From Paraflavisolibacter caeni (GTDB lineage Bacteria; Bacteroidota; Bacteroidia; Chitinophagales; Chitinophagaceae), in contig NZ_JAOTIF010000001.1 in assembly GCF_025628885.1 (NCBI RefSeq), positions 682,001 to 746,000 on the forward strand: DNA of 64,000 nucleotides, in the 5' to 3' direction. The notes beneath the pieces are model-generated. The model was not told the origin of the DNA. It did not search any database and saw nothing but the letters and a program-made list of their open reading frames with translations. A program made the position numbers and the translations under genes. Positions within the stretch are counted from its first letter, which is position 1; the number at the start of each line of letters is the position of its first letter. Shown here in pieces: positions 1-64,000 of this stretch.

Positions 1-55
1 AAAAGATTTACAGCTTCCTGTTTTCAAGGATTCTGTCTCCAATTTCCAATTTTAA
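1..55 (+). CDS. rfbC: C-terminal tail of dTDP-4-dehydrorhamnose 3,5-epimerase (partial)
   Basis: Only the last 17 codons are in the window, read in the frame that starts at base 2 and ends with TAA at 53-55. The peptide begins KDLQLPVF and resembles the end of RmlC/RfbC proteins, where a Ser-x-Lys-Asp stretch is followed by a few residues. The next gene starts two bases later and encodes RmlD, the next enzyme in the dTDP-L-rhamnose pathway, which supports the assignment. The match itself is short, so the call leans on context. Confidence 0.5.
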   Translation, partial: KDLQLPVFKDSVSNFQF

Positions 56-57
56 TT

Positions 58-921
58 ATGAAAAAGATCATTGTTATAGGCTCACATGGCCAATTGGGGA
101 GTGAGCTCAAGGAGTTGGCTTCCCGCTTCAAAGGTTACCAATTCTTCTTTTATGATAAGGAACATCTGGATATTGTTCAAAAGGATGAAGTAGACAGAAC
201 TATTGAAGAAATCAAACCAGATTACTTGGTGAATTGCGCTGCATATACTGCAGTTGACAAGGCGGAAACAGATGCTACACTTGCATTTGCCATCAATAGT
301 GAGGCTGTACGAAATCTTGCCGAAGCATGTACCGGGCACAATGTTAAGTTGGTACATGTGTCTACTGATTATGTATTTGACGGAAAGGCAACCCAACCTT
401 ATAAGGAATCTGATCCGGTGAATCCTGCCAATGTATATGGCCAATCAAAATTGAAAGGGGAAGAAGAAGCAGTTCAAGCGAACACTGATGTGATCATAAT
501 CCGTACGGCCTGGGTATACTCCACCTATGGTGCCAACTTTGTAAAAACTATGCTCCGGTTAATGCAAAGCAGGCCTGAAATAGGTGTGGTTGCTGATCAA
601 TACGGAACACCTACCAATGCTGCTGATCTGGCAGAGGTAATTATGCAGATTATTGATGGTGGCAAATGGGTACCCGGTATCTATCATTTTACAAATGAGG
701 GTTTGATCAGTTGGTTCGATTTTGCTAATGAGATCAAAAGGCTTTCCAATGCATCCTGCACGGTTAATCCAATTACAACAGAGCAATATCCTACGCCTGC
801 ACAGCGCCCCCAGTATTCCGTTCTTGATAAAACTAAAATACAGCAAACGTTCGGTATCAAACTGAAAAACTGGAGAGAGAGCCTGGAGAAATGTATTGGG
901 AAAATGAAAATAACCTCTTAA
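58..921 (+). CDS. rfbD: dTDP-4-dehydrorhamnose reductase RmlD
   Basis: This enzyme does the NAD(P)H-dependent reduction of dTDP-6-deoxy-L-lyxo-4-hexulose to dTDP-L-rhamnose, the last step in making the activated sugar for surface polysaccharides. The 287-aa length is normal for the family. A Rossmann glycine motif is at residues 8-14 (GSHGQLG), the STDYVFDG block is near 102-109, and the short-chain dehydrogenase Tyr127/Lys131 pair lies in YGQSK. It follows the tail of a likely rmlC by two bases, so the two are probably cotranscribed. A strong hairpin terminator follows at 945-983. Confidence 0.93.
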   Translation: MKKIIVIGSHGQLGSELKELASRFKGYQFFFYDKEHLDIVQKDEVDRTIEEIKPDYLVNCAAYTAVDKAETDATLAFAINSEAVRNLAEACTGHNVKLVHVSTDYVFDGKATQPYKESDPVNPANVYGQSKLKGEEEAVQANTDVIIIRTAWVYSTYGANFVKTMLRLMQSRPEIGVVADQYGTPTNAADLAEVIMQIIDGGKWVPGIYHFTNEGLISWFDFANEIKRLSNASCTVNPITTEQYPTPAQRPQYSVLDKTKIQQTFGIKLKNWRESLEKCIGKMKITS

Positions 922-944
922 CGCTTACTACATTCTTATACAAT

Positions 945-983
945 AAAAAAAGCGCTCAATCTTGAAAGTTGGAGCGCTTTTTT
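945..983. terminator. Bidirectional intrinsic terminator between rmlD and the LacI-type gene
   Basis: An A-tract followed by AGCGCTC pairs with GAGCGCT followed by a T-tract, leaving a loop of about 14 bases. The A and T tracts make it usable in both directions, which suits the convergent genes on either side. Confidence 0.85.
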
Positions 984-1067
984 ATGTAATAAAATCTTTA
1001 TTAATTTTTAATAAATGTTAGCTTGGGATATCCAGCTAATACGAAAACAGTTCCTGAGTTTAGGCAA

Positions 1068-2120
1068 TTACAATTTCGCTTTTATTTTTTCTTTGTTTAC
1101 GTTAATAGAAGATTCTCTAACAACCAGGTCTGTATCAAGCATTTTTGTTTCAAACTTTGTAATAGGACGTTTGCTTTCGATGATTTGGATCAAATGTTCT
1201 ATGGCTACCTGTCCAATTTCAAAGGCTGGCTGGCGAACTGCAGTTAATGTCGGAGAGAATAAATGGGCAAGGTTGGTATTAGTGAAGCCGGTAAAGCCTA
1301 GTTCCTTATTTAATTTCAATTCCTTGATGATACCGAAGCAAACCATAGTGATCCGGTCGCCAGCACAAAAAATAGCATCAGGCTTGTTTTCCCCTTTCTG
1401 CAATACGTTCACAGCCTCTTCAACTTCTTCTACAATCATACCGCCATGATTGCAATGTTTAATAAGAGTTTCGTTGAATGGAATACCATGCTTTTCCAAA
1501 GCATTTTTATACCCTCTCAACCTTTCTTTTGTAATGGATAGAAATGCTGAGCTGGTGATATGTGCGATATTTCTGAAACCCTGAAAAATAAGGTGCTCAG
1601 TTGCATCAAATGCCCCCTGGTAATTATTGGCAACTACTTTGTGAGTTTCAATTTCATCTGGAATACGATCAAAAAAGACAATAGGCAGTCCTTTCTCATG
1701 TAATTCCTTAAAGAAGGAAATATCAGATGTCTCGCTCGACAAGGATACCAATAAGCCATCTACTGAACGTGAAACTAGGTGCTGAACGTTCACTTTTTCG
1801 CGTTCCTGTGATTCGTGGCTTTGGGTAATGATTACATGATAGCCTTTGTTATAAGCGATCGACTCTATGCCATTGATAGCTTGCGAGAAATAAGTATTGG
1901 CAATTTCACTTACAACTACACCGATAGCACGGCTTCTCCGCTCTTTTAGGCTTAGTGCAATGGGATTTGGCCGATAGTTGATCTGTTCTGCATACTCCAA
2001 AACCAGCTTCTTGGTTTCAGGGCTTATTTCATAGCTGCCTCTTAAAGCTCTGGAAACAGTGGATGTTGACAGATTAAGTGCTTTGGCAATGTCTTTTATC
2101 GTAACTGTATCAAACTTCAT
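1068..2120 (-). CDS. LacI family transcriptional regulator
   Basis: This is a 350-aa DNA-binding regulator of the LacI/GalR type. The N-terminal helix-turn-helix (about residues 6-26, with TVTIKDIAKALNLS and TVSRAL) and hinge (NYRPN) are textbook. The rest is a periplasmic-binding-protein-like sugar-sensing domain beginning RAIGVVV. The start is an ATG at 2120. No sugar-utilisation operon is beside it: the neighbours are rmlD (convergent) and an outer membrane protein 476 bases away on the other strand. Its target therefore cannot be read from context. The divergent 2597 gene is a possible target, but that is only an inference. Confidence 0.92.
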   Translation of the reverse strand: MKFDTVTIKDIAKALNLSTSTVSRALRGSYEISPETKKLVLEYAEQINYRPNPIALSLKERRSRAIGVVVSEIANTYFSQAINGIESIAYNKGYHVIITQSHESQEREKVNVQHLVSRSVDGLLVSLSSETSDISFFKELHEKGLPIVFFDRIPDEIETHKVVANNYQGAFDATEHLIFQGFRNIAHITSSAFLSITKERLRGYKNALEKHGIPFNETLIKHCNHGGMIVEEVEEAVNVLQKGENKPDAIFCAGDRITMVCFGIIKELKLNKELGFTGFTNTNLAHLFSPTLTAVRQPAFEIGQVAIEHLIQIIESKRPITKFETKMLDTDLVVRESSINVNKEKIKAKL

Positions 2121-2596
2121 GGTAATGAGCAGAATAAGTGCTTAAAAGTATCGAATTTTATGCTTCAACCTTAATGAATAATAGTTCTAATGATTATGAA
2201 TGCCTTTTTAGTAAATAAAGCCATTCATATTCGAATACAATTCTAAATTTTTGTCATAGTATATTTAATGAACGTAGTCTAATATCTCAAATTGTAGTAT
2301 CCCTTTCAATCCAATAAACAATTGCTTCAGAAAAATTGGCAAAGATTGAAAGGGCTTATTCCAGGCCAGTGCTGAATAAAGCAGAGAATTAGTAGTAGAT
2401 TTGTAAAACAACTGCATATGACTGCTTAACATCTGTAACGCCTATTTAACTAAGTCAAATCATTACATCTTCAAAAATGAAAATTGGATGGATTATGATT
2501 TTACAGCAGAAACTCATTTCGTACGGTCAGGCTTAACTGCTTTAAAGAATTTCCAATAATCAAAAGTAAGTTCATGAGCGCAAATCATAATTTTTT
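2121..2596. other. Intergenic region (476 bases) between divergent genes
   Basis: AT-rich and without a convincing open reading frame. It must hold the promoters for the LacI-type gene on the left and the outer membrane protein on the right. I see no clean long palindrome that could be named as the LacI-type operator. Confidence 0.5.
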
Positions 2597-3898
2597 ATGC
2601 ATTTACTTATAAAAAACTGTAAGTCTTTTGCGCAGATAGTTATTGTTGTGCTATCAGTATCGGCATGTTGTTTATTGAATACTTCAAAAGCACAAAAAAC
2701 AGAGGCCCAGAAAAAGGATACAGTACAGCCTATGGATATATCAGATGTCTTTCTTAAAATAACAAAGAGAAAGGCAGATACTTTGAAGCTTGGTAAAAAA
2801 ACAGGAATTGCTTTATTACCTTCATTCGGATATAATCCAAGTTTTGGTTTTATAATTGGTGCAAAAATATCCGGTGGAAAGCAAAACGGTAGCCCGGAAA
2901 ATACTATTTATTCTGTTTATGGACTGGAAGGCTTTTATTCTTCCAAGGGAATAAAGAACGTACAGTTCAGGCATAATCTGTTTACGGCTCAAAATCGATG
3001 GAACTGGCAAGGCAACTGGCAAATTGCCCGGTACGGACAGGTAGATTATGGATTGGGTACAAAGAAAAGGGCAGGTGGTAGCGGCAACGGTTTCAATATT
3101 AATGAATTACCAACTAAAATTGCTGATAGTGCCTACCCCATTAAGTATACTTATTTAAGATTATTTGAAAAGTTGTATCGAAAAATTGCACAGCATTGGT
3201 TTGTTGGGGCGGGTATCAATATCAATATGTTCTCAAACATCGAAGAGGAAAAAAACACAAATTTGTTGGGCACGCCACATAAACGGTATAGTTTGCGTAA
3301 TGGCTTTGATACAACTGGGTATTCACTCAACGGCTTTATACTAACTCTACAATATAATACAAGGGAACACCCTGTACGATCTTATGGAGGGATATACGCT
3401 GATCTGAGCTTTTGTTTTAATCCGGTATGGCTGGGAAGTAATAAGCAATCACTACAACTTCAATATGAATTTAGAAAGTATTGGTCTTTAAGCAAGCGCA
3501 ACCCGGAACATGTCATAGCTCTTTGGCATTGGGCATCTTACGAATTGGGCGGCGAATTACCGTACTTGGGATTACCTGGCACAGCATCTGATACATATGG
3601 CCGGAGCGGCAGGGGTTATACATTGGGATACTTTAAAGGTCCATCTTATGCATATTTAGAAAGCGAATACCGGTTTCCAATTTTACGTAACAAATTTTTG
3701 AGTGGGGTTTGTTTTTTTAATCTGCAATCCGCTTCAGATGATAATAATACAAAGGTTTTCGATTCATGGGAGCCAGGCGGCGGAGTTGGTCTACGGGTTC
3801 TTTTTAAAAAACAAGGTCGGATAACTTTATGTGCCGATTTTGCAAAAGGGAAATATGGGTCCGATGGAATTTTCTTTGGATTGAATGAAGTGTTTTAG
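2597..3898 (+). CDS. BamA/TamA-like outer membrane beta-barrel protein
   Basis: A 433-aa protein with an N-terminal hydrophobic signal segment (about residues 10-33) and a short polar linker. The remainder is rich in alternating aromatic and glycine beta-strands and ends in phenylalanine (GLNEVF), as expected for an outer-membrane barrel. Blocks such as GGVGLRV and the final strand resemble the surface antigen (Bac_surface_Ag) barrel of Omp85 proteins. No POTRA domains are visible, so it is a short relative rather than BamA itself. The substrate is unknown. It precedes the lipoprotein gene at 3944 by 45 bases and may be cotranscribed with it. Confidence 0.7.
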   Translation: MHLLIKNCKSFAQIVIVVLSVSACCLLNTSKAQKTEAQKKDTVQPMDISDVFLKITKRKADTLKLGKKTGIALLPSFGYNPSFGFIIGAKISGGKQNGSPENTIYSVYGLEGFYSSKGIKNVQFRHNLFTAQNRWNWQGNWQIARYGQVDYGLGTKKRAGGSGNGFNINELPTKIADSAYPIKYTYLRLFEKLYRKIAQHWFVGAGININMFSNIEEEKNTNLLGTPHKRYSLRNGFDTTGYSLNGFILTLQYNTREHPVRSYGGIYADLSFCFNPVWLGSNKQSLQLQYEFRKYWSLSKRNPEHVIALWHWASYELGGELPYLGLPGTASDTYGRSGRGYTLGYFKGPSYAYLESEYRFPILRNKFLSGVCFFNLQSASDDNNTKVFDSWEPGGGVGLRVLFKKQGRITLCADFAKGKYGSDGIFFGLNEVF

Positions 3899-3943
3899 TG
3901 AATTCGATTAAAGAAATCTATTGACTTAATAAAGCTTTAACCA

Positions 3944-4724
3944 TTGAAAAAGCTACTTTTTGCCAGTATATTCATATCGTTTATCATTGGCTTTTATACC
4001 TGCAAGACACCTTCTACTACAACAAAAAATATGGCATCAACTAAGTCTGATAACAGCCGCAACTCACTTGATTGGGATGGTATCTATCGGGGCGTTCTTC
4101 CCTGTGCCGATTGCCAGGGCATTCAAACCACTGTTTATCTGAATAAAGATCTTAGTTATCGTCTCAAATTAAAATACCTCGGCAAATCAGACAGTGCACA
4201 CGAGTATTCGGGCAAGTTCAGTTGGAACAATGAGGGCAGTACGATAACCTTGGACGGCCAGGAAAAAAGCAGCTACTTTGTAGGTGAAAATACTTTGACA
4301 CAATTGGATAAAAATGGCAATAAGATCTCTGGTGGGTTGGCCGGTAAATATATTTTAAGCAAAGAATATTATGCCCTGCTGGAAAAATACTGGAAGCTTA
4401 CTGAACTTTATGGACAACCGGTTAGTGTGGACAGCACATATCGCAAAGAGCCACATATCATCTTTAAGGATGAGGAGAACAGGTTTATCGGTATTGGTGG
4501 ATGTAACAGCATTTCCGGCACTTATGATTTGGGTAGTGGAAACAGGATCTTACTTTCTAAGGTCATATCCACCCGGATGGCCCTGTCCGGCTTTGGAAGT
4601 AGAAACCAAATTCTTGCAAGCCCTGCAAGCAGCGGATAATTTCAATGTTACGGGTGATGTCCTGGTATTAAATAAAGCCCGGATGGCTGCCTTAGCCAGG
4701 TTCAAAACTGTTTACATGAAATAA
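3944..4724 (+). pseudogene. NlpE/META-domain lipoprotein with a one-base frameshift
   Basis: The reading frame opens at a TTG (3944) with a lipoprotein-type signal ending near FYTC. An NlpE-like domain follows (GIYRGVLPCADCQGI), then a META/HslJ domain. The META domain breaks after ISTRMA: the first frame runs on to a stop at 4637-4639 with unrelated residues. Dropping one C from the CCC run at 4581-4583 restores CPALEVETKFLQALQAADN and the normal META ending (NKARMAALARFKTVYMK), stopping at 4724. The repaired protein would be about 259 aa. This could be a true inactivating frameshift or a sequencing or assembly error in a short C run. META-domain lipoproteins are linked to heat or copper and envelope stress in other bacteria. 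Confidence 0.8.
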
Positions 4725-5093
4725 TCCTATACATCGCTTTTTGATTCTGTTTCTGTGGACACAATCTTTACACCTATGATTTTGGTGGTAAAATATGCGG
4801 ATAACTTATCTTTCTTAAAGTTAGTAATTCCAAATAAATTTTGAGGGATGTTCATATGGTGACTAAAATGGATAATAATAATTGTTGTATATTTAATATA
4901 CTTTCAGATCGCTTTAGCTTATTTCAAAAAGAGTTGGAAAGAAGGGATCTTTCCTTTAAATGTTTTTTTTCTGCACAGTCATTTGTAAATCTATCATAAA
5001 GATCAGTGTTTAAAATTACTGCCCTGTGAGAAGGCCAGGCCGGTGTTTATCCGAAATAACAGATTTGTTTACATAACTCAAAAATACATTGAT
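4725..5093. other. Intergenic region (369 bases)
   Basis: AT-rich. It holds one 47-codon open frame (4856-4999) preceded by GAGGGATG, whose product has no recognisable features. I see no terminator hairpin with a T-run. The promoter of the TPR gene must lie in the right part. Confidence 0.4.
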
Positions 5094-5915
5094 ATGAAAA
5101 GGGTTTTATTACTTATTGCCGCCTTTTTTATATACACTGCGGTATCTGCTCAAACAATTACAATGGGAAAAAAATGCCGCGAGCAAAACAATAATGGGAT
5201 TAGTTTATTAAAGGAAAAAAAATATCAGGAAGCCATTGACGCCTTTACTGCCATGGAAAAATCATGCACGACAAAAGATGCTAAAGAAGCAACTGCTGTG
5301 GGCAAGGCCGAAGCTTATAACGGCTTGGCTAAATATGAAGAGGCCATAGTGGCCAGTGATGCTGCATTAAAAGTAACAAAAAACAAGAGTGTTGCTGCGC
5401 TTTTTCAAAAAGCTTTAGCTCAAAATAAACTGAAGCAATTTGATGCAGCCAATCAAACCTTTTCAAAATTGATAGCTCTTACCGAAAAAAATCAGGATAC
5501 AAAAGCTAGAGCTTCCAACTATGCATTAATGTCTGCATTCCATTGGCGTCAATTAAACAATGCTGATAGCGCCAATTACTTTCTTGAGAAAGCCGTGGCC
5601 TTAGATCCTTCCAATCCAAACTATGTAATACAAAAAGGAGATATGTTGTGTGATGAAAAAAAATACGATGAAGCATTTGTGCAATATGATAAAGCAGTTG
5701 AAATGGGAAAGGCCGACGCTGAGATGTATGAGATACGAAGCAATGCGCGAGTGAAAATGTTACAGGAAAAATACCATACCAATAATACGCAAGAGCTGCG
5801 AAGTAAAATGTCTGCACAGGAAAGGGACCAGGTGTGCGTAGAATTAAAAAAAGCCATATCCCTGGGCTTGAAAGATATGAAACAAGATATGTTTGCTTCC
5901 CTGGTTTGTAAATAA
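5094..5915 (+). CDS. Secreted TPR-repeat protein
   Basis: The best start is the ATG at 5094, which gives MKRVLLLIAAFF, a clean signal peptide cut near VSAQ. A GTG 51 bases upstream is in frame but would bury the signal. The mature part of about 255 aa is built of helical TPR-like repeats (for example NGISLLKEKKYQEAIDAF, then AYNGLAKYEEAI, then GDMLCDEKKYDEAFVQYDKA). Such proteins act as periplasmic scaffolds, and no catalytic motif is present. It lies 11 bases upstream of the OmpA-like lipoprotein gene, so the two are almost certainly one transcript. Confidence 0.75.
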   Translation: MKRVLLLIAAFFIYTAVSAQTITMGKKCREQNNNGISLLKEKKYQEAIDAFTAMEKSCTTKDAKEATAVGKAEAYNGLAKYEEAIVASDAALKVTKNKSVAALFQKALAQNKLKQFDAANQTFSKLIALTEKNQDTKARASNYALMSAFHWRQLNNADSANYFLEKAVALDPSNPNYVIQKGDMLCDEKKYDEAFVQYDKAVEMGKADAEMYEIRSNARVKMLQEKYHTNNTQELRSKMSAQERDQVCVELKKAISLGLKDMKQDMFASLVCK

Positions 5916-5926
5916 AAAATTAAGCT

Positions 5927-6580
5927 ATGAAAAAGACTATATTATGCATTACAGCCGCATCAATTCTTTTTGCTGGATGTTCAACCATGAATAAGCAACA
6001 AAAAGGAACTATAATAGGTGCTGGCGGAGGCGCTGCTATAGGCGCAGCAGTTACCAAAGGAAGCATTTGGGGTATACTGGCTGGTGCGGCCATTGGCGGT
6101 GCTGCCGGCAATCTGATTGGTAAGAAAATGGATACCCAGGCAAAGGACTTGAAACAAGCCGTACCAACTGCACAGGTTGAAAGGGTAGGTGAAGGTATCA
6201 ACATGACATTTGGATCGGAGCTTATGTTCGAAAAAAACTCCAGTGTAATCAACGACTCTTATAAAAGCGATCTGGCCAGTGCTGTAGAGGTGTTTAACAA
6301 ATATCCGGAAACAAATATTGTTATAGAAGGCCATACTGATGATTCAGGTAGTGATGAATACAATATGACATTGTCCGAAAAGCGTGCTAATGCTGTAAAG
6401 GATTTTTTTATTTCAAAAGGAGTTAGTGCAGATCGCCTCACTACAAAAGGGTATGGAGAAACGCAACCCAAATATGCCAACGACACCGAAGAGAATCGCA
6501 AGAAAAATCGACGTGTAGAACTGGCAATAGTTGCTAATGAAAAGATGAAAGAAGAAGCTAAAGAAGGAAAACTTAAATAA
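5927..6580 (+). CDS. OmpA-family peptidoglycan-binding lipoprotein with glycine zipper
   Basis: A 217-aa protein. The signal ends in a good lipobox (LFAGC, Cys18). Residues about 28-66 form a glycine/alanine-zipper segment (GAGGGAAIGAA, GAAIGGAAGNLIG). The C-terminal half is an OmpA-like domain with the diaminopimelate-contacting signature IEGHTDDSGSDEYN followed by LSEKRANAVKDFF and NRRVELAI. The architecture matches the small OmpA-type lipoproteins (YiaD-like) that tether the outer membrane to peptidoglycan. It shares a likely operon with the TPR gene before it. Confidence 0.88.
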   Translation: MKKTILCITAASILFAGCSTMNKQQKGTIIGAGGGAAIGAAVTKGSIWGILAGAAIGGAAGNLIGKKMDTQAKDLKQAVPTAQVERVGEGINMTFGSELMFEKNSSVINDSYKSDLASAVEVFNKYPETNIVIEGHTDDSGSDEYNMTLSEKRANAVKDFFISKGVSADRLTTKGYGETQPKYANDTEENRKKNRRVELAIVANEKMKEEAKEGKLK

Positions 6581-6739
6581 TACCCTTCTGAATATATACC
6601 AATTGATCAAGTTATGACCGTAGCTGTTTTTACGAACACGATACGCTGTGCCGGTTAAAAATTCACTGATCAGGCAGCAAAAACAGAGCAGAAATAATTA
6701 TTGTAAATTTAGTGACGTCAATAGGTTACTTTAAAAATT

Positions 6740-9700
6740 ATGGTTCAGAAATGGATCAAAAGAGCCGTTATTTTTTTTGCAATAATTATTTTTTTAATTG
6801 CAGGTTTTCTATTATTTCTCCACACACCCATTGGCAAATCAATCGTAAGACAAAAGGTTGAAAGCTATTTGCAACAGAAATGGATGACTGGGGTGAATAT
6901 TGGAAGTATCGATTACCGATTGCCAAACTGGATCGTCCTTGAGCAGGTGCTCATTTTGGATCGTAAAAGGGATACGCTGTTAAGCGGTGGCCGCCTGTAT
7001 GCCGGAATCAAGCCCCTTAAACTCCTTTCGAATACAGTTGATATCACTGGGGTTAGTTTAGAGGAGATTACGCTTCATTTAGGCCGCGAAGCCGGGGATA
7101 CCGCCTTCAATTTCCAGTTCATCCTTGATGCTTTTACGCCTTCTTCCAAGCCAAAGACAGCCCCATCAAAAAGCACTCCCATGCAATTGTCGGCTAATAA
7201 GCTCTTCCTGGATAATGTCAGGTTTAGCTTAAACGATAAGAAGGGGAAGTTTTACCTTTCTGCAGTCATTGGCAGTTTTTCCTGTACTCCTGATGAGCTT
7301 AACCTGGAAAAAACGACTTTCCGTGTCAATCAACTCCTGCTAATGAACAGCCAGGTATCCATTATTGACTCATTCTCATCGGGAAATAGTAAGCCTGTAA
7401 CAACTTCCAGTAGCCGGGCTGACCCGGCTGCCCTGGTAGTGGCCATCAATAAATTGGGGTTACAAAACATCCGGTTTTCATACCACGGCCCCTGCGATAA
7501 GACAGGTATTGATATCCTGGTAGATAGCTTGCAATTCAAAGATGGATTTTTGGACCTGGCCAGCCAAACTATTAAGGGCAGGCATATTAGCATAAACAAG
7601 TCAACTGTTGAACTGTTGAGCTGTATTCCGGCCAGGAAGGTAGCTTCTGAAAAAGAGCAGAAGCAATCGCCCACTAAAAATTATTATTGGGATATCCATG
7701 TAGACACGATTACGTTAAACAATAATTCATTTGCCTACCATAATTCAGCGGTTCCTGCAAAGGGTGGATTAGACTGGCAGCATCTCAATCTTCAAAGAAT
7801 TAGCCTGGTAATCACTCATGGTGATCTCGATTCTTCACGCCTGCTCACAAATCTGGATGTCCGCTCCCTGCTGATGAATGATCAGCTTAACTTTAAAAAA
7901 ATGACTGCCCAGGTCCGGCTCACTAAAAGCCTGTTGAGTGTAAGCGATCTTAGTGCCGCCATCAATCAGTCTCAATTGTCTACAAGAGGAAACCTTATAT
8001 TGCCTTACGGGCCTGGTTCTTACCAGGCTGCTAACCCTCCCAAAGTCCGGATTAAAAATTCAACCATCAATTATGGAGACCTGTTGTTGATACAACCCGG
8101 CCTAAAAAAAATATTACCTGTTTCGCTGTTGCCATCCGAAAATATAATGGTCTCAGCGAATGTTTCGGGAGACCTGTTCAACTTCAAGGCGGAAGAAGTT
8201 CGCCTTACAACTTCCAGTAAACAGGTTCAATTCAATGGCAGCATAGATTTGAATATCAGAGGCTCAACCGCGCCAGTTTATAAGGCTACCATTGATCAAC
8301 TGCATCTAAAAAAACAAATACTTTCAAAGGACCTTCTAGACCAGATTGAAAAAGCAAATACCAGGCTGCCCGGAGATGTCGCTATGGCAGGCCAAATACA
8401 GGGAACTGGCAAAAAGCTTACAGCCGATCTGAGGCTGAACAGCACATTAGGGCAATTGAATGTTAAAGGAACTGCTCAAAATATCAGTGATCCCAACCAA
8501 CTGGATTATGATTTTCAATTGGATGCCAACCAATTTGAAACCGGAAAATTGTTAGGGCTTGATTCTATTTTGGGAAAAACTACCGGCCATGTTTTGATCA
8601 AAGGCAGAGGAATACAGATGGGCCAATTGGCTGCAACTGTTGTACTGCAGCTTGCATCTGCAACGATCCAAGGGTATTCCTATTCCAATATTAACCTGGA
8701 AGGCGGAATCTCCAAATCAGTGTTTACTGCAAGAGGACGGATCGATGATCCCAACCTGGAAACAGAAATAGACCTCCAGGGTCATATCAGCAACCGGGGC
8801 ACTGCTGTGCAGGGGAATATTCTTATTGGGAGGGCTGACCTTAATAAGATTCATCTTACTGGCGATAGCATCATTGTAGCCTCCAACATCAATATTGATG
8901 CAGATTATGCAAGCCCACAACGAATCAATGCAAGTATCAGGGCAGATAGTAATAGAATCACCGTCCGGGGAAAGGAGGTTTTTGCAGACAGTATTTCATT
9001 CATTTGTAAATCTGACCCGGACAGTACTCTTCTATTGGCCAATGCTCCATTTATCAATGCAACACTGAGGTGCAATTATCCGGTTAATATGCTTTCCTCA
9101 GAAATCTCGTCTTTATTGAAAGCTGTTTACCTGGTGAAAGACCAGGCACATGTAGATCTCGGTCTGCCAGGTATGCGGAATCGCCGGACCAGTGTTGATG
9201 TGAAATTGACACAAGATGAATTATTGAGTTCATTGGTGCCGGAGCTTACATTCAATGAACCAGTAATGATAAATGGCACCTATGATGCAGGCAAAAAAGA
9301 TTCTTTTCTTTTTATTAAGATGTCAGCTCCCAGTATTCAGTATGACAATTATGTGGGTAATGATTTGCAATTTAAAGCGGAGTCATCCGATTCGGCAATA
9401 CAGTTTGTTTTATCAGGACGGGAAATACTTGGCGGAGCTAAGCCGCTTGCTTCCCCAAATATTACCGGCGAGTTGCGGAAAGACAAGTTGGATGTAAAGG
9501 GCAAGGTAGAAGACACTACGGGTAAGGAGTATTATTCGGGAAGTGTAGGTGTAACATTCGAAAAGAACAGAACTATATTCAGGCTGTCAGATGATTTAAA
9601 CCTTAACTATTCTAAATGGAAAGTACCCATTGACAATAGTGTGACTGTTCAAAAGGATGGTTTTATTGTGGACAATCTTTCTCTTGAAAATAAAGGCCAA

Positions 9701-11731
9701 ATATTATACATCAACAGTAAGGATCGGCAAACCATATCGCCTATAGATATCAGAATTGATAGTTTTGATATCGGTAATATCCTGGCAATTGCATCCTATG
9801 GAGATACCATGATCGCAAAGGGCACGCTAAAAGCAGATATCAATATTCAGCAACCAATTAATAAGGTGCCCGTATTAACAGGAGATATCATTGCAAAGAA
9901 CCTGGCAGTTTACAATATTCCTGTTGGAGATCTTAATTTTCATTCCAATACCAGTGGTGATAGCCTGGTCATGAATGGAAGCATATCAGGTAATAATCAG
10001 TTGGATTTTTCCGGAAGTATACACCCGGTTCATGAGAGGATCAACGTGCATACCAGGCTACAAAAGCTTGATATCAACCTGGCCCAGGAATTTACGAAAG
10101 AGTGGCTTACCCGTGTATCCGGTCAAATAAGTGGAGAATTGCAGTTGGCTGGTTCTCCAGACTCACTAAGCGGTCAAGGCGTCATCAGTTTGGATTCAGT
10201 CACGTTTGCTCTTAAAGATTTCAATGCCCTTTACAGGATAGACAAACAAAAGATCTATATTGAATACCCTGCAATAAACTTCAGGAAATTTATCATCTCT
10301 GATACGTTAGGCCATCCATTAACCGTGCAGGGGCAAGTGAAAATAATTTCAATAGGAAAAGTTGGGATGGATTTAAGCCTTGAGACCAAAAAACTTGTTG
10401 TATTGAATGCAGTCCGCCAGGCGGAAAGTCACATTTACGGCACAGGCATCCTGGATGCACAAGTTGCTATTAAAGGCACCAGTGAAGAGCCCGTCATTAA
10501 CGGAAATGCATACCTGCACGAAAAGAGCAGTGTTCATTTTCTTTTGTCTCCCAAAAGCAATTCCATCAAAAGGCAGAAAGGCGGAATTGTTTTTGTTGAC
10601 ATCGATACCCTTTCTTTACCAGGTGCAGATATTGAGGCGCCGGTAAAGGATTCCATTACAGCACGTAAGGAATTCAAAGGACTGAAGTATAACCTGGACC
10701 TGAAAGTAAGCAAGGATGCAGTATTCAGCGTCATTATTGACCCTTCAACCAATGATGAATTGCTCGTTAAAGGAGAAGGCCGTTTAAATGCAGGGTTGGG
10801 GGAAAGCGGGCAGATGGGAATTAATGGTGTGTATCATCTCCAATCCGGCTATTACAAAATGAACAATCTATTACTGAAGGGAAAGTTTATGTTGGTAGCA
10901 GGCAGCACGATCACATTTGATGGCGACCCTATGTCGGCTGTGGCCGATGTAACCACTGAATATGAAGTAGAAACTAGTGCTAAAGGATTGCTGGACTACA
11001 AGGATATTGATGACGAGGCCTATTCACAAAAAGCAACCTTTGTTGTTGTATTTATGATTAAGGGGCCGGTATCGAAACCAGTACTTTCCTTTGACATTAA
11101 ATTAAAACAAGGAAAAAACAGTCTGAACAGTTCAGTGAGGTCAGATATTGAACACGAACTTGACAGGCTTCGAAATGATGTTTCAGCCATGAATAAGCAG
11201 GTGTTTTCTTTGTTGTTAACCAAGCGGTTCTCTAGTGCAGAAGGGTCTAATACAGTTGCCAGCAGTAATCTCAATGTAAATAACGCATTAAAGGAAGGCG
11301 TGAGCAGCTTTTTGGCGGAGGCCATGAACCAGGTGGCTGACCAATTAATTAAAGGTGTTGACATAGATGTGAACATGACGAGCTATAAATCGGGAGATGA
11401 CCCGATATCGAAAACAGATCTTGGAGTGGCCATGTCCAAAGATCTGTTCCAAAACCGGATGGTTATTTCCGTTGAAGAAAACTTTCTTCTCAACGACGAC
11501 GGCTCATCAGCCCAAAAGAGCGGGAGCCAATACGTTCCTGATATCACCACTACTTATAAACTGTCGAAAGACGGACATCTACAGGTAAAAGCTTACCAGA
11601 AAAATGAATTCGACGCTGTCGTACAGGGCTATTTTACTGAAGTAGGCGTTAGTTTCACTTTTGAGTTATCTTATGATCACCTAAAGGAATTGCTTCATCG
11701 TAAAAAGTATTTACCCAATGAAGAAAAATGA
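6740..11731 (+). CDS. tamB: TamB-type translocation and assembly module protein
   Basis: A 1663-aa protein with one N-terminal membrane helix (about residues 8-30) followed by a very long, beta-rich periplasmic part of the AsmA/TamB kind. It ends in the TamB (DUF490) domain, seen in GQMGINGVYHLQSGYYKMN, then FDGDPMSAVADVTTEYEVE, then MSKDLFQNRMVISVEENF. TamB forms a hydrophobic-groove rod between the inner and outer membranes that serves outer-membrane protein assembly and lipid transport. The stop overlaps the start of the next gene by four bases, which couples it to a TamA-like partner as in the classical TAM pair. Confidence 0.9.
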   Translation: MVQKWIKRAVIFFAIIIFLIAGFLLFLHTPIGKSIVRQKVESYLQQKWMTGVNIGSIDYRLPNWIVLEQVLILDRKRDTLLSGGRLYAGIKPLKLLSNTVDITGVSLEEITLHLGREAGDTAFNFQFILDAFTPSSKPKTAPSKSTPMQLSANKLFLDNVRFSLNDKKGKFYLSAVIGSFSCTPDELNLEKTTFRVNQLLLMNSQVSIIDSFSSGNSKPVTTSSSRADPAALVVAINKLGLQNIRFSYHGPCDKTGIDILVDSLQFKDGFLDLASQTIKGRHISINKSTVELLSCIPARKVASEKEQKQSPTKNYYWDIHVDTITLNNNSFAYHNSAVPAKGGLDWQHLNLQRISLVITHGDLDSSRLLTNLDVRSLLMNDQLNFKKMTAQVRLTKSLLSVSDLSAAINQSQLSTRGNLILPYGPGSYQAANPPKVRIKNSTINYGDLLLIQPGLKKILPVSLLPSENIMVSANVSGDLFNFKAEEVRLTTSSKQVQFNGSIDLNIRGSTAPVYKATIDQLHLKKQILSKDLLDQIEKANTRLPGDVAMAGQIQGTGKKLTADLRLNSTLGQLNVKGTAQNISDPNQLDYDFQLDANQFETGKLLGLDSILGKTTGHVLIKGRGIQMGQLAATVVLQLASATIQGYSYSNINLEGGISKSVFTARGRIDDPNLETEIDLQGHISNRGTAVQGNILIGRADLNKIHLTGDSIIVASNINIDADYASPQRINASIRADSNRITVRGKEVFADSISFICKSDPDSTLLLANAPFINATLRCNYPVNMLSSEISSLLKAVYLVKDQAHVDLGLPGMRNRRTSVDVKLTQDELLSSLVPELTFNEPVMINGTYDAGKKDSFLFIKMSAPSIQYDNYVGNDLQFKAESSDSAIQFVLSGREILGGAKPLASPNITGELRKDKLDVKGKVEDTTGKEYYSGSVGVTFEKNRTIFRLSDDLNLNYSKWKVPIDNSVTVQKDGFIVDNLSLENKGQILYINSKDRQTISPIDIRIDSFDIGNILAIASYGDTMIAKGTLKADINIQQPINKVPVLTGDIIAKNLAVYNIPVGDLNFHSNTSGDSLVMNGSISGNNQLDFSGSIHPVHERINVHTRLQKLDINLAQEFTKEWLTRVSGQISGELQLAGSPDSLSGQGVISLDSVTFALKDFNALYRIDKQKIYIEYPAINFRKFIISDTLGHPLTVQGQVKIISIGKVGMDLSLETKKLVVLNAVRQAESHIYGTGILDAQVAIKGTSEEPVINGNAYLHEKSSVHFLLSPKSNSIKRQKGGIVFVDIDTLSLPGADIEAPVKDSITARKEFKGLKYNLDLKVSKDAVFSVIIDPSTNDELLVKGEGRLNAGLGESGQMGINGVYHLQSGYYKMNNLLLKGKFMLVAGSTITFDGDPMSAVADVTTEYEVETSAKGLLDYKDIDDEAYSQKATFVVVFMIKGPVSKPVLSFDIKLKQGKNSLNSSVRSDIEHELDRLRNDVSAMNKQVFSLLLTKRFSSAEGSNTVASSNLNVNNALKEGVSSFLAEAMNQVADQLIKGVDIDVNMTSYKSGDDPISKTDLGVAMSKDLFQNRMVISVEENFLLNDDGSSAQKSGSQYVPDITTTYKLSKDGHLQVKAYQKNEFDAVVQGYFTEVGVSFTFELSYDHLKELLHRKKYLPNEEK

Positions 11732-14016
11732 GGAGGAGGCTGCAAAATATCATTTTCATTATTCTGCTGGCAGGCTGTTGCTCCTGTGGCGTGAATCGCC
11801 GTTTACCAGCCGGAGAAAAGCTGTATTATGGCGCTAAAGTAGAAGTTGAAAAGGCTCCGGAAGTAAAAACCAAAACTTCAGTGCTCAAAAACAAACTGGC
11901 TGACATCACCGCACCTAAAACCAATAAGATGCTTTTGGGGCAGCCTTATAAAGTGTGGCTTTGGTATGCAATAGGACAGCCCAAAAAGGAAAAAGGAATC
12001 AAATACTGGCTCCGGAATAAGTTTGGAGAAGCCCCGGTGACTTCCCGAAGTCTCTCTCCTGCATCCATTGCTGAAAACATGGAGACACTGCTTGAGAACG
12101 AAGGTTACTTTAATAGCAAGGTGGTTGGAGATACGATTACAGTTAAGAAGAAATTGAAGGTTTTATACCAGGCTAAGGTGGAGCGCCCCTATATGATTGG
12201 ACCCATCAGGTGGCGGCTGGACAGCAGCCAATTGGCAAGTGATCTCTTACAATTGCCTAAAGAGGAAGCGCGTCTGAAAACCGGTGAACAATATAGTGTG
12301 GGAAAAATTAAAGCAGAAAAAGAGCGCCTTACTTTATTGCTAAAGGAAAAGGGTTACTATTATTTTGAAAATGATTTGTTGCTCACCTATATTGACACGA
12401 ATCATCACAATTATACGGCAGCAATTTATTGGGCCATTAACCAACCTATCCCTGCTGCGGCAAAAACACCCTATAGGATCAATCATGTTGTTGTACTCAC
12501 CCCCTTTACTTCGCTACAACCTTTGCCCGACAGCCAGGTAAAGATGCTGCCACAATATAAGGGGATTCATATTTATGATTCAGCAAGGAAATTTAAGCCA
12601 GATATTTTTTCCAGGGCCATTACGTTTCGAAAAGGCAGCCTTTATTCACTGCCTGAGCAAAATAAATCCCAGGTCAGGTTGAATAGTCTTGGAACCTTTC
12701 GATTTATTAAAACCCAGTTTACGCAAGTTGCCGACAGTAAAGACCTGATGGATGTGACCTATTATATGGCGCCTTTGAAGAAAAAGAAGCTACAGACCGA
12801 GTTGGGCGGTTTCACCCGAAGCAATAGCTACAGTGGCGGGCAGTTGAGCCTGCAATGGGCAGACAAGAATATTTTCCGGGGGGCTGAAGCCTTGGTGATC
12901 AAGGCAACCGGTTCGTTTGAGCTGACTCCGAACGATTCACTGAGTGCTAATAATAACTGGCGATTAGGAATCGAAGCGTCCTTAAATATTCCCAAACTAA
13001 TAGCACCTTTCAGGGCGAGCAATGATTTTACTAAATTCCCCAGAACTTTTTTCCCGCTTAGTTATGATTGGGTGAGGCACCAGGATCTATATACGGAACA
13101 CTTTTTTAATTTCCGATATGAGTGGAGGTGGGGTCATACCGCAGCCAAGGAATACCGGCTTACCCCACTTAACCTGACGGTGACCAATACTGCTAATTTT
13201 ACGAATACATTTACCACCCGAATGAGTAATGAATCTAACCTAGGATTTGTGCTTCCAACGATCATTATCCCTTCACTCGGCATGCAATATATAGTTACCA
13301 ACAATCCGCCTCATAAAATGAATGCCTCCTATCTTCATGCCGGCGTTGAATTTGCAGGTACTATCCTTGGCTTCATTAAAGGAAACAACGGTCCGTTTTC
13401 CACCAAGATCGGTGATTCGTATTTTATGCAGTATTTAAAAGCTGCTTTTGATTACCGGTTTTACAGGAAGTTAGGACCAAATGTTAATTGGGCGAATCGC
13501 CTGATCATCGGGGCCAGTTATCCTTATGGGAATTCTCCTTTTCTTCCCTTTTCGAGACAATATATCATTGGTGGCGCCAATAGCCTGCGGGGCTTTATTC
13601 CAAGACACCTCGGGCCCGGAAGTACACAGGCCACTGAATTGCAGCAAAGTACATTCCCGGAGATCGGGGGCGACTATAAACTGGAAATGAATACCGAACT
13701 GCGGTATCCCCTGGGTGGGCGCTTTAAGGGCGCTGTTTTTATCGATGCTGGAAATATATGGATGAAGGATACTGTATTATACAAAGCAGAAGGGAAACTA
13801 TCGAAAGACTTTATAAAGCAGTTAGCCATCGATGCCGGCCTGGGCGTAAGGTTGGATGTAAGCATCCTGATCCTGCGCCTTGATCTCGCCATGCCCTTTC
13901 ATAAACCCTGGCAGCCTGAAGGTCAAAGATGGATCTTCAAGGATATGGATTTGGGTAACCCGGATTGGAGGGATGAAAACCTGGTCTTTAATTTTGCAAT
14001 AGGATATCCTTTTTAA
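11728..14016 (+). CDS. tamL: TamL: lipidated TamA/BamA-like outer membrane assembly protein
   Basis: A 762-aa Omp85-superfamily protein. The N-terminus is a lipoprotein signal with lipobox LLAGC (Cys17), not a plain signal peptide; this is the hallmark of TamL, the form of TamA known in Bacteroidota. POTRA-like segments follow (NMETLLENEGYFNSKV, then KERLTLLLKEKGYYYF), then a barrel with the conserved IIGGANSLRGF block (the RGF/Y motif of lid loop 6) and a final FNFAIGYPF strand ending in Phe. It overlaps tamB by four bases, so the pair is translationally coupled. Confidence 0.88.
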   Translation: MRRRLQNIIFIILLAGCCSCGVNRRLPAGEKLYYGAKVEVEKAPEVKTKTSVLKNKLADITAPKTNKMLLGQPYKVWLWYAIGQPKKEKGIKYWLRNKFGEAPVTSRSLSPASIAENMETLLENEGYFNSKVVGDTITVKKKLKVLYQAKVERPYMIGPIRWRLDSSQLASDLLQLPKEEARLKTGEQYSVGKIKAEKERLTLLLKEKGYYYFENDLLLTYIDTNHHNYTAAIYWAINQPIPAAAKTPYRINHVVVLTPFTSLQPLPDSQVKMLPQYKGIHIYDSARKFKPDIFSRAITFRKGSLYSLPEQNKSQVRLNSLGTFRFIKTQFTQVADSKDLMDVTYYMAPLKKKKLQTELGGFTRSNSYSGGQLSLQWADKNIFRGAEALVIKATGSFELTPNDSLSANNNWRLGIEASLNIPKLIAPFRASNDFTKFPRTFFPLSYDWVRHQDLYTEHFFNFRYEWRWGHTAAKEYRLTPLNLTVTNTANFTNTFTTRMSNESNLGFVLPTIIIPSLGMQYIVTNNPPHKMNASYLHAGVEFAGTILGFIKGNNGPFSTKIGDSYFMQYLKAAFDYRFYRKLGPNVNWANRLIIGASYPYGNSPFLPFSRQYIIGGANSLRGFIPRHLGPGSTQATELQQSTFPEIGGDYKLEMNTELRYPLGGRFKGAVFIDAGNIWMKDTVLYKAEGKLSKDFIKQLAIDAGLGVRLDVSILILRLDLAMPFHKPWQPEGQRWIFKDMDLGNPDWRDENLVFNFAIGYPF

Positions 14017-14150
14017 ATAGATACTTTCTGTTTAGTTGTGAAAACCAATTCAGTGAGGAACTGGTTCTTCACATAAAACTTTCAGCAATAAATGAAAACA
14101 TTGAATTCATTTATTAGTGTTCCTGTAATTTCAACCTATAATTGAAAAGA

Positions 14151-14711
14151 ATGAAAAAAATTGCCGTAGCAATTTCAGGAGCCAGCGGAGCTATTTATGC
14201 CAAATTGTTGTTAGATAAATTAATATTACTAAAAGAGCAGGTGGCAGAGTTGTCAATTGCGATGAGTGATAATGCTCCTTTTGTATGGCAAACAGAAATA
14301 GGTGGCGAAGGTTATAAAAATTACAATGCGCGTTATTTTTCTACAAAAGATTTCACAGCACCTTTTGCTTCAGGGTCGGCTCAATACGACGCGTTGATCA
14401 TTGTTCCCTGTTCGATGGGTACTTTGGGCCGGATCGCTTCCGGCGTGTCAAACGATCTCATCACACGTGGTGCCGATGTGATACTTAAGGAGCGAAAAAA
14501 GTTGATATTGGTTTTGCGCGATACGCCCTATAATCTTGTGCATATCCGCAACATGGAGACCGTTACATTGGCTGGCGGCGTTATATGTCCGGCCTCGCCT
14601 TCATTTTACAGCAATCCTAAAACCATTGAAGATGCAGCCCTAACTGTGGTGAATAGGGTGATAGATCTGGTTGGCTTAAAACATGAGAGCTACCGTTGGG
14701 GAGGAATGTAG
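14151..14711 (+). CDS. ubiX: UbiX-type flavin prenyltransferase
   Basis: The product joins dimethylallyl phosphate to FMN to make prenylated FMN, the cofactor of UbiD decarboxylases. The N-terminus has the nucleotide-binding SGASGAIYAKLLLDKL, followed by PCSMGTLGRIASGVSNDLI and RDTPYNLVHIRNM, all family hallmarks. The length is 186 aa from the ATG at 14151; a TTG nine bases upstream is in frame but less likely. No ubiD partner is visible in the window. It converges on porT with only two bases between stops. Confidence 0.93.
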   Translation: MKKIAVAISGASGAIYAKLLLDKLILLKEQVAELSIAMSDNAPFVWQTEIGGEGYKNYNARYFSTKDFTAPFASGSAQYDALIIVPCSMGTLGRIASGVSNDLITRGADVILKERKKLILVLRDTPYNLVHIRNMETVTLAGGVICPASPSFYSNPKTIEDAALTVVNRVIDLVGLKHESYRWGGM

Positions 14712-14713
14712 TA

Positions 14714-15457
14714 TTATCCTTCCAAATGAATAGAAAACACAATTTGCCTTGATTGAATGCGGTCAATTACGCTGGAAAACTTAAGGTTTTCATCACGGCT
14801 GTGGATGTTGCGCAGCCCGTTACTGAATTTTATTTCTGGAGAAAATATAAAACTTGGGAAATAGAAGTTAAAACCAATACCACCCTCTACGCCATAATCC
14901 AACTTTTGGATCTTAACCAGTTCTTCTGCCTTGCGTGCCCGGGCATTGGAAGCAAGGTCAAAATCCATTTTGCCACCTCCCAATAAGTAAACCCTGAAGT
15001 TTCCAATCCTATCAGACTGGAATTTTAACTGTAAAGGAAAGGTTACGATAACCGATTCTATTTTTTTGTTGATACTTGTTTCTCCGTCATGTTCAGGATA
15101 TGTTAGTTTATAGGCAATACTCCGGTCTAAGAATGACAGTTGCGGATTGAAACGGCCTTCAAACCTGTGGCTGAGTCTTGCTGTTGCAAGCAGTCCCAGT
15201 GAAAATCCACCTGAGTTAAGAGGCTCTGCTACTAAAATACTATCCTGGTGTAAAAACTGTTCGTGAAGTTCTGTATGAAAACGAGCCATATTCGCGGCAA
15301 GAGTAATACCAAAATAATAGGGCTTATTATCATGGTCTTCCTGGTATAGAACTTTTTGAGATCTGGCGTTGAAAGAAAGAAATATAAAACAAAGTATAAA
15401 GAGTGTTATCGTTTTACGGTACAGGGATTTGATATTCACTTGATGCACAGAATTCAT
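14714..15457 (-). CDS. porT: PorT/SprT-like T9SS outer membrane beta-barrel protein
   Basis: A 247-aa protein with a signal segment (about residues 13-33) and an eight-strand-type barrel. The pattern matches PorT: YYFGITLAANMARF at the first strand, FSLGLLATARLS, then VTFPLQLKFQS, NFRVYLLGGGKMDFDLAS, and FNFYFPSFIFSPEIKFSNGL near the end. PorT is an outer-membrane component required for type IX secretion in Bacteroidota. Its gene is often beside a menG/ubiE gene, as here (182 bases upstream on the same strand), which supports the call. Confidence 0.8.
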   Translation of the reverse strand: MNSVHQVNIKSLYRKTITLFILCFIFLSFNARSQKVLYQEDHDNKPYYFGITLAANMARFHTELHEQFLHQDSILVAEPLNSGGFSLGLLATARLSHRFEGRFNPQLSFLDRSIAYKLTYPEHDGETSINKKIESVIVTFPLQLKFQSDRIGNFRVYLLGGGKMDFDLASNARARKAEELVKIQKLDYGVEGGIGFNFYFPSFIFSPEIKFSNGLRNIHSRDENLKFSSVIDRIQSRQIVFSIHLEG

Positions 15458-15639
15458 AAGTTATTTATTTCCAATCGATTATAGGATGACTGCTATCGTC
15501 TAGATTCAAAGCTGATGGTATTTGCTCCTTCGATAGAAATGAATAACGCCTTTACGATAAAAAAATTGTCATCACATCCGGATGAATATTTTCTGAAGCC
15601 TTATTCATCTTGCATGAAGATCCGTTCCGGTTGTAATGA

Positions 15640-16386
15640 TCAAGCAGGCTTTCTCCCACGATAGATACAGCAAATTCCAAGAGTGAGTGGTTTGAAAGAA
15701 GTTTCTATATAACCGGCTTTATTCAATACAGTTATAAAATCTTTTCGGTCAGGAAAAGCTTTGGCTGATTCGTTAAGATATTGATAGGCCCTTTTGTTCT
15801 GACTAAAGAGTTTTGCAATTTGTGGTGCTATTACACCCATATAAAAGTTATACAATGATCTTACTCCTGGGATTCTCGGTTTACTAAATTCCAGTACAAT
15901 CAGTCTCGCTCCTGGTTTCATTACCCGCAGTATTTCACTCATGCCTTTCTCCAGGTGTTCAAAATTGCGAACACCGAATGCTGCCATAACTGCATCAAAA
16001 GTGTTATCTCCAAAATTGATGGTTTCACTATCTCCTTGCAAAAGTTCAATTTTCCCGCTAAAGCCCTCTTTATCTACCTTCTGGCGACCTATTTCGAGCA
16101 TTTTTGCAGAAATGTCAATGCCTGTAATTTTGGTTGGATGCAACATTTTGCATGCGCGAATAGCCATATCGCCAGTGCCGGTAGCTACATCTAAAATATG
16201 CTGGGGTTGGTCTTTCTTCAGTTCCTTGATCGCTTTGATGCGCCAGCTTACATCAATGCCAGCACTCAAAAAACGGTTCATGAAATCATACCGGCCGGCT
16301 ATGCGGTCAAACATTTCACTTACCTGCTCCTTTTTACCACCTTGTACGTCGTAAGGCTTTATGCTGTCGTGGGGAAAATCTGTCAT
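15640..16386 (-). CDS. menG: Demethylmenaquinone methyltransferase MenG/UbiE
   Basis: SAM-dependent C-methylation of demethylmenaquinone, the last step of menaquinone synthesis. The 248-aa protein shows SAM motif I at residues 64-73 (ILDVATGTGD), ITGIDISAKMLEIG, AFGVRNFEHLEKG and the UbiE signature around RLIVLEFSKP and LYNFYMG. The ATG is at 16386. The promoter appears to share a perfect inverted repeat with the divergent engB (16391-16425), and the transcript may start almost at the start codon. Confidence 0.93.
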   Translation of the reverse strand: MTDFPHDSIKPYDVQGGKKEQVSEMFDRIAGRYDFMNRFLSAGIDVSWRIKAIKELKKDQPQHILDVATGTGDMAIRACKMLHPTKITGIDISAKMLEIGRQKVDKEGFSGKIELLQGDSETINFGDNTFDAVMAAFGVRNFEHLEKGMSEILRVMKPGARLIVLEFSKPRIPGVRSLYNFYMGVIAPQIAKLFSQNKRAYQYLNESAKAFPDRKDFITVLNKAGYIETSFKPLTLGICCIYRGRKPA

Positions 16387-16390
16387 AAGC

Positions 16391-16425
16391 CTGCAAAGTA
16401 ACGGAGAATAGGAGTTACTTTGCAG
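16391..16425. promoter_or_regulatory. Perfect 12-base inverted repeat holding two divergent -7 boxes (menG / engB)
   Basis: CTGCAAAGTAAC (16391-16402) and GTTACTTTGCAG (16414-16425) are exact reverse complements around an 11-base spacer. Each arm contains TTACTTTG, one base off the Bacteroidota -7 consensus TAnnTTTG, pointing outward toward a start codon that lies only a few bases away (menG ATG 16386-16384, engB ATG 16429-16431). The simplest reading is a back-to-back promoter pair giving very short or no leaders. A dimeric repressor site is an alternative. Confidence 0.6.
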
Positions 16426-16428
16426 TCC

Positions 16429-17043
16429 ATGGAAATTATTAACGCCACTTATTTGATCAGCAGTCCTTCAATAGATAACTGTCCCAAGCCGGACAGGCCA
16501 GAGTATGCTTTCATAGGCAGGAGCAATGTAGGAAAGTCTTCATTGCTTAATATGCTGTGTAATAAAAAAGAAGTGGCCAAGGTATCGGGTTCCCCCGGGA
16601 AAACACAATTGATCAATCATTTTAACATCATCTCCAGTGATAGGAAAGAGTGGTACATGGTAGACCTTCCGGGCTATGGTTATGCCAAAGTTTCACAGTC
16701 GCAGCGTAAAAGCTGGCAAAAAATGATCGAAAACTACGTTCGTAAACGGGAAAACCTGCTCAACTTATTTACGCTAATCGATAGTCGTCATGAGCCGCAG
16801 AAAATTGATTTGGATTTTGTTAACCAGTTGGGTGAGTGGCAGATCCCTTTCGCATTGGTGTTTACCAAATCAGACAAAACAACCCAGAAGGAAACAGCTG
16901 CCCATGTGCGTCAATTTTTAGAGGCTATGAGCGAAACCTGGGAAGAACTACCTCCACACTTTGTAACATCTGCTGTCAAACATACAGGTGGAAAGCAGAT
17001 ATTAAGTTTCATCAGCGAGCTGAATAGACAGGTTAAATTTTAA
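16429..17043 (+). CDS. engB: Ribosome biogenesis GTP-binding protein EngB/YsxC
   Basis: A TrmE-Era-EngA-EngB-type small GTPase needed for assembly of the large ribosomal subunit. From the ATG at 16429 it is 204 aa; an in-frame TTG nine bases earlier is not needed. The G motifs are clear: G1 GRSNVGKSS (residues 30-38), G3 DLPGYGYA, G4 TKSD and G5 TSAVK. It is divergent from menG across a short palindromic promoter region. Confidence 0.93.
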   Translation: MEIINATYLISSPSIDNCPKPDRPEYAFIGRSNVGKSSLLNMLCNKKEVAKVSGSPGKTQLINHFNIISSDRKEWYMVDLPGYGYAKVSQSQRKSWQKMIENYVRKRENLLNLFTLIDSRHEPQKIDLDFVNQLGEWQIPFALVFTKSDKTTQKETAAHVRQFLEAMSETWEELPPHFVTSAVKHTGGKQILSFISELNRQVKF

Positions 17044-17061
17044 ATTCTTAAGCGATATTTT

Positions 17062-17433
17062 GTGACCTTAATAGATAATAGATCTATTTTATTTCTTTTC
17101 CTCTTTTTAATTTTCAATAATTGCTCATTTGCCCAGGATGAGGTGGAAGTGGATACCGCTGAATTACAAAAAAGGATAGATTCAGAGATCAACATTTTTA
17201 AAGAATGGAGCGATAGCTTGGCCAGGGCGAAAGGACGTACCTTACCCAATGAGGAAAGTTTGAAGGAAACATACCCGGCTCCTGAATTGTCACCTGCAGA
17301 ACAATTACAGGAAAGCGAAAGAAAGCTCGCTCAGTTCAAAAAGATCATTATAGGTCTGTTTGCACTGGTAATAATAGTGGGAGTGCTCCTTAGTAAACCA
17401 TGGAAAAAGAAAACTAATTCACCACCCGGTTAG
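17062..17433 (+). CDS. Small secreted or membrane protein of unknown function
   Basis: About 123 aa if read from a GTG at 17062; there is no ATG near, so the start is uncertain. The N-terminus is a hydrophobic signal (ILFLFLFLIFNNCSFAQ). The middle is acidic and helical, and a second membrane helix sits close to the C-terminus (IIIGLFALVIIVGVLL) followed by a Lys-rich tail. No known domain is recognised. It starts 18 bases after engB and its 3' end overlaps the convergent YkuK-like gene by 20 bases. Confidence 0.55.
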   Translation: MTLIDNRSILFLFLFLIFNNCSFAQDEVEVDTAELQKRIDSEINIFKEWSDSLARAKGRTLPNEESLKETYPAPELSPAEQLQESERKLAQFKKIIIGLFALVIIVGVLLSKPWKKKTNSPPG

Positions 17434-17887
17434 CACAACTGCTACTGGCGAACGCCTCCGGCTTGGCTTTAAAGGCAAAGCCCATACCCAGTATATAGCC
17501 CATTGCTTCTTTCAGGGCATCGTTGCTTTTAAAATGCGGATTGGTATTAATATCGGCATGGACTTCCATATCTACATCATATAAAGTAAAAAGATTGCAT
17601 AGTTCATATGCAATCTCTATACTTCTGGCAACCTCCACCAGCATCCGCTCTTTGATAGAGTACTGCAGCAGTGTTTTATCATTGTGAATGAACATAAAGC
17701 CCCCATGGCCTTCTCGTAAAAAAACAACTACGGTAGCAAATTCTGTTTCCCTTCCTTTTACTTGTGAGTCAGTGCCTATGCACACTTTTAATTTGTAACC
17801 AGCTGCTGTCTCGCGCTTGATTGCAGCTTCAACAGCCTGGTAGATCGGAAGATTTATGGTTTCCCCGTTAAATTTTCTCCAACGCAT
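17414..17887 (-). CDS. YkuK-family (DUF458) ribonuclease H-like protein
   Basis: A 157-aa protein with an RNase H-like fold signature: an early acidic strand (KVCIGTDSQVKG), a central KERMLVEVARSIEIAYEL helix and a later acidic strand (DMEVHADINTNP), ending in the YkuK-type GYILGMGFAFKAKPEAFASS block. The family has no firmly known function; the placement of its acidic residues suggests metal-dependent nucleic-acid handling. The reading frame overlaps the convergent upstream gene by 20 bases. Confidence 0.75.
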   Translation of the reverse strand: MRWRKFNGETINLPIYQAVEAAIKRETAAGYKLKVCIGTDSQVKGRETEFATVVVFLREGHGGFMFIHNDKTLLQYSIKERMLVEVARSIEIAYELCNLFTLYDVDMEVHADINTNPHFKSNDALKEAMGYILGMGFAFKAKPEAFASSSCANRVVN

Positions 17888-18041
17888 AAAAAGATGTTTT
17901 CCTAAGTTATTGAAAATCTGTTACGAAACCAAGAATAAATAAACAATAAAGATTATGCGAGGCCGGAAAATAGATGTACAGATTTGCCATGAAGAAAATT
18001 GGGCTCTCTGCACTTCCGCAAAATGTAGTACCTGTTTTAGT

Positions 18042-18407
18042 TTAATATAACCCTGTTGCCAGCATTACTAAAGTGCAACCAACCACTGGTTCGATATGGT
18101 TTTCCCTGGCAATTTTCATCAGGTCTTCGTTCACGGTCCCGGGGTTGAAAATGATTCTTTTGGGGTTTAAGGAAAGTATATAATCATAATACTCTCTTTG
18201 ATGCATTGGGTTTAGATATAATGTTACAGTATCTACTCCTTCAAGTGGCAAATGGTCCGTTTCAATGTTTACTGAGCCTACCTTTCCAGTCCGCTTACCT
18301 ATTGCAAATACCGGGTGGTCCTTTTCCTGCAATTCCTGTAAGGCCAAATAGCTATATCGGGAGGGATTTTGCGATGCACCCAGCACTACAGTTTTTTTAC
18401 CTTGCAT
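18042..18407 (-). CDS. CoA-binding (YccU-like) Rossmann protein
   Basis: A 121-aa single-domain protein. It begins KKTVVLGASQNPSRYSYLA, has an AIGKRTGKVG turn and LYLNPMHQREYYDYIL, and ends IIFNPGTVNEDL then GCTLVMLATG. This is the CoA_binding_2 domain found alone in YccU-like proteins; the cellular role is unclear. The ATG at 18407 is preferred over an upstream TTG at 18428. It lies about 60 bases downstream of the type III PKS operon on the same strand and could be read through from it, but similar proteins occur far from such operons. Confidence 0.8.
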   Translation of the reverse strand: MQGKKTVVLGASQNPSRYSYLALQELQEKDHPVFAIGKRTGKVGSVNIETDHLPLEGVDTVTLYLNPMHQREYYDYILSLNPKRIIFNPGTVNEDLMKIARENHIEPVVGCTLVMLATGLY

Positions 18408-18467
18408 TGTTTTTCCATTTAAGTGCAAATGATATGCCTTTTTGCTGGATATGAAACTGATAGTCTC

Positions 18468-19622
18468 TTAAAAAGGTTGGCCATGTGTTTTTTTGATGAC
18501 CGCCTTGGATAGAAAAGGAAACACCTGGAACATACCAACAAACAAGTTGCTCAAACGCTCATCACCAAAGAAGTTTTGGAGTATCCGGCCAGTCCTTAGT
18601 CGATTATAAAACTGATGGCGCCATTCGCGGGTATAGTCTGATTCCATTTGGCCTCGGGAAATAAGATTCTTTAAATAGGCTTCAATTAGCCTCGCGGCTA
18701 TCTTACTGCTGTGTAAGGCCATGCTCATGCCATTGCCACACAATGGTGTAATAGTGCCTGCGGCGTCACCCAGTAGCAGCACTCCGTTTTCCAACTGGCT
18801 TTTTACGCTAAAGTTGATTTGAGAGATCGCTAGGGGGAAACCAGGAAGTATTTCACTATGGGTAAAGATTTTTTTCAATGAGGGGTTCTTGAAAAGTATT
18901 TCCCGCTCCATTTCCGGGATAGAGGAATTGTGCTTTTTTAAATTGGCTGCAGTGGTCATATAACACAAGCAATACCGGTCATCTTCAATTTTCGAAATAC
19001 CACAATAGCCATCTTGGAAGTTGTGTAAGCCTATGACATTTGCCGGCCAATCCGTCATTATATGATATTTTACACCTATGTAATTTCTGTGGTGACTACT
19101 TTTATGTTCTAAAAAGTTTCGCTTCCATTTAATATCCAGGTTACTCCGTTTGCCAAAAGTGCCGCAACAAATTCTTGCTGTTAATTGCTTGCTATCCTCC
19201 TTATCCTGGTAAGAAACGATAAACTCCTGATCATCAAAAAGTATATCCGACACTTTGGTTTCTTCTAATACCAAAACCCCTCTTGCTCTTGCTATGGAAG
19301 CTAAATTAGCATCAATCATATATCGGCTCACGCCAAAGCCTCCTAAAGGGAGCTCAGCCGTAAGCTTACGTCCGTTAGGGGCAGACAACTGAAGTTTTTC
19401 TATCCTTGGCAGAGATAATGAGGTAAGTGGAAAGCCCAGGCTTTCCAGGAAATTCCACGATTCCATGCTGATGTATTCGCCACAAACTTTATGAAATGGA
19501 TACCGCTCCTTTTCAAACAACACCACAGTATACCCTCTGGAAGATAATTGTATAGATAAGGAAAGACCAGCCAGGCCTCCACCAACAATGGCTACATCAT
19601 ATATGGAATTAAGTTGACTCAT
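18468..19622 (-). CDS. FAD-dependent oxidoreductase, geranylgeranyl-reductase-like, of the PKS operon
   Basis: A 384-aa flavoprotein. A dinucleotide-binding GGGLAG is at residues 14-19, followed by an acidic strand end (LFEKER). FHKVCGE (43-49) is the Pro/Lys-Cys-Gly block typical of the geranylgeranyl reductase and related hydroxylase/halogenase group. A second FAD motif LLGDAAG is at 283-289. It could reduce a prenyl chain or hydroxylate a phenolic ring; the sequence does not decide which. Its ATG overlaps the stop of the methyltransferase by four bases, so it is the last gene of a coupled operon with a UbiA enzyme and a type III PKS. Confidence 0.8.
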   Translation of the reverse strand: MSQLNSIYDVAIVGGGLAGLSLSIQLSSRGYTVVLFEKERYPFHKVCGEYISMESWNFLESLGFPLTSLSLPRIEKLQLSAPNGRKLTAELPLGGFGVSRYMIDANLASIARARGVLVLEETKVSDILFDDQEFIVSYQDKEDSKQLTARICCGTFGKRSNLDIKWKRNFLEHKSSHHRNYIGVKYHIMTDWPANVIGLHNFQDGYCGISKIEDDRYCLCYMTTAANLKKHNSSIPEMEREILFKNPSLKKIFTHSEILPGFPLAISQINFSVKSQLENGVLLLGDAAGTITPLCGNGMSMALHSSKIAARLIEAYLKNLISRGQMESDYTREWRHQFYNRLRTGRILQNFFGDERLSNLFVGMFQVFPFLSKAVIKKTHGQPF

Positions 19623-20392
19623 TTCTTCCTACAGATAACCAGCCATCTGAACGCCCACTTCCACTGGCAAGTAAAATCCTCTATGTTTGCTTGCTGAAAA
19701 AGATTGCTCCACTCTTTCCTGATGAATCCCCGCTCTACCGAAAGGGGGGCATCGTTCTTTACCAGGTAACTTTTTGAAAAGATGCTGGTGAGCAATTTAA
19801 TGGAATAATAGGCGAGGGGATGCCGGTGCAGATCGTTGATAAAAAAGCCAATGGAACTGTTACGATACATCCATTTTAATTGAAATACCAATTCTTCATC
19901 AGTAAAATGATGACAGAAAAGGGATGAAAAAACCACTTGTCTGGAGGGCAAAAGCATAACCGAGCGGTAATCGGAACATATAAAACGAATGTCTTTATTT
20001 TGAGGCTGCTCCTTGGCAAAGGCAATACATTCTTTATTGATGTCGATACCTGTAAGCTCAACCTTTACATGATTTTTTTCTGCCCATTTTTGTATGGTGA
20101 ATAAATTATTCCCTCCTCCACAGCCAATTTCTGTTATTTGCACGGGCTCTTGTCTCTTGTGATTTTTTAATAAGGCTTTCACTCCTTGAAGGGTAATATG
20201 GTGCCCGCCCAACCGATGGTTAATAAAAGCCAATTCCTCCATATTCTTTTTTATATCTCTAAAAGGAATAAATGGATTGTCAAGTAGTTCTTTTTGATAT
20301 GATCTAAACTTCTGTTTGATAGGATCAATATTGATTTTAGGAATAAAATACAAAAAGAATCGTTCCTGCTCAATTCCTTTTAAGATGAACAA
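19619..20392 (-). CDS. Class I SAM-dependent methyltransferase of the PKS operon
   Basis: Up to 257 aa. SAM motif I is EIGCGGGNN (residues 88-96), followed by ELTGIDINKECIAFAK (motif II), FICSDYR and the FSSLFCHHFTDEE motif. The conserved part begins near residue 29 (FRSYQKELLDNP) and the only early start is a TTG at 20392, so the true N-terminus is uncertain. A later TTG near residue 14 is possible. The likely job is O- or C-methylation of the polyketide phenol. It begins four bases after the PKS stop codon and overlaps the flavoprotein gene. Confidence 0.8.
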   Translation of the reverse strand: MFILKGIEQERFFLYFIPKINIDPIKQKFRSYQKELLDNPFIPFRDIKKNMEELAFINHRLGGHHITLQGVKALLKNHKRQEPVQITEIGCGGGNNLFTIQKWAEKNHVKVELTGIDINKECIAFAKEQPQNKDIRFICSDYRSVMLLPSRQVVFSSLFCHHFTDEELVFQLKWMYRNSSIGFFINDLHRHPLAYYSIKLLTSIFSKSYLVKNDAPLSVERGFIRKEWSNLFQQANIEDFTCQWKWAFRWLVICRKK

Positions 20393-20396
20393 TCAA

Positions 20397-21479
20397 TTAC
20401 GATACAGCAGTAAAAGTTTCAACTGTTAGCCCAGGCCCAAAAGACGCGGCAAAGACTTTCTTTTTTTCTTGGTTTTGATGCAAAATATTTTTCAACACAA
20501 ACAATATGGTTGCAGATGACATATTACCGTAATTCTTTAAGATATGGTAAGACTCTTGTAATTGTATTGGCTCAACGCCCGTACTTTTCTGAATGGCTTC
20601 AAGAATTTTCTTTCCTCCGGGATGTATGCACCAATGAGTAATTTCATCTTGTGAGAATATTTCAGACCGCAGGGAACGTTCTACAACACCCGAAAAATCT
20701 TCCTCTATAAGTTCAGGTACATAACCACTTAAGGTCATTAAAAAACCGGTTGAAGAAAGCTCCCAGGCCATGTCCCGCTTTCCTTTTGGGATCACTTCTG
20801 AATAAAATCCGGTTATGTCCAATCCTCTATAATCACTTTCTTCTGGTACTATTAAGGCAGCAGCAGCACCATCTGCAAACAGCAGGGACGACATGATATT
20901 ATCTGGTGTGGCTTCCCGCTGGAAATGCAACGTACAGAGTTCGGTACATACAATCAGTACACGCGCAGCTGAATTTCCTTTGCAGATAATATTCGCCAAC
21001 TTCAATGCATGGATAGCTGCATAGCAGCCCATGAAGTTTACGGAAGTACGAAAGATATCTTTCCTCAAATCCAATAATTCCATCACCTGTAGATCTAGTC
21101 CTGGTGCACTGAGGCCTGTGCAACTGACAGTCATTAGGTGAGTGATTTCTTCGTGGTGTATCACGCCATCAAGACAGTTGCGGATAGCGTCAATTGAAAG
21201 TTGTGGTGCGTGCTTGCTAAAAACAGCCATTCGCTGCTCAAGTGAAGGAAATGGTTCCAGGTTTTCACTTTGAGGGTAAAACCTCCATTCATTTACCGGG
21301 CGGCTGTAATCGGATAATACAGAATATCGTTGCTGAATACCGCTTTGACGGTAAACAAATCGCAACTTTCGCATTTCAGCTTCACCCACTGCATACACAG
21401 CCTCCATAAATTGTAGTATGTCATTTTGCTGGTGGCAAAATGCTGGTACTGCCGTGCCTATTGAAACGATCCTGCTCAA
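20397..21479 (-). CDS. Type III polyketide synthase (chalcone/stilbene synthase-like)
   Basis: A 360-aa homodimeric ketosynthase-fold enzyme that condenses a CoA-bound starter with malonyl-CoA units and cyclises the chain to a resorcinol, phloroglucinol or pyrone. The catalytic triad is intact: Cys152 in VNFMGCYAA, His286 in HWCIHPGGK and Asn319 in YGNMSSATI. The TVSCTGLSAPGLD block and the C-terminal FGPGLTVE are also family hallmarks. The start is a TTG at 21479 inside the UbiA coding end (59-base overlap). No adenylation or CoA-ligase gene for a starter is in the operon. Confidence 0.92.
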   Translation of the reverse strand: MSRIVSIGTAVPAFCHQQNDILQFMEAVYAVGEAEMRKLRFVYRQSGIQQRYSVLSDYSRPVNEWRFYPQSENLEPFPSLEQRMAVFSKHAPQLSIDAIRNCLDGVIHHEEITHLMTVSCTGLSAPGLDLQVMELLDLRKDIFRTSVNFMGCYAAIHALKLANIICKGNSAARVLIVCTELCTLHFQREATPDNIMSSLLFADGAAAALIVPEESDYRGLDITGFYSEVIPKGKRDMAWELSSTGFLMTLSGYVPELIEEDFSGVVERSLRSEIFSQDEITHWCIHPGGKKILEAIQKSTGVEPIQLQESYHILKNYGNMSSATILFVLKNILHQNQEKKKVFAASFGPGLTVETFTAVS

Positions 21480-22335
21480 TATGATTGGTATAAATAAGAG
21501 TGCTGAAAAAAATGATTGTGCAAAGGGTTGATACCAGGTTCATCAACAAGCTGTTCCTGAAATTTGCAGCTGTGTTGTTGATCCACACCCTAACCATCCA
21601 GTAACAAAAAAACAATACCACCGGTAAGGTAACGAGCAGGTATAAGTAAAACTTAGCCAGCTGTTCCTGCTGCCTGAATAAAATAAATAAAGAAATCGTG
21701 GCAATGATAAAGAGCAATGCACTGAAAATAAAAGTACCTCTTTTGCCTAGCAAGTAACTTAAGGTAACTACACCATCTTTGAGATCTGCATCGTGCTGGT
21801 AGATTTGAGTAAGCGGATACAAAGCACCAATCAGCAGACTGGCAATCCAACAGGGCAGAATGGGAATTGCTTGTGAAACTGCGCCTACACAGGCTGTATA
21901 TACCGCATAGAAAACTACAGCACCCTGGAAAACGAAAACGGTAAGAAATCCCACTACTGGGTAGCGCTTCAGTCGGATCTTCCGGTAACTGTATGCTCTG
22001 GAAGCAAGAATGTAGAACAAAATACACACCGCAAACCTGACATTCAAAAGCAAAACTGATAAACTAACCGCAAGTATGTCCATCACCACAGTAACAAAAA
22101 ACAATTGTTTTGTGGGCTGTAGTGGCTTTTCTAATCCACCAATAGGCGTTTCGTCTCGATCCATATATGAGTTATAGCCATTACTTGCAGGGTATACCAG
22201 CAAATGCAAGATCACGAAAGCAATGATTGCATGGAGCCAGTTCACATTCGGTGCCTGGCTGATAGCAAACAAATATACTGGCAGCAGGAAAAATGAAAAG
22301 TGAAACCTCAGTAGTTGGATAGTAGAACGGTGCAA
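21421..22335 (-). CDS. UbiA-family membrane prenyltransferase of the PKS operon
   Basis: A 304-aa integral membrane protein with about eight or nine helices. The two Asp-rich substrate motifs are present: NSYMDRDETP (Asn55, Asp59, Asp61) and YQHDADLKDG (Asp182, Asp184, Asp187). The YSYRKIRLKRYP segment (115-126) is the usual UbiA basic loop. UbiA enzymes transfer a prenyl chain from a diphosphate to an aromatic ring. The start is taken as TTG at 22335. It is the first gene of a four-gene operon with the type III PKS, whose 5' end it overlaps. Confidence 0.85.
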   Translation of the reverse strand: MHRSTIQLLRFHFSFFLLPVYLFAISQAPNVNWLHAIIAFVILHLLVYPASNGYNSYMDRDETPIGGLEKPLQPTKQLFFVTVVMDILAVSLSVLLLNVRFAVCILFYILASRAYSYRKIRLKRYPVVGFLTVFVFQGAVVFYAVYTACVGAVSQAIPILPCWIASLLIGALYPLTQIYQHDADLKDGVVTLSYLLGKRGTFIFSALLFIIATISLFILFRQQEQLAKFYLYLLVTLPVVLFFCYWMVRVWINNTAANFRNSLLMNLVSTLCTIIFFSTLIYTNHIEQDRFNRHGSTSILPPAK

Positions 22336-22406
22336 GAGGCTTGTGATTTAATGTTAGGATTAATAGTTGCCCCCTTCTTCACATACATTTTCTGCTCACT
22401 ACATAC

Positions 22407-22574
22407 TTATCTTCTGGATCTTGATACAATCCATCCTATAAGTGCGATTATTACAATAATCAGGATAATTGCAGACCAGAAGCCTGCTTTAAATATCCCT
22501 TCAACCACTTCGCAGGAAGTAAGAGTGGCTGAAACTGCCAAAGCCAATAGCAATAAATAAGAAAGCCTGTTCAT
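22407..22574 (-). CDS. Tiny lipoprotein with a C-terminal membrane helix
   Basis: A 55-codon gene. The protein opens MNRLSYLLLLALAVSATLTSC, a good lipoprotein signal with Cys21. After a dozen residues there is one strong membrane helix (about 34-50, SAIILIIVIIALIGWIV) and a basic SRSRR tail. Small lipoproteins of this shape are common in Bacteroidota and are sometimes misnamed phosphatidate cytidylyltransferase; the function is unknown. It lies 71 bases upstream of the UbiA start on the same strand and may share its transcript. Confidence 0.65.
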   Translation of the reverse strand: MNRLSYLLLLALAVSATLTSCEVVEGIFKAGFWSAIILIIVIIALIGWIVSRSRR

Positions 22575-22752
22575 TGTTAACTGTTTATATTAGAAAAGCA
22601 AAAACAGAACCATTCACTACAGATTGGGGATAAGTAAGGATTTATTCTGACTTGAAGTATATGGATAAGACATGAGGAAAGAAGGGCAATGCTATCACCC
22701 GTTACTTGGCCAACGCAAAAGCATTGCCTTCAATAGAATCTTTATACCTCTA

Positions 22753-22944
22753 TTACATTGGTTTAGTGGTATCTCTTGTACCACTGGTATCTGTTCTGTT
22801 CATGCTTGTGTCGGTACCCATCATTGACGTATCTGTCTTGGTCATTGTAGAGGTATCAGTAGTTCCTGGATTGGTTGTAGTCGGCTCAGGCGTATTGCAA
22901 TGAACGAATACAAATGCAAGAGTTGCAATGAAGAGCTTTTTCAT
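22753..22944 (-). CDS. Small Thr/Ser/Asp-rich lipoprotein
   Basis: The ATG at 22944 gives a 63-aa protein with signal MKKLFIATLAFVFVHC, lipidated at Cys16. A longer in-frame start at 23007 would bury the signal and is not preferred. The mature part is almost only Thr, Ser, Asp, Met, Pro and Gly with a repeating TDTS pattern (TDTSTMTKTDTSMMGTDTS), so it is disordered and may be a surface-exposed spacer or metal-binding tail. No known domain. It is 178 bases upstream of the other tiny lipoprotein on the same strand. Confidence 0.65.
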   Translation of the reverse strand: MKKLFIATLAFVFVHCNTPEPTTTNPGTTDTSTMTKTDTSMMGTDTSMNRTDTSGTRDTTKPM

Positions 22945-23830
22945 AGTCAAGTTTTGAGGTTGTTTAGTGAAGTAAGACTGCATCGTTTCATTCAACTTTG
23001 TTGCCAATTGTATTTTTTCTGCTTATAAATTTTAAAATATGTAAAAATTAAGTGTTTTTACGCCCTTTAAATCATAAATAAGCTGTGCATTAACTGATTT
23101 GTATTTCTATTTATTTGAAAAACTCATATTTCATACATCTTTTGTTCCTGTGCCCAATAAGGCAAATTATATACTCATTCTGGTTCAATAATTGAATGTT
23201 CAGTTCCATCAACATCCACAAACCCAATAACCACTTTGACATCTTCTGTCAACACTCGTCCTTTTTGTCCGCTTCAACAGAATTCATCTTTAGTAGCTTC
23301 AGTATACCATAAGTATATTGATAGTAGGGCTAGAGTATTTCAACAGTACCCATCCATTCCCGCTACTTACCCCATACTTACTCCCTGTCTATTCCCAAGA
23401 TACTCCCTAGCTGAAATATACTTGGAGTATAGATACTCCCCACCATAGGCATACCAAAGCCTAGGCTACTTCGACCATCCTTCGACTATCCTTCGACCAT
23501 CTTTCGACTATGCTTCGATCTGAATTGAGCAAATGTTCATTAATAATGGGGAAAACAACCTACAGGCAGAACGCCCAAAAAAGCCCTGAACGGAGTCAGT
23601 GGAGCTGTGCCTAAAGGTACAAAACCAACCCCCACCTTCCAAGTTTTGAACCCCCTCACTTTACACTTCTTCCATTCGTCATTCGAATCATCCCTCATCC
23701 CCGCTTATATCATTTTATTTTTTATTCAAAACCTATATCTTACCACCCCAAACAAAACCAAAATGAGACTGCTTCATTCCTTTCTTGTCGCTACTTCTTT
23801 CAAATTCTGTATACTGAAAATTAACTGCTT
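22945..23830. other. Non-coding island (886 bases) with short repeats
   Basis: No credible gene in either direction. The left 250 bases are AT-rich and must hold the promoter for the small lipoprotein. The middle (about 23320-23450) has several TACTCCC-like words, and 23470-23520 has tandem 11-base repeats. The right end carries the promoter region of comM. No T-run terminator stands out. Confidence 0.55.
23470..23520. repeat. Tandem 11-base repeat, about 4.6 copies
   Basis: Units TTCGACCATCC, TTCGACTATCC, TTCGACCATCT, TTCGACTATGC and a partial TTCGATC run head to tail, alternating C and T at the seventh base. Too short and with no spacers for a CRISPR. It could be a binding-site array or slippage-generated sequence. 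Confidence 0.8.
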
Positions 23831-25375
23831 ATGCTGGTGAAGACTTATGGAAGTGCTGTGTATGGTATAGAAGCGATCACGATCACCTTGGAAGTGAATT
23901 CTATGGAAACTGGAACAAAATACCTGATCGTAGGTTTGCCAGACAATGCTGTAAAGGAGAGTCTGCAACGGGTGGAAAGTACAATTAAATCTATAGGCTT
24001 TTTGATGCCCCGCACCCGCATTGTAGTAAATATGGCGCCAGCTGATATTAAAAAAAGCGGTACAGCTTTCGACTTGCCAATGGCCATCGGCATACTTGCA
24101 GCCTCTTCCCAAATCAATAATGATGCACTGGAGCAGTACATTATTATGGGCGAACTAAGTTTAGATGGTGAAGTGCGACCGATCAAAGGTGCTCTTTCTA
24201 TTGCGATACAGGCACGGAAAGAAGGATTCAAAGGAGTAATTGTGCCTGTAGCTAATGTCAGAGAGGCTGGTATTGTAAATAACCTTAAAGTATACGGAGT
24301 TCATCACATTAGGGATGTAATTGAGTTTTTCAATAGTGGTGAAGAAAGTTTAAAACCTGTAACGGTTGATACTCGTGAAGAGTTTTTCCAGTCTCAATAC
24401 GATTTTGAGTTAGATTTTTCTGAGGTTAAAGGCCAGGAAAATATCAAACGGGCACTGGAGATTGCTGCGGCTGGTGGGCACAACGTAATTCTAATAGGGC
24501 CCCCCGGTGCCGGTAAAACCATGCTGGCCAGGCGTTTGCCTTCCATCTTACCCCCACTAACACTACATGAAGCTTTGGAAACCACTAAGATCCATTCAGT
24601 AGCCGGTAAGTTGCCGGAAAATGCTACCCTTGTTTCTCGACGCCCTTTCCGTTCTCCTCACCACACCATTTCAGATGTGGCGTTGGTTGGCGGCGGTGGT
24701 GTGCCACAACCGGGCGAGATCTCTCTGGCTCACAATGGAGTCCTGTTTCTTGATGAATTACCAGAATTCAGGCGCACAGTACTTGAGGTCATGCGTCAGC
24801 CTATGGAAGAAAGAAATGTGACAATTTCCCGTGCTAGGGTAGCTATTGATTTCCCTGCATCGTTTATGTTGATAGCATCCATGAACCCTTGTCCATGTGG
24901 ATACTATAATCACCCGGATCGGGAATGCAGCTGTCCTCCAGGTTCCGTGCAGAAATATCTGAACAAGATATCGGGGCCGCTCTTGGACCGCATTGATCTG
25001 CATGTGGAGGTTACTCCGGTTCCTTTCAATGGCTTATCAGCTATGAAATTACAGGAAGGCTCAAAAGAAATCAGAGAGCGGGTGATGAAAGCCAGGGAAA
25101 AACAGGCTGAGCGTTTTAAAAGCAGCCACGGCATTTATTGCAATGCACAAATGACTAGCAGGCAATTACGTGAAATCTGCATGATAAGCACAACAGGTCA
25201 AAACCTTTTGAAAGCTGCTATGACAAAGCTGAATCTTTCTGCCCGTGCATATGACCGCATTCTTAAAGTTGCTCGCACTATAGCCGATTTGGCATTGTGT
25301 GATGATATAAAACCCGAGCATCTGGCTGAAGCCATTCATTACAGGAGTTTAGATAGAGAGGGCTGGGCCGGATAA
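23831..25375 (+). CDS. comM: ComM/YifB-family Mg-chelatase-like AAA+ ATPase
   Basis: A 514-aa protein. The N-terminal Lon-like S5 fold begins LVKTYGSAVYGIEA and has FDLPMAIGILA. The AAA+ Walker A is GPPGAGKT (223-230) and Walker B is near GVLFLDELPEF. Further on is a Cys-rich insertion (MNPCPCGYYNHPDRECSCPP) typical of the family, then the C-terminal Mg-chelatase helix bundle. In competent bacteria ComM is a hexameric helicase that drives branch migration during natural transformation. Confidence 0.92.
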   Translation: MLVKTYGSAVYGIEAITITLEVNSMETGTKYLIVGLPDNAVKESLQRVESTIKSIGFLMPRTRIVVNMAPADIKKSGTAFDLPMAIGILAASSQINNDALEQYIIMGELSLDGEVRPIKGALSIAIQARKEGFKGVIVPVANVREAGIVNNLKVYGVHHIRDVIEFFNSGEESLKPVTVDTREEFFQSQYDFELDFSEVKGQENIKRALEIAAAGGHNVILIGPPGAGKTMLARRLPSILPPLTLHEALETTKIHSVAGKLPENATLVSRRPFRSPHHTISDVALVGGGGVPQPGEISLAHNGVLFLDELPEFRRTVLEVMRQPMEERNVTISRARVAIDFPASFMLIASMNPCPCGYYNHPDRECSCPPGSVQKYLNKISGPLLDRIDLHVEVTPVPFNGLSAMKLQEGSKEIRERVMKAREKQAERFKSSHGIYCNAQMTSRQLREICMISTTGQNLLKAAMTKLNLSARAYDRILKVARTIADLALCDDIKPEHLAEAIHYRSLDREGWAG

Positions 25376-25482
25376 TACATTCATCATCTGCCAGGAGGTA
25401 AACTGCAATATATTGGTTAATTGGCTAGATGTTTGTACAGCTTGATACGCAGCCTTTTCCCATCACATAAACTATCTGCAGC

Positions 25483-26349
25483 ATGCAGAACTATATTTTG
25501 TACAATGCGTCCGAAGGCATACACAGTACTAATGAGTGCCGCTATGCCCTGCTTAAGCTTTTATCAGTTTATAATCTTAAGCCGCCTCCCAGCCTCTTTG
25601 TAGTAGTACATACAGGGCATCCCCGCCTTTTTGATGATTTCCTCACTTTCTTCCCACATATTGAAATCACGGGTCCTTTTAATGAGCATTCGCATGCAAA
25701 AGCGCAGATCATTCAAAAGTTTTTCTTAACTACACATGGTAATCTTCTCATTTGTGATACTGCTACTTACCCATTAAAACCTTTAGAAACACTTTTCGGG
25801 GAAATCGAAAAGGGGATACTCTTTTTATACAGGAAAGAATTGCCTCAAACAAATGGTCATAATAGTGTAGCCAAGCAAGTACAATCTATTTTATCCCAAT
25901 CACAACATCAAATGGATGGATTACCTGCTAAAGTGCATGAAACGCCTGTTCATAATGCAGCAATTATTGGATTGAATAATTCCATGTTGCATGTTGTAAA
26001 ATATGCAGGTGAAATGATCAATGGTTTGTTTCAAAAGATCCCCCACCCGTTTGCTGTAAATTTTGCTTTCAGTCATGCTTTTCAAAAACAGCCGCCAATC
26101 AAAACCGCAAATGATTACTTTGCAGATTATTTCGAATTGAATGAATTCCGCAAACTTCTTCAGACTTTCTTTAGAAAGAATGAAGAAGAGAGTATTCCAA
26201 GCCTGGTAAAGCTGATAAACCATTTGGATGTTGGCGCTATTAAATTGGAGAAAAAAAAGCACATACAATTGCCTTTACTGAAAAAATGGTGGAAAGAGCT
26301 AACGGGCAAGGGATGGTCTATACGGAAGTACGAGAAAAGAATCTCTTGA
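25483..26349 (+). CDS. Conserved hypothetical protein, possibly GT-A-like glycosyltransferase
   Basis: A 288-aa soluble protein without a signal peptide. The first 120 residues read like a GT-A nucleotide-sugar fold: an N-terminal ALLKLLSVYNL helix, the strand LFVVVHTGHPRLFDDF, a KAQIIQKFFLTTHGNLLICDTATYPLK block and an LFGEI helix. DTATYP (92-97) sits where related proteins have a DxD metal motif, but the second Asp is Ala. The C-terminal part is helical and basic. I could not place it in a named family, so the glycosyltransferase idea is only an inference. Confidence 0.45.
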   Translation: MQNYILYNASEGIHSTNECRYALLKLLSVYNLKPPPSLFVVVHTGHPRLFDDFLTFFPHIEITGPFNEHSHAKAQIIQKFFLTTHGNLLICDTATYPLKPLETLFGEIEKGILFLYRKELPQTNGHNSVAKQVQSILSQSQHQMDGLPAKVHETPVHNAAIIGLNNSMLHVVKYAGEMINGLFQKIPHPFAVNFAFSHAFQKQPPIKTANDYFADYFELNEFRKLLQTFFRKNEEESIPSLVKLINHLDVGAIKLEKKKHIQLPLLKKWWKELTGKGWSIRKYEKRIS

Positions 26350-26492
26350 TAAGTTTGTAGTTTTCGGTTGTAGTTTATACTTGTCCTTACTGGTGGAAGA
26401 ACTTGTCTGTTCAGTAAAGTTCCAAACCAGAAAAGTCAACTTTAAGTACAAATAAAAAACTATAAACTGTATACAAACAATCGTATTGTCTC

Positions 26493-28259
26493 ATGAAGAT
26501 ATTAATGCAGTATTTTAAGCCTTATAAATGGGTGGTGTTCTTAGTGCTTCTCCTTGCCGCTATTAATATTGGCTTTTCCATGCTTGATCCGATCATTTTT
26601 GGTAAGCTGCTGAACTTTGCTTTTGATTATTCTAAAAACCCGGAAGCCTACCGGCCGTTTGGGAAATTTGCACAGCCGGTCTTATTACTTTTAGGAGCAT
26701 CCATTGGTGTCGCCATGGTAAGCCGTATTGCTAAAAACTTCCAGGATTACTTTCTAAATGTGATCGTGCAAAAGTTCGGGGCCAAGGTCTTCACCGACGG
26801 CTTGCAACATGCTATGAAGCTGCCTTATGCCGAGTTTGAAGACCAGCGTAGTGGTGAAACATTGAGCATTTTACAAAAAGTTCGAACAGATACAGAACGT
26901 TTTATCAACAATTTTGTCAATATATTATTTACAGTATTCGTGGGAATTGTTATTGTTGCTGTTTTTGCGTTTCGTATTCACTGGTCGTTACCCTTTATTT
27001 ATTTTGGTGGAATTGCATTACTCATGCTAATTTCTAACCTGTTGAGTATGAAGGTAAAAACCATTCAAAAGGTCATTGTTGCACAAACGACCTCTTTGGC
27101 TGGTACAACTACGGAATCTCTTCGCAACATTGAACTGGTGAAAAGTCTGGGTTTAACCGGGCAGGAAGTGGATCGTCTGAATAAAAACACATACAAAATA
27201 CTGGGGCTGGAGCTGACAAAAGTGAAACGCATTCGTAGTATTTCATTTATACAAGGAACATTTGTAAATACACTGCGGCAAATCATTTTATTTATGCTTC
27301 TGTGGCTGGTATATCATGAACAGATGAATGCCGGGCAGTTGGTTACGATGCAGTTTTTTTCGTTTTTCATCTTTGGTCCCTTGCAGGAGATCGGCAACAT
27401 CATATTAAGCTATCGCGAGGCAGAAGCCTCTCTGTTCAATTTTAAGAACCTGATGAAAAAGGCTCCGGAGCCAATGCCATTGAAACCAACACATTTAGGA
27501 CCAGTTGAAAAATTGGATTTTAGAAATGTTAGTTTTCAACACCAGACTGCTAAGCACAAAGCAATAGATGATATCAGCTTTTCCGCCACTTTAGGTGAAA
27601 CCATTGCATTTGTTGGTCCTTCAGGTTCCGGCAAGACGACCCTCATGAAACTACTTGTTGGTTTGTATCGTCCGCTGGATGGTAAAATTTTTTATAATGG
27701 ACTGGATGAGAATCAAATAGATTTCAATGACCTGCGCAACCAGATAGGTTTTGTGACACAGGATACGCAGTTGTTTTCAGGTACAATAAAAGAAAACCTG
27801 ATGTTTGTGAATCCCGTTGCTTCAGAGGAAGATTTATTTGCTGCTTTGCAGATGGCTTCATGTCAAAACCTATTGGCTAGGGCAGAGAAAGGACTTGATA
27901 CTATGATAGGTGAAGGCGGACTTAAATTATCAGGCGGTGAAAAACAACGCCTGAGCATAGCGCGTGCTTTATTGCGCAAGCCTCGTTTGTTGATCTTTGA
28001 CGAAGCTACTTCGGCACTTGATTCCATTACTGAAGAAGAGATCAGTAGGACCATTCGCAGGGTTTCTGCACTAAATAATCAGATCACCATTTTGATTGCC
28101 CACCGTCTATCCACCATTATGCACGCTGACAGGATATATGTATTGGAGAGGGGAGAAGTAGTAGAAACCGGCACACACGAGAATTTACTGGAAGAAAAAG
28201 GCCTGTACTACGCCATGTGGCGCCAGCAGATAGGAGAACGGAAGGAAACGGTTGTTTAA
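26493..28259 (+). CDS. ABC exporter (permease-ATPase half transporter)
   Basis: A 588-aa protein of the MsbA/lipid-and-drug exporter type. Six membrane helices fill the first ~310 residues. The ATPase domain has Walker A GPSGSGKTT near residue 375, a Q-loop VTQDTQLFSG, the signature LSGGEKQRLSIARA near 478, Walker B LLIFDEATSALD near 498 and the H-loop IAHRLST. It would act as a homodimer or with an unlinked partner. No substrate can be inferred from the neighbours. Confidence 0.9.
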   Translation: MKILMQYFKPYKWVVFLVLLLAAINIGFSMLDPIIFGKLLNFAFDYSKNPEAYRPFGKFAQPVLLLLGASIGVAMVSRIAKNFQDYFLNVIVQKFGAKVFTDGLQHAMKLPYAEFEDQRSGETLSILQKVRTDTERFINNFVNILFTVFVGIVIVAVFAFRIHWSLPFIYFGGIALLMLISNLLSMKVKTIQKVIVAQTTSLAGTTTESLRNIELVKSLGLTGQEVDRLNKNTYKILGLELTKVKRIRSISFIQGTFVNTLRQIILFMLLWLVYHEQMNAGQLVTMQFFSFFIFGPLQEIGNIILSYREAEASLFNFKNLMKKAPEPMPLKPTHLGPVEKLDFRNVSFQHQTAKHKAIDDISFSATLGETIAFVGPSGSGKTTLMKLLVGLYRPLDGKIFYNGLDENQIDFNDLRNQIGFVTQDTQLFSGTIKENLMFVNPVASEEDLFAALQMASCQNLLARAEKGLDTMIGEGGLKLSGGEKQRLSIARALLRKPRLLIFDEATSALDSITEEEISRTIRRVSALNNQITILIAHRLSTIMHADRIYVLERGEVVETGTHENLLEEKGLYYAMWRQQIGERKETVV

Positions 28260-28329
28260 ATTTGGTTCAATACGGCAAACGTGACTACGCCATTTACTTC
28301 TTTGGCTTAAATGAAATGGGCACAAAAAT

Positions 28330-28352
28330 AAAAAAGCCGCTTTTAGCGGCTT
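28330..28352 (-). terminator. Intrinsic terminator of the response-regulator gene
   Basis: AAGCCGC (28334-28340) pairs with GCGGCTT (28346-28352) around a five-base loop. Read on the minus strand, the stem is followed by a run of T, just downstream of the gene ending at 28398. On the plus strand it lacks a T-run. Confidence 0.75.
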
Positions 28353-28397
28353 GAATAGGAATCTATGATAGATAATTTCAGAATCAAAAACTAGTGT

Positions 28398-28799
28398 TTA
28401 ATCTATAACAAGTGGTTCCAGTTGTTTCAGAATTTGTTGCCAGCCAGTATAAGTGTCAGGTTTGGTCAGGTACATGGCTGCGCCAAGTCGTTTGCACATT
28501 TCCATATCTATTTTACTGGCAGAGGTTGTAACGATGATTACAGGAATGTCTTTAAACTCAGGCATGGCTTTAAGGCGCTGTAATGTTTGCCTGCCATCAA
28601 GAGTTGGCATATTTAAGTCAAGGATAATGGCCGCGGGTTTACTGTCTTCATTGCAGTTAGCAAGATAGGCTAAGACTTGTTTTCCATTTTCTACGAAGTC
28701 AATATACATTGGAGAAGCCATGGATTTGCAAGCCTCGCTTACCCAAGCTTTATCATCTAAATCATCATCAGCGTATAAGACTTTTTTTATGGAATTCAC
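28398..28799 (-). CDS. Stand-alone response regulator (CheY-like receiver)
   Basis: A receiver domain only, about 133 aa from a GTG at 28799; a TTG start 54 bases upstream would add residues not typical of the family. Features: acidic pocket ADDDLDD near the N-terminus, phospho-acceptor Asp61 in IILDLNMPTLDG, switch Thr in IIVTTSAS and the conserved Lys in YLTKPDT. There is no output domain or adjacent sensor kinase. It resembles the receivers that act downstream of phytochrome-like or hybrid kinases (Rcp1 type). Confidence 0.88.
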   Translation of the reverse strand: MNSIKKVLYADDDLDDKAWVSEACKSMASPMYIDFVENGKQVLAYLANCNEDSKPAAIILDLNMPTLDGRQTLQRLKAMPEFKDIPVIIVTTSASKIDMEMCKRLGAAMYLTKPDTYTGWQQILKQLEPLVID

Positions 28800-28995
28800 A
28801 GTTAGTTGAATTTTCCTTTGTCGCGGCTCAATAAGCTTTCTACAAATGTTCAATCAGAGATTTACATATTAACTTATTTGACATTTACGCAACAAATATG
28901 TTATTTACACAAATATATTAGTTTTTCACCAATTGAGCTTATTGTTGAGTTAAAAGATATCAACACATCTGCCTTAAATAATACTTCCCTGCGGT

Positions 28996-30171
28996 TTATA
29001 ATTTTTCCACAATTCCGGCAATTCCCTGTCCGCCACCTACGCAGGCTGTCACCATACCATATTTTTTGTTTTCTCTTTCCAGCTCATTTAAAATTTGAAC
29101 AGTTAATTTGCAACCGGTACAACCCAGAGGATGGCCCAATGCTATTGCACCTCCATTTTTATTGACTATTTCGGAATTTAATCCAGCTTCCCGGATCACT
29201 GCAATTGATTGTGATGCAAAAGCCTCATTTAATTCAATTAAGTCAATATCCGATAGGTTCATATTAGCTTGTTGTAACACTTTAGGAATAGCAGCAACGG
29301 GGCCAATACCCATGATGCGTGGATGTACGCCAGCAGATGCACAGGCTATTAATCGCCCTATAGGTTTTAAGTTTAACCGGTTAATTAATCTTTCACTCAT
29401 GACCAAAACAAAAGCTGCCCCATCACTGGTTTGAGAAGAATTGCCGGCTGTGACTACACCATTCGCTGCAAACACCGGTTTCAATTTTGCTAATACTTCC
29501 ATTGAAGTATCAGCACGAGGGCCTTCGTCTGTATCGACTATAAAAGTTCTTTTTTGCTTTTTACCTTTTTCATCCAGGTAAACTTCTTCCACATTAATGG
29601 GTAAAATGCCCTTTTGGAAATAACCATTGGCAATTGCATTCAATGCCTTTTGGTGGGAGTGGTAAGAAAATTCATCCTGGCTTTCACGGCTAACATTGTA
29701 TTCTTTTGCCACAGCTTCGGCTGTTAGTCCCATACTTAAATAATAATCAGGATCATCCTTAGCAATGGAATAGGCCGGAACTGTCTTCCAGCCAGCTGTA
29801 GGTACCAGGCTCATGCTTTCGGTGCCGCCGGCAATAATGCAATCTGCCATACCCATGCGGATCTTGGCAGTGGCAATGGCAATTGTTTCCAATCCGGAGG
29901 CACAATAGCGGTTGACTGTCATTCCTGGTGTATCATAGCCAATACCGCGGGCCGCGATGATACGACCAACCTGAAGGCCCTGTTCAGCTTCCGGTACAGC
30001 ATTGCCAACAATCACATCATCTACCAGATTTTTATCCAGCTGAGGAACAGAATTCAACAAGCCTTTGATGACTTCAATGGCCAGGTCGTCTGGCCGGAAG
30101 AAGCGAAATCCACCACGCTTTGCTTTACCTACTGCGGTACGGTAACCAGCTACTATATAAGCTTCCTGCAT
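28996..30171 (-). CDS. fadA: Acetyl-CoA C-acyltransferase (thiolase)
   Basis: A 391-aa thiolase that cleaves 3-ketoacyl-CoA in beta-oxidation, or runs in reverse to condense acetyl-CoA. The nucleophile is Cys90 in NRYCASGLE. The other hallmarks are NGGAIALGHPLGCTG with the catalytic His, and the second active-site Cys in TACVGGGQGIAG near the C-terminus. No fadB/hydratase gene is adjacent, so it stands alone here. Confidence 0.9.
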   Translation of the reverse strand: MQEAYIVAGYRTAVGKAKRGGFRFFRPDDLAIEVIKGLLNSVPQLDKNLVDDVIVGNAVPEAEQGLQVGRIIAARGIGYDTPGMTVNRYCASGLETIAIATAKIRMGMADCIIAGGTESMSLVPTAGWKTVPAYSIAKDDPDYYLSMGLTAEAVAKEYNVSRESQDEFSYHSHQKALNAIANGYFQKGILPINVEEVYLDEKGKKQKRTFIVDTDEGPRADTSMEVLAKLKPVFAANGVVTAGNSSQTSDGAAFVLVMSERLINRLNLKPIGRLIACASAGVHPRIMGIGPVAAIPKVLQQANMNLSDIDLIELNEAFASQSIAVIREAGLNSEIVNKNGGAIALGHPLGCTGCKLTVQILNELERENKKYGMVTACVGGGQGIAGIVEKL

Positions 30172-30275
30172 ATGTTCAAATTTGTGTTCTTATAAAATTA
30201 AGAATTTACACTCAGCCTTAAAAGTAGAGTTTTGTCGTTCCATCTCATTTACGCTATCCTTATCTTCGCACCCCC

Positions 30276-31349
30276 ATGTATCAACAACTTAGAAGCATTT
30301 TATTCCGGTTTCAGCCAGAAACGGCGCACCATATTTCAATGTTCGGATTAAGAACCTTGAGCTCAATTCCTTTTGTCCGTAAAAGTCTTTCAAAACTGTT
30401 TTCCCCAAAACGCCTCGATGGGGGTTCTTCTCTTGTCACCAAACACTTTGGTTTGACTTTTAAAAATCCAATCGGCCTAGGTGCTGGATTTGATAAGAAT
30501 GCCAATTATTTGAGCGAATTGGAGATGTTGGGCTTTGGTTTTGTTGAAATAGGTACGGTGACTCCAAAAGCCCAGCCGGGCAATGATCAGCCACGATTAT
30601 TCAGGTTGCCACAGGATAAAGCCCTGATCAACAGAATGGGATTTAATAATGAAGGGGTTGAAGTTGTTGCTAAGAGGTTAAAGGCATGGAAAGAACGTCA
30701 ATTATCCATGGGCAATGGCCAATCGCGTACGCATTTACCACTCATTATCGGTGGTAATATTGGTAAAAACAAGGTGACACCTAATGAGGATGCATGGAAG
30801 GATTATGAGATCTGCTTTAAGTCATTGCATGACTACGTAGACTTTTTTGTCGTAAATGTTAGTTCTCCTAACACCCCAGGCTTGAGAGAGCTGCAGGAAA
30901 AGGATGCTTTGAAAAGAATTCTGACTCACCTTCAGACGCTGAATAAAGATTATAAGCAGCCTAGACCTATTCTGTTGAAGATTGCACCAGATCTTACCTG
31001 GACCCAGATCGATGATGTGGTAGACCTTGCTAAAGAAATCAATCTTGATGGTCTTGTCGCAACGAATACTACAATTGACAGGAGCGGCCTTCAAACAAAA
31101 AATGAAGAGGTTCAAGAAATAGGTGCTGGCGGCTTGAGTGGATTGCCCTTACAAAAACGTGCTACTGAGGTCGTTTCCTATATACATAAAAAGACAGGAG
31201 GAACGATACCCATTATTGCCAGTGGTGGCATATTTACAGCCAATGATGCCAAAGAGAAAATGCAAGCAGGCGGTATTCTTTGCGAAGTATGGACAGGTTT
31301 TATTTATGAAGGCCCTTTTATTGTAAAGAAAATCTGCGATCAGTTGTAA
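30276..31349 (+). CDS. pyrD: Dihydroorotate dehydrogenase (quinone), class 2
   Basis: This membrane-associated FMN enzyme oxidises dihydroorotate to orotate in pyrimidine synthesis and passes electrons to menaquinone. The 357-aa length and N-terminal helix (LRSILFRFQPETAHHIS) mark class 2. The FMN/substrate motifs NPIGLGAGFDKNA, INRMGFNNEG and NVSSPNTPG with catalytic Ser197 are present, and IASGGIF and TGFIYEGP are near the end. The -7-like TATCTTCG (30261-30268) lies just before the ATG at 30276, so the leader may be very short. Confidence 0.95.
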   Translation: MYQQLRSILFRFQPETAHHISMFGLRTLSSIPFVRKSLSKLFSPKRLDGGSSLVTKHFGLTFKNPIGLGAGFDKNANYLSELEMLGFGFVEIGTVTPKAQPGNDQPRLFRLPQDKALINRMGFNNEGVEVVAKRLKAWKERQLSMGNGQSRTHLPLIIGGNIGKNKVTPNEDAWKDYEICFKSLHDYVDFFVVNVSSPNTPGLRELQEKDALKRILTHLQTLNKDYKQPRPILLKIAPDLTWTQIDDVVDLAKEINLDGLVATNTTIDRSGLQTKNEEVQEIGAGGLSGLPLQKRATEVVSYIHKKTGGTIPIIASGGIFTANDAKEKMQAGGILCEVWTGFIYEGPFIVKKICDQL

Positions 31350-31409
31350 AGTACTATTTGCAATAGGCAATGAGCGGGTAAATTTCATTAAACATTAAAC
31401 ATCTGGACC

Positions 31410-32207
31410 ATGGAAGGGTTATTTTCAATAGATAATATAATTAGTCTTTTTACGCTAGCGCTTTTGGAAGTGATACTAGGAATTGACAACGTGATCTTTG
31501 TTTCCATCATCATGGGGCGGCTTCATAAGAGCAAGCAATTAAATGCTAGAAGGCTTTGGATGGTGACTGGTATTGGTGTGCGTGTAATTTTGTTATTCTG
31601 CCTGAGCTGGTTGGTGCAGCAAAAAGGGAAACCTCTATTTACTGTCTTTGGCAGAGGCTTCGACCTTGCAAGCCTGGTTATGATTGGCGGAGGATTGTTT
31701 CTGCTGTATAAAACTGTAAAAGAAATACACCATAAGCTAGAAGGAGATGAAGCAGCTTTAGAAGACAATGCTACTAAGAAAGCGGCTTCATTTGGAGCTG
31801 CCATTCTTCAAATTATCATCGTTGATATGATCTTTTCATTTGATAGTATGATCACAGCAGTAGGTATAGCTAAAGAGCTTCCAATCATGATCATTGCAGT
31901 TTGTATTGCGATGGTAATCATGTTTTTATTTAGTCAGAAGATTTCTGACTTTATTCATAAACACCCAACACTGAAAATGCTGGCGCTTTCATTTCTGGTG
32001 CTGGTGGCTGTTGTATTATTGATGGAAGGCTGGAATTCAGAGCAGGCGCATGAATTGCATTTGAAAAACTATGTTTATTTCGCGATGGCCTTTTCATTTG
32101 GCGTAGAGTTACTGAATATGCGACTGAGAAAGCGTATAACCAAACCCGTTGAACTACGTGGACCAGTGCAAAGAGAGGAAGTTTTAACAGACGATCAGGC
32201 ACATTAG
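31410..32207 (+). CDS. TerC-family membrane protein
   Basis: A 265-aa protein with about seven membrane helices. The TerC signature is clear: LEVILGIDNVIFVSI in the first helix and DMIFSFDSMITAVGIA later, with acidic residues buried in the membrane as in Mn(II)-handling relatives of this family. TerC proteins are linked to tellurite resistance or manganese efflux, and some help metallate exported proteins. No tellurite genes are nearby. It converges on rsmE with 17 bases between. Confidence 0.88.
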   Translation: MEGLFSIDNIISLFTLALLEVILGIDNVIFVSIIMGRLHKSKQLNARRLWMVTGIGVRVILLFCLSWLVQQKGKPLFTVFGRGFDLASLVMIGGGLFLLYKTVKEIHHKLEGDEAALEDNATKKAASFGAAILQIIIVDMIFSFDSMITAVGIAKELPIMIIAVCIAMVIMFLFSQKISDFIHKHPTLKMLALSFLVLVAVVLLMEGWNSEQAHELHLKNYVYFAMAFSFGVELLNMRLRKRITKPVELRGPVQREEVLTDDQAH

Positions 32208-32224
32208 TTTTGATAGGTTATCGA

Positions 32225-32950
32225 CTATACATTTCTTAACAGTGCTGCTGCAACCATACCTGCTGTTTCTGTGCGCAGGCGGGTATTACCTAAAGCTACA
32301 GGCTGAAACTTATGTTGTAATGCTATATTGATTTCCTGAAGACTGAAATCTCCTTCTGGGCCGATAAGGATGATTGATGATTGTTTTGTGGAGAATGCGG
32401 CCAGTTGCTGCTTTTGCTCGGGAAGGCAATGTGCTATATATTTCTGCTCATAGTGAAATTCCTGCTGGAGCTGACCATTTTTATTTGATTGAATCACCAC
32501 TTCTTCAAACAGTGTTGGCTGATGCAGTACAGGCAACCAGCACTGTTGAGATTGGAGCATTGCGCTGATTAGTATTTGCTGCAACCTTTCATGCCTGAAT
32601 TTCTCCTTTTCTGTTCTTTCGCAAATCAAAGGAATGATCTCGTTAACACCAATCTCAGTTGCTTTTTCGAGGAACCATTCGAACCGTGAATTGTTTTTAA
32701 TAAGTGAAATGGCAATGGCTATTTTGGGTGAAAGCTGTAATTCAGTTTCTGTTTCTAAAATTTTTACTTCGCACTTTTTACGTTGATCATTGATGATTTC
32801 AGCTGACGCCTTTATTCCCCTGCCATTGGTTAACAGCAATTGCTCGCCAACCTTCATGCGCAATACCTGGGTGATATGTTTGGATGTATCTTCATCCAGT
32901 ACGATATCACCAGCTGCTATATCATCAATGTAAAAAAAGGGTAAGGCCAT
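32225..32950 (-). CDS. rsmE: 16S rRNA (uracil1498-N3)-methyltransferase RsmE
   Basis: A 241-aa SPOUT-class methyltransferase that methylates U1498 of 16S rRNA. Hallmarks: the N-terminal HITQVLRMKVGEQLLLTNG domain, SRFEWFLEKATEIGVNEIIPL and the knot region IILIGPEGDFS with LGNTRLRTETAG. The start ATG is at 32950. The next gene upstream on the same strand is dnaB, 57 bases away, so the two may be cotranscribed. Confidence 0.93.
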   Translation of the reverse strand: MALPFFYIDDIAAGDIVLDEDTSKHITQVLRMKVGEQLLLTNGRGIKASAEIINDQRKKCEVKILETETELQLSPKIAIAISLIKNNSRFEWFLEKATEIGVNEIIPLICERTEKEKFRHERLQQILISAMLQSQQCWLPVLHQPTLFEEVVIQSNKNGQLQQEFHYEQKYIAHCLPEQKQQLAAFSTKQSSIILIGPEGDFSLQEINIALQHKFQPVALGNTRLRTETAGMVAAALLRNV

Positions 32951-33007
32951 GATTATTTCAAGCTTTCAATTAATTCCTATCCGAACTTTCCCGTAATCAT
33001 CAGAGGT

Positions 33008-34546
33008 TTAGAAAGGATCATCATCATCTTGAAGGTCATTCATTTTACTACCAGTTTGAATATACATACGAGGACCGTCTTCATCTGGCACCGGTTTAAA
33101 GTTAGATGGGAGATTTCCTCCAAAATTGCCGGCCGAATCATCAAAGAATCGCTGAATTTCCAGGCGGGCCCTCAATACAATAGTTTCCAGCGAACCGTTA
33201 CGGTGTTTGGCTATACGGATGTGCGTTTCACCTCGGTTGCTTTCTCCCATTTCATTGTTATTGATATTATAGTATTCAGGACGGTAGATAAAGCAAACCA
33301 TGTCGGCATCCTGCTCGATGGCTCCAGATTCACGAAGGTCACTCAGCTGCGGCATTTTGTCGCCGTCCTTTCTTTTTTCAACTTCCCGGCTTAACTGAGA
33401 CAATGCAATGATTGGCACCTGCAACTCTTTAGCGAGACCCTTAAGGTTACGGGAGATGGTACTGATCTCCTGTTCACGGTTGGAGCCTTTGTCTCCGGTT
33501 CCGCTCATCAACTGCAAGTAGTCGATGATGATGAAGCCGATATTATTCATACTTTTTAAGCGGCGGCATTTGGCGCGCAATTCAAAGATGTTCAGGGCGG
33601 CAGAATCGTCAATGAAGATGGGTGCCTGGGCGAGCCTTTGGATACCCTTTGCATAGAGCTGTTTCATTTCGTGTTCTTCCATCTTACCCCGGGCAATTTT
33701 CTCCAGCCAGATCTCACTTTCTGCCGATAAGATACGTTGTACCAGCTGACTGGCACTCATCTCAAGGGAGAATACCGCAACTGGCGTAGGTTTGGTAGGG
33801 TGCAGGGCCGCATTACGGGCTAGGTTAAGCGCGAAGGCTGTTTTACCCACGGCAGGACGGGCCGCCAGGATAATCAAGTCGGTATTTTGCCAGCCGTAGG
33901 TTACTTTGTCCAGGCTGGGGAAACCACTAGGAACACCGGTGATATCTTCGTTCCGGTGGCGCAAGTCTTCAATACGTTGTATTGTTTGTACCAGTACCGA
34001 GTCGATGGATTTATAACTATTTTTCAGGTTGTTACTGGTTACCTCGTACATTTTGCTCTCTGCCATATCCAGAAGGTCGAACACATCGGTGCTGTCTTCG
34101 TAAGCTTCGGAGATGATTTCACCACTGATGCGAATGAGTTCACGTTGGATGAACTTCTGCAGCACAATACGCGAGTGAGCTTCAATGTTGGCAGAGGAAA
34201 CGACGCTATTGGTTAGTTTTGTAACATAGTATGGACCGCCCACGATATCCAGTTCTTCGCGGAATCTTAATTCTTCCACTACTGTCAGGATATCAATAGG
34301 CTGGCTTTTATTCGCCAGGCCTTGCATGGCCCGGAAGATGCGCTGATGCGCATCTACGTAAAAACAATCTGGTTTCAGGATTTCAATTACGGTATCAAAA
34401 GCTCCTTTTTCGAGCATAACGGCACCGAGTATGGCTTCTTCCAGTTCTCTTGCCTGTGGCGGCACTTTGCCATACACCATTGTACTCAGGTCCACAGAGG
34501 CCTTTCTTCTTTGCTTTTTGTCGCGATTGAGGTTTGAAACATCCAT
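33008..34546 (-). CDS. dnaB: Replicative DNA helicase DnaB
   Basis: A 512-aa hexameric helicase that unwinds the replication fork. The N-terminal DnaB domain begins PPQARELEEAILGAVML. The RecA-like motor has Walker A in AARPAVGKTAFALN, FSLEMSASQLVQR, Walker B IIIDYLQLM and the LSQLSREVEKR arginine-finger region, with the ESGAIEQDADMV motif. The acidic tail (DLQDDDDPF) is usual. The ATG is at 34546, followed upstream by a 728-base gap without genes. Confidence 0.95.
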   Translation of the reverse strand: MDVSNLNRDKKQRRKASVDLSTMVYGKVPPQARELEEAILGAVMLEKGAFDTVIEILKPDCFYVDAHQRIFRAMQGLANKSQPIDILTVVEELRFREELDIVGGPYYVTKLTNSVVSSANIEAHSRIVLQKFIQRELIRISGEIISEAYEDSTDVFDLLDMAESKMYEVTSNNLKNSYKSIDSVLVQTIQRIEDLRHRNEDITGVPSGFPSLDKVTYGWQNTDLIILAARPAVGKTAFALNLARNAALHPTKPTPVAVFSLEMSASQLVQRILSAESEIWLEKIARGKMEEHEMKQLYAKGIQRLAQAPIFIDDSAALNIFELRAKCRRLKSMNNIGFIIIDYLQLMSGTGDKGSNREQEISTISRNLKGLAKELQVPIIALSQLSREVEKRKDGDKMPQLSDLRESGAIEQDADMVCFIYRPEYYNINNNEMGESNRGETHIRIAKHRNGSLETIVLRARLEIQRFFDDSAGNFGGNLPSNFKPVPDEDGPRMYIQTGSKMNDLQDDDDPF

Positions 34547-35274
34547 AAAATTCAGAAAATAGGTTAAACCATTGATTTTTTATCAATGACAAAAAGGTTT
34601 CGACCAGACTTGTAACATGTATTGATGGCTATAACTCTAAGTGTTATCACTAAGCCAGTTTGTAAAGATACTGGCAGAAATAGGTGATATCCTTTCCATT
34701 CGCCTTTTATTTGTTTCCACAACTCCAGGCAACCTTTATGCACATTTTTATGACAGTTATTCACTAAAAAGCAATGGTTTGACACAAAGTTGATACAATT
34801 TTCGCACCTGGAAATGGGATGTGAACAATTAAGCTTTACCAACACTTAGGTTTGGCTAGCAGCGAAGGTGAAGTGTAGATTGTATGATATTGTATGTTAA
34901 TATGGGGCGATTTAAAAAGGAAATGGAAAATCAAATTGAGATTGGGAAGTGATCTTAACGGCGAGGTTTGAACGGAAAACTCTTATAATATATTTGGTAT
35001 TTATTTTATATTAAGGAGCTTTTTATAATTTGCCTTATGTTAATTTGTTTTTTTGCTAGTTATTGATATTTTTATTATGCAATTTTTCCCATTTTAAAAG
35101 AATAGGCATTGCTTTTGCTAAGACGCACTTTGCCGAAGGATCCTAAACATCCTATCCAACTTCCGACCCATTAGAATTTATTGACGACTAACTGCTGATG
35201 AAATAAGCATTTCTTGTAAATCCTTTTCTCATAACCCTATGTTTTGGCTTTAAGAAAACAATTCTTTTAAACCA
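34547..35274. other. Intergenic region (728 bases) between divergent dnaB and TM2 gene
   Basis: AT-rich, with many stops in all frames. A 93-codon frame on the minus strand (34564-34845) is Cys/His-scattered and looks like chance. No tRNA, hairpin terminator or long repeat was found by eye. It presumably holds the promoters of both flanking genes. Confidence 0.45.
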
Positions 35275-35640
35275 ATGGATAATTTCAAACCAAAATCTTT
35301 ACAAAATGCCTATTGGCTTTGGCTGGCTGGTTTTTTTGGCTGCCTGGGATTTCACCGCTTTTATTTGAAAAAGAAAAAGACTGCAATTATATGGATGTGT
35401 ACAGCTGGCTTTTTCGGTATCGGTGCACTGGTCGATCTGTTTCTCATGAACTGGCTGGTCAAGCGGTACAACCTGATTGAAAAAATGAAGGCGTTGCAGG
35501 CTGAAATGGACCAGGCTGCCATCTGGAAAGAACGATTTGCCCGTGTACAGAGATATGCTGAAGCTGCTGCTAAACACGATCGAGAGTTAAAGTTGCAAGA
35601 AGAGATCAAGCAATTGAAGGAAGAATTGGTGTTGAGATAA
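35275..35640 (+). CDS. TM2-domain protein
   Basis: A 121-aa protein. Residues 11-65 form a TM2 domain: two membrane helices (AYWLWLAGFFGCLGFHRFYL and IIWMCTAGFFGIGALVDLFL) with the typical GFHRFYL and the Asp in ALVDLF. The rest is a charged coiled coil (about 66-120). TM2 domains are widespread and of uncertain function, perhaps helix-pair sensing in the membrane. It stands alone after a long non-coding gap. Confidence 0.85.
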   Translation: MDNFKPKSLQNAYWLWLAGFFGCLGFHRFYLKKKKTAIIWMCTAGFFGIGALVDLFLMNWLVKRYNLIEKMKALQAEMDQAAIWKERFARVQRYAEAAAKHDRELKLQEEIKQLKEELVLR

Positions 35641-35916
35641 GTTGTCTTTAAAGTATTGAACTGATTCTGCTACCAGATTGTTTGCTGTTACTTTAAATGA
35701 AGTCATATGGCCGTCGACCGTGCATTTCTTTCCTTTCTCCGCACCGGCCTATATTTTTCTGTTGCTTGTATTACCATCAAAGAATTGGTAGACCTGTCTA
35801 TTTGCTCCGTTTATACATGTCTGTTACCACTGCTCTTGCTTATAAAATAATTAACATGCCTGTATTTGTCATAATGTAGGGGCGCTTTTAGATTTGGGAA
35901 CAAATACCTGGCGCAT

Positions 35917-36501
35917 ATGAAGTTTTTCTACTTACCTCTTTTTATTGTTGTTATTTCGTTCTGCTCTTGCAGAAAAGATGTTCAAAAACCAGGGTCGGTT
36001 TCGAATTTGCCTGACGAGACTGCAACTTTATTAAGAAAGTTTACATATCCTGCCAGCAATACAGCAGATTCTGTGAGCTTTGTACTAAGTAGAGATTCCA
36101 TTAAGATATCTGGCAGCAACAATACGGGCAAGCAATTGATTTTGGCAGTGGATATTCCTTATCCTCAAGGAAACGATTATATTAAATTTACTATTAATGA
36201 AGGAAAGCTGAAACCTGGTCTTGTAGGTGCATACACAATCGTGTCTTCTCCGGTTGGCGGACTTCAGGGTGATGCACAGGTGAATTACAGGTATAAAAAA
36301 GACACATACTCATATGTAGAATTTTATCCTGGGAATGCTGATGGTGTTTTACAATTTACTTCTTATGACCCCGGGCAGAAGCTATTGGCAGGTACGTATA
36401 GTTTTCATATAAATAGCTTACATAATCCTAAAATTGGAATGAATTGGGTAGAGACGAGGATTGATGTGAAGGGAAGTTTTGGAAATATGCAGATAAAGTA
36501 A
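35917..36501 (+). CDS. Lipoprotein of unknown function
   Basis: A 194-aa protein with a lipoprotein-type signal (MKFFYLPLFIVVISFCSC; lipidated Cys16 or Cys18). The mature part is beta-rich, with several SNNTGK and YSYVEFYPGNADG-type strands, and no catalytic motif. I do not recognise the family. It is followed by a hairpin terminator (36522-36550), so it is probably transcribed by itself. Confidence 0.7.
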   Translation: MKFFYLPLFIVVISFCSCRKDVQKPGSVSNLPDETATLLRKFTYPASNTADSVSFVLSRDSIKISGSNNTGKQLILAVDIPYPQGNDYIKFTINEGKLKPGLVGAYTIVSSPVGGLQGDAQVNYRYKKDTYSYVEFYPGNADGVLQFTSYDPGQKLLAGTYSFHINSLHNPKIGMNWVETRIDVKGSFGNMQIK

Positions 36502-36521
36502 AATAGTTTTTAGATTAGTAG

Positions 36522-36550
36522 AAAAGCCCCGCATAAGTGGGGCCTTTTTT
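36522..36550 (+). terminator. Intrinsic terminator after the 35917 lipoprotein gene
   Basis: GCCCC and GGGGC pair around a nine-base loop and are followed by six T residues. An A-run precedes the stem with one mismatch to the T side. Confidence 0.8.
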
Positions 36551-36795
36551 AATTGTTGACAATCTTTGATAAGATGGGTTTGTTAATGATAGTGCATATT
36601 TAAGACAAGCATATCTTATTGAAGTTCAGTAGCGTATAAGTGTTTTTTGCAAAAAATACTTTAGAAAAGCTTGCATTTTATACAGCGCATGTATAAATTT
36701 AATGTGTCTTTAATATTGAACTTATTATTTATCTTCTGAATAATAAGAATTAGGCTTAACCTGTGTAAGGCTACACCAAAACTAACTTTCAATAT

Positions 36796-39408
36796 ATGGT
36801 AAAGAAATCTTTATACAGGAAGATATTATTCCCTGTAGCAATTGTTATTTCAAATTTATCTTTTCCCATTTCTTTTTGCTTTGCTGCAGATATTACATCT
36901 GCTGGCAATGGCAACTGGCAGACCTCAAGTACATGGATTGGTGGTGTAGTTCCTCAAAGTGGAGACAATGTCTTTATTCAACCAGGACATACCATTACCG
37001 TTTCTGTGACATCAGCAATTAATTCTATTACATTTTTAAATACGAGTTCTATTCAAGGACAGTTAACTGTGAGTCCAGGTGTTGTTTTAAATGTTACCAA
37101 AGGGATTTTGCTTCAAAATGCTGCAAGCAATAGCACTAATGCTACAATTCAAGGCGGAGGTAAGATATTTTGTGAATCCGTAAAAGTTGGGTCTATAATA
37201 AAAGATCCAATCCAAGTATGCTCTTCAACATTAACATCGACTATATCCGAATTAGAAATTTCAGGTGATCTTATAGTAAGAGCAGAAGTAAATGGTAATA
37301 ATCTGGGCCATTCTTTATTCTATATAAGTTCAGGTTCTGTTATGGTTAAAGGTACTGTCATTTTGGACGCAGATTCAGATGGAGGTAATAGACCAACGTC
37401 TTGTCTTAGTCTAAATGTTAGCCCGGGAACAGGTACACTTGATCTTGCTGGTGCAATTCCGTTCTCTATGCCTGGTTCTGGAATCGTTGCTCTATACTTA
37501 AATGGAAGTAGTTCCACAATTAAATATTCAAGGAATGGTGACCAAACAATTTATACAATGGATTATAAAAATTTAAGACTTTCAGGAGGAGGTATCAAAT
37601 CTGTATCAGGTATATTTAAAATTAATGGAACGCTTACAATTGATGATGGCGTTACTTTGAACCAGGCAACTGCTAGTATTACAATTCCAAACAACGGCTC
37701 TCTTGTTGTGAATGGTACCTTGGACTTTACTTCTCCGATTGGAGTAATAAAGCCGCAAGGAGGAATGACAAAATTGACTATGGGCCCAAATGGCTATATT
37801 AGAACAATTAATCATGGAGGCTTGGGTAGAAGTAGTGATGCCTCTTTTGAACGAATCAGCACTAATGTTGATTGGGATTTAAATAGCCTCAGTTCTAATG
37901 GCACGGTTGAATACTATCGAAGTACAGCACCAACTGATGGTCCGATTAATACTCAGATAGTAACTGATCTTGATTATAATAATTTGATTATTAGTGGCAC
38001 GATGCAGAAAAGCTGGATGCTTGGGCAAAACCATACAGTTAATGGCAATTTCACTATTTTAACTGGAGCCCCTTTATTATTAGCGGGTAAGTATGTCCTG
38101 AGTATTAAAGGTAATTGGTTCAATAATGGAGATCAATTTACCGCAGGATTTGGTACAATTTCCTTTAATGGAACTGCCCGTCAGAAAGTAGATGGTTCTT
38201 CTATAACTACGTTCAATAATTTGATCATTGACAATGAAAATGGTGTTGAATTGACCCAAAGCGCTAATGTTTATGAAGTCCTTACTTTGAATAAAGGCTT
38301 ATTAACGATTCCTGTTTCTAAAACATTAGCATTAACAAATTTCAGTTCAAAAGAAATATTAGGCAAGCCATTCAGTGCTACTAAGCATATTGTTACGCAA
38401 GTAAATAATAGTGGGCAAATGGGAATTTTGCATGTAATTAATATTCCAGCTAATACGAGTTATTTATTTCCAGTTGGTAATGGTACCTATTATTTACCAG
38501 CAACAATAATACCCTCCTCGAGTAATGATTTCGGGATCACTGTTTTTAAGGGTATTACCGCAAATGGAAAACCTGGATTCCCCCTGGAAGAAGCCCAAAG
38601 AAAGAATGTTGTCAATGTTGTTTGGGATGTAACAGGAACTAAAAATTTAGCGACAGATATAAGTTTGAGCTGGCCTAAAGGCCAGAATCTGGAAGGAACT
38701 AATGTCTTGACAGCTCTTGAAAATGGAACAGGGTTAGGTATTTCACATTTTACAAATGGAAATTGGGATGCTCCATCAGGTACTTTTGATGCTGTTAACT
38801 ACACGGCTACCAGAATGAATATTGCTACTTTTTCACCCTTTGCTGTTGGGATTGCCGGTTTTGATGTGTTGCCAGTTCATTTTTACAATGTAAGGGCCTC
38901 TAAGCAATCTTCCGGAGTGGAAGTGGAATTTACCAATCTAACAGAATCAGGCATTGCGTATTATGATATTGAGCGGTCAGTTGGTGGACAAATATTTTAT
39001 GCTGTGAAGAGAATAACTCCTGCTAAGAATGATAATGGTAGTGCATCTTATACATGGATAGATAATAATAATTTAGAAGGGAAGATTGTTTACAGAATTA
39101 AGGCAGTGGAAACTAGCGGTAAGTTTATATTTAGCGATTCTGTAAGCATTAGGTTAGAAGCTAAATATAGTGGTATGAATGTGTTTGCTAAGGATGGTCA
39201 GGTTTCTTTGCAGATTAGTGACTTGCCGGCTGGTAAATACATGTGTCGTATTTTGAATACAGCAGGACAGGTGGTAAGTGTTGAATACATTAACCATGGA
39301 GGAGGAGCTTTAACCCATTTAACATTAATAAACCTTGTTAAGACTGGAGTTTACATTTATTATATACAAGGTCCTGTGCAAATGCAGAAGAAATTCGTGA
39401 TGCAGTAA
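36796..39408 (+). CDS. Large secreted protein with T9SS C-terminal sorting domain
   Basis: An 870-aa protein. A signal peptide (about residues 10-30, ending FCFAA) is followed by SAGNGNWQTSSTWIGGVVP, the start of a G8-like beta-helix seen in Bacteroidota surface proteins. Repeated strand-turn units run to about residue 690. The last ~80 residues (from YSGMNVFAKDGQVSLQI, through LPAGKYMCRILNTAGQVV, to a final KKFVMQ) look like a type A C-terminal domain recognised by the type IX secretion system. It is likely exported and anchored at the cell surface. A PorT-like T9SS part is encoded at 14714. Confidence 0.8.
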   Translation: MVKKSLYRKILFPVAIVISNLSFPISFCFAADITSAGNGNWQTSSTWIGGVVPQSGDNVFIQPGHTITVSVTSAINSITFLNTSSIQGQLTVSPGVVLNVTKGILLQNAASNSTNATIQGGGKIFCESVKVGSIIKDPIQVCSSTLTSTISELEISGDLIVRAEVNGNNLGHSLFYISSGSVMVKGTVILDADSDGGNRPTSCLSLNVSPGTGTLDLAGAIPFSMPGSGIVALYLNGSSSTIKYSRNGDQTIYTMDYKNLRLSGGGIKSVSGIFKINGTLTIDDGVTLNQATASITIPNNGSLVVNGTLDFTSPIGVIKPQGGMTKLTMGPNGYIRTINHGGLGRSSDASFERISTNVDWDLNSLSSNGTVEYYRSTAPTDGPINTQIVTDLDYNNLIISGTMQKSWMLGQNHTVNGNFTILTGAPLLLAGKYVLSIKGNWFNNGDQFTAGFGTISFNGTARQKVDGSSITTFNNLIIDNENGVELTQSANVYEVLTLNKGLLTIPVSKTLALTNFSSKEILGKPFSATKHIVTQVNNSGQMGILHVINIPANTSYLFPVGNGTYYLPATIIPSSSNDFGITVFKGITANGKPGFPLEEAQRKNVVNVVWDVTGTKNLATDISLSWPKGQNLEGTNVLTALENGTGLGISHFTNGNWDAPSGTFDAVNYTATRMNIATFSPFAVGIAGFDVLPVHFYNVRASKQSSGVEVEFTNLTESGIAYYDIERSVGGQIFYAVKRITPAKNDNGSASYTWIDNNNLEGKIVYRIKAVETSGKFIFSDSVSIRLEAKYSGMNVFAKDGQVSLQISDLPAGKYMCRILNTAGQVVSVEYINHGGGALTHLTLINLVKTGVYIYYIQGPVQMQKKFVMQ

Positions 39409-39467
39409 AAATTGGCATTATTGTTAACAGCTGGTATCCAGTAATTTTGATGAGGATAGCTGTTAAA

Positions 39468-39509
39468 ACAATGATCCCGTTCAATTTGGAAGCTGAACGG
39501 GATCATTGT
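39468..39509. terminator. Bidirectional terminator between the T9SS cargo gene and sucC
   Basis: A perfect 16-base inverted repeat (39468-39483 and 39494-39509; ACAATGATCCCGTTCA on the left arm) with a 10-base loop separates two convergent genes. The T-run on either side is weak, but the stem is unusually long. Confidence 0.75.
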
Positions 39510-39532
39510 ATATTGTAATGATTACTTTTTAT

Positions 39533-40744
39533 TTAAGCTACAGCCTTGTTCACCAATTCTGCTGCTTCGCTGAGCAAGATGGCGCTCTGTACTTTCAGTC
39601 CGCTTTCGTCGATCAGCTTCTTGGCTTCTTCGGCGTTGGTACCTTGCAGACGTACAATGATAGGAATGTTGATGTTACCCATATTCTTGTAGGCATCAAT
39701 AACACCCTGAGCTACACGATCACAACGTACAATACCACCAAAGATGTTAATAAGGATGGCTTTTACTTTGGGATCTTTCATGATAATGCGAAATCCTGCT
39801 TCAACGGTCTGCGCGTTGGCAGTACCACCCACGTCCAGGAAGTTGGCCGGCTCACCACCGCTTAATTTGATCATGTCCATAGTGGCCATAGCCAAACCAG
39901 CACCGTTTACCATGCAACCTACGTTTCCATCCAGTTTTACAAAGTTCAGATTGTGCTTGCCTGCTTCTACTTCTGTAGGATCTTCTTCAGTGAGGTCGCG
40001 CAGAGCAGACAGGTCCGAGTGACGCATCAATGCATTGTCATCCAGGTTCATCTTGCAGTCTACAGCAACAATTTTATTGTCAGCTGCTTTAAACAGCGGG
40101 TTGATTTCCAGCATGCTGCAATCCAATCCTACATATGCATTGTAGAGGTTGGTTACAAATTTGGTCATGTTCTTAAAGGCCTCGCCATGGAGTCCTAAGT
40201 TGAAGGCAATTTTGCGAGCCTGGAAACCTTGTAGGCCGCCACCAGGGTGTACCCACTCTTTGTATATTTTTTCAGGCGTATGGTGCGCTACTTCTTCGAT
40301 GTCCATACCCCCTTCGGTGCTGTACATAATCACATTCTGGCCTTTAGCACGATCCAGCAGGATAGAAAGATAAAATTCTTTCCGCTCGGTTGGCCCTTCA
40401 TAATACATATCCTGGGCTACCAGGATCTTGTTCACTACTTTTCCAGCTTCTCCGGTTTGAATGGTAACCAGTGTACCTCCCAGGATCTTTTGAGCGGTAT
40501 CGCTTACTTCATCCAGTGATTTTACCACTTTTACGCCATGTACGCCGGTTTCGCGTACTTTACCTTTACCGCGGCCACCAGCATGGATCTGGGCTTTTAC
40601 CACGGCAAAGTTGCTGCCGTATTGAGTTTTGATTTGACGGTAAGCTTCTTCGGCTTCGTGTGGGGTGCTACAGGCATATCCTTCCTGTACGGGGACATTA
40701 AATTTTTTTAGCAGTTCTTTCGCCTGATATTCATGCAAGTTCAT
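39533..40744 (-). CDS. sucC: Succinyl-CoA synthetase (ADP-forming) beta subunit
   Basis: A 403-aa protein with an ATP-grasp N-terminus ([18 protein letters not shown], typical of SucC), [15 protein letters not shown], the Mg/ATP residues around LEINPLF and the ligase domain with [13 protein letters not shown]. It forms the SucCD complex that makes ATP in the citric-acid cycle. The alpha subunit gene is not next to it. An exact TAnnTTTG -7 box is at 40762-40769, 18 bases upstream of the ATG. Confidence 0.95.
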
Positions 40745-40761
40745 GACCTAAAAATTTTGCG

Positions 40762-40769
40762 CAAAGATA
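40762..40769 (-). promoter_or_regulatory. Consensus -7 box TATCTTTG of sucC
   Basis: Read on the minus strand, TATCTTTG fits the Bacteroidota -7 consensus TAnnTTTG exactly and is 17 bases from the sucC start codon, giving a leader of about ten bases. A clear TTTG at -33 is not visible. Confidence 0.6.
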
Positions 40770-40972
40770 GGGGTGAGTAAAAGAGTTTCTAGTCTTTTGT
40801 TTTGTTTTTACGGCATTTTGGTGCCATTTTATGGAATTTCTTATAAATAAAAATAAATTTAATATTATTTATATGCCCATACAAGATGAAGGTAGCTAAA
40901 AATAAACAAGAAAAACATTAGTTCTTATACTTCGATCCTTCATTTTTAATCCAAGCCGCTGTCTATCCTTAC

Positions 40973-41824
40973 CTACACCTGCTCATTCTCATCAGGCGGA
41001 ATCAAAGGCTCCTCGTTATTGATGATTTCCTGCATATCTCGGTTGTTGGGAATATGACCAGTTTCTTCCAGCATCCGCATGTCTTTGGCGTCTTTTAGAA
41101 ATTCAGATGCAAAGATGAAGTTGTTGAGACGTTCATTTTTACTGAAAATGATCTCCTTTTTATTGCCTTCCCACTCTTTACGGCCTTGGTACATATAAAT
41201 GATATTGTCACCAATTTCCATTACGCTATTCATATCATGCGTATTGATGACTGTTGTAATATTATATTCCTTGGTGATATCGTCAATAAGTTTATCAATA
41301 AGTCCAGATGTTTGGGGGTCCAGGCCGGAGTTGGGTTCATCTACAAATAAATATTTTGGGTTCAGCACAATAGCGCGGGCGATACCCACCCGCTTCATCA
41401 TGCCACCTGATAATTCTGCCGGGAACTTTTTGTTGCTGCCTTTTAGGTTTACCCTTTCCAAAACTTCATTTACCCTTTCCAGTTTTTTCTTGTGGCTGTC
41501 GTTTGTAAACATTTTCAGGGGGAAGATGATGTTGTCTTCAACAGTCATGCTGCTGAAGAGGGCAGAGCCCTGGAAGAGCATACCAATCTCTTTGCGGATC
41601 TCTTTTTTCTGTTCAATGGTCATTTGGGTGAAGTTCTGGCCATCGTATAGAATGTCACCCTTATCGGGCCGGAATAAGCCTACGAGGCACTTCATAAAAA
41701 CAGTTTTCCCACTACCACTTGATCCGATAATCAGGTTACATTGCCCTGGTTCCATTTTCCAGCTAACGTCTTCTAAAACTGTCTTCTCTTCAAAGCTCTT
41801 CTTTAGGTTTTTTACTTCGATCAT
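40973..41824 (-). CDS. mlaF: Mla-type ABC transporter ATPase (MlaF-like)
   Basis: A 283-aa ABC ATPase with Walker A GSSGSGKTVFMK (about residues 34-45), signature LSGGMMKRVGIARA, Walker B YLFVDEPNSGLDP and an INTHDMNS H-loop. The SGGMMKR form and the NSGLDP after Walker B are typical of MlaF, the lipid-trafficking ATPase. Its ATG overlaps the stop of the transglutaminase-like gene by four bases. The C-terminal tail of about 30 residues is acidic and Pro-rich. The MCE-domain subunit MlaD is not in the window. Confidence 0.85.
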   Translation of the reverse strand: MIEVKNLKKSFEEKTVLEDVSWKMEPGQCNLIIGSSGSGKTVFMKCLVGLFRPDKGDILYDGQNFTQMTIEQKKEIRKEIGMLFQGSALFSSMTVEDNIIFPLKMFTNDSHKKKLERVNEVLERVNLKGSNKKFPAELSGGMMKRVGIARAIVLNPKYLFVDEPNSGLDPQTSGLIDKLIDDITKEYNITTVINTHDMNSVMEIGDNIIYMYQGRKEWEGNKKEIIFSKNERLNNFIFASEFLKDAKDMRMLEETGHIPNNRDMQEIINNEEPLIPPDENEQV

Positions 41825-42747
41825 ATATAAAACAATGTTTTTAGTAAATAGATGAGGCTTAATAACCAGGCAAATACAAATATTAATTTTACAAAAAATA
41901 ATAAATTAGTTGATTGATTTTCACTAAAAATCTCGTACCAATACATGGGAAAGAAGTAGCGTTTGATTTTTTCTGTTGATTTATAAGCCTTTTTTAAATT
42001 TATGTGATGGTAAAAATAATACTGATCATTATCTTTAAAATAGGTAGTTACAAATGAATTGTTCTTATCCAACAGGCTTTTTCCTATTTTATTATTTGTT
42101 GAACTGACTAACGAAATTTCCTGAAATGAGTTTACTTTATTATGAAAGTCAACAAAATTTAAATATCCATTCTGTCTGGTTTCAGATATCAAAATATTAT
42201 TAGTTATATCTACCATTACCCACTTACCCAATTCTGGTATAAAACATTCGTTTATCGTATGATGATTTCCAGGATGAAAGATTTCAATATAGCGAGTTGC
42301 AATGTTTTGCGACCAGCAAAAAGTAAGCATCATTGAAGCATATTGTCCGCACCAGAGTTCTTCTTTTCTATTTTGTTTTAAAAACCTGTAAAGTGGTATT
42401 GCTGATAAATACAGTGAATTCTTGGTAGGCATTCCTGTTTGTGCATGGAATTCATTGTAAATAAAATTCCCAATCGTTAAAACTTTTTCTATTGTAGAGG
42501 TTTTTTTCTTTATTTCGGTATTCTTCTGTAAAATGTTGTCTGCCTCCTTAATTTCTTTTTTATCTAGGTTTTCATAGAATTCTTTCCATTTGTTTGAGCC
42601 TGTAGAATCATACGGCATATACAATGAATTGTAATTGATATATGCCTTATACTGGAAATAGTCCCTGTAATAGAAAATAATGAGGTTCAACACAGACAAA
42701 ATGCCGAAGATCAATAGTGCATTATTCCGAATAATTGTTTTTTTCAT
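41821..42747 (-). CDS. Membrane-anchored transglutaminase-like protein inserted between mlaE and mlaF
   Basis: A 308-aa protein with two membrane helices, near the N-terminus (about 10-27) and near the C-terminus (about 285-305). The central part has the transglutaminase-like triad: Cys133 in EELWCGQYASMM, His162/163 in GNHHTINEC and Asp180 in KWVMVDIT. This fold includes peptidases and amidases as well as true transglutaminases. The gene is AT-richer than its neighbours and rich in Lys, Asn and Ile codons. It sits two bases after mlaE and overlaps mlaF by four, so it is coupled to both. Confidence 0.72.
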   Translation of the reverse strand: MKKTIIRNNALLIFGILSVLNLIIFYYRDYFQYKAYINYNSLYMPYDSTGSNKWKEFYENLDKKEIKEADNILQKNTEIKKKTSTIEKVLTIGNFIYNEFHAQTGMPTKNSLYLSAIPLYRFLKQNRKEELWCGQYASMMLTFCWSQNIATRYIEIFHPGNHHTINECFIPELGKWVMVDITNNILISETRQNGYLNFVDFHNKVNSFQEISLVSSTNNKIGKSLLDKNNSFVTTYFKDNDQYYFYHHINLKKAYKSTEKIKRYFFPMYWYEIFSENQSTNLLFFVKLIFVFAWLLSLIYLLKTLFYI

Positions 42748-42749
42748 TA

Positions 42750-43487
42750 TTATAATAATAAAGCCGCCAATATATAATCGGCAAACAGTATGGCTATACA
42801 GCTTACAACGACCGCTTTGGTGCTGGCGCGACCAATTTCCAGGGCACCGCCCTTTACGTGATAGCCAAAATAGGCCGGTATGCTGGAAATGATAAATGCA
42901 AAGGTGTAGGCTTTTGCCATGGCAAAGAAAACATTATAAGGTATAAAGTCCGCGAAAAGTCCTTTATCGTATGTAGTCCCTGAGAGGATACCCGCTGCGG
43001 AGCCAGCCAGTCGTCCACCCCAAATACCCAGTGCCATAGAAATGATCACCAGCATAGGGATCACCACCAGGGCTCCTAAGATTTTAGGCAAAACCAGGTA
43101 GGCTTTTGTGTTGATACCCATAATCTCGAGGGCATCAATTTGTTCTGAAACCCTCATATTCCCCAGTTCTCCGGCAATCTTGCTGCCCACTACGCCTGCC
43201 AGTACAATGGATACTAGAGTAGGGGAGAATTCTAGTATAACAGTATCTCTTACGATGGTGGAAATGGTAGAAAGGGGAATAAGTGGGCTTACCAGCTGAT
43301 AGGCTGTCTGAACCGTGGATACAGCGCCCATGAAAATGGAGATGATCGCTACAATACCCAAAGAGCCAATGCCGATTTCGGCACATTGGTGCATAAATTC
43401 TTTCCAGTACATTTTCCAGTTTTCCGGTTTGGAAAACATACCTTTTAACATCAGGATATACTTGCCAACTTCACTTAGAAAGTTCAT
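42750..43487 (-). CDS. mlaE: Mla-type ABC transporter permease (MlaE-like)
   Basis: A 245-aa permease of the MlaE/Ttg2B family with five or six membrane helices. Typical blocks are GSLGIVAIISIFMGAV, FSPTLVSIVLAGVVGSKIAGELG, MRVSEQIDALEIMG and GGALEIGRAST near the end. These permeases work with MlaF and an MCE protein to move phospholipids between the membranes. It starts 30 bases after maeB ends on the same strand and precedes the transglutaminase-like gene by two bases. Confidence 0.88.
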   Translation of the reverse strand: MNFLSEVGKYILMLKGMFSKPENWKMYWKEFMHQCAEIGIGSLGIVAIISIFMGAVSTVQTAYQLVSPLIPLSTISTIVRDTVILEFSPTLVSIVLAGVVGSKIAGELGNMRVSEQIDALEIMGINTKAYLVLPKILGALVVIPMLVIISMALGIWGGRLAGSAAGILSGTTYDKGLFADFIPYNVFFAMAKAYTFAFIISSIPAYFGYHVKGGALEIGRASTKAVVVSCIAILFADYILAALLL

Positions 43488-43517
43488 AGTTATTTAAGAT
43501 TAGTAATTCATTCATGA

Positions 43518-45863
43518 TCACATTGCCTGTTGCCTGTTCCGTTTCAATCGCTTCCACCAGGGTGAGCGGTTAATGGCTTCCTGGGTAGCTGTTTGGTTTT
43601 TTGTTTGTGCATCTGTGACGGCAATGATACCCATATTTACAATATTTCGGACAGAGCTGCCTAGTTGCAGTATATGCACTGGCTTATTCAGTCCTAACAA
43701 AATGGGGCCAATGGCGTCAGCCGCACCTAGCTCTTTTAATAAATTGTATGCAATGTTTCCAGATGCAAGGTTAGGAAAGATCATTGTATTGACATCCTTA
43801 TCCACCAATTCACTGAAAGGATAGTTTTCTCTCATAAGTTCTTTGTTCAAAGCCGTACTTGCCTGCATTTCGCCGTCTACGATCAATGTAGGCATACGTT
43901 CTTTTACAATTTTCCTTGCATTGGCCACTAATTCTGCTTCCGGTGAATTGCTGCTGCCAAAGTTAGAATAGCTCAGCATGGCTATGCGTGGAATGATATT
44001 AAAGTTGCGCACTTCTCTAGCTGTCAACAATGTGATCTCTGCCAATTCTTCTGCTGTAGGATTAAAGTTTACTGTTGTGTCAGCTAAAAAAAGTGGTCCT
44101 TTCTTGGTAAGCATCAGGTACATGCCTGCAATCTTTTTTACGCCTTCATCCGTACCAATCACCTGAAGTGCAGGACGAATGGTGTCTGGATAATTTTTTG
44201 TCAGGCCGGAAATCATAGCATCAGCATCACCCATTTCTACCATCATGCAGCCGAAGTAGTTTCGGTCTTTCATGATCTTTTTAGCCTCATAATAATTAAA
44301 GCCCTTACGTTGCCGCTTTTGAAAGAATACTTCAGAATAGGCATTGCGTTTTTCTTCCATGGCATCGCTTCGCGGGTCAAAGATAGGAAGCCCTTCGAGG
44401 TCTATACCATTGGCTTGTGCAATAGTTTGTATTTTGGTTTCGTCGCCTAACAAGATGGGGTATCCAATGCCTTCATCAATGATGATTTGCGCAGCTTTCA
44501 GGATCTTGGCGTTATCCGCTTCGGCAAACACAATTCTTTTGGGGTCTCTTCTTGCCTTGTTGCCTAATATGCCCATAACCTGGCTATCGAGGCCTAACCT
44601 GCGGTTCAAATCGGCTCGGTATTTCTCCCAATCATTAATTGGTTGCTGGGCAACACCACTATCCATGGCAGCTTTGGCAACCGCCGGAGCCACAGTCGCT
44701 AATAAACGAGGGTCTAGTGGCTTGGGGATAATATAATCAGGACCAAAAGTGATGGTTTTAGTATTATAGGCAAGGTTTACAATATCCGGCACTGGCGATT
44801 GGGCCATCTCGGCGAGAGCCTTTACAGCAGCCAGTTTCATTGGTTCATTAATCTGTGTAGCCCGTACATCCAGTGCACCGCGGAAGATATAGGGGAAGCC
44901 TAATACATTATTTACCTGGTTAGGGTAATCACTCCGGCCAGTTGCCATAATGATATCGTTACGGGCTGAAGTAGCGTCGTGCCAGCTTATCTCCGGGTCA
45001 GGGTTGGCCATTGCAAACACAATAGGGTTTTTGGCCATGCCTTTGATCATATCTGCAGTTACTACATTTCCTACACTCAGGCCCAAAAATACATCTGCGT
45101 TTTTCAATGCAGTGTTCAGCGTAAGTTCGGCACTTGCATTTGCAAATTTGAGTTTAAACGCTTCCAGGTCGGTGCGGCCACGATGTAAGGGACCTTTAAT
45201 ATCAAATACATAAAAGTTTTCGGGCAATGCACCTAAGGAAACATAAAGTTCCATACAAGCCATTGCCGCAGCTCCGGCTCCATTCACTACAAAGCAGACT
45301 TTGTCTATTTTCTTCTTTTGCAGTTGCAGGGCATTCAATAATGCAGCTGCACTGATGATGGCTGTACCGTGCTGGTCGTCATGCATTACGGGGATTGTCA
45401 ATTGTTCCCGCAAGGATTTTTCAATTACAAAACATTCGGGCGCCTTGATATCTTCCAGATTAATGCCCCCAAAAGTCGGCTCCAGCGCTTTTACGATCTG
45501 TATAAATTTTTCAGGATCTTTTTCGTTGATCTCAATGTCAAACACGTCAATGTCTGCAAAAATTTTAAACAATACACCCTTTCCTTCCATTACCGGTTTA
45601 CTTGCTTCAGGGCCAATATCCCCCAGCCCCAGGACTGCCGTACCATTACTGATCACGGCTACCAGGTTGCTTTTTGCAGTGTATTTATAAACGGATTCTT
45701 TATTTGCGGCAATTTCTTTACACGGCTCTGCCACTCCTGGCGAGTAAGCTAAAGAAAGATCGCGTTGGGTTTTCGCTTCCTTTGTAGGCACTACTTCAAT
45801 TTTACCAGGACGGTCTTTAGCGTGGTACCTCAGTGCTTCTTGTTTTCTTAAATTGTTTTGCAT
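43518..45863 (-). CDS. maeB: NADP-dependent malic enzyme with C-terminal phosphotransacetylase-like domain
   Basis: A 781-aa two-domain protein of MaeB type. The N-terminal malic enzyme (to about residue 420) has RDLSLAYSPGVAEPC, LGDIGPEASKPVMEGK, MHDDQHGTAI and the nucleotide fold VVNGAGAAAMACM. The C-terminal third, with FAEADNAKILKAAQ, resembles phosphate acetyltransferase; in MaeB this part is regulatory (acetyl-CoA sensing). It converts malate to pyruvate and NADPH. It is the first gene of a minus-strand set with mlaE, the transglutaminase-like gene and mlaF. Confidence 0.94.
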   Translation of the reverse strand: MQNNLRKQEALRYHAKDRPGKIEVVPTKEAKTQRDLSLAYSPGVAEPCKEIAANKESVYKYTAKSNLVAVISNGTAVLGLGDIGPEASKPVMEGKGVLFKIFADIDVFDIEINEKDPEKFIQIVKALEPTFGGINLEDIKAPECFVIEKSLREQLTIPVMHDDQHGTAIISAAALLNALQLQKKKIDKVCFVVNGAGAAAMACMELYVSLGALPENFYVFDIKGPLHRGRTDLEAFKLKFANASAELTLNTALKNADVFLGLSVGNVVTADMIKGMAKNPIVFAMANPDPEISWHDATSARNDIIMATGRSDYPNQVNNVLGFPYIFRGALDVRATQINEPMKLAAVKALAEMAQSPVPDIVNLAYNTKTITFGPDYIIPKPLDPRLLATVAPAVAKAAMDSGVAQQPINDWEKYRADLNRRLGLDSQVMGILGNKARRDPKRIVFAEADNAKILKAAQIIIDEGIGYPILLGDETKIQTIAQANGIDLEGLPIFDPRSDAMEEKRNAYSEVFFQKRQRKGFNYYEAKKIMKDRNYFGCMMVEMGDADAMISGLTKNYPDTIRPALQVIGTDEGVKKIAGMYLMLTKKGPLFLADTTVNFNPTAEELAEITLLTAREVRNFNIIPRIAMLSYSNFGSSNSPEAELVANARKIVKERMPTLIVDGEMQASTALNKELMRENYPFSELVDKDVNTMIFPNLASGNIAYNLLKELGAADAIGPILLGLNKPVHILQLGSSVRNIVNMGIIAVTDAQTKNQTATQEAINRSPWWKRLKRNRQQAM

Positions 45864-46036
45864 ATAATATTGGTTAGAAATAAATGAGACATCTGCTCAA
45901 ATCATTTCCCGTTTTAATGGCAGCTCGAATTTTAGCGCAAAATACAAACAGATTTCTGCAGCGAAAGATAAAACGTTTACGGGCACATTATGCAGCCATG
46001 GCATGTGTTTTGAAATAGTACATAAAACCCATTATT

Positions 46037-46696
46037 ATGGCAGAAAAGAAAACAACTAGCCAGAAACGCTCTACGACAGCAGGGCGCTCAGGTCAGTCGC
46101 AATCGACGAAAACATCAAGTTCAAGGAGTTCTTCAATCGGACGCTCCGGCAGTTCTAGTGCACGCTCCGGCAGTTCAAGCGGCCGTACTTCCAGTTCAAC
46201 TTCAGGTGGCCGTTCTGCTGCATCAAGCGGACGTACTACAACTTCAAAAAGCAGCACGGGCACCAGACGTACAACCGGTGGTACCCCAAGTGAAAAAAGT
46301 ACAAGAAGTGAATCCACCAGCAGGGGTACAAGTTCAAAACTCGGAACCAAATCTTTAGCATCATCAAACAGGGGAAGTACCAGCAGAAACATTACATCAA
46401 AAACTTCTTCAACATCAGGACGGAGTTCCAGTGGCTCATCTGCAAGGGGCGCTTCTTCAAATGAAAGAAGTACAATAGCAGGAAGAGCAGGTTCTTCAAG
46501 CAGTAAAGCTTCATCAAGCGGCAGTAAAACATCTGCTTCAAACATGAGAGGCTCTTCAACCGGAAAAGGAAATATGCCAGGAAGTTCATCCTCAAGGAGT
46601 TCAACTTCAAGAAGTACTTCTTCCGGACGCAGTTCCTCTTCCAACAGAAGTTCTTCTTCAGGAAAGAACTCTGGTTCTAGAGGAAGGAATATGTAA
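46037..46696 (+). CDS. Ser/Arg/Gly/Thr-rich disordered basic protein
   Basis: A 219-aa low-complexity protein with about 85 Ser (39 percent by hand count), many Gly, Arg and Thr, and few acidic residues. I see no aromatic residue, Cys, His, Val or Asp. Repeating SSGR, RSGSSS and SSS words dominate. There is no signal peptide, so it is cytoplasmic and disordered; a nucleic-acid-binding or condensate role is possible but unproven. A hairpin terminator follows at 46733. I do not recognise a named family. Confidence 0.6.
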   Translation: MAEKKTTSQKRSTTAGRSGQSQSTKTSSSRSSSIGRSGSSSARSGSSSGRTSSSTSGGRSAASSGRTTTSKSSTGTRRTTGGTPSEKSTRSESTSRGTSSKLGTKSLASSNRGSTSRNITSKTSSTSGRSSSGSSARGASSNERSTIAGRAGSSSSKASSSGSKTSASNMRGSSTGKGNMPGSSSSRSSTSRSTSSGRSSSSNRSSSSGKNSGSRGRNM

Positions 46697-46732
46697 TATT
46701 TAGTTTATAGTTGATGATTGAACTGACCATTA

Positions 46733-46780
46733 AAACCACTTTCCTGGTTTGCACTTACCGGATCAGGAAAGTGGTTTCTT
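46733..46780. terminator. Bidirectional terminator between the Ser-rich gene and the M20 hydrolase gene
   Basis: A 14-base inverted repeat, AAACCACTTTCCTG (46733-46746) and its reverse complement (46764-46777), with a 17-base loop, between convergent genes. Confidence 0.7.
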
Positions 46781-46812
46781 ATTATCATCACACAGAATTA
46801 GTAACGACAAAC

Positions 46813-47991
46813 TTATTTTGCAGTAGCTCCAAAGGTTGCCATCATACCTATTCCTATTTCAATAGCAGCTTCGTCTACGTTAAAAAGAGGGGTGTGAACA
46901 CCTGCAGTAATACCTTTGGCTTTATTGGCTGTTCCTAGTCGGAAAAAGCAACCCGGAATTTGTTGCGAGTAATAGCCAAAGTCTTCAGCTCCCATACGCA
47001 TTTCAGTTTCTTGAACGTTTTCGGAACCCATGAAATCTTCTGCTATACTTTTAGCACGTTGGTACAGCTCTGCATTGTTGTATACGCATGGGTAGCCTAC
47101 ATCAATGTGAATATCGGCTTCACCGCCCATGGCTTGTACCAATTCAAGCGTTTGCTTTTTAATTAGTTCATGTGCTTTAAAACGCCATTCTTCGTCCATC
47201 GCTCTAAAAGTTCCCATTAATTTTACTTCAGTAGGAATTACATTAGTTGTAAATCCACCTTGGAAAGATGTAATAGATAAAACGGAAGGAGAGAAGGGGT
47301 TTACATTGCGGCTGATAATTTGTTGCAAGCTTACAACAAGATGAGAGGCAATCAAAATAGGATCAGAAGTCAGGTGTGGGGTAGCCGCATGGCCGCCTTT
47401 TCCTTTGACAGTAATATAAATTTCATCAGCACTCGCCATTACCTTTCCTGCACGGAAACTGAGCAAGCCTACTTCGAGCTGTGGATTTACGTGCAACGCG
47501 AAAATGCTTTGAGGTTTAGGGTTTTCGAGTACACCTTCTTTAATCAGAAGACTAGCACCTCCAGGGTTCTTTTCTTCACCAGGTTGAAATATCAATTTTA
47601 CTGTTCCTTCCCATTGGTCTTTTGTTTGAGAAAGAATCTTAGCTGCACCTAACAGGCATGTCGTATGCACATCATGTCCGCAGGCATGCATGACGCCTGG
47701 ATTTCGTGATTTATAAGGTACATCGTTTTGTTCAGTGATTGGCAAAGCATCCAGGTCAGCTCTTAACGCTACAATCCTGGATTGTGGGTTTTTCCCACCT
47801 ATAATGCCAACAACTCCTGTGGTCGATTTGATTTCAAAAGGAATATTGTATTCTTTTAGCTTTTGCTGAACGAGTTGAGAAGTTTCAAATTCCTGGTAGC
47901 TCAGTTCCGGATGAGCATGCAGGTAACGTCTTATATCAATGAATTCAGCCGTATATTGTTTTGCTAATTCTTTAATTTTCTGAATAACCAT
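46813..47991 (-). CDS. M20-family amidohydrolase (N-acyl-amino-acid hydrolase type)
   Basis: A 392-aa metal-dependent hydrolase with VALRADLDALPI and HACGHDVHT (metal His/Asp), LIFQPGEEKNPGGA, FALHVNPQ and the MRMGAEDFGYY block. This pattern is that of the hippurate hydrolase/IAA-amino-acid hydrolase branch of M20, which splits N-acyl amino acids. It is not a dimetal dipeptidase of the PepT kind by these blocks. The natural substrate cannot be read from the sequence or from its neighbours. Confidence 0.88.
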   Translation of the reverse strand: MVIQKIKELAKQYTAEFIDIRRYLHAHPELSYQEFETSQLVQQKLKEYNIPFEIKSTTGVVGIIGGKNPQSRIVALRADLDALPITEQNDVPYKSRNPGVMHACGHDVHTTCLLGAAKILSQTKDQWEGTVKLIFQPGEEKNPGGASLLIKEGVLENPKPQSIFALHVNPQLEVGLLSFRAGKVMASADEIYITVKGKGGHAATPHLTSDPILIASHLVVSLQQIISRNVNPFSPSVLSITSFQGGFTTNVIPTEVKLMGTFRAMDEEWRFKAHELIKKQTLELVQAMGGEADIHIDVGYPCVYNNAELYQRAKSIAEDFMGSENVQETEMRMGAEDFGYYSQQIPGCFFRLGTANKAKGITAGVHTPLFNVDEAAIEIGIGMMATFGATAK

Positions 47992-48092
47992 AAGCAGTAA
48001 TCAATTAATTAAATTAAGTTGAAACCCAGAGAATACGTCATTAAATTTTGATTTACAGCTTCAATAATGCAGATCAATGATTCAATACCGTT

Positions 48093-48545
48093 TTATTGAT
48101 CCTGTTCCTCGTTATCATCCTTCACAGGTTTCACTTCAATGACATCATTTACAATAAAAACCCCTTTAGGAAACATCGACTTCATTTGCTGCTGGTAACG
48201 CACTGCTTCGTCTCTGGTTTTAAAGTTGCCTGCTTTTAATCGGAAAAAAGGCGACTGGTAAGCAAGATAAGCTTTCAATTCAGGGAAATACGTGTAAACC
48301 TTTGTTTTAGCAGCAATGGCTTCATCGCGTTTACTGGTATTCATCACCAGCAAACGATAGCCACGCATGGTGCTCCCATACATTTTTTTTGATGCAACAT
48401 TGATACTGGTTTGTTTCTTTACCAGCAAATCAATGCGTGAATCCTTGTGCACAATGACAGACGAAGCGGTACGGAAGGCTGAATCATTTTGTGCAAAACC
48501 AGTAGTTCCGGCAAGCACCAAAACAAGCCATAAGAAATATTTCAT
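48093..48545 (-). CDS. SPOR-domain secreted protein
   Basis: A 150-aa protein with a signal peptide (MKYFLWLVLVLAGTTGFAQ). The mature part ends in a SPOR domain: MRGYRLLVMNTSKRDEAIAA, then SPFFRLKAGNFKTRDEAVRYQQQMK and FIVNDVIE. SPOR domains bind denuded septal peptidoglycan glycans, so it is likely periplasmic and division-associated. The C-terminal tail is acidic. The closest same-strand gene upstream is deoC, which ends 57 bases away. Confidence 0.8.
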   Translation of the reverse strand: MKYFLWLVLVLAGTTGFAQNDSAFRTASSVIVHKDSRIDLLVKKQTSINVASKKMYGSTMRGYRLLVMNTSKRDEAIAAKTKVYTYFPELKAYLAYQSPFFRLKAGNFKTRDEAVRYQQQMKSMFPKGVFIVNDVIEVKPVKDDNEEQDQ

Positions 48546-48601
48546 CTTTTCATTTTTGTAATATTAAAACCAAAAATAGTTCCAGCATTGTTGCTATAAA
48601 G

Positions 48602-49273
48602 TTAATAGCCTGCACCTGCTACACTTTCGCCCTTGGCGATGGCAACGCTGGCACTACAGCCCAATCGGGTGGCGCCGGCATCCAATAAGCTTTTGGCAAA
48701 TTCATAATTCCGGATACCTCCGCTGGCTTTTATTTCTATTTGAGACGGTAAATGCTGACGCATCAGTTGCACCGCTTCCACTGTTGCCCCTTTATCTGCA
48801 TATCCGGTTGATGTCTTCATAAACTGTACAGGATATTTTTGGTATAGCTCGCAGCAGGTAACAATTTCATCATCTGTTAAAATGCCACTTTCAATAATGA
48901 GTTTCAGTAAAACCGATCTACCGGCAATCTGTTGCGTGATTGCATTTATTTCTTTCTCCAGGTAATCAAGATCCTTGTTTTTCAAAGCTACAATGTTGAT
49001 GACCATATCCAGTTCATGAGCGCCATCTTCAATAGCCTGTTTCACTTCGGCGACTTTTGCAGTGTAGTGACTGTAGCCGAAAGGAAAACCGATCACTGTG
49101 GCAACTTTAACCTGGGAACCAGAGATCAATCGAGCCGCATCTTTAATGAAATAAGGAGGCACGCATACCGAGGCGAAACCGTATTCTGTGGCTTCCACAC
49201 AAAGTTTTTCAATTTCTGCCAGTGTCGTATTGGGCTTTAAAATAGTGTGGTCAATGTATTTTGCGATCGTCAT
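48602..49273 (-). CDS. deoC: Deoxyribose-phosphate aldolase DeoC
   Basis: A 223-aa class I aldolase that cleaves 2-deoxyribose-5-phosphate to glyceraldehyde-3-phosphate and acetaldehyde. The ATG at 49273 gives MTIAKYIDHTILKP, the normal start; a TTG 21 bases earlier is not needed. The Schiff-base Lys lies in FMKTSTGYADKG, and IKASGGIRN and a LGCSASVAIAKGE block complete the barrel. It is separated from secA by a terminator hairpin. Confidence 0.94.
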   Translation of the reverse strand: MTIAKYIDHTILKPNTTLAEIEKLCVEATEYGFASVCVPPYFIKDAARLISGSQVKVATVIGFPFGYSHYTAKVAEVKQAIEDGAHELDMVINIVALKNKDLDYLEKEINAITQQIAGRSVLLKLIIESGILTDDEIVTCCELYQKYPVQFMKTSTGYADKGATVEAVQLMRQHLPSQIEIKASGGIRNYEFAKSLLDAGATRLGCSASVAIAKGESVAGAGY

Positions 49274-49302
49274 GGCGTTAAAAATAATTGGCAAACTTCA
49301 AT

Positions 49303-49332
49303 AAAAAATGCCGCAAAACAGCGGCATTTTTT
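49303..49332 (-). terminator. Intrinsic terminator of secA
   Basis: AAAAAATGCCGC and GCGGCATTTTTT form a 12-base stem with a six-base loop. On the minus strand it lies directly downstream of the secA stop (49354) and upstream of deoC. Confidence 0.85.
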
Positions 49333-49353
49333 ATTTTCTGAATGATCATTTTA

Positions 49354-52677
<3,324 letters not shown>

Positions 52678-52707
52678 AATAAATAATTAAAATATAAAAT
52701 CTAAAGT

Positions 52708-52729
52708 CGGACAGGTTTTTAACTGTCCG
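52708..52729 (-). promoter_or_regulatory. Hairpin in the secA leader
   Basis: CGGACAG (52708-52714) and CTGTCCG (52723-52729) pair around eight bases. Read on the minus strand it lies about 31-52 bases upstream of the secA ATG, with an AT-rich run but no uninterrupted T-tract before the start. It may be a regulatory leader structure or the remnant of a terminator. Confidence 0.4.
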
Positions 52730-52902
52730 GATTCCTTGTCAAAAAAGATGCTGAACTTGGATCAAAGCCATTTTGACAGAAAGTTCAAAGATAATTGAAA
52801 TTGGGAATGCTGTTTACAGCTATAGGGAAACCTTAACCTGCTATCAGGGTATTTGTTTTGTTTTATACCAATCTGGCTGGATATTATCTGTAATTTACCT
52901 GT

Positions 52903-53583
52903 ATGAAAGGATTTTGTTTCGTTATGGCGGGATTGATCCTGGCTTCATGTACCGATGACGATGTGGTTAAAATAAATAGGAATGAGCCGGGGATATATGC
53001 TCATTATGATATAAGGGCAGAGGAGGGGAGTGAAATGGCCACCTGTGTTGTTCGGTTATTTGGAAATCAAACAATGAAAAATGCACTCACCCTTGAAGAA
53101 CCGTCGAAAATAGAATTAGACGGACATGCCATGAAATTGGATAGTAGCCGGTATTTGGGTCCTTATTATGAACTGCAAAATCCCGTATCAGAATTTGAAG
53201 GGCAGCATGCCTTAACGTTTACTAGCACCGATAATAAAAAACATAAAGAAGATTTTGAGTTTCACTCAATGTCACTGTTAACGGATTTTAGTGGGCCGGT
53301 TTCAAAAGCAGGTGATCTTGTTTTGCTGCTGGAAGGCTTACTGCCAGAAGATGTGGTCAGGGTGGTTGTGATGGATACCGCCTTCAAAAGCAATGGCATC
53401 AATCAATTGGAAGCTGTTAAAAACGGGAAACTTATTATTAAAAAAAGTTCTCTGCAAACTTTAAAGAGCGGGCCGGTAGTTCTTGAAATTTCCAGGGAAT
53501 CAGAAAGCGAACTACGTTCCGGGATACAGGGAACCCTTTCAATAACTTATAGTTTAAGACGAGACTTGGTGTTAAAGGACTGA
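52903..53583 (+). CDS. Lipoprotein of unknown function
   Basis: A 226-aa lipoprotein: MKGFCFVMAGLILASC puts the lipidated Cys at 16, followed by an acidic TDDD. The rest is beta-rich, with HYDIRAEEGSEMATCVVRLF, several ELDG and EFEGQHALTFTST strands and a C-terminal TLSITYSLRR strand. I do not recognise the family or a catalytic motif. The gene stands alone between secA (divergent) and the epimerase gene. Confidence 0.72.
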   Translation: MKGFCFVMAGLILASCTDDDVVKINRNEPGIYAHYDIRAEEGSEMATCVVRLFGNQTMKNALTLEEPSKIELDGHAMKLDSSRYLGPYYELQNPVSEFEGQHALTFTSTDNKKHKEDFEFHSMSLLTDFSGPVSKAGDLVLLLEGLLPEDVVRVVVMDTAFKSNGINQLEAVKNGKLIIKKSSLQTLKSGPVVLEISRESESELRSGIQGTLSITYSLRRDLVLKD

Positions 53584-53736
53584 GGACTTCATAAAAAGAT
53601 GTCCTGAAAAATAAACATGTTTTTTATACATATGTGCGCTGGTCATGGAAGACTGACTTGTGCTTGATAAAATTAACTCTTGGTTCCATACAACATTACT
53701 TGATAATTTCGCGCCTCAAGAATTAAAAAATATATA

Positions 53737-54804
53737 ATGAAAATTCTGGTAACTGGTGCTGCTGGTTTTATTGGGTTTCATCTGGTGAAAAAGTTGCTGA
53801 CAGAAGGGCATAGAGTCGTTGGTCTGGATAATATTAATGATTATTATGATGTTGGATTAAAGTTCGGCCGTTTACAGGAACTTGGGATCAATCAACAGGA
53901 AATTGAACCTGATACGCTGATCCAAAGCACAAAAAGTGATGGTTTTTCATTTATTAAGGCTAATCTGGAAGATGGAGATATTTTATCGAAGCTCTTTAAT
54001 GAAAGCCATTTCGATGTTGTTTGCCACTTAGCAGCACAGGCAGGTGTTCGGTACAGTATAGAGAATCCTTTGGCATATATTAATAGTAATGTTGTTGGTT
54101 TTACCAATATACTTGAGTGCTGTAAAAGTTACCCGGTAAAACATTTGGTTTATGCCAGCAGTTCAAGTGTTTATGGTTTAAATGCCCAGATCCCTTTTGC
54201 AACAGACCAACACACAGACCATCCTGTTTCATTATATGCGGCCACTAAAAAAAGCAATGAATTATTGGCGCATGTTTATAGTCACCTTTATAAAATTCCT
54301 ACAACTGGCTTGAGGTTTTTTACCGTTTATGGTCCGTGGGGCCGGCCAGATATGGCTTATTTTTCTTTTACAAATGCCATTTTGGACGGTAAGCCAATAA
54401 AAGTTTTTAATGGTGGCGAAATGAGGCGAGATTTTACCTATGTTGACGATGTCGTGGAAGGTGTTGCTAAAGTGCTGTTTCAACCAGCATCGTCTGACCC
54501 CGGATGGATGGATACCAATCCCTCGCCCGATAGTTCAAAAGCCCCCTATCGTATTTATAATATAGGTAATCACAAGCCTGTTAACTTGCTTTACTTTATT
54601 AATTTATTAGAGAAAGAGCTAGGTGTGGAAGCTGAAAAACAAATGATGCCAATGCAGCCCGGTGATGTTCATGTTACCTATGCAGATGTTTCTGCGTTGG
54701 AAAATGATTTTCATTACCATCCGTCTACGCTTATTGAAGATGGCATCAGGCAATTTGTTGCCTGGTATAAAGAATATTATAAAGTCCCGGTCAAGTTTCA
54801 ATAA
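53737..54804 (+). CDS. UDP-sugar 4-epimerase-like NAD-dependent SDR (CapI/UDP-glucuronate epimerase type)
   Basis: A 355-aa extended short-chain dehydrogenase. The NAD motif GAAGFIG is at residues 7-13. The catalytic pair is Tyr167/Lys171 in SLYAATKK, with the SSSSVYG block (141-147) before it. RFFTVYGPWGRPDMA and GEMRRDFTYVDDVVEG match the UDP-glucuronate 4-epimerase (CapI/LpsL) branch, which makes UDP-galacturonate for capsule or LPS sugars. Whether the substrate is UDP-GlcA or another UDP-sugar is uncertain. No glycosyltransferase genes are adjacent. Confidence 0.88.
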   Translation: MKILVTGAAGFIGFHLVKKLLTEGHRVVGLDNINDYYDVGLKFGRLQELGINQQEIEPDTLIQSTKSDGFSFIKANLEDGDILSKLFNESHFDVVCHLAAQAGVRYSIENPLAYINSNVVGFTNILECCKSYPVKHLVYASSSSVYGLNAQIPFATDQHTDHPVSLYAATKKSNELLAHVYSHLYKIPTTGLRFFTVYGPWGRPDMAYFSFTNAILDGKPIKVFNGGEMRRDFTYVDDVVEGVAKVLFQPASSDPGWMDTNPSPDSSKAPYRIYNIGNHKPVNLLYFINLLEKELGVEAEKQMMPMQPGDVHVTYADVSALENDFHYHPSTLIEDGIRQFVAWYKEYYKVPVKFQ

Positions 54805-54813
54805 GTTTGGTCC

Positions 54814-55251
54814 ATGATTCATGTTGAATACCCTGAACCACAGTTTAATATCAGGGAAGAGGAGCAGAAGCACTTCATATTTGATGCCATCCGCAAAGTA
54901 TGGCTTCAGCTTACAGAAGAAGAGTGGGTACGGCAAAACTTTGTAAACTATTTGATCAAGGTACTGGGTTATCCATCCACATTGATTGCATTAGAAAAAG
55001 AGGTTTCTTTGAATAACCTCAGAAAAAGATTCGACATACTTATATATAATAAGGCATTTGTGCCATGGCTGATGGTAGAGTGTAAAGCCCCAGAAGTGCC
55101 GTTAAGTGCAGCAGTCCTGGAACAAGTGTTGCGCTACAACATCAGTGTTCCGGTGGAGTATCTGGTCATAACGAATGGCACTACTACAAGAGGGTGGCAA
55201 AAACAAGAAGGGAAATTGATTGAGTTGGATCATTTGCCAGCCTGGCAATGA
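54814..55251 (+). CDS. Orphan HsdR_N-type PD-(D/E)XK nuclease-like protein
   Basis: A 145-aa protein whose fold matches the N-terminal nuclease domain of type I restriction R subunits: an EEWVRQNFVNYLIKVLGYP helix, RKRFDILIYN (Asp74) and WLMVECKAPEV (Glu89, Lys91), then QVLRYN and YLVITNGTTTRGW. The metal residues of PD-(D/E)XK are intact. There is no helicase part and no HsdM or HsdS gene. Such stand-alone proteins recur in Bacteroidota, and their role is unknown. It starts nine bases after the epimerase gene. Confidence 0.8.
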   Translation: MIHVEYPEPQFNIREEEQKHFIFDAIRKVWLQLTEEEWVRQNFVNYLIKVLGYPSTLIALEKEVSLNNLRKRFDILIYNKAFVPWLMVECKAPEVPLSAAVLEQVLRYNISVPVEYLVITNGTTTRGWQKQEGKLIELDHLPAWQ

Positions 55252-55311
55252 GGTATTGTTTCAAAAACCAGCAATTGATGTTAATAGACTTCAAAATCAA
55301 AATGGTCAATT

Positions 55312-56454
55312 ATGGAAAATCGAGATCTTCACTTTAATCAGGACGAGCTTGCCCGGTATAACCGTCATATCATAATTCCTGGATTTGGTGTGGAAGCCCA
55401 AAAGAAGTTGAAAGCTGCAAAGGTACTGGTAGTTGGCTGTGGTGGTTTAGGGAGTCCCGTTTTACTATACCTGGCAGCAGCCGGTGTTGGTACTATTGGT
55501 ATTGTAGATTTTGACTTGTTAGATGAAAGCAACCTGCAGCGGCAGGTCTTATATGGAGTAGAATCTATAGGGCAACCCAAAGTTGAAGCTGCCCGTAAAA
55601 GGTTAGAAGCATTGAATCCACACATCCAAATTGTGCCTTTCAATACCAGGCTGACCTCCGGAAATGCAATGGACATTATTCGGGACTACGATGTAGTAGC
55701 TGATGGCACCGATAACTTTCCTACCCGTTATCTGATCAATGATGCCTGTGTCCTGCTTGGAAAACCCAATGTATATGCTTCCATTCACCAATTTGAAGGA
55801 CAGGTATCCGTATTTAATTTCAGGCAGCCAGATGGGGAATTGGGGCCTAATTACCGTGATCTTTACCCGGTACCACCTGAACCAGGAACAGTACAGGATT
55901 GTGCTGAAGGAGGTGTGTTAGGTGTTTTGCCCGGTATAATTGGTAGTGTGCAGGCTTTGGAAACAATAAAGATAATCACCGGTATCGGGGAGATTTTGAG
56001 TGGCCGTTTTTATATGTTTGATGCTTTGCGTTTTGAGAGCCGCGTATTGAAGATCAAAAGAAGTATGGATAATCCTCTGAACGGGGCCAATCCTACCATC
56101 AGGTCATTGATCGATTATGAACAGTTTTGTGGTATAAAGACCAGCGAAGTGGACATAAAGGAAATTAATCCTGGAGAACTAAGACAATGGCAAGCCAATG
56201 GAGAAGATGTTCAAGTAATAGATGTTCGCGAACCACATGAGTATGAAAGTATAAACATCAACGCAGAATTAATTCCGTTGGGTTCAATTTCGGAACATGC
56301 TTATAAAATTGCACGCGACAAAAAAGTAGTGGTGCATTGTAAATCAGGTGGTCGTAGCGCCCGTGCTATTCGTGAGCTACAGCAAATGTTTGGTTTTGAA
56401 AACTTATATAATCTTAAAGGAGGAATCATAGCCTATCTGGAAGAAAATGAATAA
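55312..56454 (+). CDS. ThiF/MoeB-type adenylyltransferase fused to a rhodanese domain
   Basis: A 380-aa E1-like enzyme. Residues ~10-260 hold the ATP-binding VLVVGCGGLGSPV, DFDLLDESNLQRQV and DGTDNFPTRYLIND. The catalytic Cys is in QDCAEGGVLGVLPG. Residues ~285-380 are a rhodanese domain with Cys343 in HCKSGGRSARA. It activates a ThiS or MoaD-type sulfur carrier by adenylation, and the rhodanese domain can supply sulfur. The usual Zn-binding CxxC pair (the C-YRC block of MoeB) is replaced by GPNYRDLYP, and no second CxxC is seen, so it appears zinc-free. No thi or moa genes are adjacent. Confidence 0.87.
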   Translation: MENRDLHFNQDELARYNRHIIIPGFGVEAQKKLKAAKVLVVGCGGLGSPVLLYLAAAGVGTIGIVDFDLLDESNLQRQVLYGVESIGQPKVEAARKRLEALNPHIQIVPFNTRLTSGNAMDIIRDYDVVADGTDNFPTRYLINDACVLLGKPNVYASIHQFEGQVSVFNFRQPDGELGPNYRDLYPVPPEPGTVQDCAEGGVLGVLPGIIGSVQALETIKIITGIGEILSGRFYMFDALRFESRVLKIKRSMDNPLNGANPTIRSLIDYEQFCGIKTSEVDIKEINPGELRQWQANGEDVQVIDVREPHEYESININAELIPLGSISEHAYKIARDKKVVVHCKSGGRSARAIRELQQMFGFENLYNLKGGIIAYLEENE

Positions 56455-56456
56455 TG

Positions 56457-56843
56457 CTATTGCATGGCATGCAATCCTATCCTGTTTCCTTCAGTATCGA
56501 TGAAAAAAGCCATGTAGCCAGTTTCCGGAGTGATTTCTGTTCTGGGCATGAGCACTTGTCCACCGGCTGGTTCAATACGGTCAAGTACCTTCTGGATAGA
56601 AGGATTGGCATTTAAGTAAATAACTGCACCATCCATGGAAGGTTCGTGTACTTCACTTTCGCAGATGGCTCCAATTACCTTCCCACTTTTGGCTTCCCCT
56701 GGAAAAGCTGCCATCTTCATGCCCAGCATCTCAGGCATTATTTGCATTTTAATTTGGAAGATTGTTTCATAAAACATTTTGGCCCTGGTTAAGTCGGTAA
56801 CAGGTATTTCAAACCAATTCAACGCATTTGAGTTTTTATCCAT
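56457..56843 (-). CDS. VOC-family (glyoxalase-like) protein
   Basis: A 128-aa vicinal-oxygen-chelate protein: NWFEIPVTDLTRAKMFYETIF in the first half and GYMAFFIDTEGNRIGLHA at the end, with the typical beta-alpha-beta-beta pattern. These bind metal and act on varied small molecules (glyoxalase, extradiol dioxygenase or antibiotic binding), so the substrate is unknown. It converges on the ThiF gene with two bases between stops. Confidence 0.8.
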   Translation of the reverse strand: MDKNSNALNWFEIPVTDLTRAKMFYETIFQIKMQIMPEMLGMKMAAFPGEAKSGKVIGAICESEVHEPSMDGAVIYLNANPSIQKVLDRIEPAGGQVLMPRTEITPETGYMAFFIDTEGNRIGLHAMQ

Positions 56844-56955
56844 AACAATGGAATCTTCGTGTTATTAAAAAACACAGAATATTTCAAGGGCTTGGAGGGG
56901 GCTTCAAAGGATCGGAACTCAGTTGAGATGTGAAGTTAAGCCATAGAAAAATGCC

Positions 56956-57867
56956 TTATTGCTTATTTTTTGTAAATCCTGGATGAAATTTTTCCAAAGT
57001 TTTCCGCAAAAATTCCCTGTCCAGGTGTGTATAAATTTCGGTAGTGGTAATGCTTTCGTGCCCAAGCATTTCCTGAACGGCACGCAGGTCGGCACCGCCC
57101 TCAACAAGGTGGGTAGCAAAGGAATGACGGAAGGTGTGGGGTGATATATTTTTTGTGATACCTGCCTTCTTTACAAGGTCTTTAATGATCAGAAAAATCA
57201 TGACACGGGTAAGTCTTTTGCCCCTTCGATTAAGAAATAATATGTCTTCTTCACCAGCTTGAACAGGCAGGTGTACTCGAATATTTTTGCGATAAATAGT
57301 AATGTGTTTGATGGCGCTGCTGCCAATGGGAACTAACCGTTCTTTATTGCCTTTGCCCACAACTCGGATGAATCCCACATCCAGGAATAATTGCGATAGT
57401 TTTAAATTAACTACTTCACTTACCCGGAGGCCGCAACTGTACATGGTTTCCAGTATAGCCTTATTGCGTCCTCCTTCGGCAGTGCTAAGATCAATTTGGG
57501 CTATGATATTTTCAATTTCATCGAAGCTCAATACGTCAGGTAAGTGGCGTTTCAGTTTAGGCGCTTCCAGGAGCACTGTTGGGTCGGTTTTGGTGATGTC
57601 TTCCAACAGGCAGTATTTGTAAAATGCGCGAATACCTGAAACGATGCGGGCCTGTGAGGCCTGTGTCATGCCTATTTCTGCAACCCATTTAATAAATGAC
57701 TGCAGGTCACTTAATGCTAATTCGGAGGGGGTCTTTAAAGTAGAGGTATGTTGAAGGAAAGCCGTTAGTTTTTCAATATCTGCCAGGTAAGCTTCAACCG
57801 AATTGTCAGATAAAGAACGCTCCAGTTGCAGGTATGCTTTAAATCCTTTTTTGTATGGCTCCCACAT
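56956..57867 (-). CDS. xerD: Tyrosine recombinase XerD/XerC
   Basis: A 303-aa site-specific recombinase that resolves chromosome dimers at dif. All six active-site residues are present: Arg148 (CGLRVSEV), Lys172 (GKGNKE), His244 and Arg247 (HTFRHSF), His270 (LGHES) and the nucleophile Tyr279 (EIYTHL). The N-terminal SAM-like core-binding domain (YLQLERSLSDNSVEAYLADI) is normal. It is not beside phage genes, so a housekeeping role is most likely. A large hairpin at 57887-57930 separates it from the upstream lipoprotein gene. Confidence 0.92.
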   Translation of the reverse strand: MWEPYKKGFKAYLQLERSLSDNSVEAYLADIEKLTAFLQHTSTLKTPSELALSDLQSFIKWVAEIGMTQASQARIVSGIRAFYKYCLLEDITKTDPTVLLEAPKLKRHLPDVLSFDEIENIIAQIDLSTAEGGRNKAILETMYSCGLRVSEVVNLKLSQLFLDVGFIRVVGKGNKERLVPIGSSAIKHITIYRKNIRVHLPVQAGEEDILFLNRRGKRLTRVMIFLIIKDLVKKAGITKNISPHTFRHSFATHLVEGGADLRAVQEMLGHESITTTEIYTHLDREFLRKTLEKFHPGFTKNKQ

Positions 57868-57886
57868 GAAAGTTTTGTTGTCAAAA

Positions 57887-57930
57887 GTCTGTGGTTTGTC
57901 TTTTTCAGTGTAGACCTACAAACCACAGAC
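57887..57930 (-). terminator. Intrinsic terminator of the 57940 lipoprotein gene
   Basis: A perfect 13-base inverted repeat (57887-57899 and 57918-57930, GTCTGTGGTTTGT on the left arm) with an 18-base loop, followed on the minus strand by TTTTG. It sits 20 bases from the xerD start. Confidence 0.75.
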
Positions 57931-57939
57931 CATAAATAA

Positions 57940-58599
57940 TTATAAGCTTATATTTTTTTCAATTGGAACGATTTGTCCGTCTTTCTTCAATTGAACATAA
58001 ATGCGGTTACGGCTGATGTTAACTGAGTCAATAGTTTCATGAATGTTATCCCAGTCAATCTTGTACTCTTCTTTGAAAGTCATGGTTTCAGATTTACCGG
58101 TAGCTATATCTTCTACATAGATAGTACTGTAGTCAGCATAGGCACGCAGGTCTTCTGGAAGTACGAATTTTTTGTCAAAACTGTTGATAGCACTGGACAT
58201 CTTACGGATGCTCTCTTTTTTATTGAATGGCAGTTTCAGCAAATATCCGCGTCCGGTAGCACAATCGTTGAAAGTTAACCATACATAGCTGGTATCTTTG
58301 AAATAAGCACTGATCGCTGAGTTATTCAGGCGTACAAGGTGGCCAAGATAGGTGCCCATGTGAACCTGGCGGCTGGCTGGCATGGCTTCGTGGCTGAATG
58401 AAAGCGTGTCGGCAATGCAATTGTTCACTGATATGGTCACTACTGGTTTCAGCTTGTGATCTCCTGCAAATTTAAAAGTGTCTGTATTGCAAGTGGTATC
58501 ACAAAAAGGTTTAGCGGAGGCAGTCTCTTTGTTATTGGAGCAGCTTGCAAAGAGTAAGGATAAAGAAATGATTGAAAATAAATATCTCATTAGACTCAT
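57940..58599 (-). CDS. Lipoprotein of unknown function
   Basis: A 219-aa protein. From the Met at residue 4 the signal reads MRYLFSIISLSLLFASC, lipidated at Cys17, then SNNKETASA. The mature part has TCNTDTFKFAGDHKLK and beta-type strands with STIYVEDIATGKSETM, and no known motif. It is followed by the terminator at 57887. The upstream gene (YkgJ-like) is on the other strand, so this is a single-gene unit. Confidence 0.7.
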   Translation of the reverse strand: MSLMRYLFSIISLSLLFASCSNNKETASAKPFCDTTCNTDTFKFAGDHKLKPVVTISVNNCIADTLSFSHEAMPASRQVHMGTYLGHLVRLNNSAISAYFKDTSYVWLTFNDCATGRGYLLKLPFNKKESIRKMSSAINSFDKKFVLPEDLRAYADYSTIYVEDIATGKSETMTFKEEYKIDWDNIHETIDSVNISRNRIYVQLKKDGQIVPIEKNISL

Positions 58600-58658
58600 T
58601 TTAAGGTTGGCAAATGTAATTGATCGAATTCATATAACTTCGGAGGAAAAGTTACCAT

Positions 58659-59159
58659 ATGTCTTATTTCCGGCGCAAGTTCAAAAGCTATATGTTGAAG
58701 CACAAAAGCAGGTTAAGGCGTTTTTTGACAAAGTTGGAAAACAATCCGCCTAAGAAGCTGGATGCGTTGGCTGAAATCATTGAAAAAGATGTCTGGGCGG
58801 AAACCAATTGCCTGTTGTGCTCTAATTGTTGCCGTGAAATGACGCCTACGTACACTTTCCAGGATATCAAACGCATTGCCGCTCAGCTGGGTATGACCAT
58901 GAAGCAGTTTAAAGAAAAATGGCTGGTTCAGGATGCGAAAACTGGTGAATGGATGAACAGTAGCCGTCCATGCCAGTTTCTGAATCGCAATGATAATAAG
59001 TGTATGATTTACGATGTGCGTCCTGCAGATTGTGCCGGCTTTCCTCACCTGACAAAAAAACGAATGGTTAACTATATGCATGTACACAAGCAAAATGTAC
59101 AATATTGCCCCGCAACATTTAAAATGGTGGAAAAAATGATAGAGCGGATCAACGGTTAG
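58659..59159 (+). CDS. YkgJ-family Cys-cluster protein
   Basis: A 166-aa protein with the YkgJ/UPF0153 pattern: Cys51, Cys54, Cys57 and Cys58 in NCLLCSNCC, then SRPCQFL and NKCMIYDVRPADCAGFP. The eight or so Cys probably bind an iron-sulfur cluster or zinc. The physiological role of the family is unclear. Its stop overlaps the convergent yraN end by four bases. Confidence 0.85.
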   Translation: MSYFRRKFKSYMLKHKSRLRRFLTKLENNPPKKLDALAEIIEKDVWAETNCLLCSNCCREMTPTYTFQDIKRIAAQLGMTMKQFKEKWLVQDAKTGEWMNSSRPCQFLNRNDNKCMIYDVRPADCAGFPHLTKKRMVNYMHVHKQNVQYCPATFKMVEKMIERING

Positions 59160-59509
59160 AGATAAACATCTTTAATCAGGAAGTATTCTGGTTCAGTGTT
59201 GGTGAGTGTGATGGACAGGATATCAAATTGAATGAGCTTATATTGAGGATGGAGGTACAGGAATGCATCTGCAGCTTTCAAAAGGAATTTCAATTTTTTC
59301 GTGGTGACGCTATCTTCAGGGTAACCATGTTTTTGCGAAGACCGGATTTTGACCTCTATAAAATGTAACAACTTACCTTTAGTAGCTATTAGGTCTACTT
59401 CTAAATGACTGTGGCGCCAGTTGCGGTGCAGGATCGTATAGCCATTACGCTGGAAGTAGTCTTCGGCCATGCTTTCACCTTTTTGCCCTAGTTGATTGTG
59501 TGCTGCCAT
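59156..59509 (-). CDS. yraN: YraN-family nuclease-like protein
   Basis: A 117-aa protein of the UPF0102/YraN family. GQKGESMAEDYFQRNGYTIL opens it, and the PD-(D/E)XK core is HLEVDLIA (Asp39) with FIEVKIRS (Glu52, Lys54). It is thought to resemble Holliday-junction resolvases, but the function is not proven. The ATG at 59509 lies beside the manA -7 box. Confidence 0.88.
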   Translation of the reverse strand: MAAHNQLGQKGESMAEDYFQRNGYTILHRNWRHSHLEVDLIATKGKLLHFIEVKIRSSQKHGYPEDSVTTKKLKFLLKAADAFLYLHPQYKLIQFDILSITLTNTEPEYFLIKDVYL

Positions 59510-59510
59510 A

Positions 59511-59518
59511 TATCTTTG
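59511..59518 (+). promoter_or_regulatory. Consensus -7 box TATCTTTG of manA
   Basis: TATCTTTG matches TAnnTTTG exactly and lies 18 bases before the manA ATG, as is common in Bacteroidota. The box begins right after the yraN start codon. A TTTG at 59482-59485 is at about the right distance for a -33 element but the spacer is long. Confidence 0.6.
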
Positions 59519-59536
59519 TCGCCAAAATAACAGTTA

Positions 59537-60760
59537 ATGTCTACACTTCAAAACATCTGTAAGCTAAAAGGAAAAGTACAACACTATTCGTGGGGCGGCA
59601 CTCAATATATACCCAATTTGCTGGGTACAAAAAATCCGGATCAAAAGCCTTATGCCGAATATTGGCTGGGAGCACACCCTAATCACTCCAGTACGGTAGA
59701 GATCGATGGCCAGGAAACAGCGCTCAACCAGTTGATACAGCAAAATAAATTAAAAGCTTTAGGACAGGAAGTCGTAGAAAGATTTGGTGAGCTGCCTTAT
59801 CTGCTCAAAGTGTTGGATGTAAAGCAAATGCTTTCCATTCAGGTGCACCCCAGCAAACCATCGGCAGAGGTTGGATATGCTGCTGAAAATGCGATTGGAA
59901 TACCGGTTACAGCCCCTCACCGCAATTATAAAGATGAAAATCACAAGCCTGAGCTAATGGTGGCACTTAGTGATTTTTGGTTATTACATGGATTTAAACC
60001 CGCTGACCAACTCAAAGAAGTACTTTCTGCAGTGCCTGATTTTGACTTTTTACTCGAAGAGTTTGAAAAAAATGGTTACCAGGGCCTGTATGAAAAAGTG
60101 ATGTTGATGGATCAGGAAGAGGTCAACCAAATTTTGGGATTAGAGGTCGCCAGGGTGCTCCCTTTATATAAGAATGGTGAATTGCTGAAAAGCCAGGAGG
60201 AATTCTGGGTAGCACGCGCAGCTGAAACTTTCTGTAAAGATGGGCAGTACGACCGTGGTATCTTCTCTATTTATTTATTCAACCTGGTACATCTTCAGGT
60301 TGGTGAAGGTATTTATCAGCCTGCTCAATTGCCTCATGCTTACCTGGAAGGCCAGAATGTAGAAATTATGGCTAATTCGGATAATGTGCTGCGCGCAGGG
60401 TTAACTGATAAACACATCGATGTGCACGAGCTGATGAAGCATGTCCGTTTTGAAGAAACGATCCCCACCATTTTAGGGGCTCATGCGCACGAACAGGAGG
60501 AAATACAGTTCAAAACTCCCGCACCAGAGTTTGAGTTATATCAGTATTTGCTTCAAAATGGAGAACAGCAACTTCGGACTTATAGCGCCGAAATACTATT
60601 GGTACTGGATGGTAGCATTAGCGTAAAAGGTGAGGGTGTGCAATTGAGTCTTTCCAAGGGCGAAGCCGCGTTTGTTTGTGCCGGAACTTCTTATCAACTG
60701 GTATCCAACAGCCCGGCCGAAGTGTATCGGGCAGCTGTACCCCAGATGATTGAGGAATAA
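59537..60760 (+). CDS. manA: Class I mannose-6-phosphate isomerase ManA
   Basis: A 407-aa zinc enzyme interconverting fructose-6-phosphate and mannose-6-phosphate, supplying GDP-mannose and related sugars. The metal ligands are Gln102 and His104 (SIQVHPS), Glu139 (HKPEL) and His267 (LPHAYLEGQNVEIM), and the family block NSDNVLRAGLTDKHID follows. The C-terminal part is a cupin-like extension typical of type I enzymes. Confidence 0.95.
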   Translation: MSTLQNICKLKGKVQHYSWGGTQYIPNLLGTKNPDQKPYAEYWLGAHPNHSSTVEIDGQETALNQLIQQNKLKALGQEVVERFGELPYLLKVLDVKQMLSIQVHPSKPSAEVGYAAENAIGIPVTAPHRNYKDENHKPELMVALSDFWLLHGFKPADQLKEVLSAVPDFDFLLEEFEKNGYQGLYEKVMLMDQEEVNQILGLEVARVLPLYKNGELLKSQEEFWVARAAETFCKDGQYDRGIFSIYLFNLVHLQVGEGIYQPAQLPHAYLEGQNVEIMANSDNVLRAGLTDKHIDVHELMKHVRFEETIPTILGAHAHEQEEIQFKTPAPEFELYQYLLQNGEQQLRTYSAEILLVLDGSISVKGEGVQLSLSKGEAAFVCAGTSYQLVSNSPAEVYRAAVPQMIEE

Positions 60761-60797
60761 ATCTCTTGTTTCTTTACTTTTGTCTAAACTTTTACTG

Positions 60798-61400
60798 ATG
60801 AAACTTAATAAATCCCTGCTGCTTATTTTTGGAATGATGATCTTGGTGGCGGCTTTGTACCGTGTATGGGATGGACGTCCTTACGGTTTTGCACCACAAA
60901 TTGCTTTAGCCATTTTTGGAGGTGCTGTTATTAGCAATAAACGTCTTGCATTTGTACTGCCACTTCTTTCCATGCTGCTTTCAGATGTTTTGTATGAGTC
61001 TCTTTACGTAGCTGGGTTAAGTGAAATTCAAGGTTTTTATGTGGGTCAGTGGCACAATTACCTGCTTTTTGCTGGTTTAACTCTTTTCGGGTTTTTAATG
61101 AAGAGAGTAAATGTGCTCAACGTAATTGGTTTTTCAGTTAGTGGCTCATTGATGTATTTCCTGGCTTCCAACTTTGTAGTTTGGGCAGGTGGTGGTGGTT
61201 TTAACCGCCCTAAAACTTTTGATGGCTTGTTGATGTGCTATAATGATGGCCTGGCTTTTTATCGTGAATACGGCCTGATTAATGGATTTGCCGGTAATGT
61301 TTTGGTAGGCGACCTGTTTTTCTGCGGAATATTGTTTGGCGGGTTTTACCTGATCAACAAAATGGTTGCTGAACCAAAAACAGTTCACAGCCTGGCATAA
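60798..61400 (+). CDS. Membrane protein of the DUF6580 type
   Basis: About 200 aa from the ATG at 60798; the frame is open a little further upstream, into the end of manA, but the extra residues are not typical. About five or six membrane helices, with RPYGFAPQIALAIFGGAVI near the start and FLASNFVVWAGGG in the middle, fit a DUF6580-like family with the look of an ECF-transporter S component. The substrate is unknown. It follows manA by 37 bases. Confidence 0.7.
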   Translation: MKLNKSLLLIFGMMILVAALYRVWDGRPYGFAPQIALAIFGGAVISNKRLAFVLPLLSMLLSDVLYESLYVAGLSEIQGFYVGQWHNYLLFAGLTLFGFLMKRVNVLNVIGFSVSGSLMYFLASNFVVWAGGGGFNRPKTFDGLLMCYNDGLAFYREYGLINGFAGNVLVGDLFFCGILFGGFYLINKMVAEPKTVHSLA

Positions 61401-61427
61401 CTTAATTTGTTGATTAATTTGTTGAGA

Positions 61428-61473
61428 TATAACAAAAAGCCCCGGAAATTTGACTCCAGGGCTTTTTGTTATA
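61428..61473. terminator. Bidirectional terminator between the DUF6580-like gene and rnhA
   Basis: TATAACAAAAAGCCC (61428-61442) pairs with GGGCTTTTTGTTATA (61459-61473) with A and T runs inside the stem. The right arm contains the rnhA stop codon (61469-61471), so rnhA ends inside the terminator. Confidence 0.85.
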
Positions 61474-61948
61474 ATGTTAAGTGATTGGGATCCATTTCAA
61501 ATCCTTCATCCACCTGGAGGTTTCTGCCATCTGCGGCGGTGGTTGCCAGTTGGTCGCATTTGTTGTTGTACATGTTATCTGCATGGCCTTTTACCCACAC
61601 AAACTTAATGTGATGACCTTTGGCTAAATTGTAAAAGCGAACCCACAGATCCTTGTTCTTTTTGCCGCCGGCAAAGTTGGTGGCCATCCATTTATTCAGC
61701 CAGCCCTGCTGAATGGCTTTTACAATGTATTGACTATCGGAATAAATAGTAATGTGTTGTCCCGGCTTCTTTAATGCTTCCAGTGCGGCAATAACGCCCA
61801 TCAATTCCATCCGGTTGTTGGTGGTTCTGCGATATCCTGCTGATAATTCTTTGTAATGATTCCCGCTCATTAAAATGGCTCCATACCCTCCGGGTCCGGG
61901 ATTACCACGCGATGAACCGTCCGTGTAAATTGTAATTGGGTTTGACAT
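61469..61948 (-). CDS. rnhA: Ribonuclease HI
   Basis: A 159-aa endonuclease that cuts RNA in RNA-DNA hybrids. The four acidic catalytic residues are Asp10 (IYTDGSS), Glu48 (NRMELMG), Asp71 (YSDSQYIV) and Asp132 in the KGHADNMYNNKCDQLA block. The GNPGPGGYGA loop is also present. Its stop codon lies inside the terminator stem. Confidence 0.95.
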   Translation of the reverse strand: MSNPITIYTDGSSRGNPGPGGYGAILMSGNHYKELSAGYRRTTNNRMELMGVIAALEALKKPGQHITIYSDSQYIVKAIQQGWLNKWMATNFAGGKKNKDLWVRFYNLAKGHHIKFVWVKGHADNMYNNKCDQLATTAADGRNLQVDEGFEMDPNHLTL

Positions 61949-62016
61949 CTAGTTTAAATTACCTGAGCTGCAAATAAAACCTATAACAATTGAAAAACCT
62001 TACAGGTTTTCAGAAA

Positions 62017-63618
62017 TCACACCTGAAAAACACCAACTTTTAATTCCGGCACCTCGGGGTTGTTATTGGCAGCGTTTATGGCTTCTGAAATCACTTTCCG
62101 TGTTTCCAGTGGATCAATAATGTCATCCACCCATAAGCGGGCTGCTGCATAATAGGGAGTAGTTTGTTTTTCATACTTGCCCTTTATTTCATTGAGCAGG
62201 CGGGATTCTTCTTCTGCCGATACTTTTGCTCCTTTAGCTTTCATGCTTGCCACCTGTATCTGTAGCAATGTACGGGCGGCCTGTTCGCCTCCCATCACAG
62301 CAATTTTGGCCGTAGGCCATGCATAAATGAACCTTGGATTATAGGCCTTACCGCACATAGCATAGTAGCCTGCGCCAAACGCATTGCCTACAACAATGGT
62401 GATCTTGGGTACAACCGAATTGGCAACTGCATTCACCATTTTAGCACCATCCTTAATAATGCCGGCATGCTCGCTTCGGGTGCCTACCATGAACCCTGTA
62501 ACATCCTGTAAAAACACCAGCGGAATTTTCTTCTGGTTGCAGTTCATGATAAACCTGGCCGCCTTGTCTGAACTATCATTATACAGCACTCCTCCCATTT
62601 GCATCTCACCCTTTTTACTTTTGACGATCTTGCGCTGGTTGGCAACAATACCCACAGCCCAGCCATCAATGCGGGCAAAGCCGCACAGGATAGTCTTGCC
62701 ATAGTCTTCTTTAAACTGGTCAAATTCCGAATTATCTACGATCCTTTCAATGACTTGCAGCATATCATAAGGCTTGGTGTTGTCCAGTGGAACAATATCA
62801 TGTAATTCTTCCGGGTTTATTTTGGGCTCGACAGGCTGCACCCTGTCAAAACCAGCTTTTTCAGATCGTCCCAGTTTGTCCATGATCCTTTTGATCTGGT
62901 CAAGGCATTCTTCTTCTGTTTTGAATTTATAATCAGCCATACCGGAAATCTCGGTATGGGTAACAGCACCGCCAAGTGTTTCAATATCAACGTCTTCTCC
63001 AATTGCTGCCTTAACCAGGTAGGGACCTGCAATGACGATAGAACCAGCTCCTTCTACCATTAAAACTTCGTCACTCATGATAGGTAAATAGGCACCACCT
63101 GCTACACAAGAGCCCATTACAGCAGCAATTTGTAATATACCCATGGCGCTGATTTGGGCATTATTATAAAAGATGCGTCCAAAATGCTCTTTATCGGGGA
63201 AAATTTCATCTTGCATGGGAAGATAAACGCCTGCACTATCCACAAGGTAAATAATAGGTAACCGGTTTTGAATGGCTATTTCTTGCATTCTCAGGTTTTT
63301 CTTTCCCGTTATGGGGAACCAGGCGCCTGCTTTCACCGTCTGATCGTTGGCCACAATTACACACTGTCTTCCACTGACATAGCCCACTCCGGCTACCGTT
63401 CCTCCGGCTGGGCAGCCTCCCTGCTCTTCATACATTTCGAAACCGGCGAATGCGCCGATTTCTGTGAATGAAGAACCTTCATCAATGAGATAGTTGATGC
63501 GCTCTCTTGCAGTAAGTTTTCCTTTTTCTTTTTGTTTGGCAATGGCATTTTTGCCACCGCCCAGTCGGATTTTTTCCAGTCGTTCGTTTCGTAGGTCAAG
63601 CAATTTTTGCATATGCAT
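62017..63618 (-). CDS. Acyl-CoA carboxylase carboxyltransferase beta subunit (methylcrotonyl-CoA type)
   Basis: A 533-aa carboxyltransferase that moves CO2 from carboxy-biotin to an acyl-CoA. The blocks ARERINYLIDEGSSFTEIGA, VIVANDQTVKAGAWFPI, LVDSAGVYLPMQDEIFPDK, CVAGGAYLPIMSDE and MGGEQAARTLLQIQ match the MccB/PccB-type subunit. The AGVYLPMQDEIFPD form is closest to methylcrotonyl-CoA carboxylase beta, a step in leucine breakdown. The biotin carboxylase alpha subunit is not in the window. Confidence 0.9.
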   Translation of the reverse strand: MHMQKLLDLRNERLEKIRLGGGKNAIAKQKEKGKLTARERINYLIDEGSSFTEIGAFAGFEMYEEQGGCPAGGTVAGVGYVSGRQCVIVANDQTVKAGAWFPITGKKNLRMQEIAIQNRLPIIYLVDSAGVYLPMQDEIFPDKEHFGRIFYNNAQISAMGILQIAAVMGSCVAGGAYLPIMSDEVLMVEGAGSIVIAGPYLVKAAIGEDVDIETLGGAVTHTEISGMADYKFKTEEECLDQIKRIMDKLGRSEKAGFDRVQPVEPKINPEELHDIVPLDNTKPYDMLQVIERIVDNSEFDQFKEDYGKTILCGFARIDGWAVGIVANQRKIVKSKKGEMQMGGVLYNDSSDKAARFIMNCNQKKIPLVFLQDVTGFMVGTRSEHAGIIKDGAKMVNAVANSVVPKITIVVGNAFGAGYYAMCGKAYNPRFIYAWPTAKIAVMGGEQAARTLLQIQVASMKAKGAKVSAEEESRLLNEIKGKYEKQTTPYYAAARLWVDDIIDPLETRKVISEAINAANNNPEVPELKVGVFQV

Positions 63619-63789
63619 GGGTTATAAAGCAAAGATAACGGAAGGGCGATTAGCAATATTTTAACAGATTTCCGAAATTTCCTTCAATTCAACGCTTAGC
63701 GAACCTCCTTCAATTAGATTGAATTGCAATTGGTTCGGTTTTGGCATAATGAACCATGTCTAAAAGTTGTGGAATTATTACGAAAATTT

Positions 63790-63823
63790 TTTGCTTGTTT
63801 TTTTATGCTATCATATAACTTTG
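63790..63823 (+). promoter_or_regulatory. Consensus Bacteroidota promoter (TTTG / TAACTTTG)
   Basis: TTTG at 63790-63793 and TAACTTTG at 63816-63823 match the -33 and TAnnTTTG -7 elements, separated by 22 bases, close to the usual spacing. Transcription would start near 63830 and run right. Confidence 0.6.
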
Positions 63824-63950
63824 CGCCAACTTCAAGAAAAGTGAACTCTAATACACATACTAAATACTTTGTTTTTCACCCGTTCATGGCTACGGGTGTG
63901 TATGCTGTTTGCTTTGACCTTTTCCGCTATCTTTCAAGACGACGTGAGGG

Positions 63951-63988
63951 CTGATAGGACGAGCCCCGTTCACCAAGGCCCCTATCAG
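63951..63988 (+). ncRNA. Structured RNA segment (possible leader or small RNA), truncated
   Basis: CTGATAGG (63951-63958) pairs with CCTATCAG (63981-63988), and within it GCC (63962-63964) pairs with GGC (63977-63979), leaving an 11-12 base loop. A second hairpin, CACCCGT with ACGGGTG, lies at about 63877-63898. Both are downstream of the promoter at 63790. It could be a small RNA, a riboswitch or a leader; I cannot name the class. Confidence 0.35.
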
Positions 63989-64000
63989 TGAAATATCTCC

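Follow-up and report, generated by a model that had tools for sequence, protein, structure and literature searches.

The minus strand of the window, a 64,000-nucleotide stretch of the Paraflavisolibacter caeni genome, carries four tightly packed genes between positions 18468 and 22335, and all four products score above the Pfam cut-offs. The genes encode an integral membrane protein of the UbiA fold (21421–22335; 304 aa, TTG start; PF01040, 68.1 bits), a type III polyketide synthase (PKS; 20397–21479; 360 aa, TTG start; PF00195, 104.3 bits, and PF02797, 79.7 bits), a class I SAM-dependent methyltransferase (MT; 19619–20392; 257 aa, TTG start; Methyltransf_25, 40.2 bits) and an FAD-dependent oxidoreductase of the superfamily of aromatic hydroxylases/halogenases and geranylgeranyl reductases (18468–19622; 384 aa, ATG start; FAD_binding_3, 48.5 bits). 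The UbiA and PKS genes overlap by 59 nt, PKS and MT are separated by 4 nt, and MT and flavoprotein overlap by 4 nt. Coordinates, reading frames and Pfam matches agree with the initial annotation of four minus-strand genes overlapping or lying 4 bases apart. As also stated there, the operon has no starter-activating ligase, and neither a KS nor an ACP gene was found among its four members. The MT may start about 28 codons further in, since homologues in alignment A3 begin near residue 28–30 of the window protein. Besides the window sequence, the alignments hold 89 of 112 loci (A1, UbiA), 57 of 98 (A2), 51 of 105 (A3, MT) and 51 of 117 (A4). The UbiX-like and UbiE genes found nearby (14142–14711 and 15640–16386) were discarded as pathway parts, as UbiX turned up in 0 of the 39 long loci and UbiE in only 12.

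The membrane protein belongs to the UbiA fold, but the two Asp motifs previously ascribed to it deviate from the canonical form. Motif I is NSYMDRDE (N55xxxD59xD61), with NS in place of the canonical ND. N55 and D59 are conserved in 89 and 88 of 90 rows, respectively; position 63 is acidic in only 16, and the third Asp of the NDxxDxxxD pattern is not conserved. Motif II, in the register set by alignment to 4od4, is YQHDAD (Q180HxxD184). Its first position is Gln in 87/90 rows and acidic in none, its second Asp is present in 89/90, and the DxxxD pattern is not matched. Judged from these residues, the protein is a UbiA without canonical Asp motifs, and its active site is unusual. According to the account in PMC4106721, D198 of AfUbiA is one of four Mg ligands, EcMenA function needed the equivalents of AfUbiA N68, D72, D198 and D202, and the AfUbiA change D198A weakened GPP binding 45-fold and no more. 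The D198 position is Gln in the window protein, and prenyl transfer is therefore not assured; this residue counts against the pathway proposed below. The same variant is a clean system in which to ask whether UbiA enzymes can function with an altered metal site or another donor. Among 72,556 plasmid records, 136 of which hold a type III PKS, no match to this UbiA was found at E 1e-3.

The PKS is a type III enzyme by its chalcone/stilbene synthase domains and its Cys-His-Asn triad. The latter (C152/H286/N319), described as intact by the initial annotation, is invariant in 52/52 aligned rows. DpgA (NF042429) is the best NCBIfam match, at 147.1 bits, below the cut-off of 425. The PKS tree was built from 82 rows, including 10 named plasmid PKSs. 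Cavity residues, taken as alignment columns, were tried as a guide to starter length and are not diagnostic.

The MT and the flavoprotein had been assigned to families other than those of srsABC-type sets. This stands for the MT, which is of the Methyltransf_25 type and distinct from the ICMT-type enzyme of an S. griseus-like cluster, the ICMT type being taken from the description of that cluster (PMC8779670) and not from srs sequences. It does not stand for the PKS-MT-FAD trios found in multiple phyla, to which both proteins are homologous. In BLASTP comparisons with five named loci, window PKS and MT matched 5/5 (MT at 24–32% identity) and the flavoprotein 4/5 (21–27% identity); the flavoprotein of the fifth locus, from Deinococcus, scored just 26.9 bits with the 58-row profile. 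The GGGLAG motif and the KxCGE block (KVCGE) on which a geranylgeranyl-reductase assignment had been based are both present in the window flavoprotein. Its score against TIGR02032 (109.7 bits) is below the cut-off of 158.8, and the literal Y.W.FP motif, which we take to be the substrate motif of geranylgeranyl reductases, occurs in 0/58 flavoprotein rows. The nearest folds to the structural model (pLDDT 92.3) are FasV, PltA, ChlB4, Mpy16 and Bmp2, and the best matches are aromatic halogenases and hydroxylases. The protein appears closer to aromatic hydroxylases/halogenases than to geranylgeranyl reductases. That it reduces a prenyl chain attached by UbiA, giving a product with a saturated isoprenoid tail, is very unlikely.

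PKS matches, 76 in all, were divided at 200 bits into group A (54) and group D (22). The clade of the window PKS marks 54 of 295 genomes sampled in the class. All 54 have UbiA, 53 MT, 49 the flavoprotein, and 48 all four, so that the co-conservation in related genomes set beforehand as a test is present. UbiA lies <4 kb from PKS in 49/54 genomes, and the two occur together in 27 families: the set is widespread. The Fisher value for co-occurrence is 7.6e-52, with shared ancestry ignored. Limits in whole-genome searches were 1e-20 (PKS), 1e-8 (UbiA), 1e-60 (flavoprotein) and 1e-30 (MT), at most 6, 9 or 5 candidates being scored per genome according to the search (5 in the phylum PKS draw); absence of a gene hence means no match at those limits. 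Read in this way, absence of the flavoprotein from 5/54 genomes and of MT from 1/54 counts against the proposed pathway.

Among the named loci kept, which are the best 80 of 437, UbiA adjoins PKS in 80/80, MT in 77 and the flavoprotein in 74. Near relatives also share flanking genes (a CoA-binding gene in 31/39 and an RNaseH-like gene in 27/39 loci of at least 17 kb), so synteny in near relatives alone is no proof of an operon. In 40 distant loci, PKS was found in 37, UbiA in 35, MT in 30 and the flavoprotein in 27, the next commonest gene in only 8, and no fifth recurrent gene was found. In genomes where the operon genes are unlinked, the genes are nonetheless present. A chance run and near-relative synteny are ruled out, because only these four genes recur in distant loci and unlinked genomes keep them. 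The four genes form a real module, and the reading of them as a single, conserved pathway centred on a type III PKS is supported.

Strict coupling of UbiA and PKS over the whole phylum was rejected. PKS was found in 46/46 UbiA-positive genomes tested. In the phylum draw, which may hold different genomes from the UbiA draw, PKS was found at E 1e-90 in 97/355 genomes, many from families without a UbiA match, and 1/9 PKS-positive genomes re-searched with a UbiA of family f84 gave a match. In the six f84 loci read, the PKS resides within a PKS-MT-FAD trio, MT and flavoprotein being low-scoring; the three f84 UbiA loci read have neither PKS, MT nor flavoprotein genes nearby. The wider phylum also contains related PKS trios that lack this UbiA.

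What the data show is which genes the set holds, how they are ordered and inherited together, which folds are predicted for their products and which residues are conserved; from this we infer each chemical step, their order, the starter and the prenyl donor. The operon is best viewed, with a probability of about 0.58, as a compact set of genes for making an aromatic lipid associated with the membrane, in all likelihood a phenol or quinone bearing methyl and hydroxyl groups. Its PKS would take an acyl starter from general metabolism, add malonyl units and close an aromatic ring, the product being probably a 5-alkylresorcinol, by likeness to related trios. The UbiA-fold enzyme would alkylate the ring in the membrane, prenyl diphosphate being the simplest donor; MT would C- or O-methylate the ring, and the flavoprotein would hydroxylate it, yielding a hydroquinone or quinone. 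Some bacterial type III PKSs make pyrones, and the product class is not readable from sequence here. That the PKS makes an alkylpyrone, its neighbours acting on other substrates, is nevertheless highly improbable, given that the genes are co-inherited even when unlinked and that the partners are of aromatic-tailoring types. A bolder reading, speculative and rather unlikely, takes the operon for a second route to isoprenoid quinones. The aromatic head group would be built from acetate by the type III PKS and not from chorismate, a variant UbiA whose metal site has shifted would add the polyprenyl tail, and MT and flavin hydroxylase would carry out the last steps, as happens in ubiquinone biosynthesis. 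If so, dozens of families would have retained a redox lipid that has been overlooked so far because menaquinone dominates.

The description of the pathway as uncharacterised agrees with the open-licence literature, in which no paper on the four-gene set in Bacteroidota was found; two papers report clusters with a type III PKS from genomes of this phylum, but no products (PMC12565237, PMC10752948). PKS-MT-FAD trios are already known in cyanobacteria and Planctomycetota (alkylresorcinols). Hierridin (hidABC) and Planctomycetota operons resemble the window operon in joining PKS, SAM methyltransferase and FAD oxidoreductase in one operon, and one cyanobacterial hierridin-like cluster is reported with a prenyltransferase (PMC8086630). 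The window genes belong to this type, since the MT and FAD oxidoreductase encoded beside the PKS are homologous to those of the named loci, which were compared in place of HidA/B/C. The trio on a Paludisphaera (planctomycete) plasmid matches all three window proteins, but has the order MT-FAD-PKS, a PKS 35% identical, and no UbiA in the stretch by annotation. Plasmids of Deinococcus radiodurans and Psychrobacter urativorans carry loci whose PKSs are 39% and 41% identical to the window PKS, respectively. The former locus has the PKS-MT-FAD order of the window operon, and the PKS of the latter is nested among UbiA-linked PKSs in the tree, but both lack UbiA within 5 kb (by annotation; in Psychrobacter also by profile). 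A 304-aa hypothetical protein beside the Psychrobacter trio was considered as a hidden UbiA, and does not match the UbiA profile.

UbiA beside a type III PKS, initially presented as an addition to known sets, is not without precedent, being already in print for two actinomycetes. Table 1 of PMC7587189 lists it for the loseolamycin locus, and PMC8779670 describes it in Gephyromycinifex; in both, UbiA lies near type III PKS and methyltransferase/oxygenase genes, a likeness drawn by annotation. The loci differ from the window in having an acyl-CoA dehydrogenase (loseolamycin) and, in the S. griseus-like cluster of Gephyromycinifex, the ICMT-type enzyme. Heterologous expression of the loseolamycin locus, where UbiA is next to losA and a promoter was given to losA only, yielded unprenylated alkylresorcinols (PMC7587189), a result that counts against the proposed pathway. 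The same holds for trios without this UbiA, found in Deinococcus, Psychrobacter, Paludisphaera, Methylobacterium and other families of the phylum. Together with the Gln at the Mg-ligand position and the unconserved third Asp of motif I, both observations favour an alkylresorcinol or alkylquinone that carries no prenyl group, like the products of known trios, the UbiA-fold protein using another donor or serving in cyclisation or product handling. This is possible but doubtful: UbiA is kept as tightly as MT and above the flavoprotein, its fold, N55, D59, D184 and basic residues are predicted to fit diphosphate binding, and the Gephyromycinifex authors put forward a prenylation step, as a proposal only (PMC8779670).

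Group D loci, from the same class, have the order FAD-MT-PKS followed by fatty-acid-synthesis genes (FabA-like, KAS and ACP-like in those read). MT and flavoprotein families of the window are shared in 15/22 genomes, and no UbiA match was found in 21/22. Their PKSs, ~30% identical to the window PKS, are placed apart in the tree with Rhizobium BcsA (100/99); in Rhizobium etli no MT or FAD gene adjoins bcsA, and the Paenibacillus record is unannotated around its PKS. The contrast between own KAS and ACP-like genes without UbiA and the operon described here bears on the source of the lipophilic part. In plants, UbiA-type enzymes prenylate type III PKS products (cannabinoids), and the logic, a polyketide ring followed by membrane prenylation, is that proposed for the window operon; we know of no MT-FAD pair in those pathways. 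Plant UbiA-type enzymes differ from the window protein in carrying the canonical NxxxDxxxD motif (PMC12172877).

Four tightly packed genes occupy positions 18468–22335 of the window on the minus strand, as the initial annotation had claimed, in the order UbiA, type III polyketide synthase (PKS), methyltransferase (MT) and FAD oxidoreductase (flavoprotein). UbiA overlaps PKS by 59 nt and MT the flavoprotein by 4 nt, while a gap of 4 nt separates PKS from MT. The genome (7.0 Mb) contains six UbiA-family genes and one type III PKS match. Cnuella, Paracnuella and Flavisolibacter are the closest named relatives, with PKS identity not exceeding 69%, which would place the host in the Chitinophagaceae. 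Genes for a UbiX-like flavoprotein (14142–14711) and a UbiE-family methyltransferase (15640–16386) lie about 2–4 kb beyond the operon, and are not regularly retained there in relatives.

Among 437 named relatives, 80 loci were retained. UbiA was found on the same strand as PKS and within 4 kb of it in all 80, MT in 77, and the flavoprotein in 74. MT, flavoprotein or both are absent from 6 loci, in 4 of which the sequence stops within 740 bases past PKS; L016 and L022 have neither gene in 8 kb of downstream sequence. A contig labelled Beijerinckiaceae (L086) also bears the operon; its flanks resemble Chitinophagaceae loci, and it is probably a mis-binned assembly.

An even draw of 295 genomes from the class of the host gave PKS matches (E limit 1e-20) in 76. 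A 200-bit threshold divides these into group A (54 genomes, 27 families) and group D (22 genomes), whose loci, where read, carry fatty-acid-synthesis genes. Group A genomes feature UbiA in 54/54 cases (49 within 4 kb of PKS), MT in 53, flavoprotein in 49, and all four genes in 48. MT and flavoprotein each reside in 15 of the 22 group D genomes, UbiA in one, at a contig edge. Whole-genome searches of the other 219 genomes detected neither MT nor flavoprotein, and UbiA in 6. In one of these 6 (G228) a contig ends in a fragment of PKS; the other five have weaker UbiA scores (78–145 bits). All absences in this class-wide survey are soft because few candidates were scored per genome. UbiA and PKS are strictly coupled in the sampled class genomes, but not phylum-wide, as PKS trios devoid of UbiA occur there. 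No paper on this four-gene set in Bacteroidota was found among open-licence papers.

The catalytic triad is invariant in all 52 aligned PKS rows, as are C182, H185, F201, W239 and S321. Among solved structures, Steely1 matches best by sequence, which fixes neither starter nor product. A phylogeny built from 82 PKS rows separates group D and Rhizobium BcsA from the remaining rows at 100/99. All group A rows form one group (97/90), joined by three f73 rows, a family belonging to another class, in which UbiA also adjoins PKS. A Psychrobacter plasmid PKS sits within this group, though with no UbiA nearby. In the simplest reading of the tree, several inner support values of which are modest, UbiA would have been gained once in the lineage of this PKS group.

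The gene set is retained through rearrangement. Several families have UbiA divergent from PKS or placed after the flavoprotein, and flavoprotein before UbiA also occurs. UbiA-PKS and MT-FAD pairs reside on separate contigs in two genomes (L210, L211), and UbiA is located away from PKS in L163–L166 and L174. Of 14 genomes chosen for having no flavoprotein directly adjoining PKS, 12 carry one elsewhere, G015 and G220 none. ORF clustering of 120 loci revealed no recurrent fifth gene in 40 distant loci, the commonest after the four occurring in 8.

By eye, the unlinked UbiA adjoins a methyltransferase-like gene in L163 (no NCBIfam match) and L164; the corresponding L165 gene resembles, under cut-off, phthiotriol dimycocerosate methyltransferase. 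Locus L155 (8266–9120) has the flanking clusters c18, RR27 and SDR23 of L120/L127; PKS, MT and flavoprotein are gone, a diverged UbiA (33%) is the sole remnant, and the comparison looks like pathway loss. UbiA homologues of family f84 (L160–L162) feature NSYWDKDEGPIGG and Q at the first position of motif II; PKS, MT and flavoprotein are not nearby, and a thioredoxin-like gene, recognized by eye, adjoins them. A YceI gene (PF04264) lies directly upstream of UbiA in L122, L149 and L152, and a YceI-type gene within three genes of it in L145 and, from clustering only, L134. YceI proteins bind isoprenoids.

Co-inheritance, folds and residues were computed, and the best-supported model is that the product is a phenolic lipid or quinone, all the chemistry of which we infer. 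PKS would form the ring, UbiA-dependent alkylation would modify it, and methylation and hydroxylation would yield the phenolic lipid or quinone.

PKS, MT and FAD genes, a trio known from cyanobacteria and Planctomycetota, mark plasmid loci in Deinococcus radiodurans, D. proteolyticus, Psychrobacter urativorans, Paludisphaera borealis, Methylobacterium oryzae and Roseomonas haemaphysalidis. PKS and MT are accompanied by an 'NAD(P)-binding protein' in Sphingobium yanoikuyae; Novosphingobium has PKS and FAD genes with MT 2 kb away, Rhizobium etli PKS without MT or FAD gene. No UbiA is annotated in these plasmid stretches. The window proteins match PKS in 5/5 (35–41% identity), MT in 5/5 (24–32%) and flavoprotein in 4/5 (21–27%) of five such loci. 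Another kind of locus in the class, arranged FAD-MT-type III PKS (group D), has no UbiA in L180, L182 and L183, which were read; L181, L184–L186, L191 and L192 are known from gene lengths only. Varying subsets of enoyl-reductase-like SDR, FabA-like dehydratase, KAS, ACP-like small protein and PPTase genes lie downstream. MT-oxidoreductase-PKS trios are reported to account for 58 of 96 PKS genes in Planctomycetota, tested PKSs from trios and trio variants make alkylresorcinols, and co-expressed Gimesia maris MT and oxidoreductase add one methyl, probably on carbon; one planctomycete-like PKS operon is described with a lipid/isoprenoid-binding protein gene (PMC10896814). Hierridin clusters are described as similar to the trio, with a prenyltransferase in one cyanobacterial case (PMC8086630), and UbiA adjoining type III PKS genes is already in print for two actinomycetes (PMC7587189, PMC8779670).
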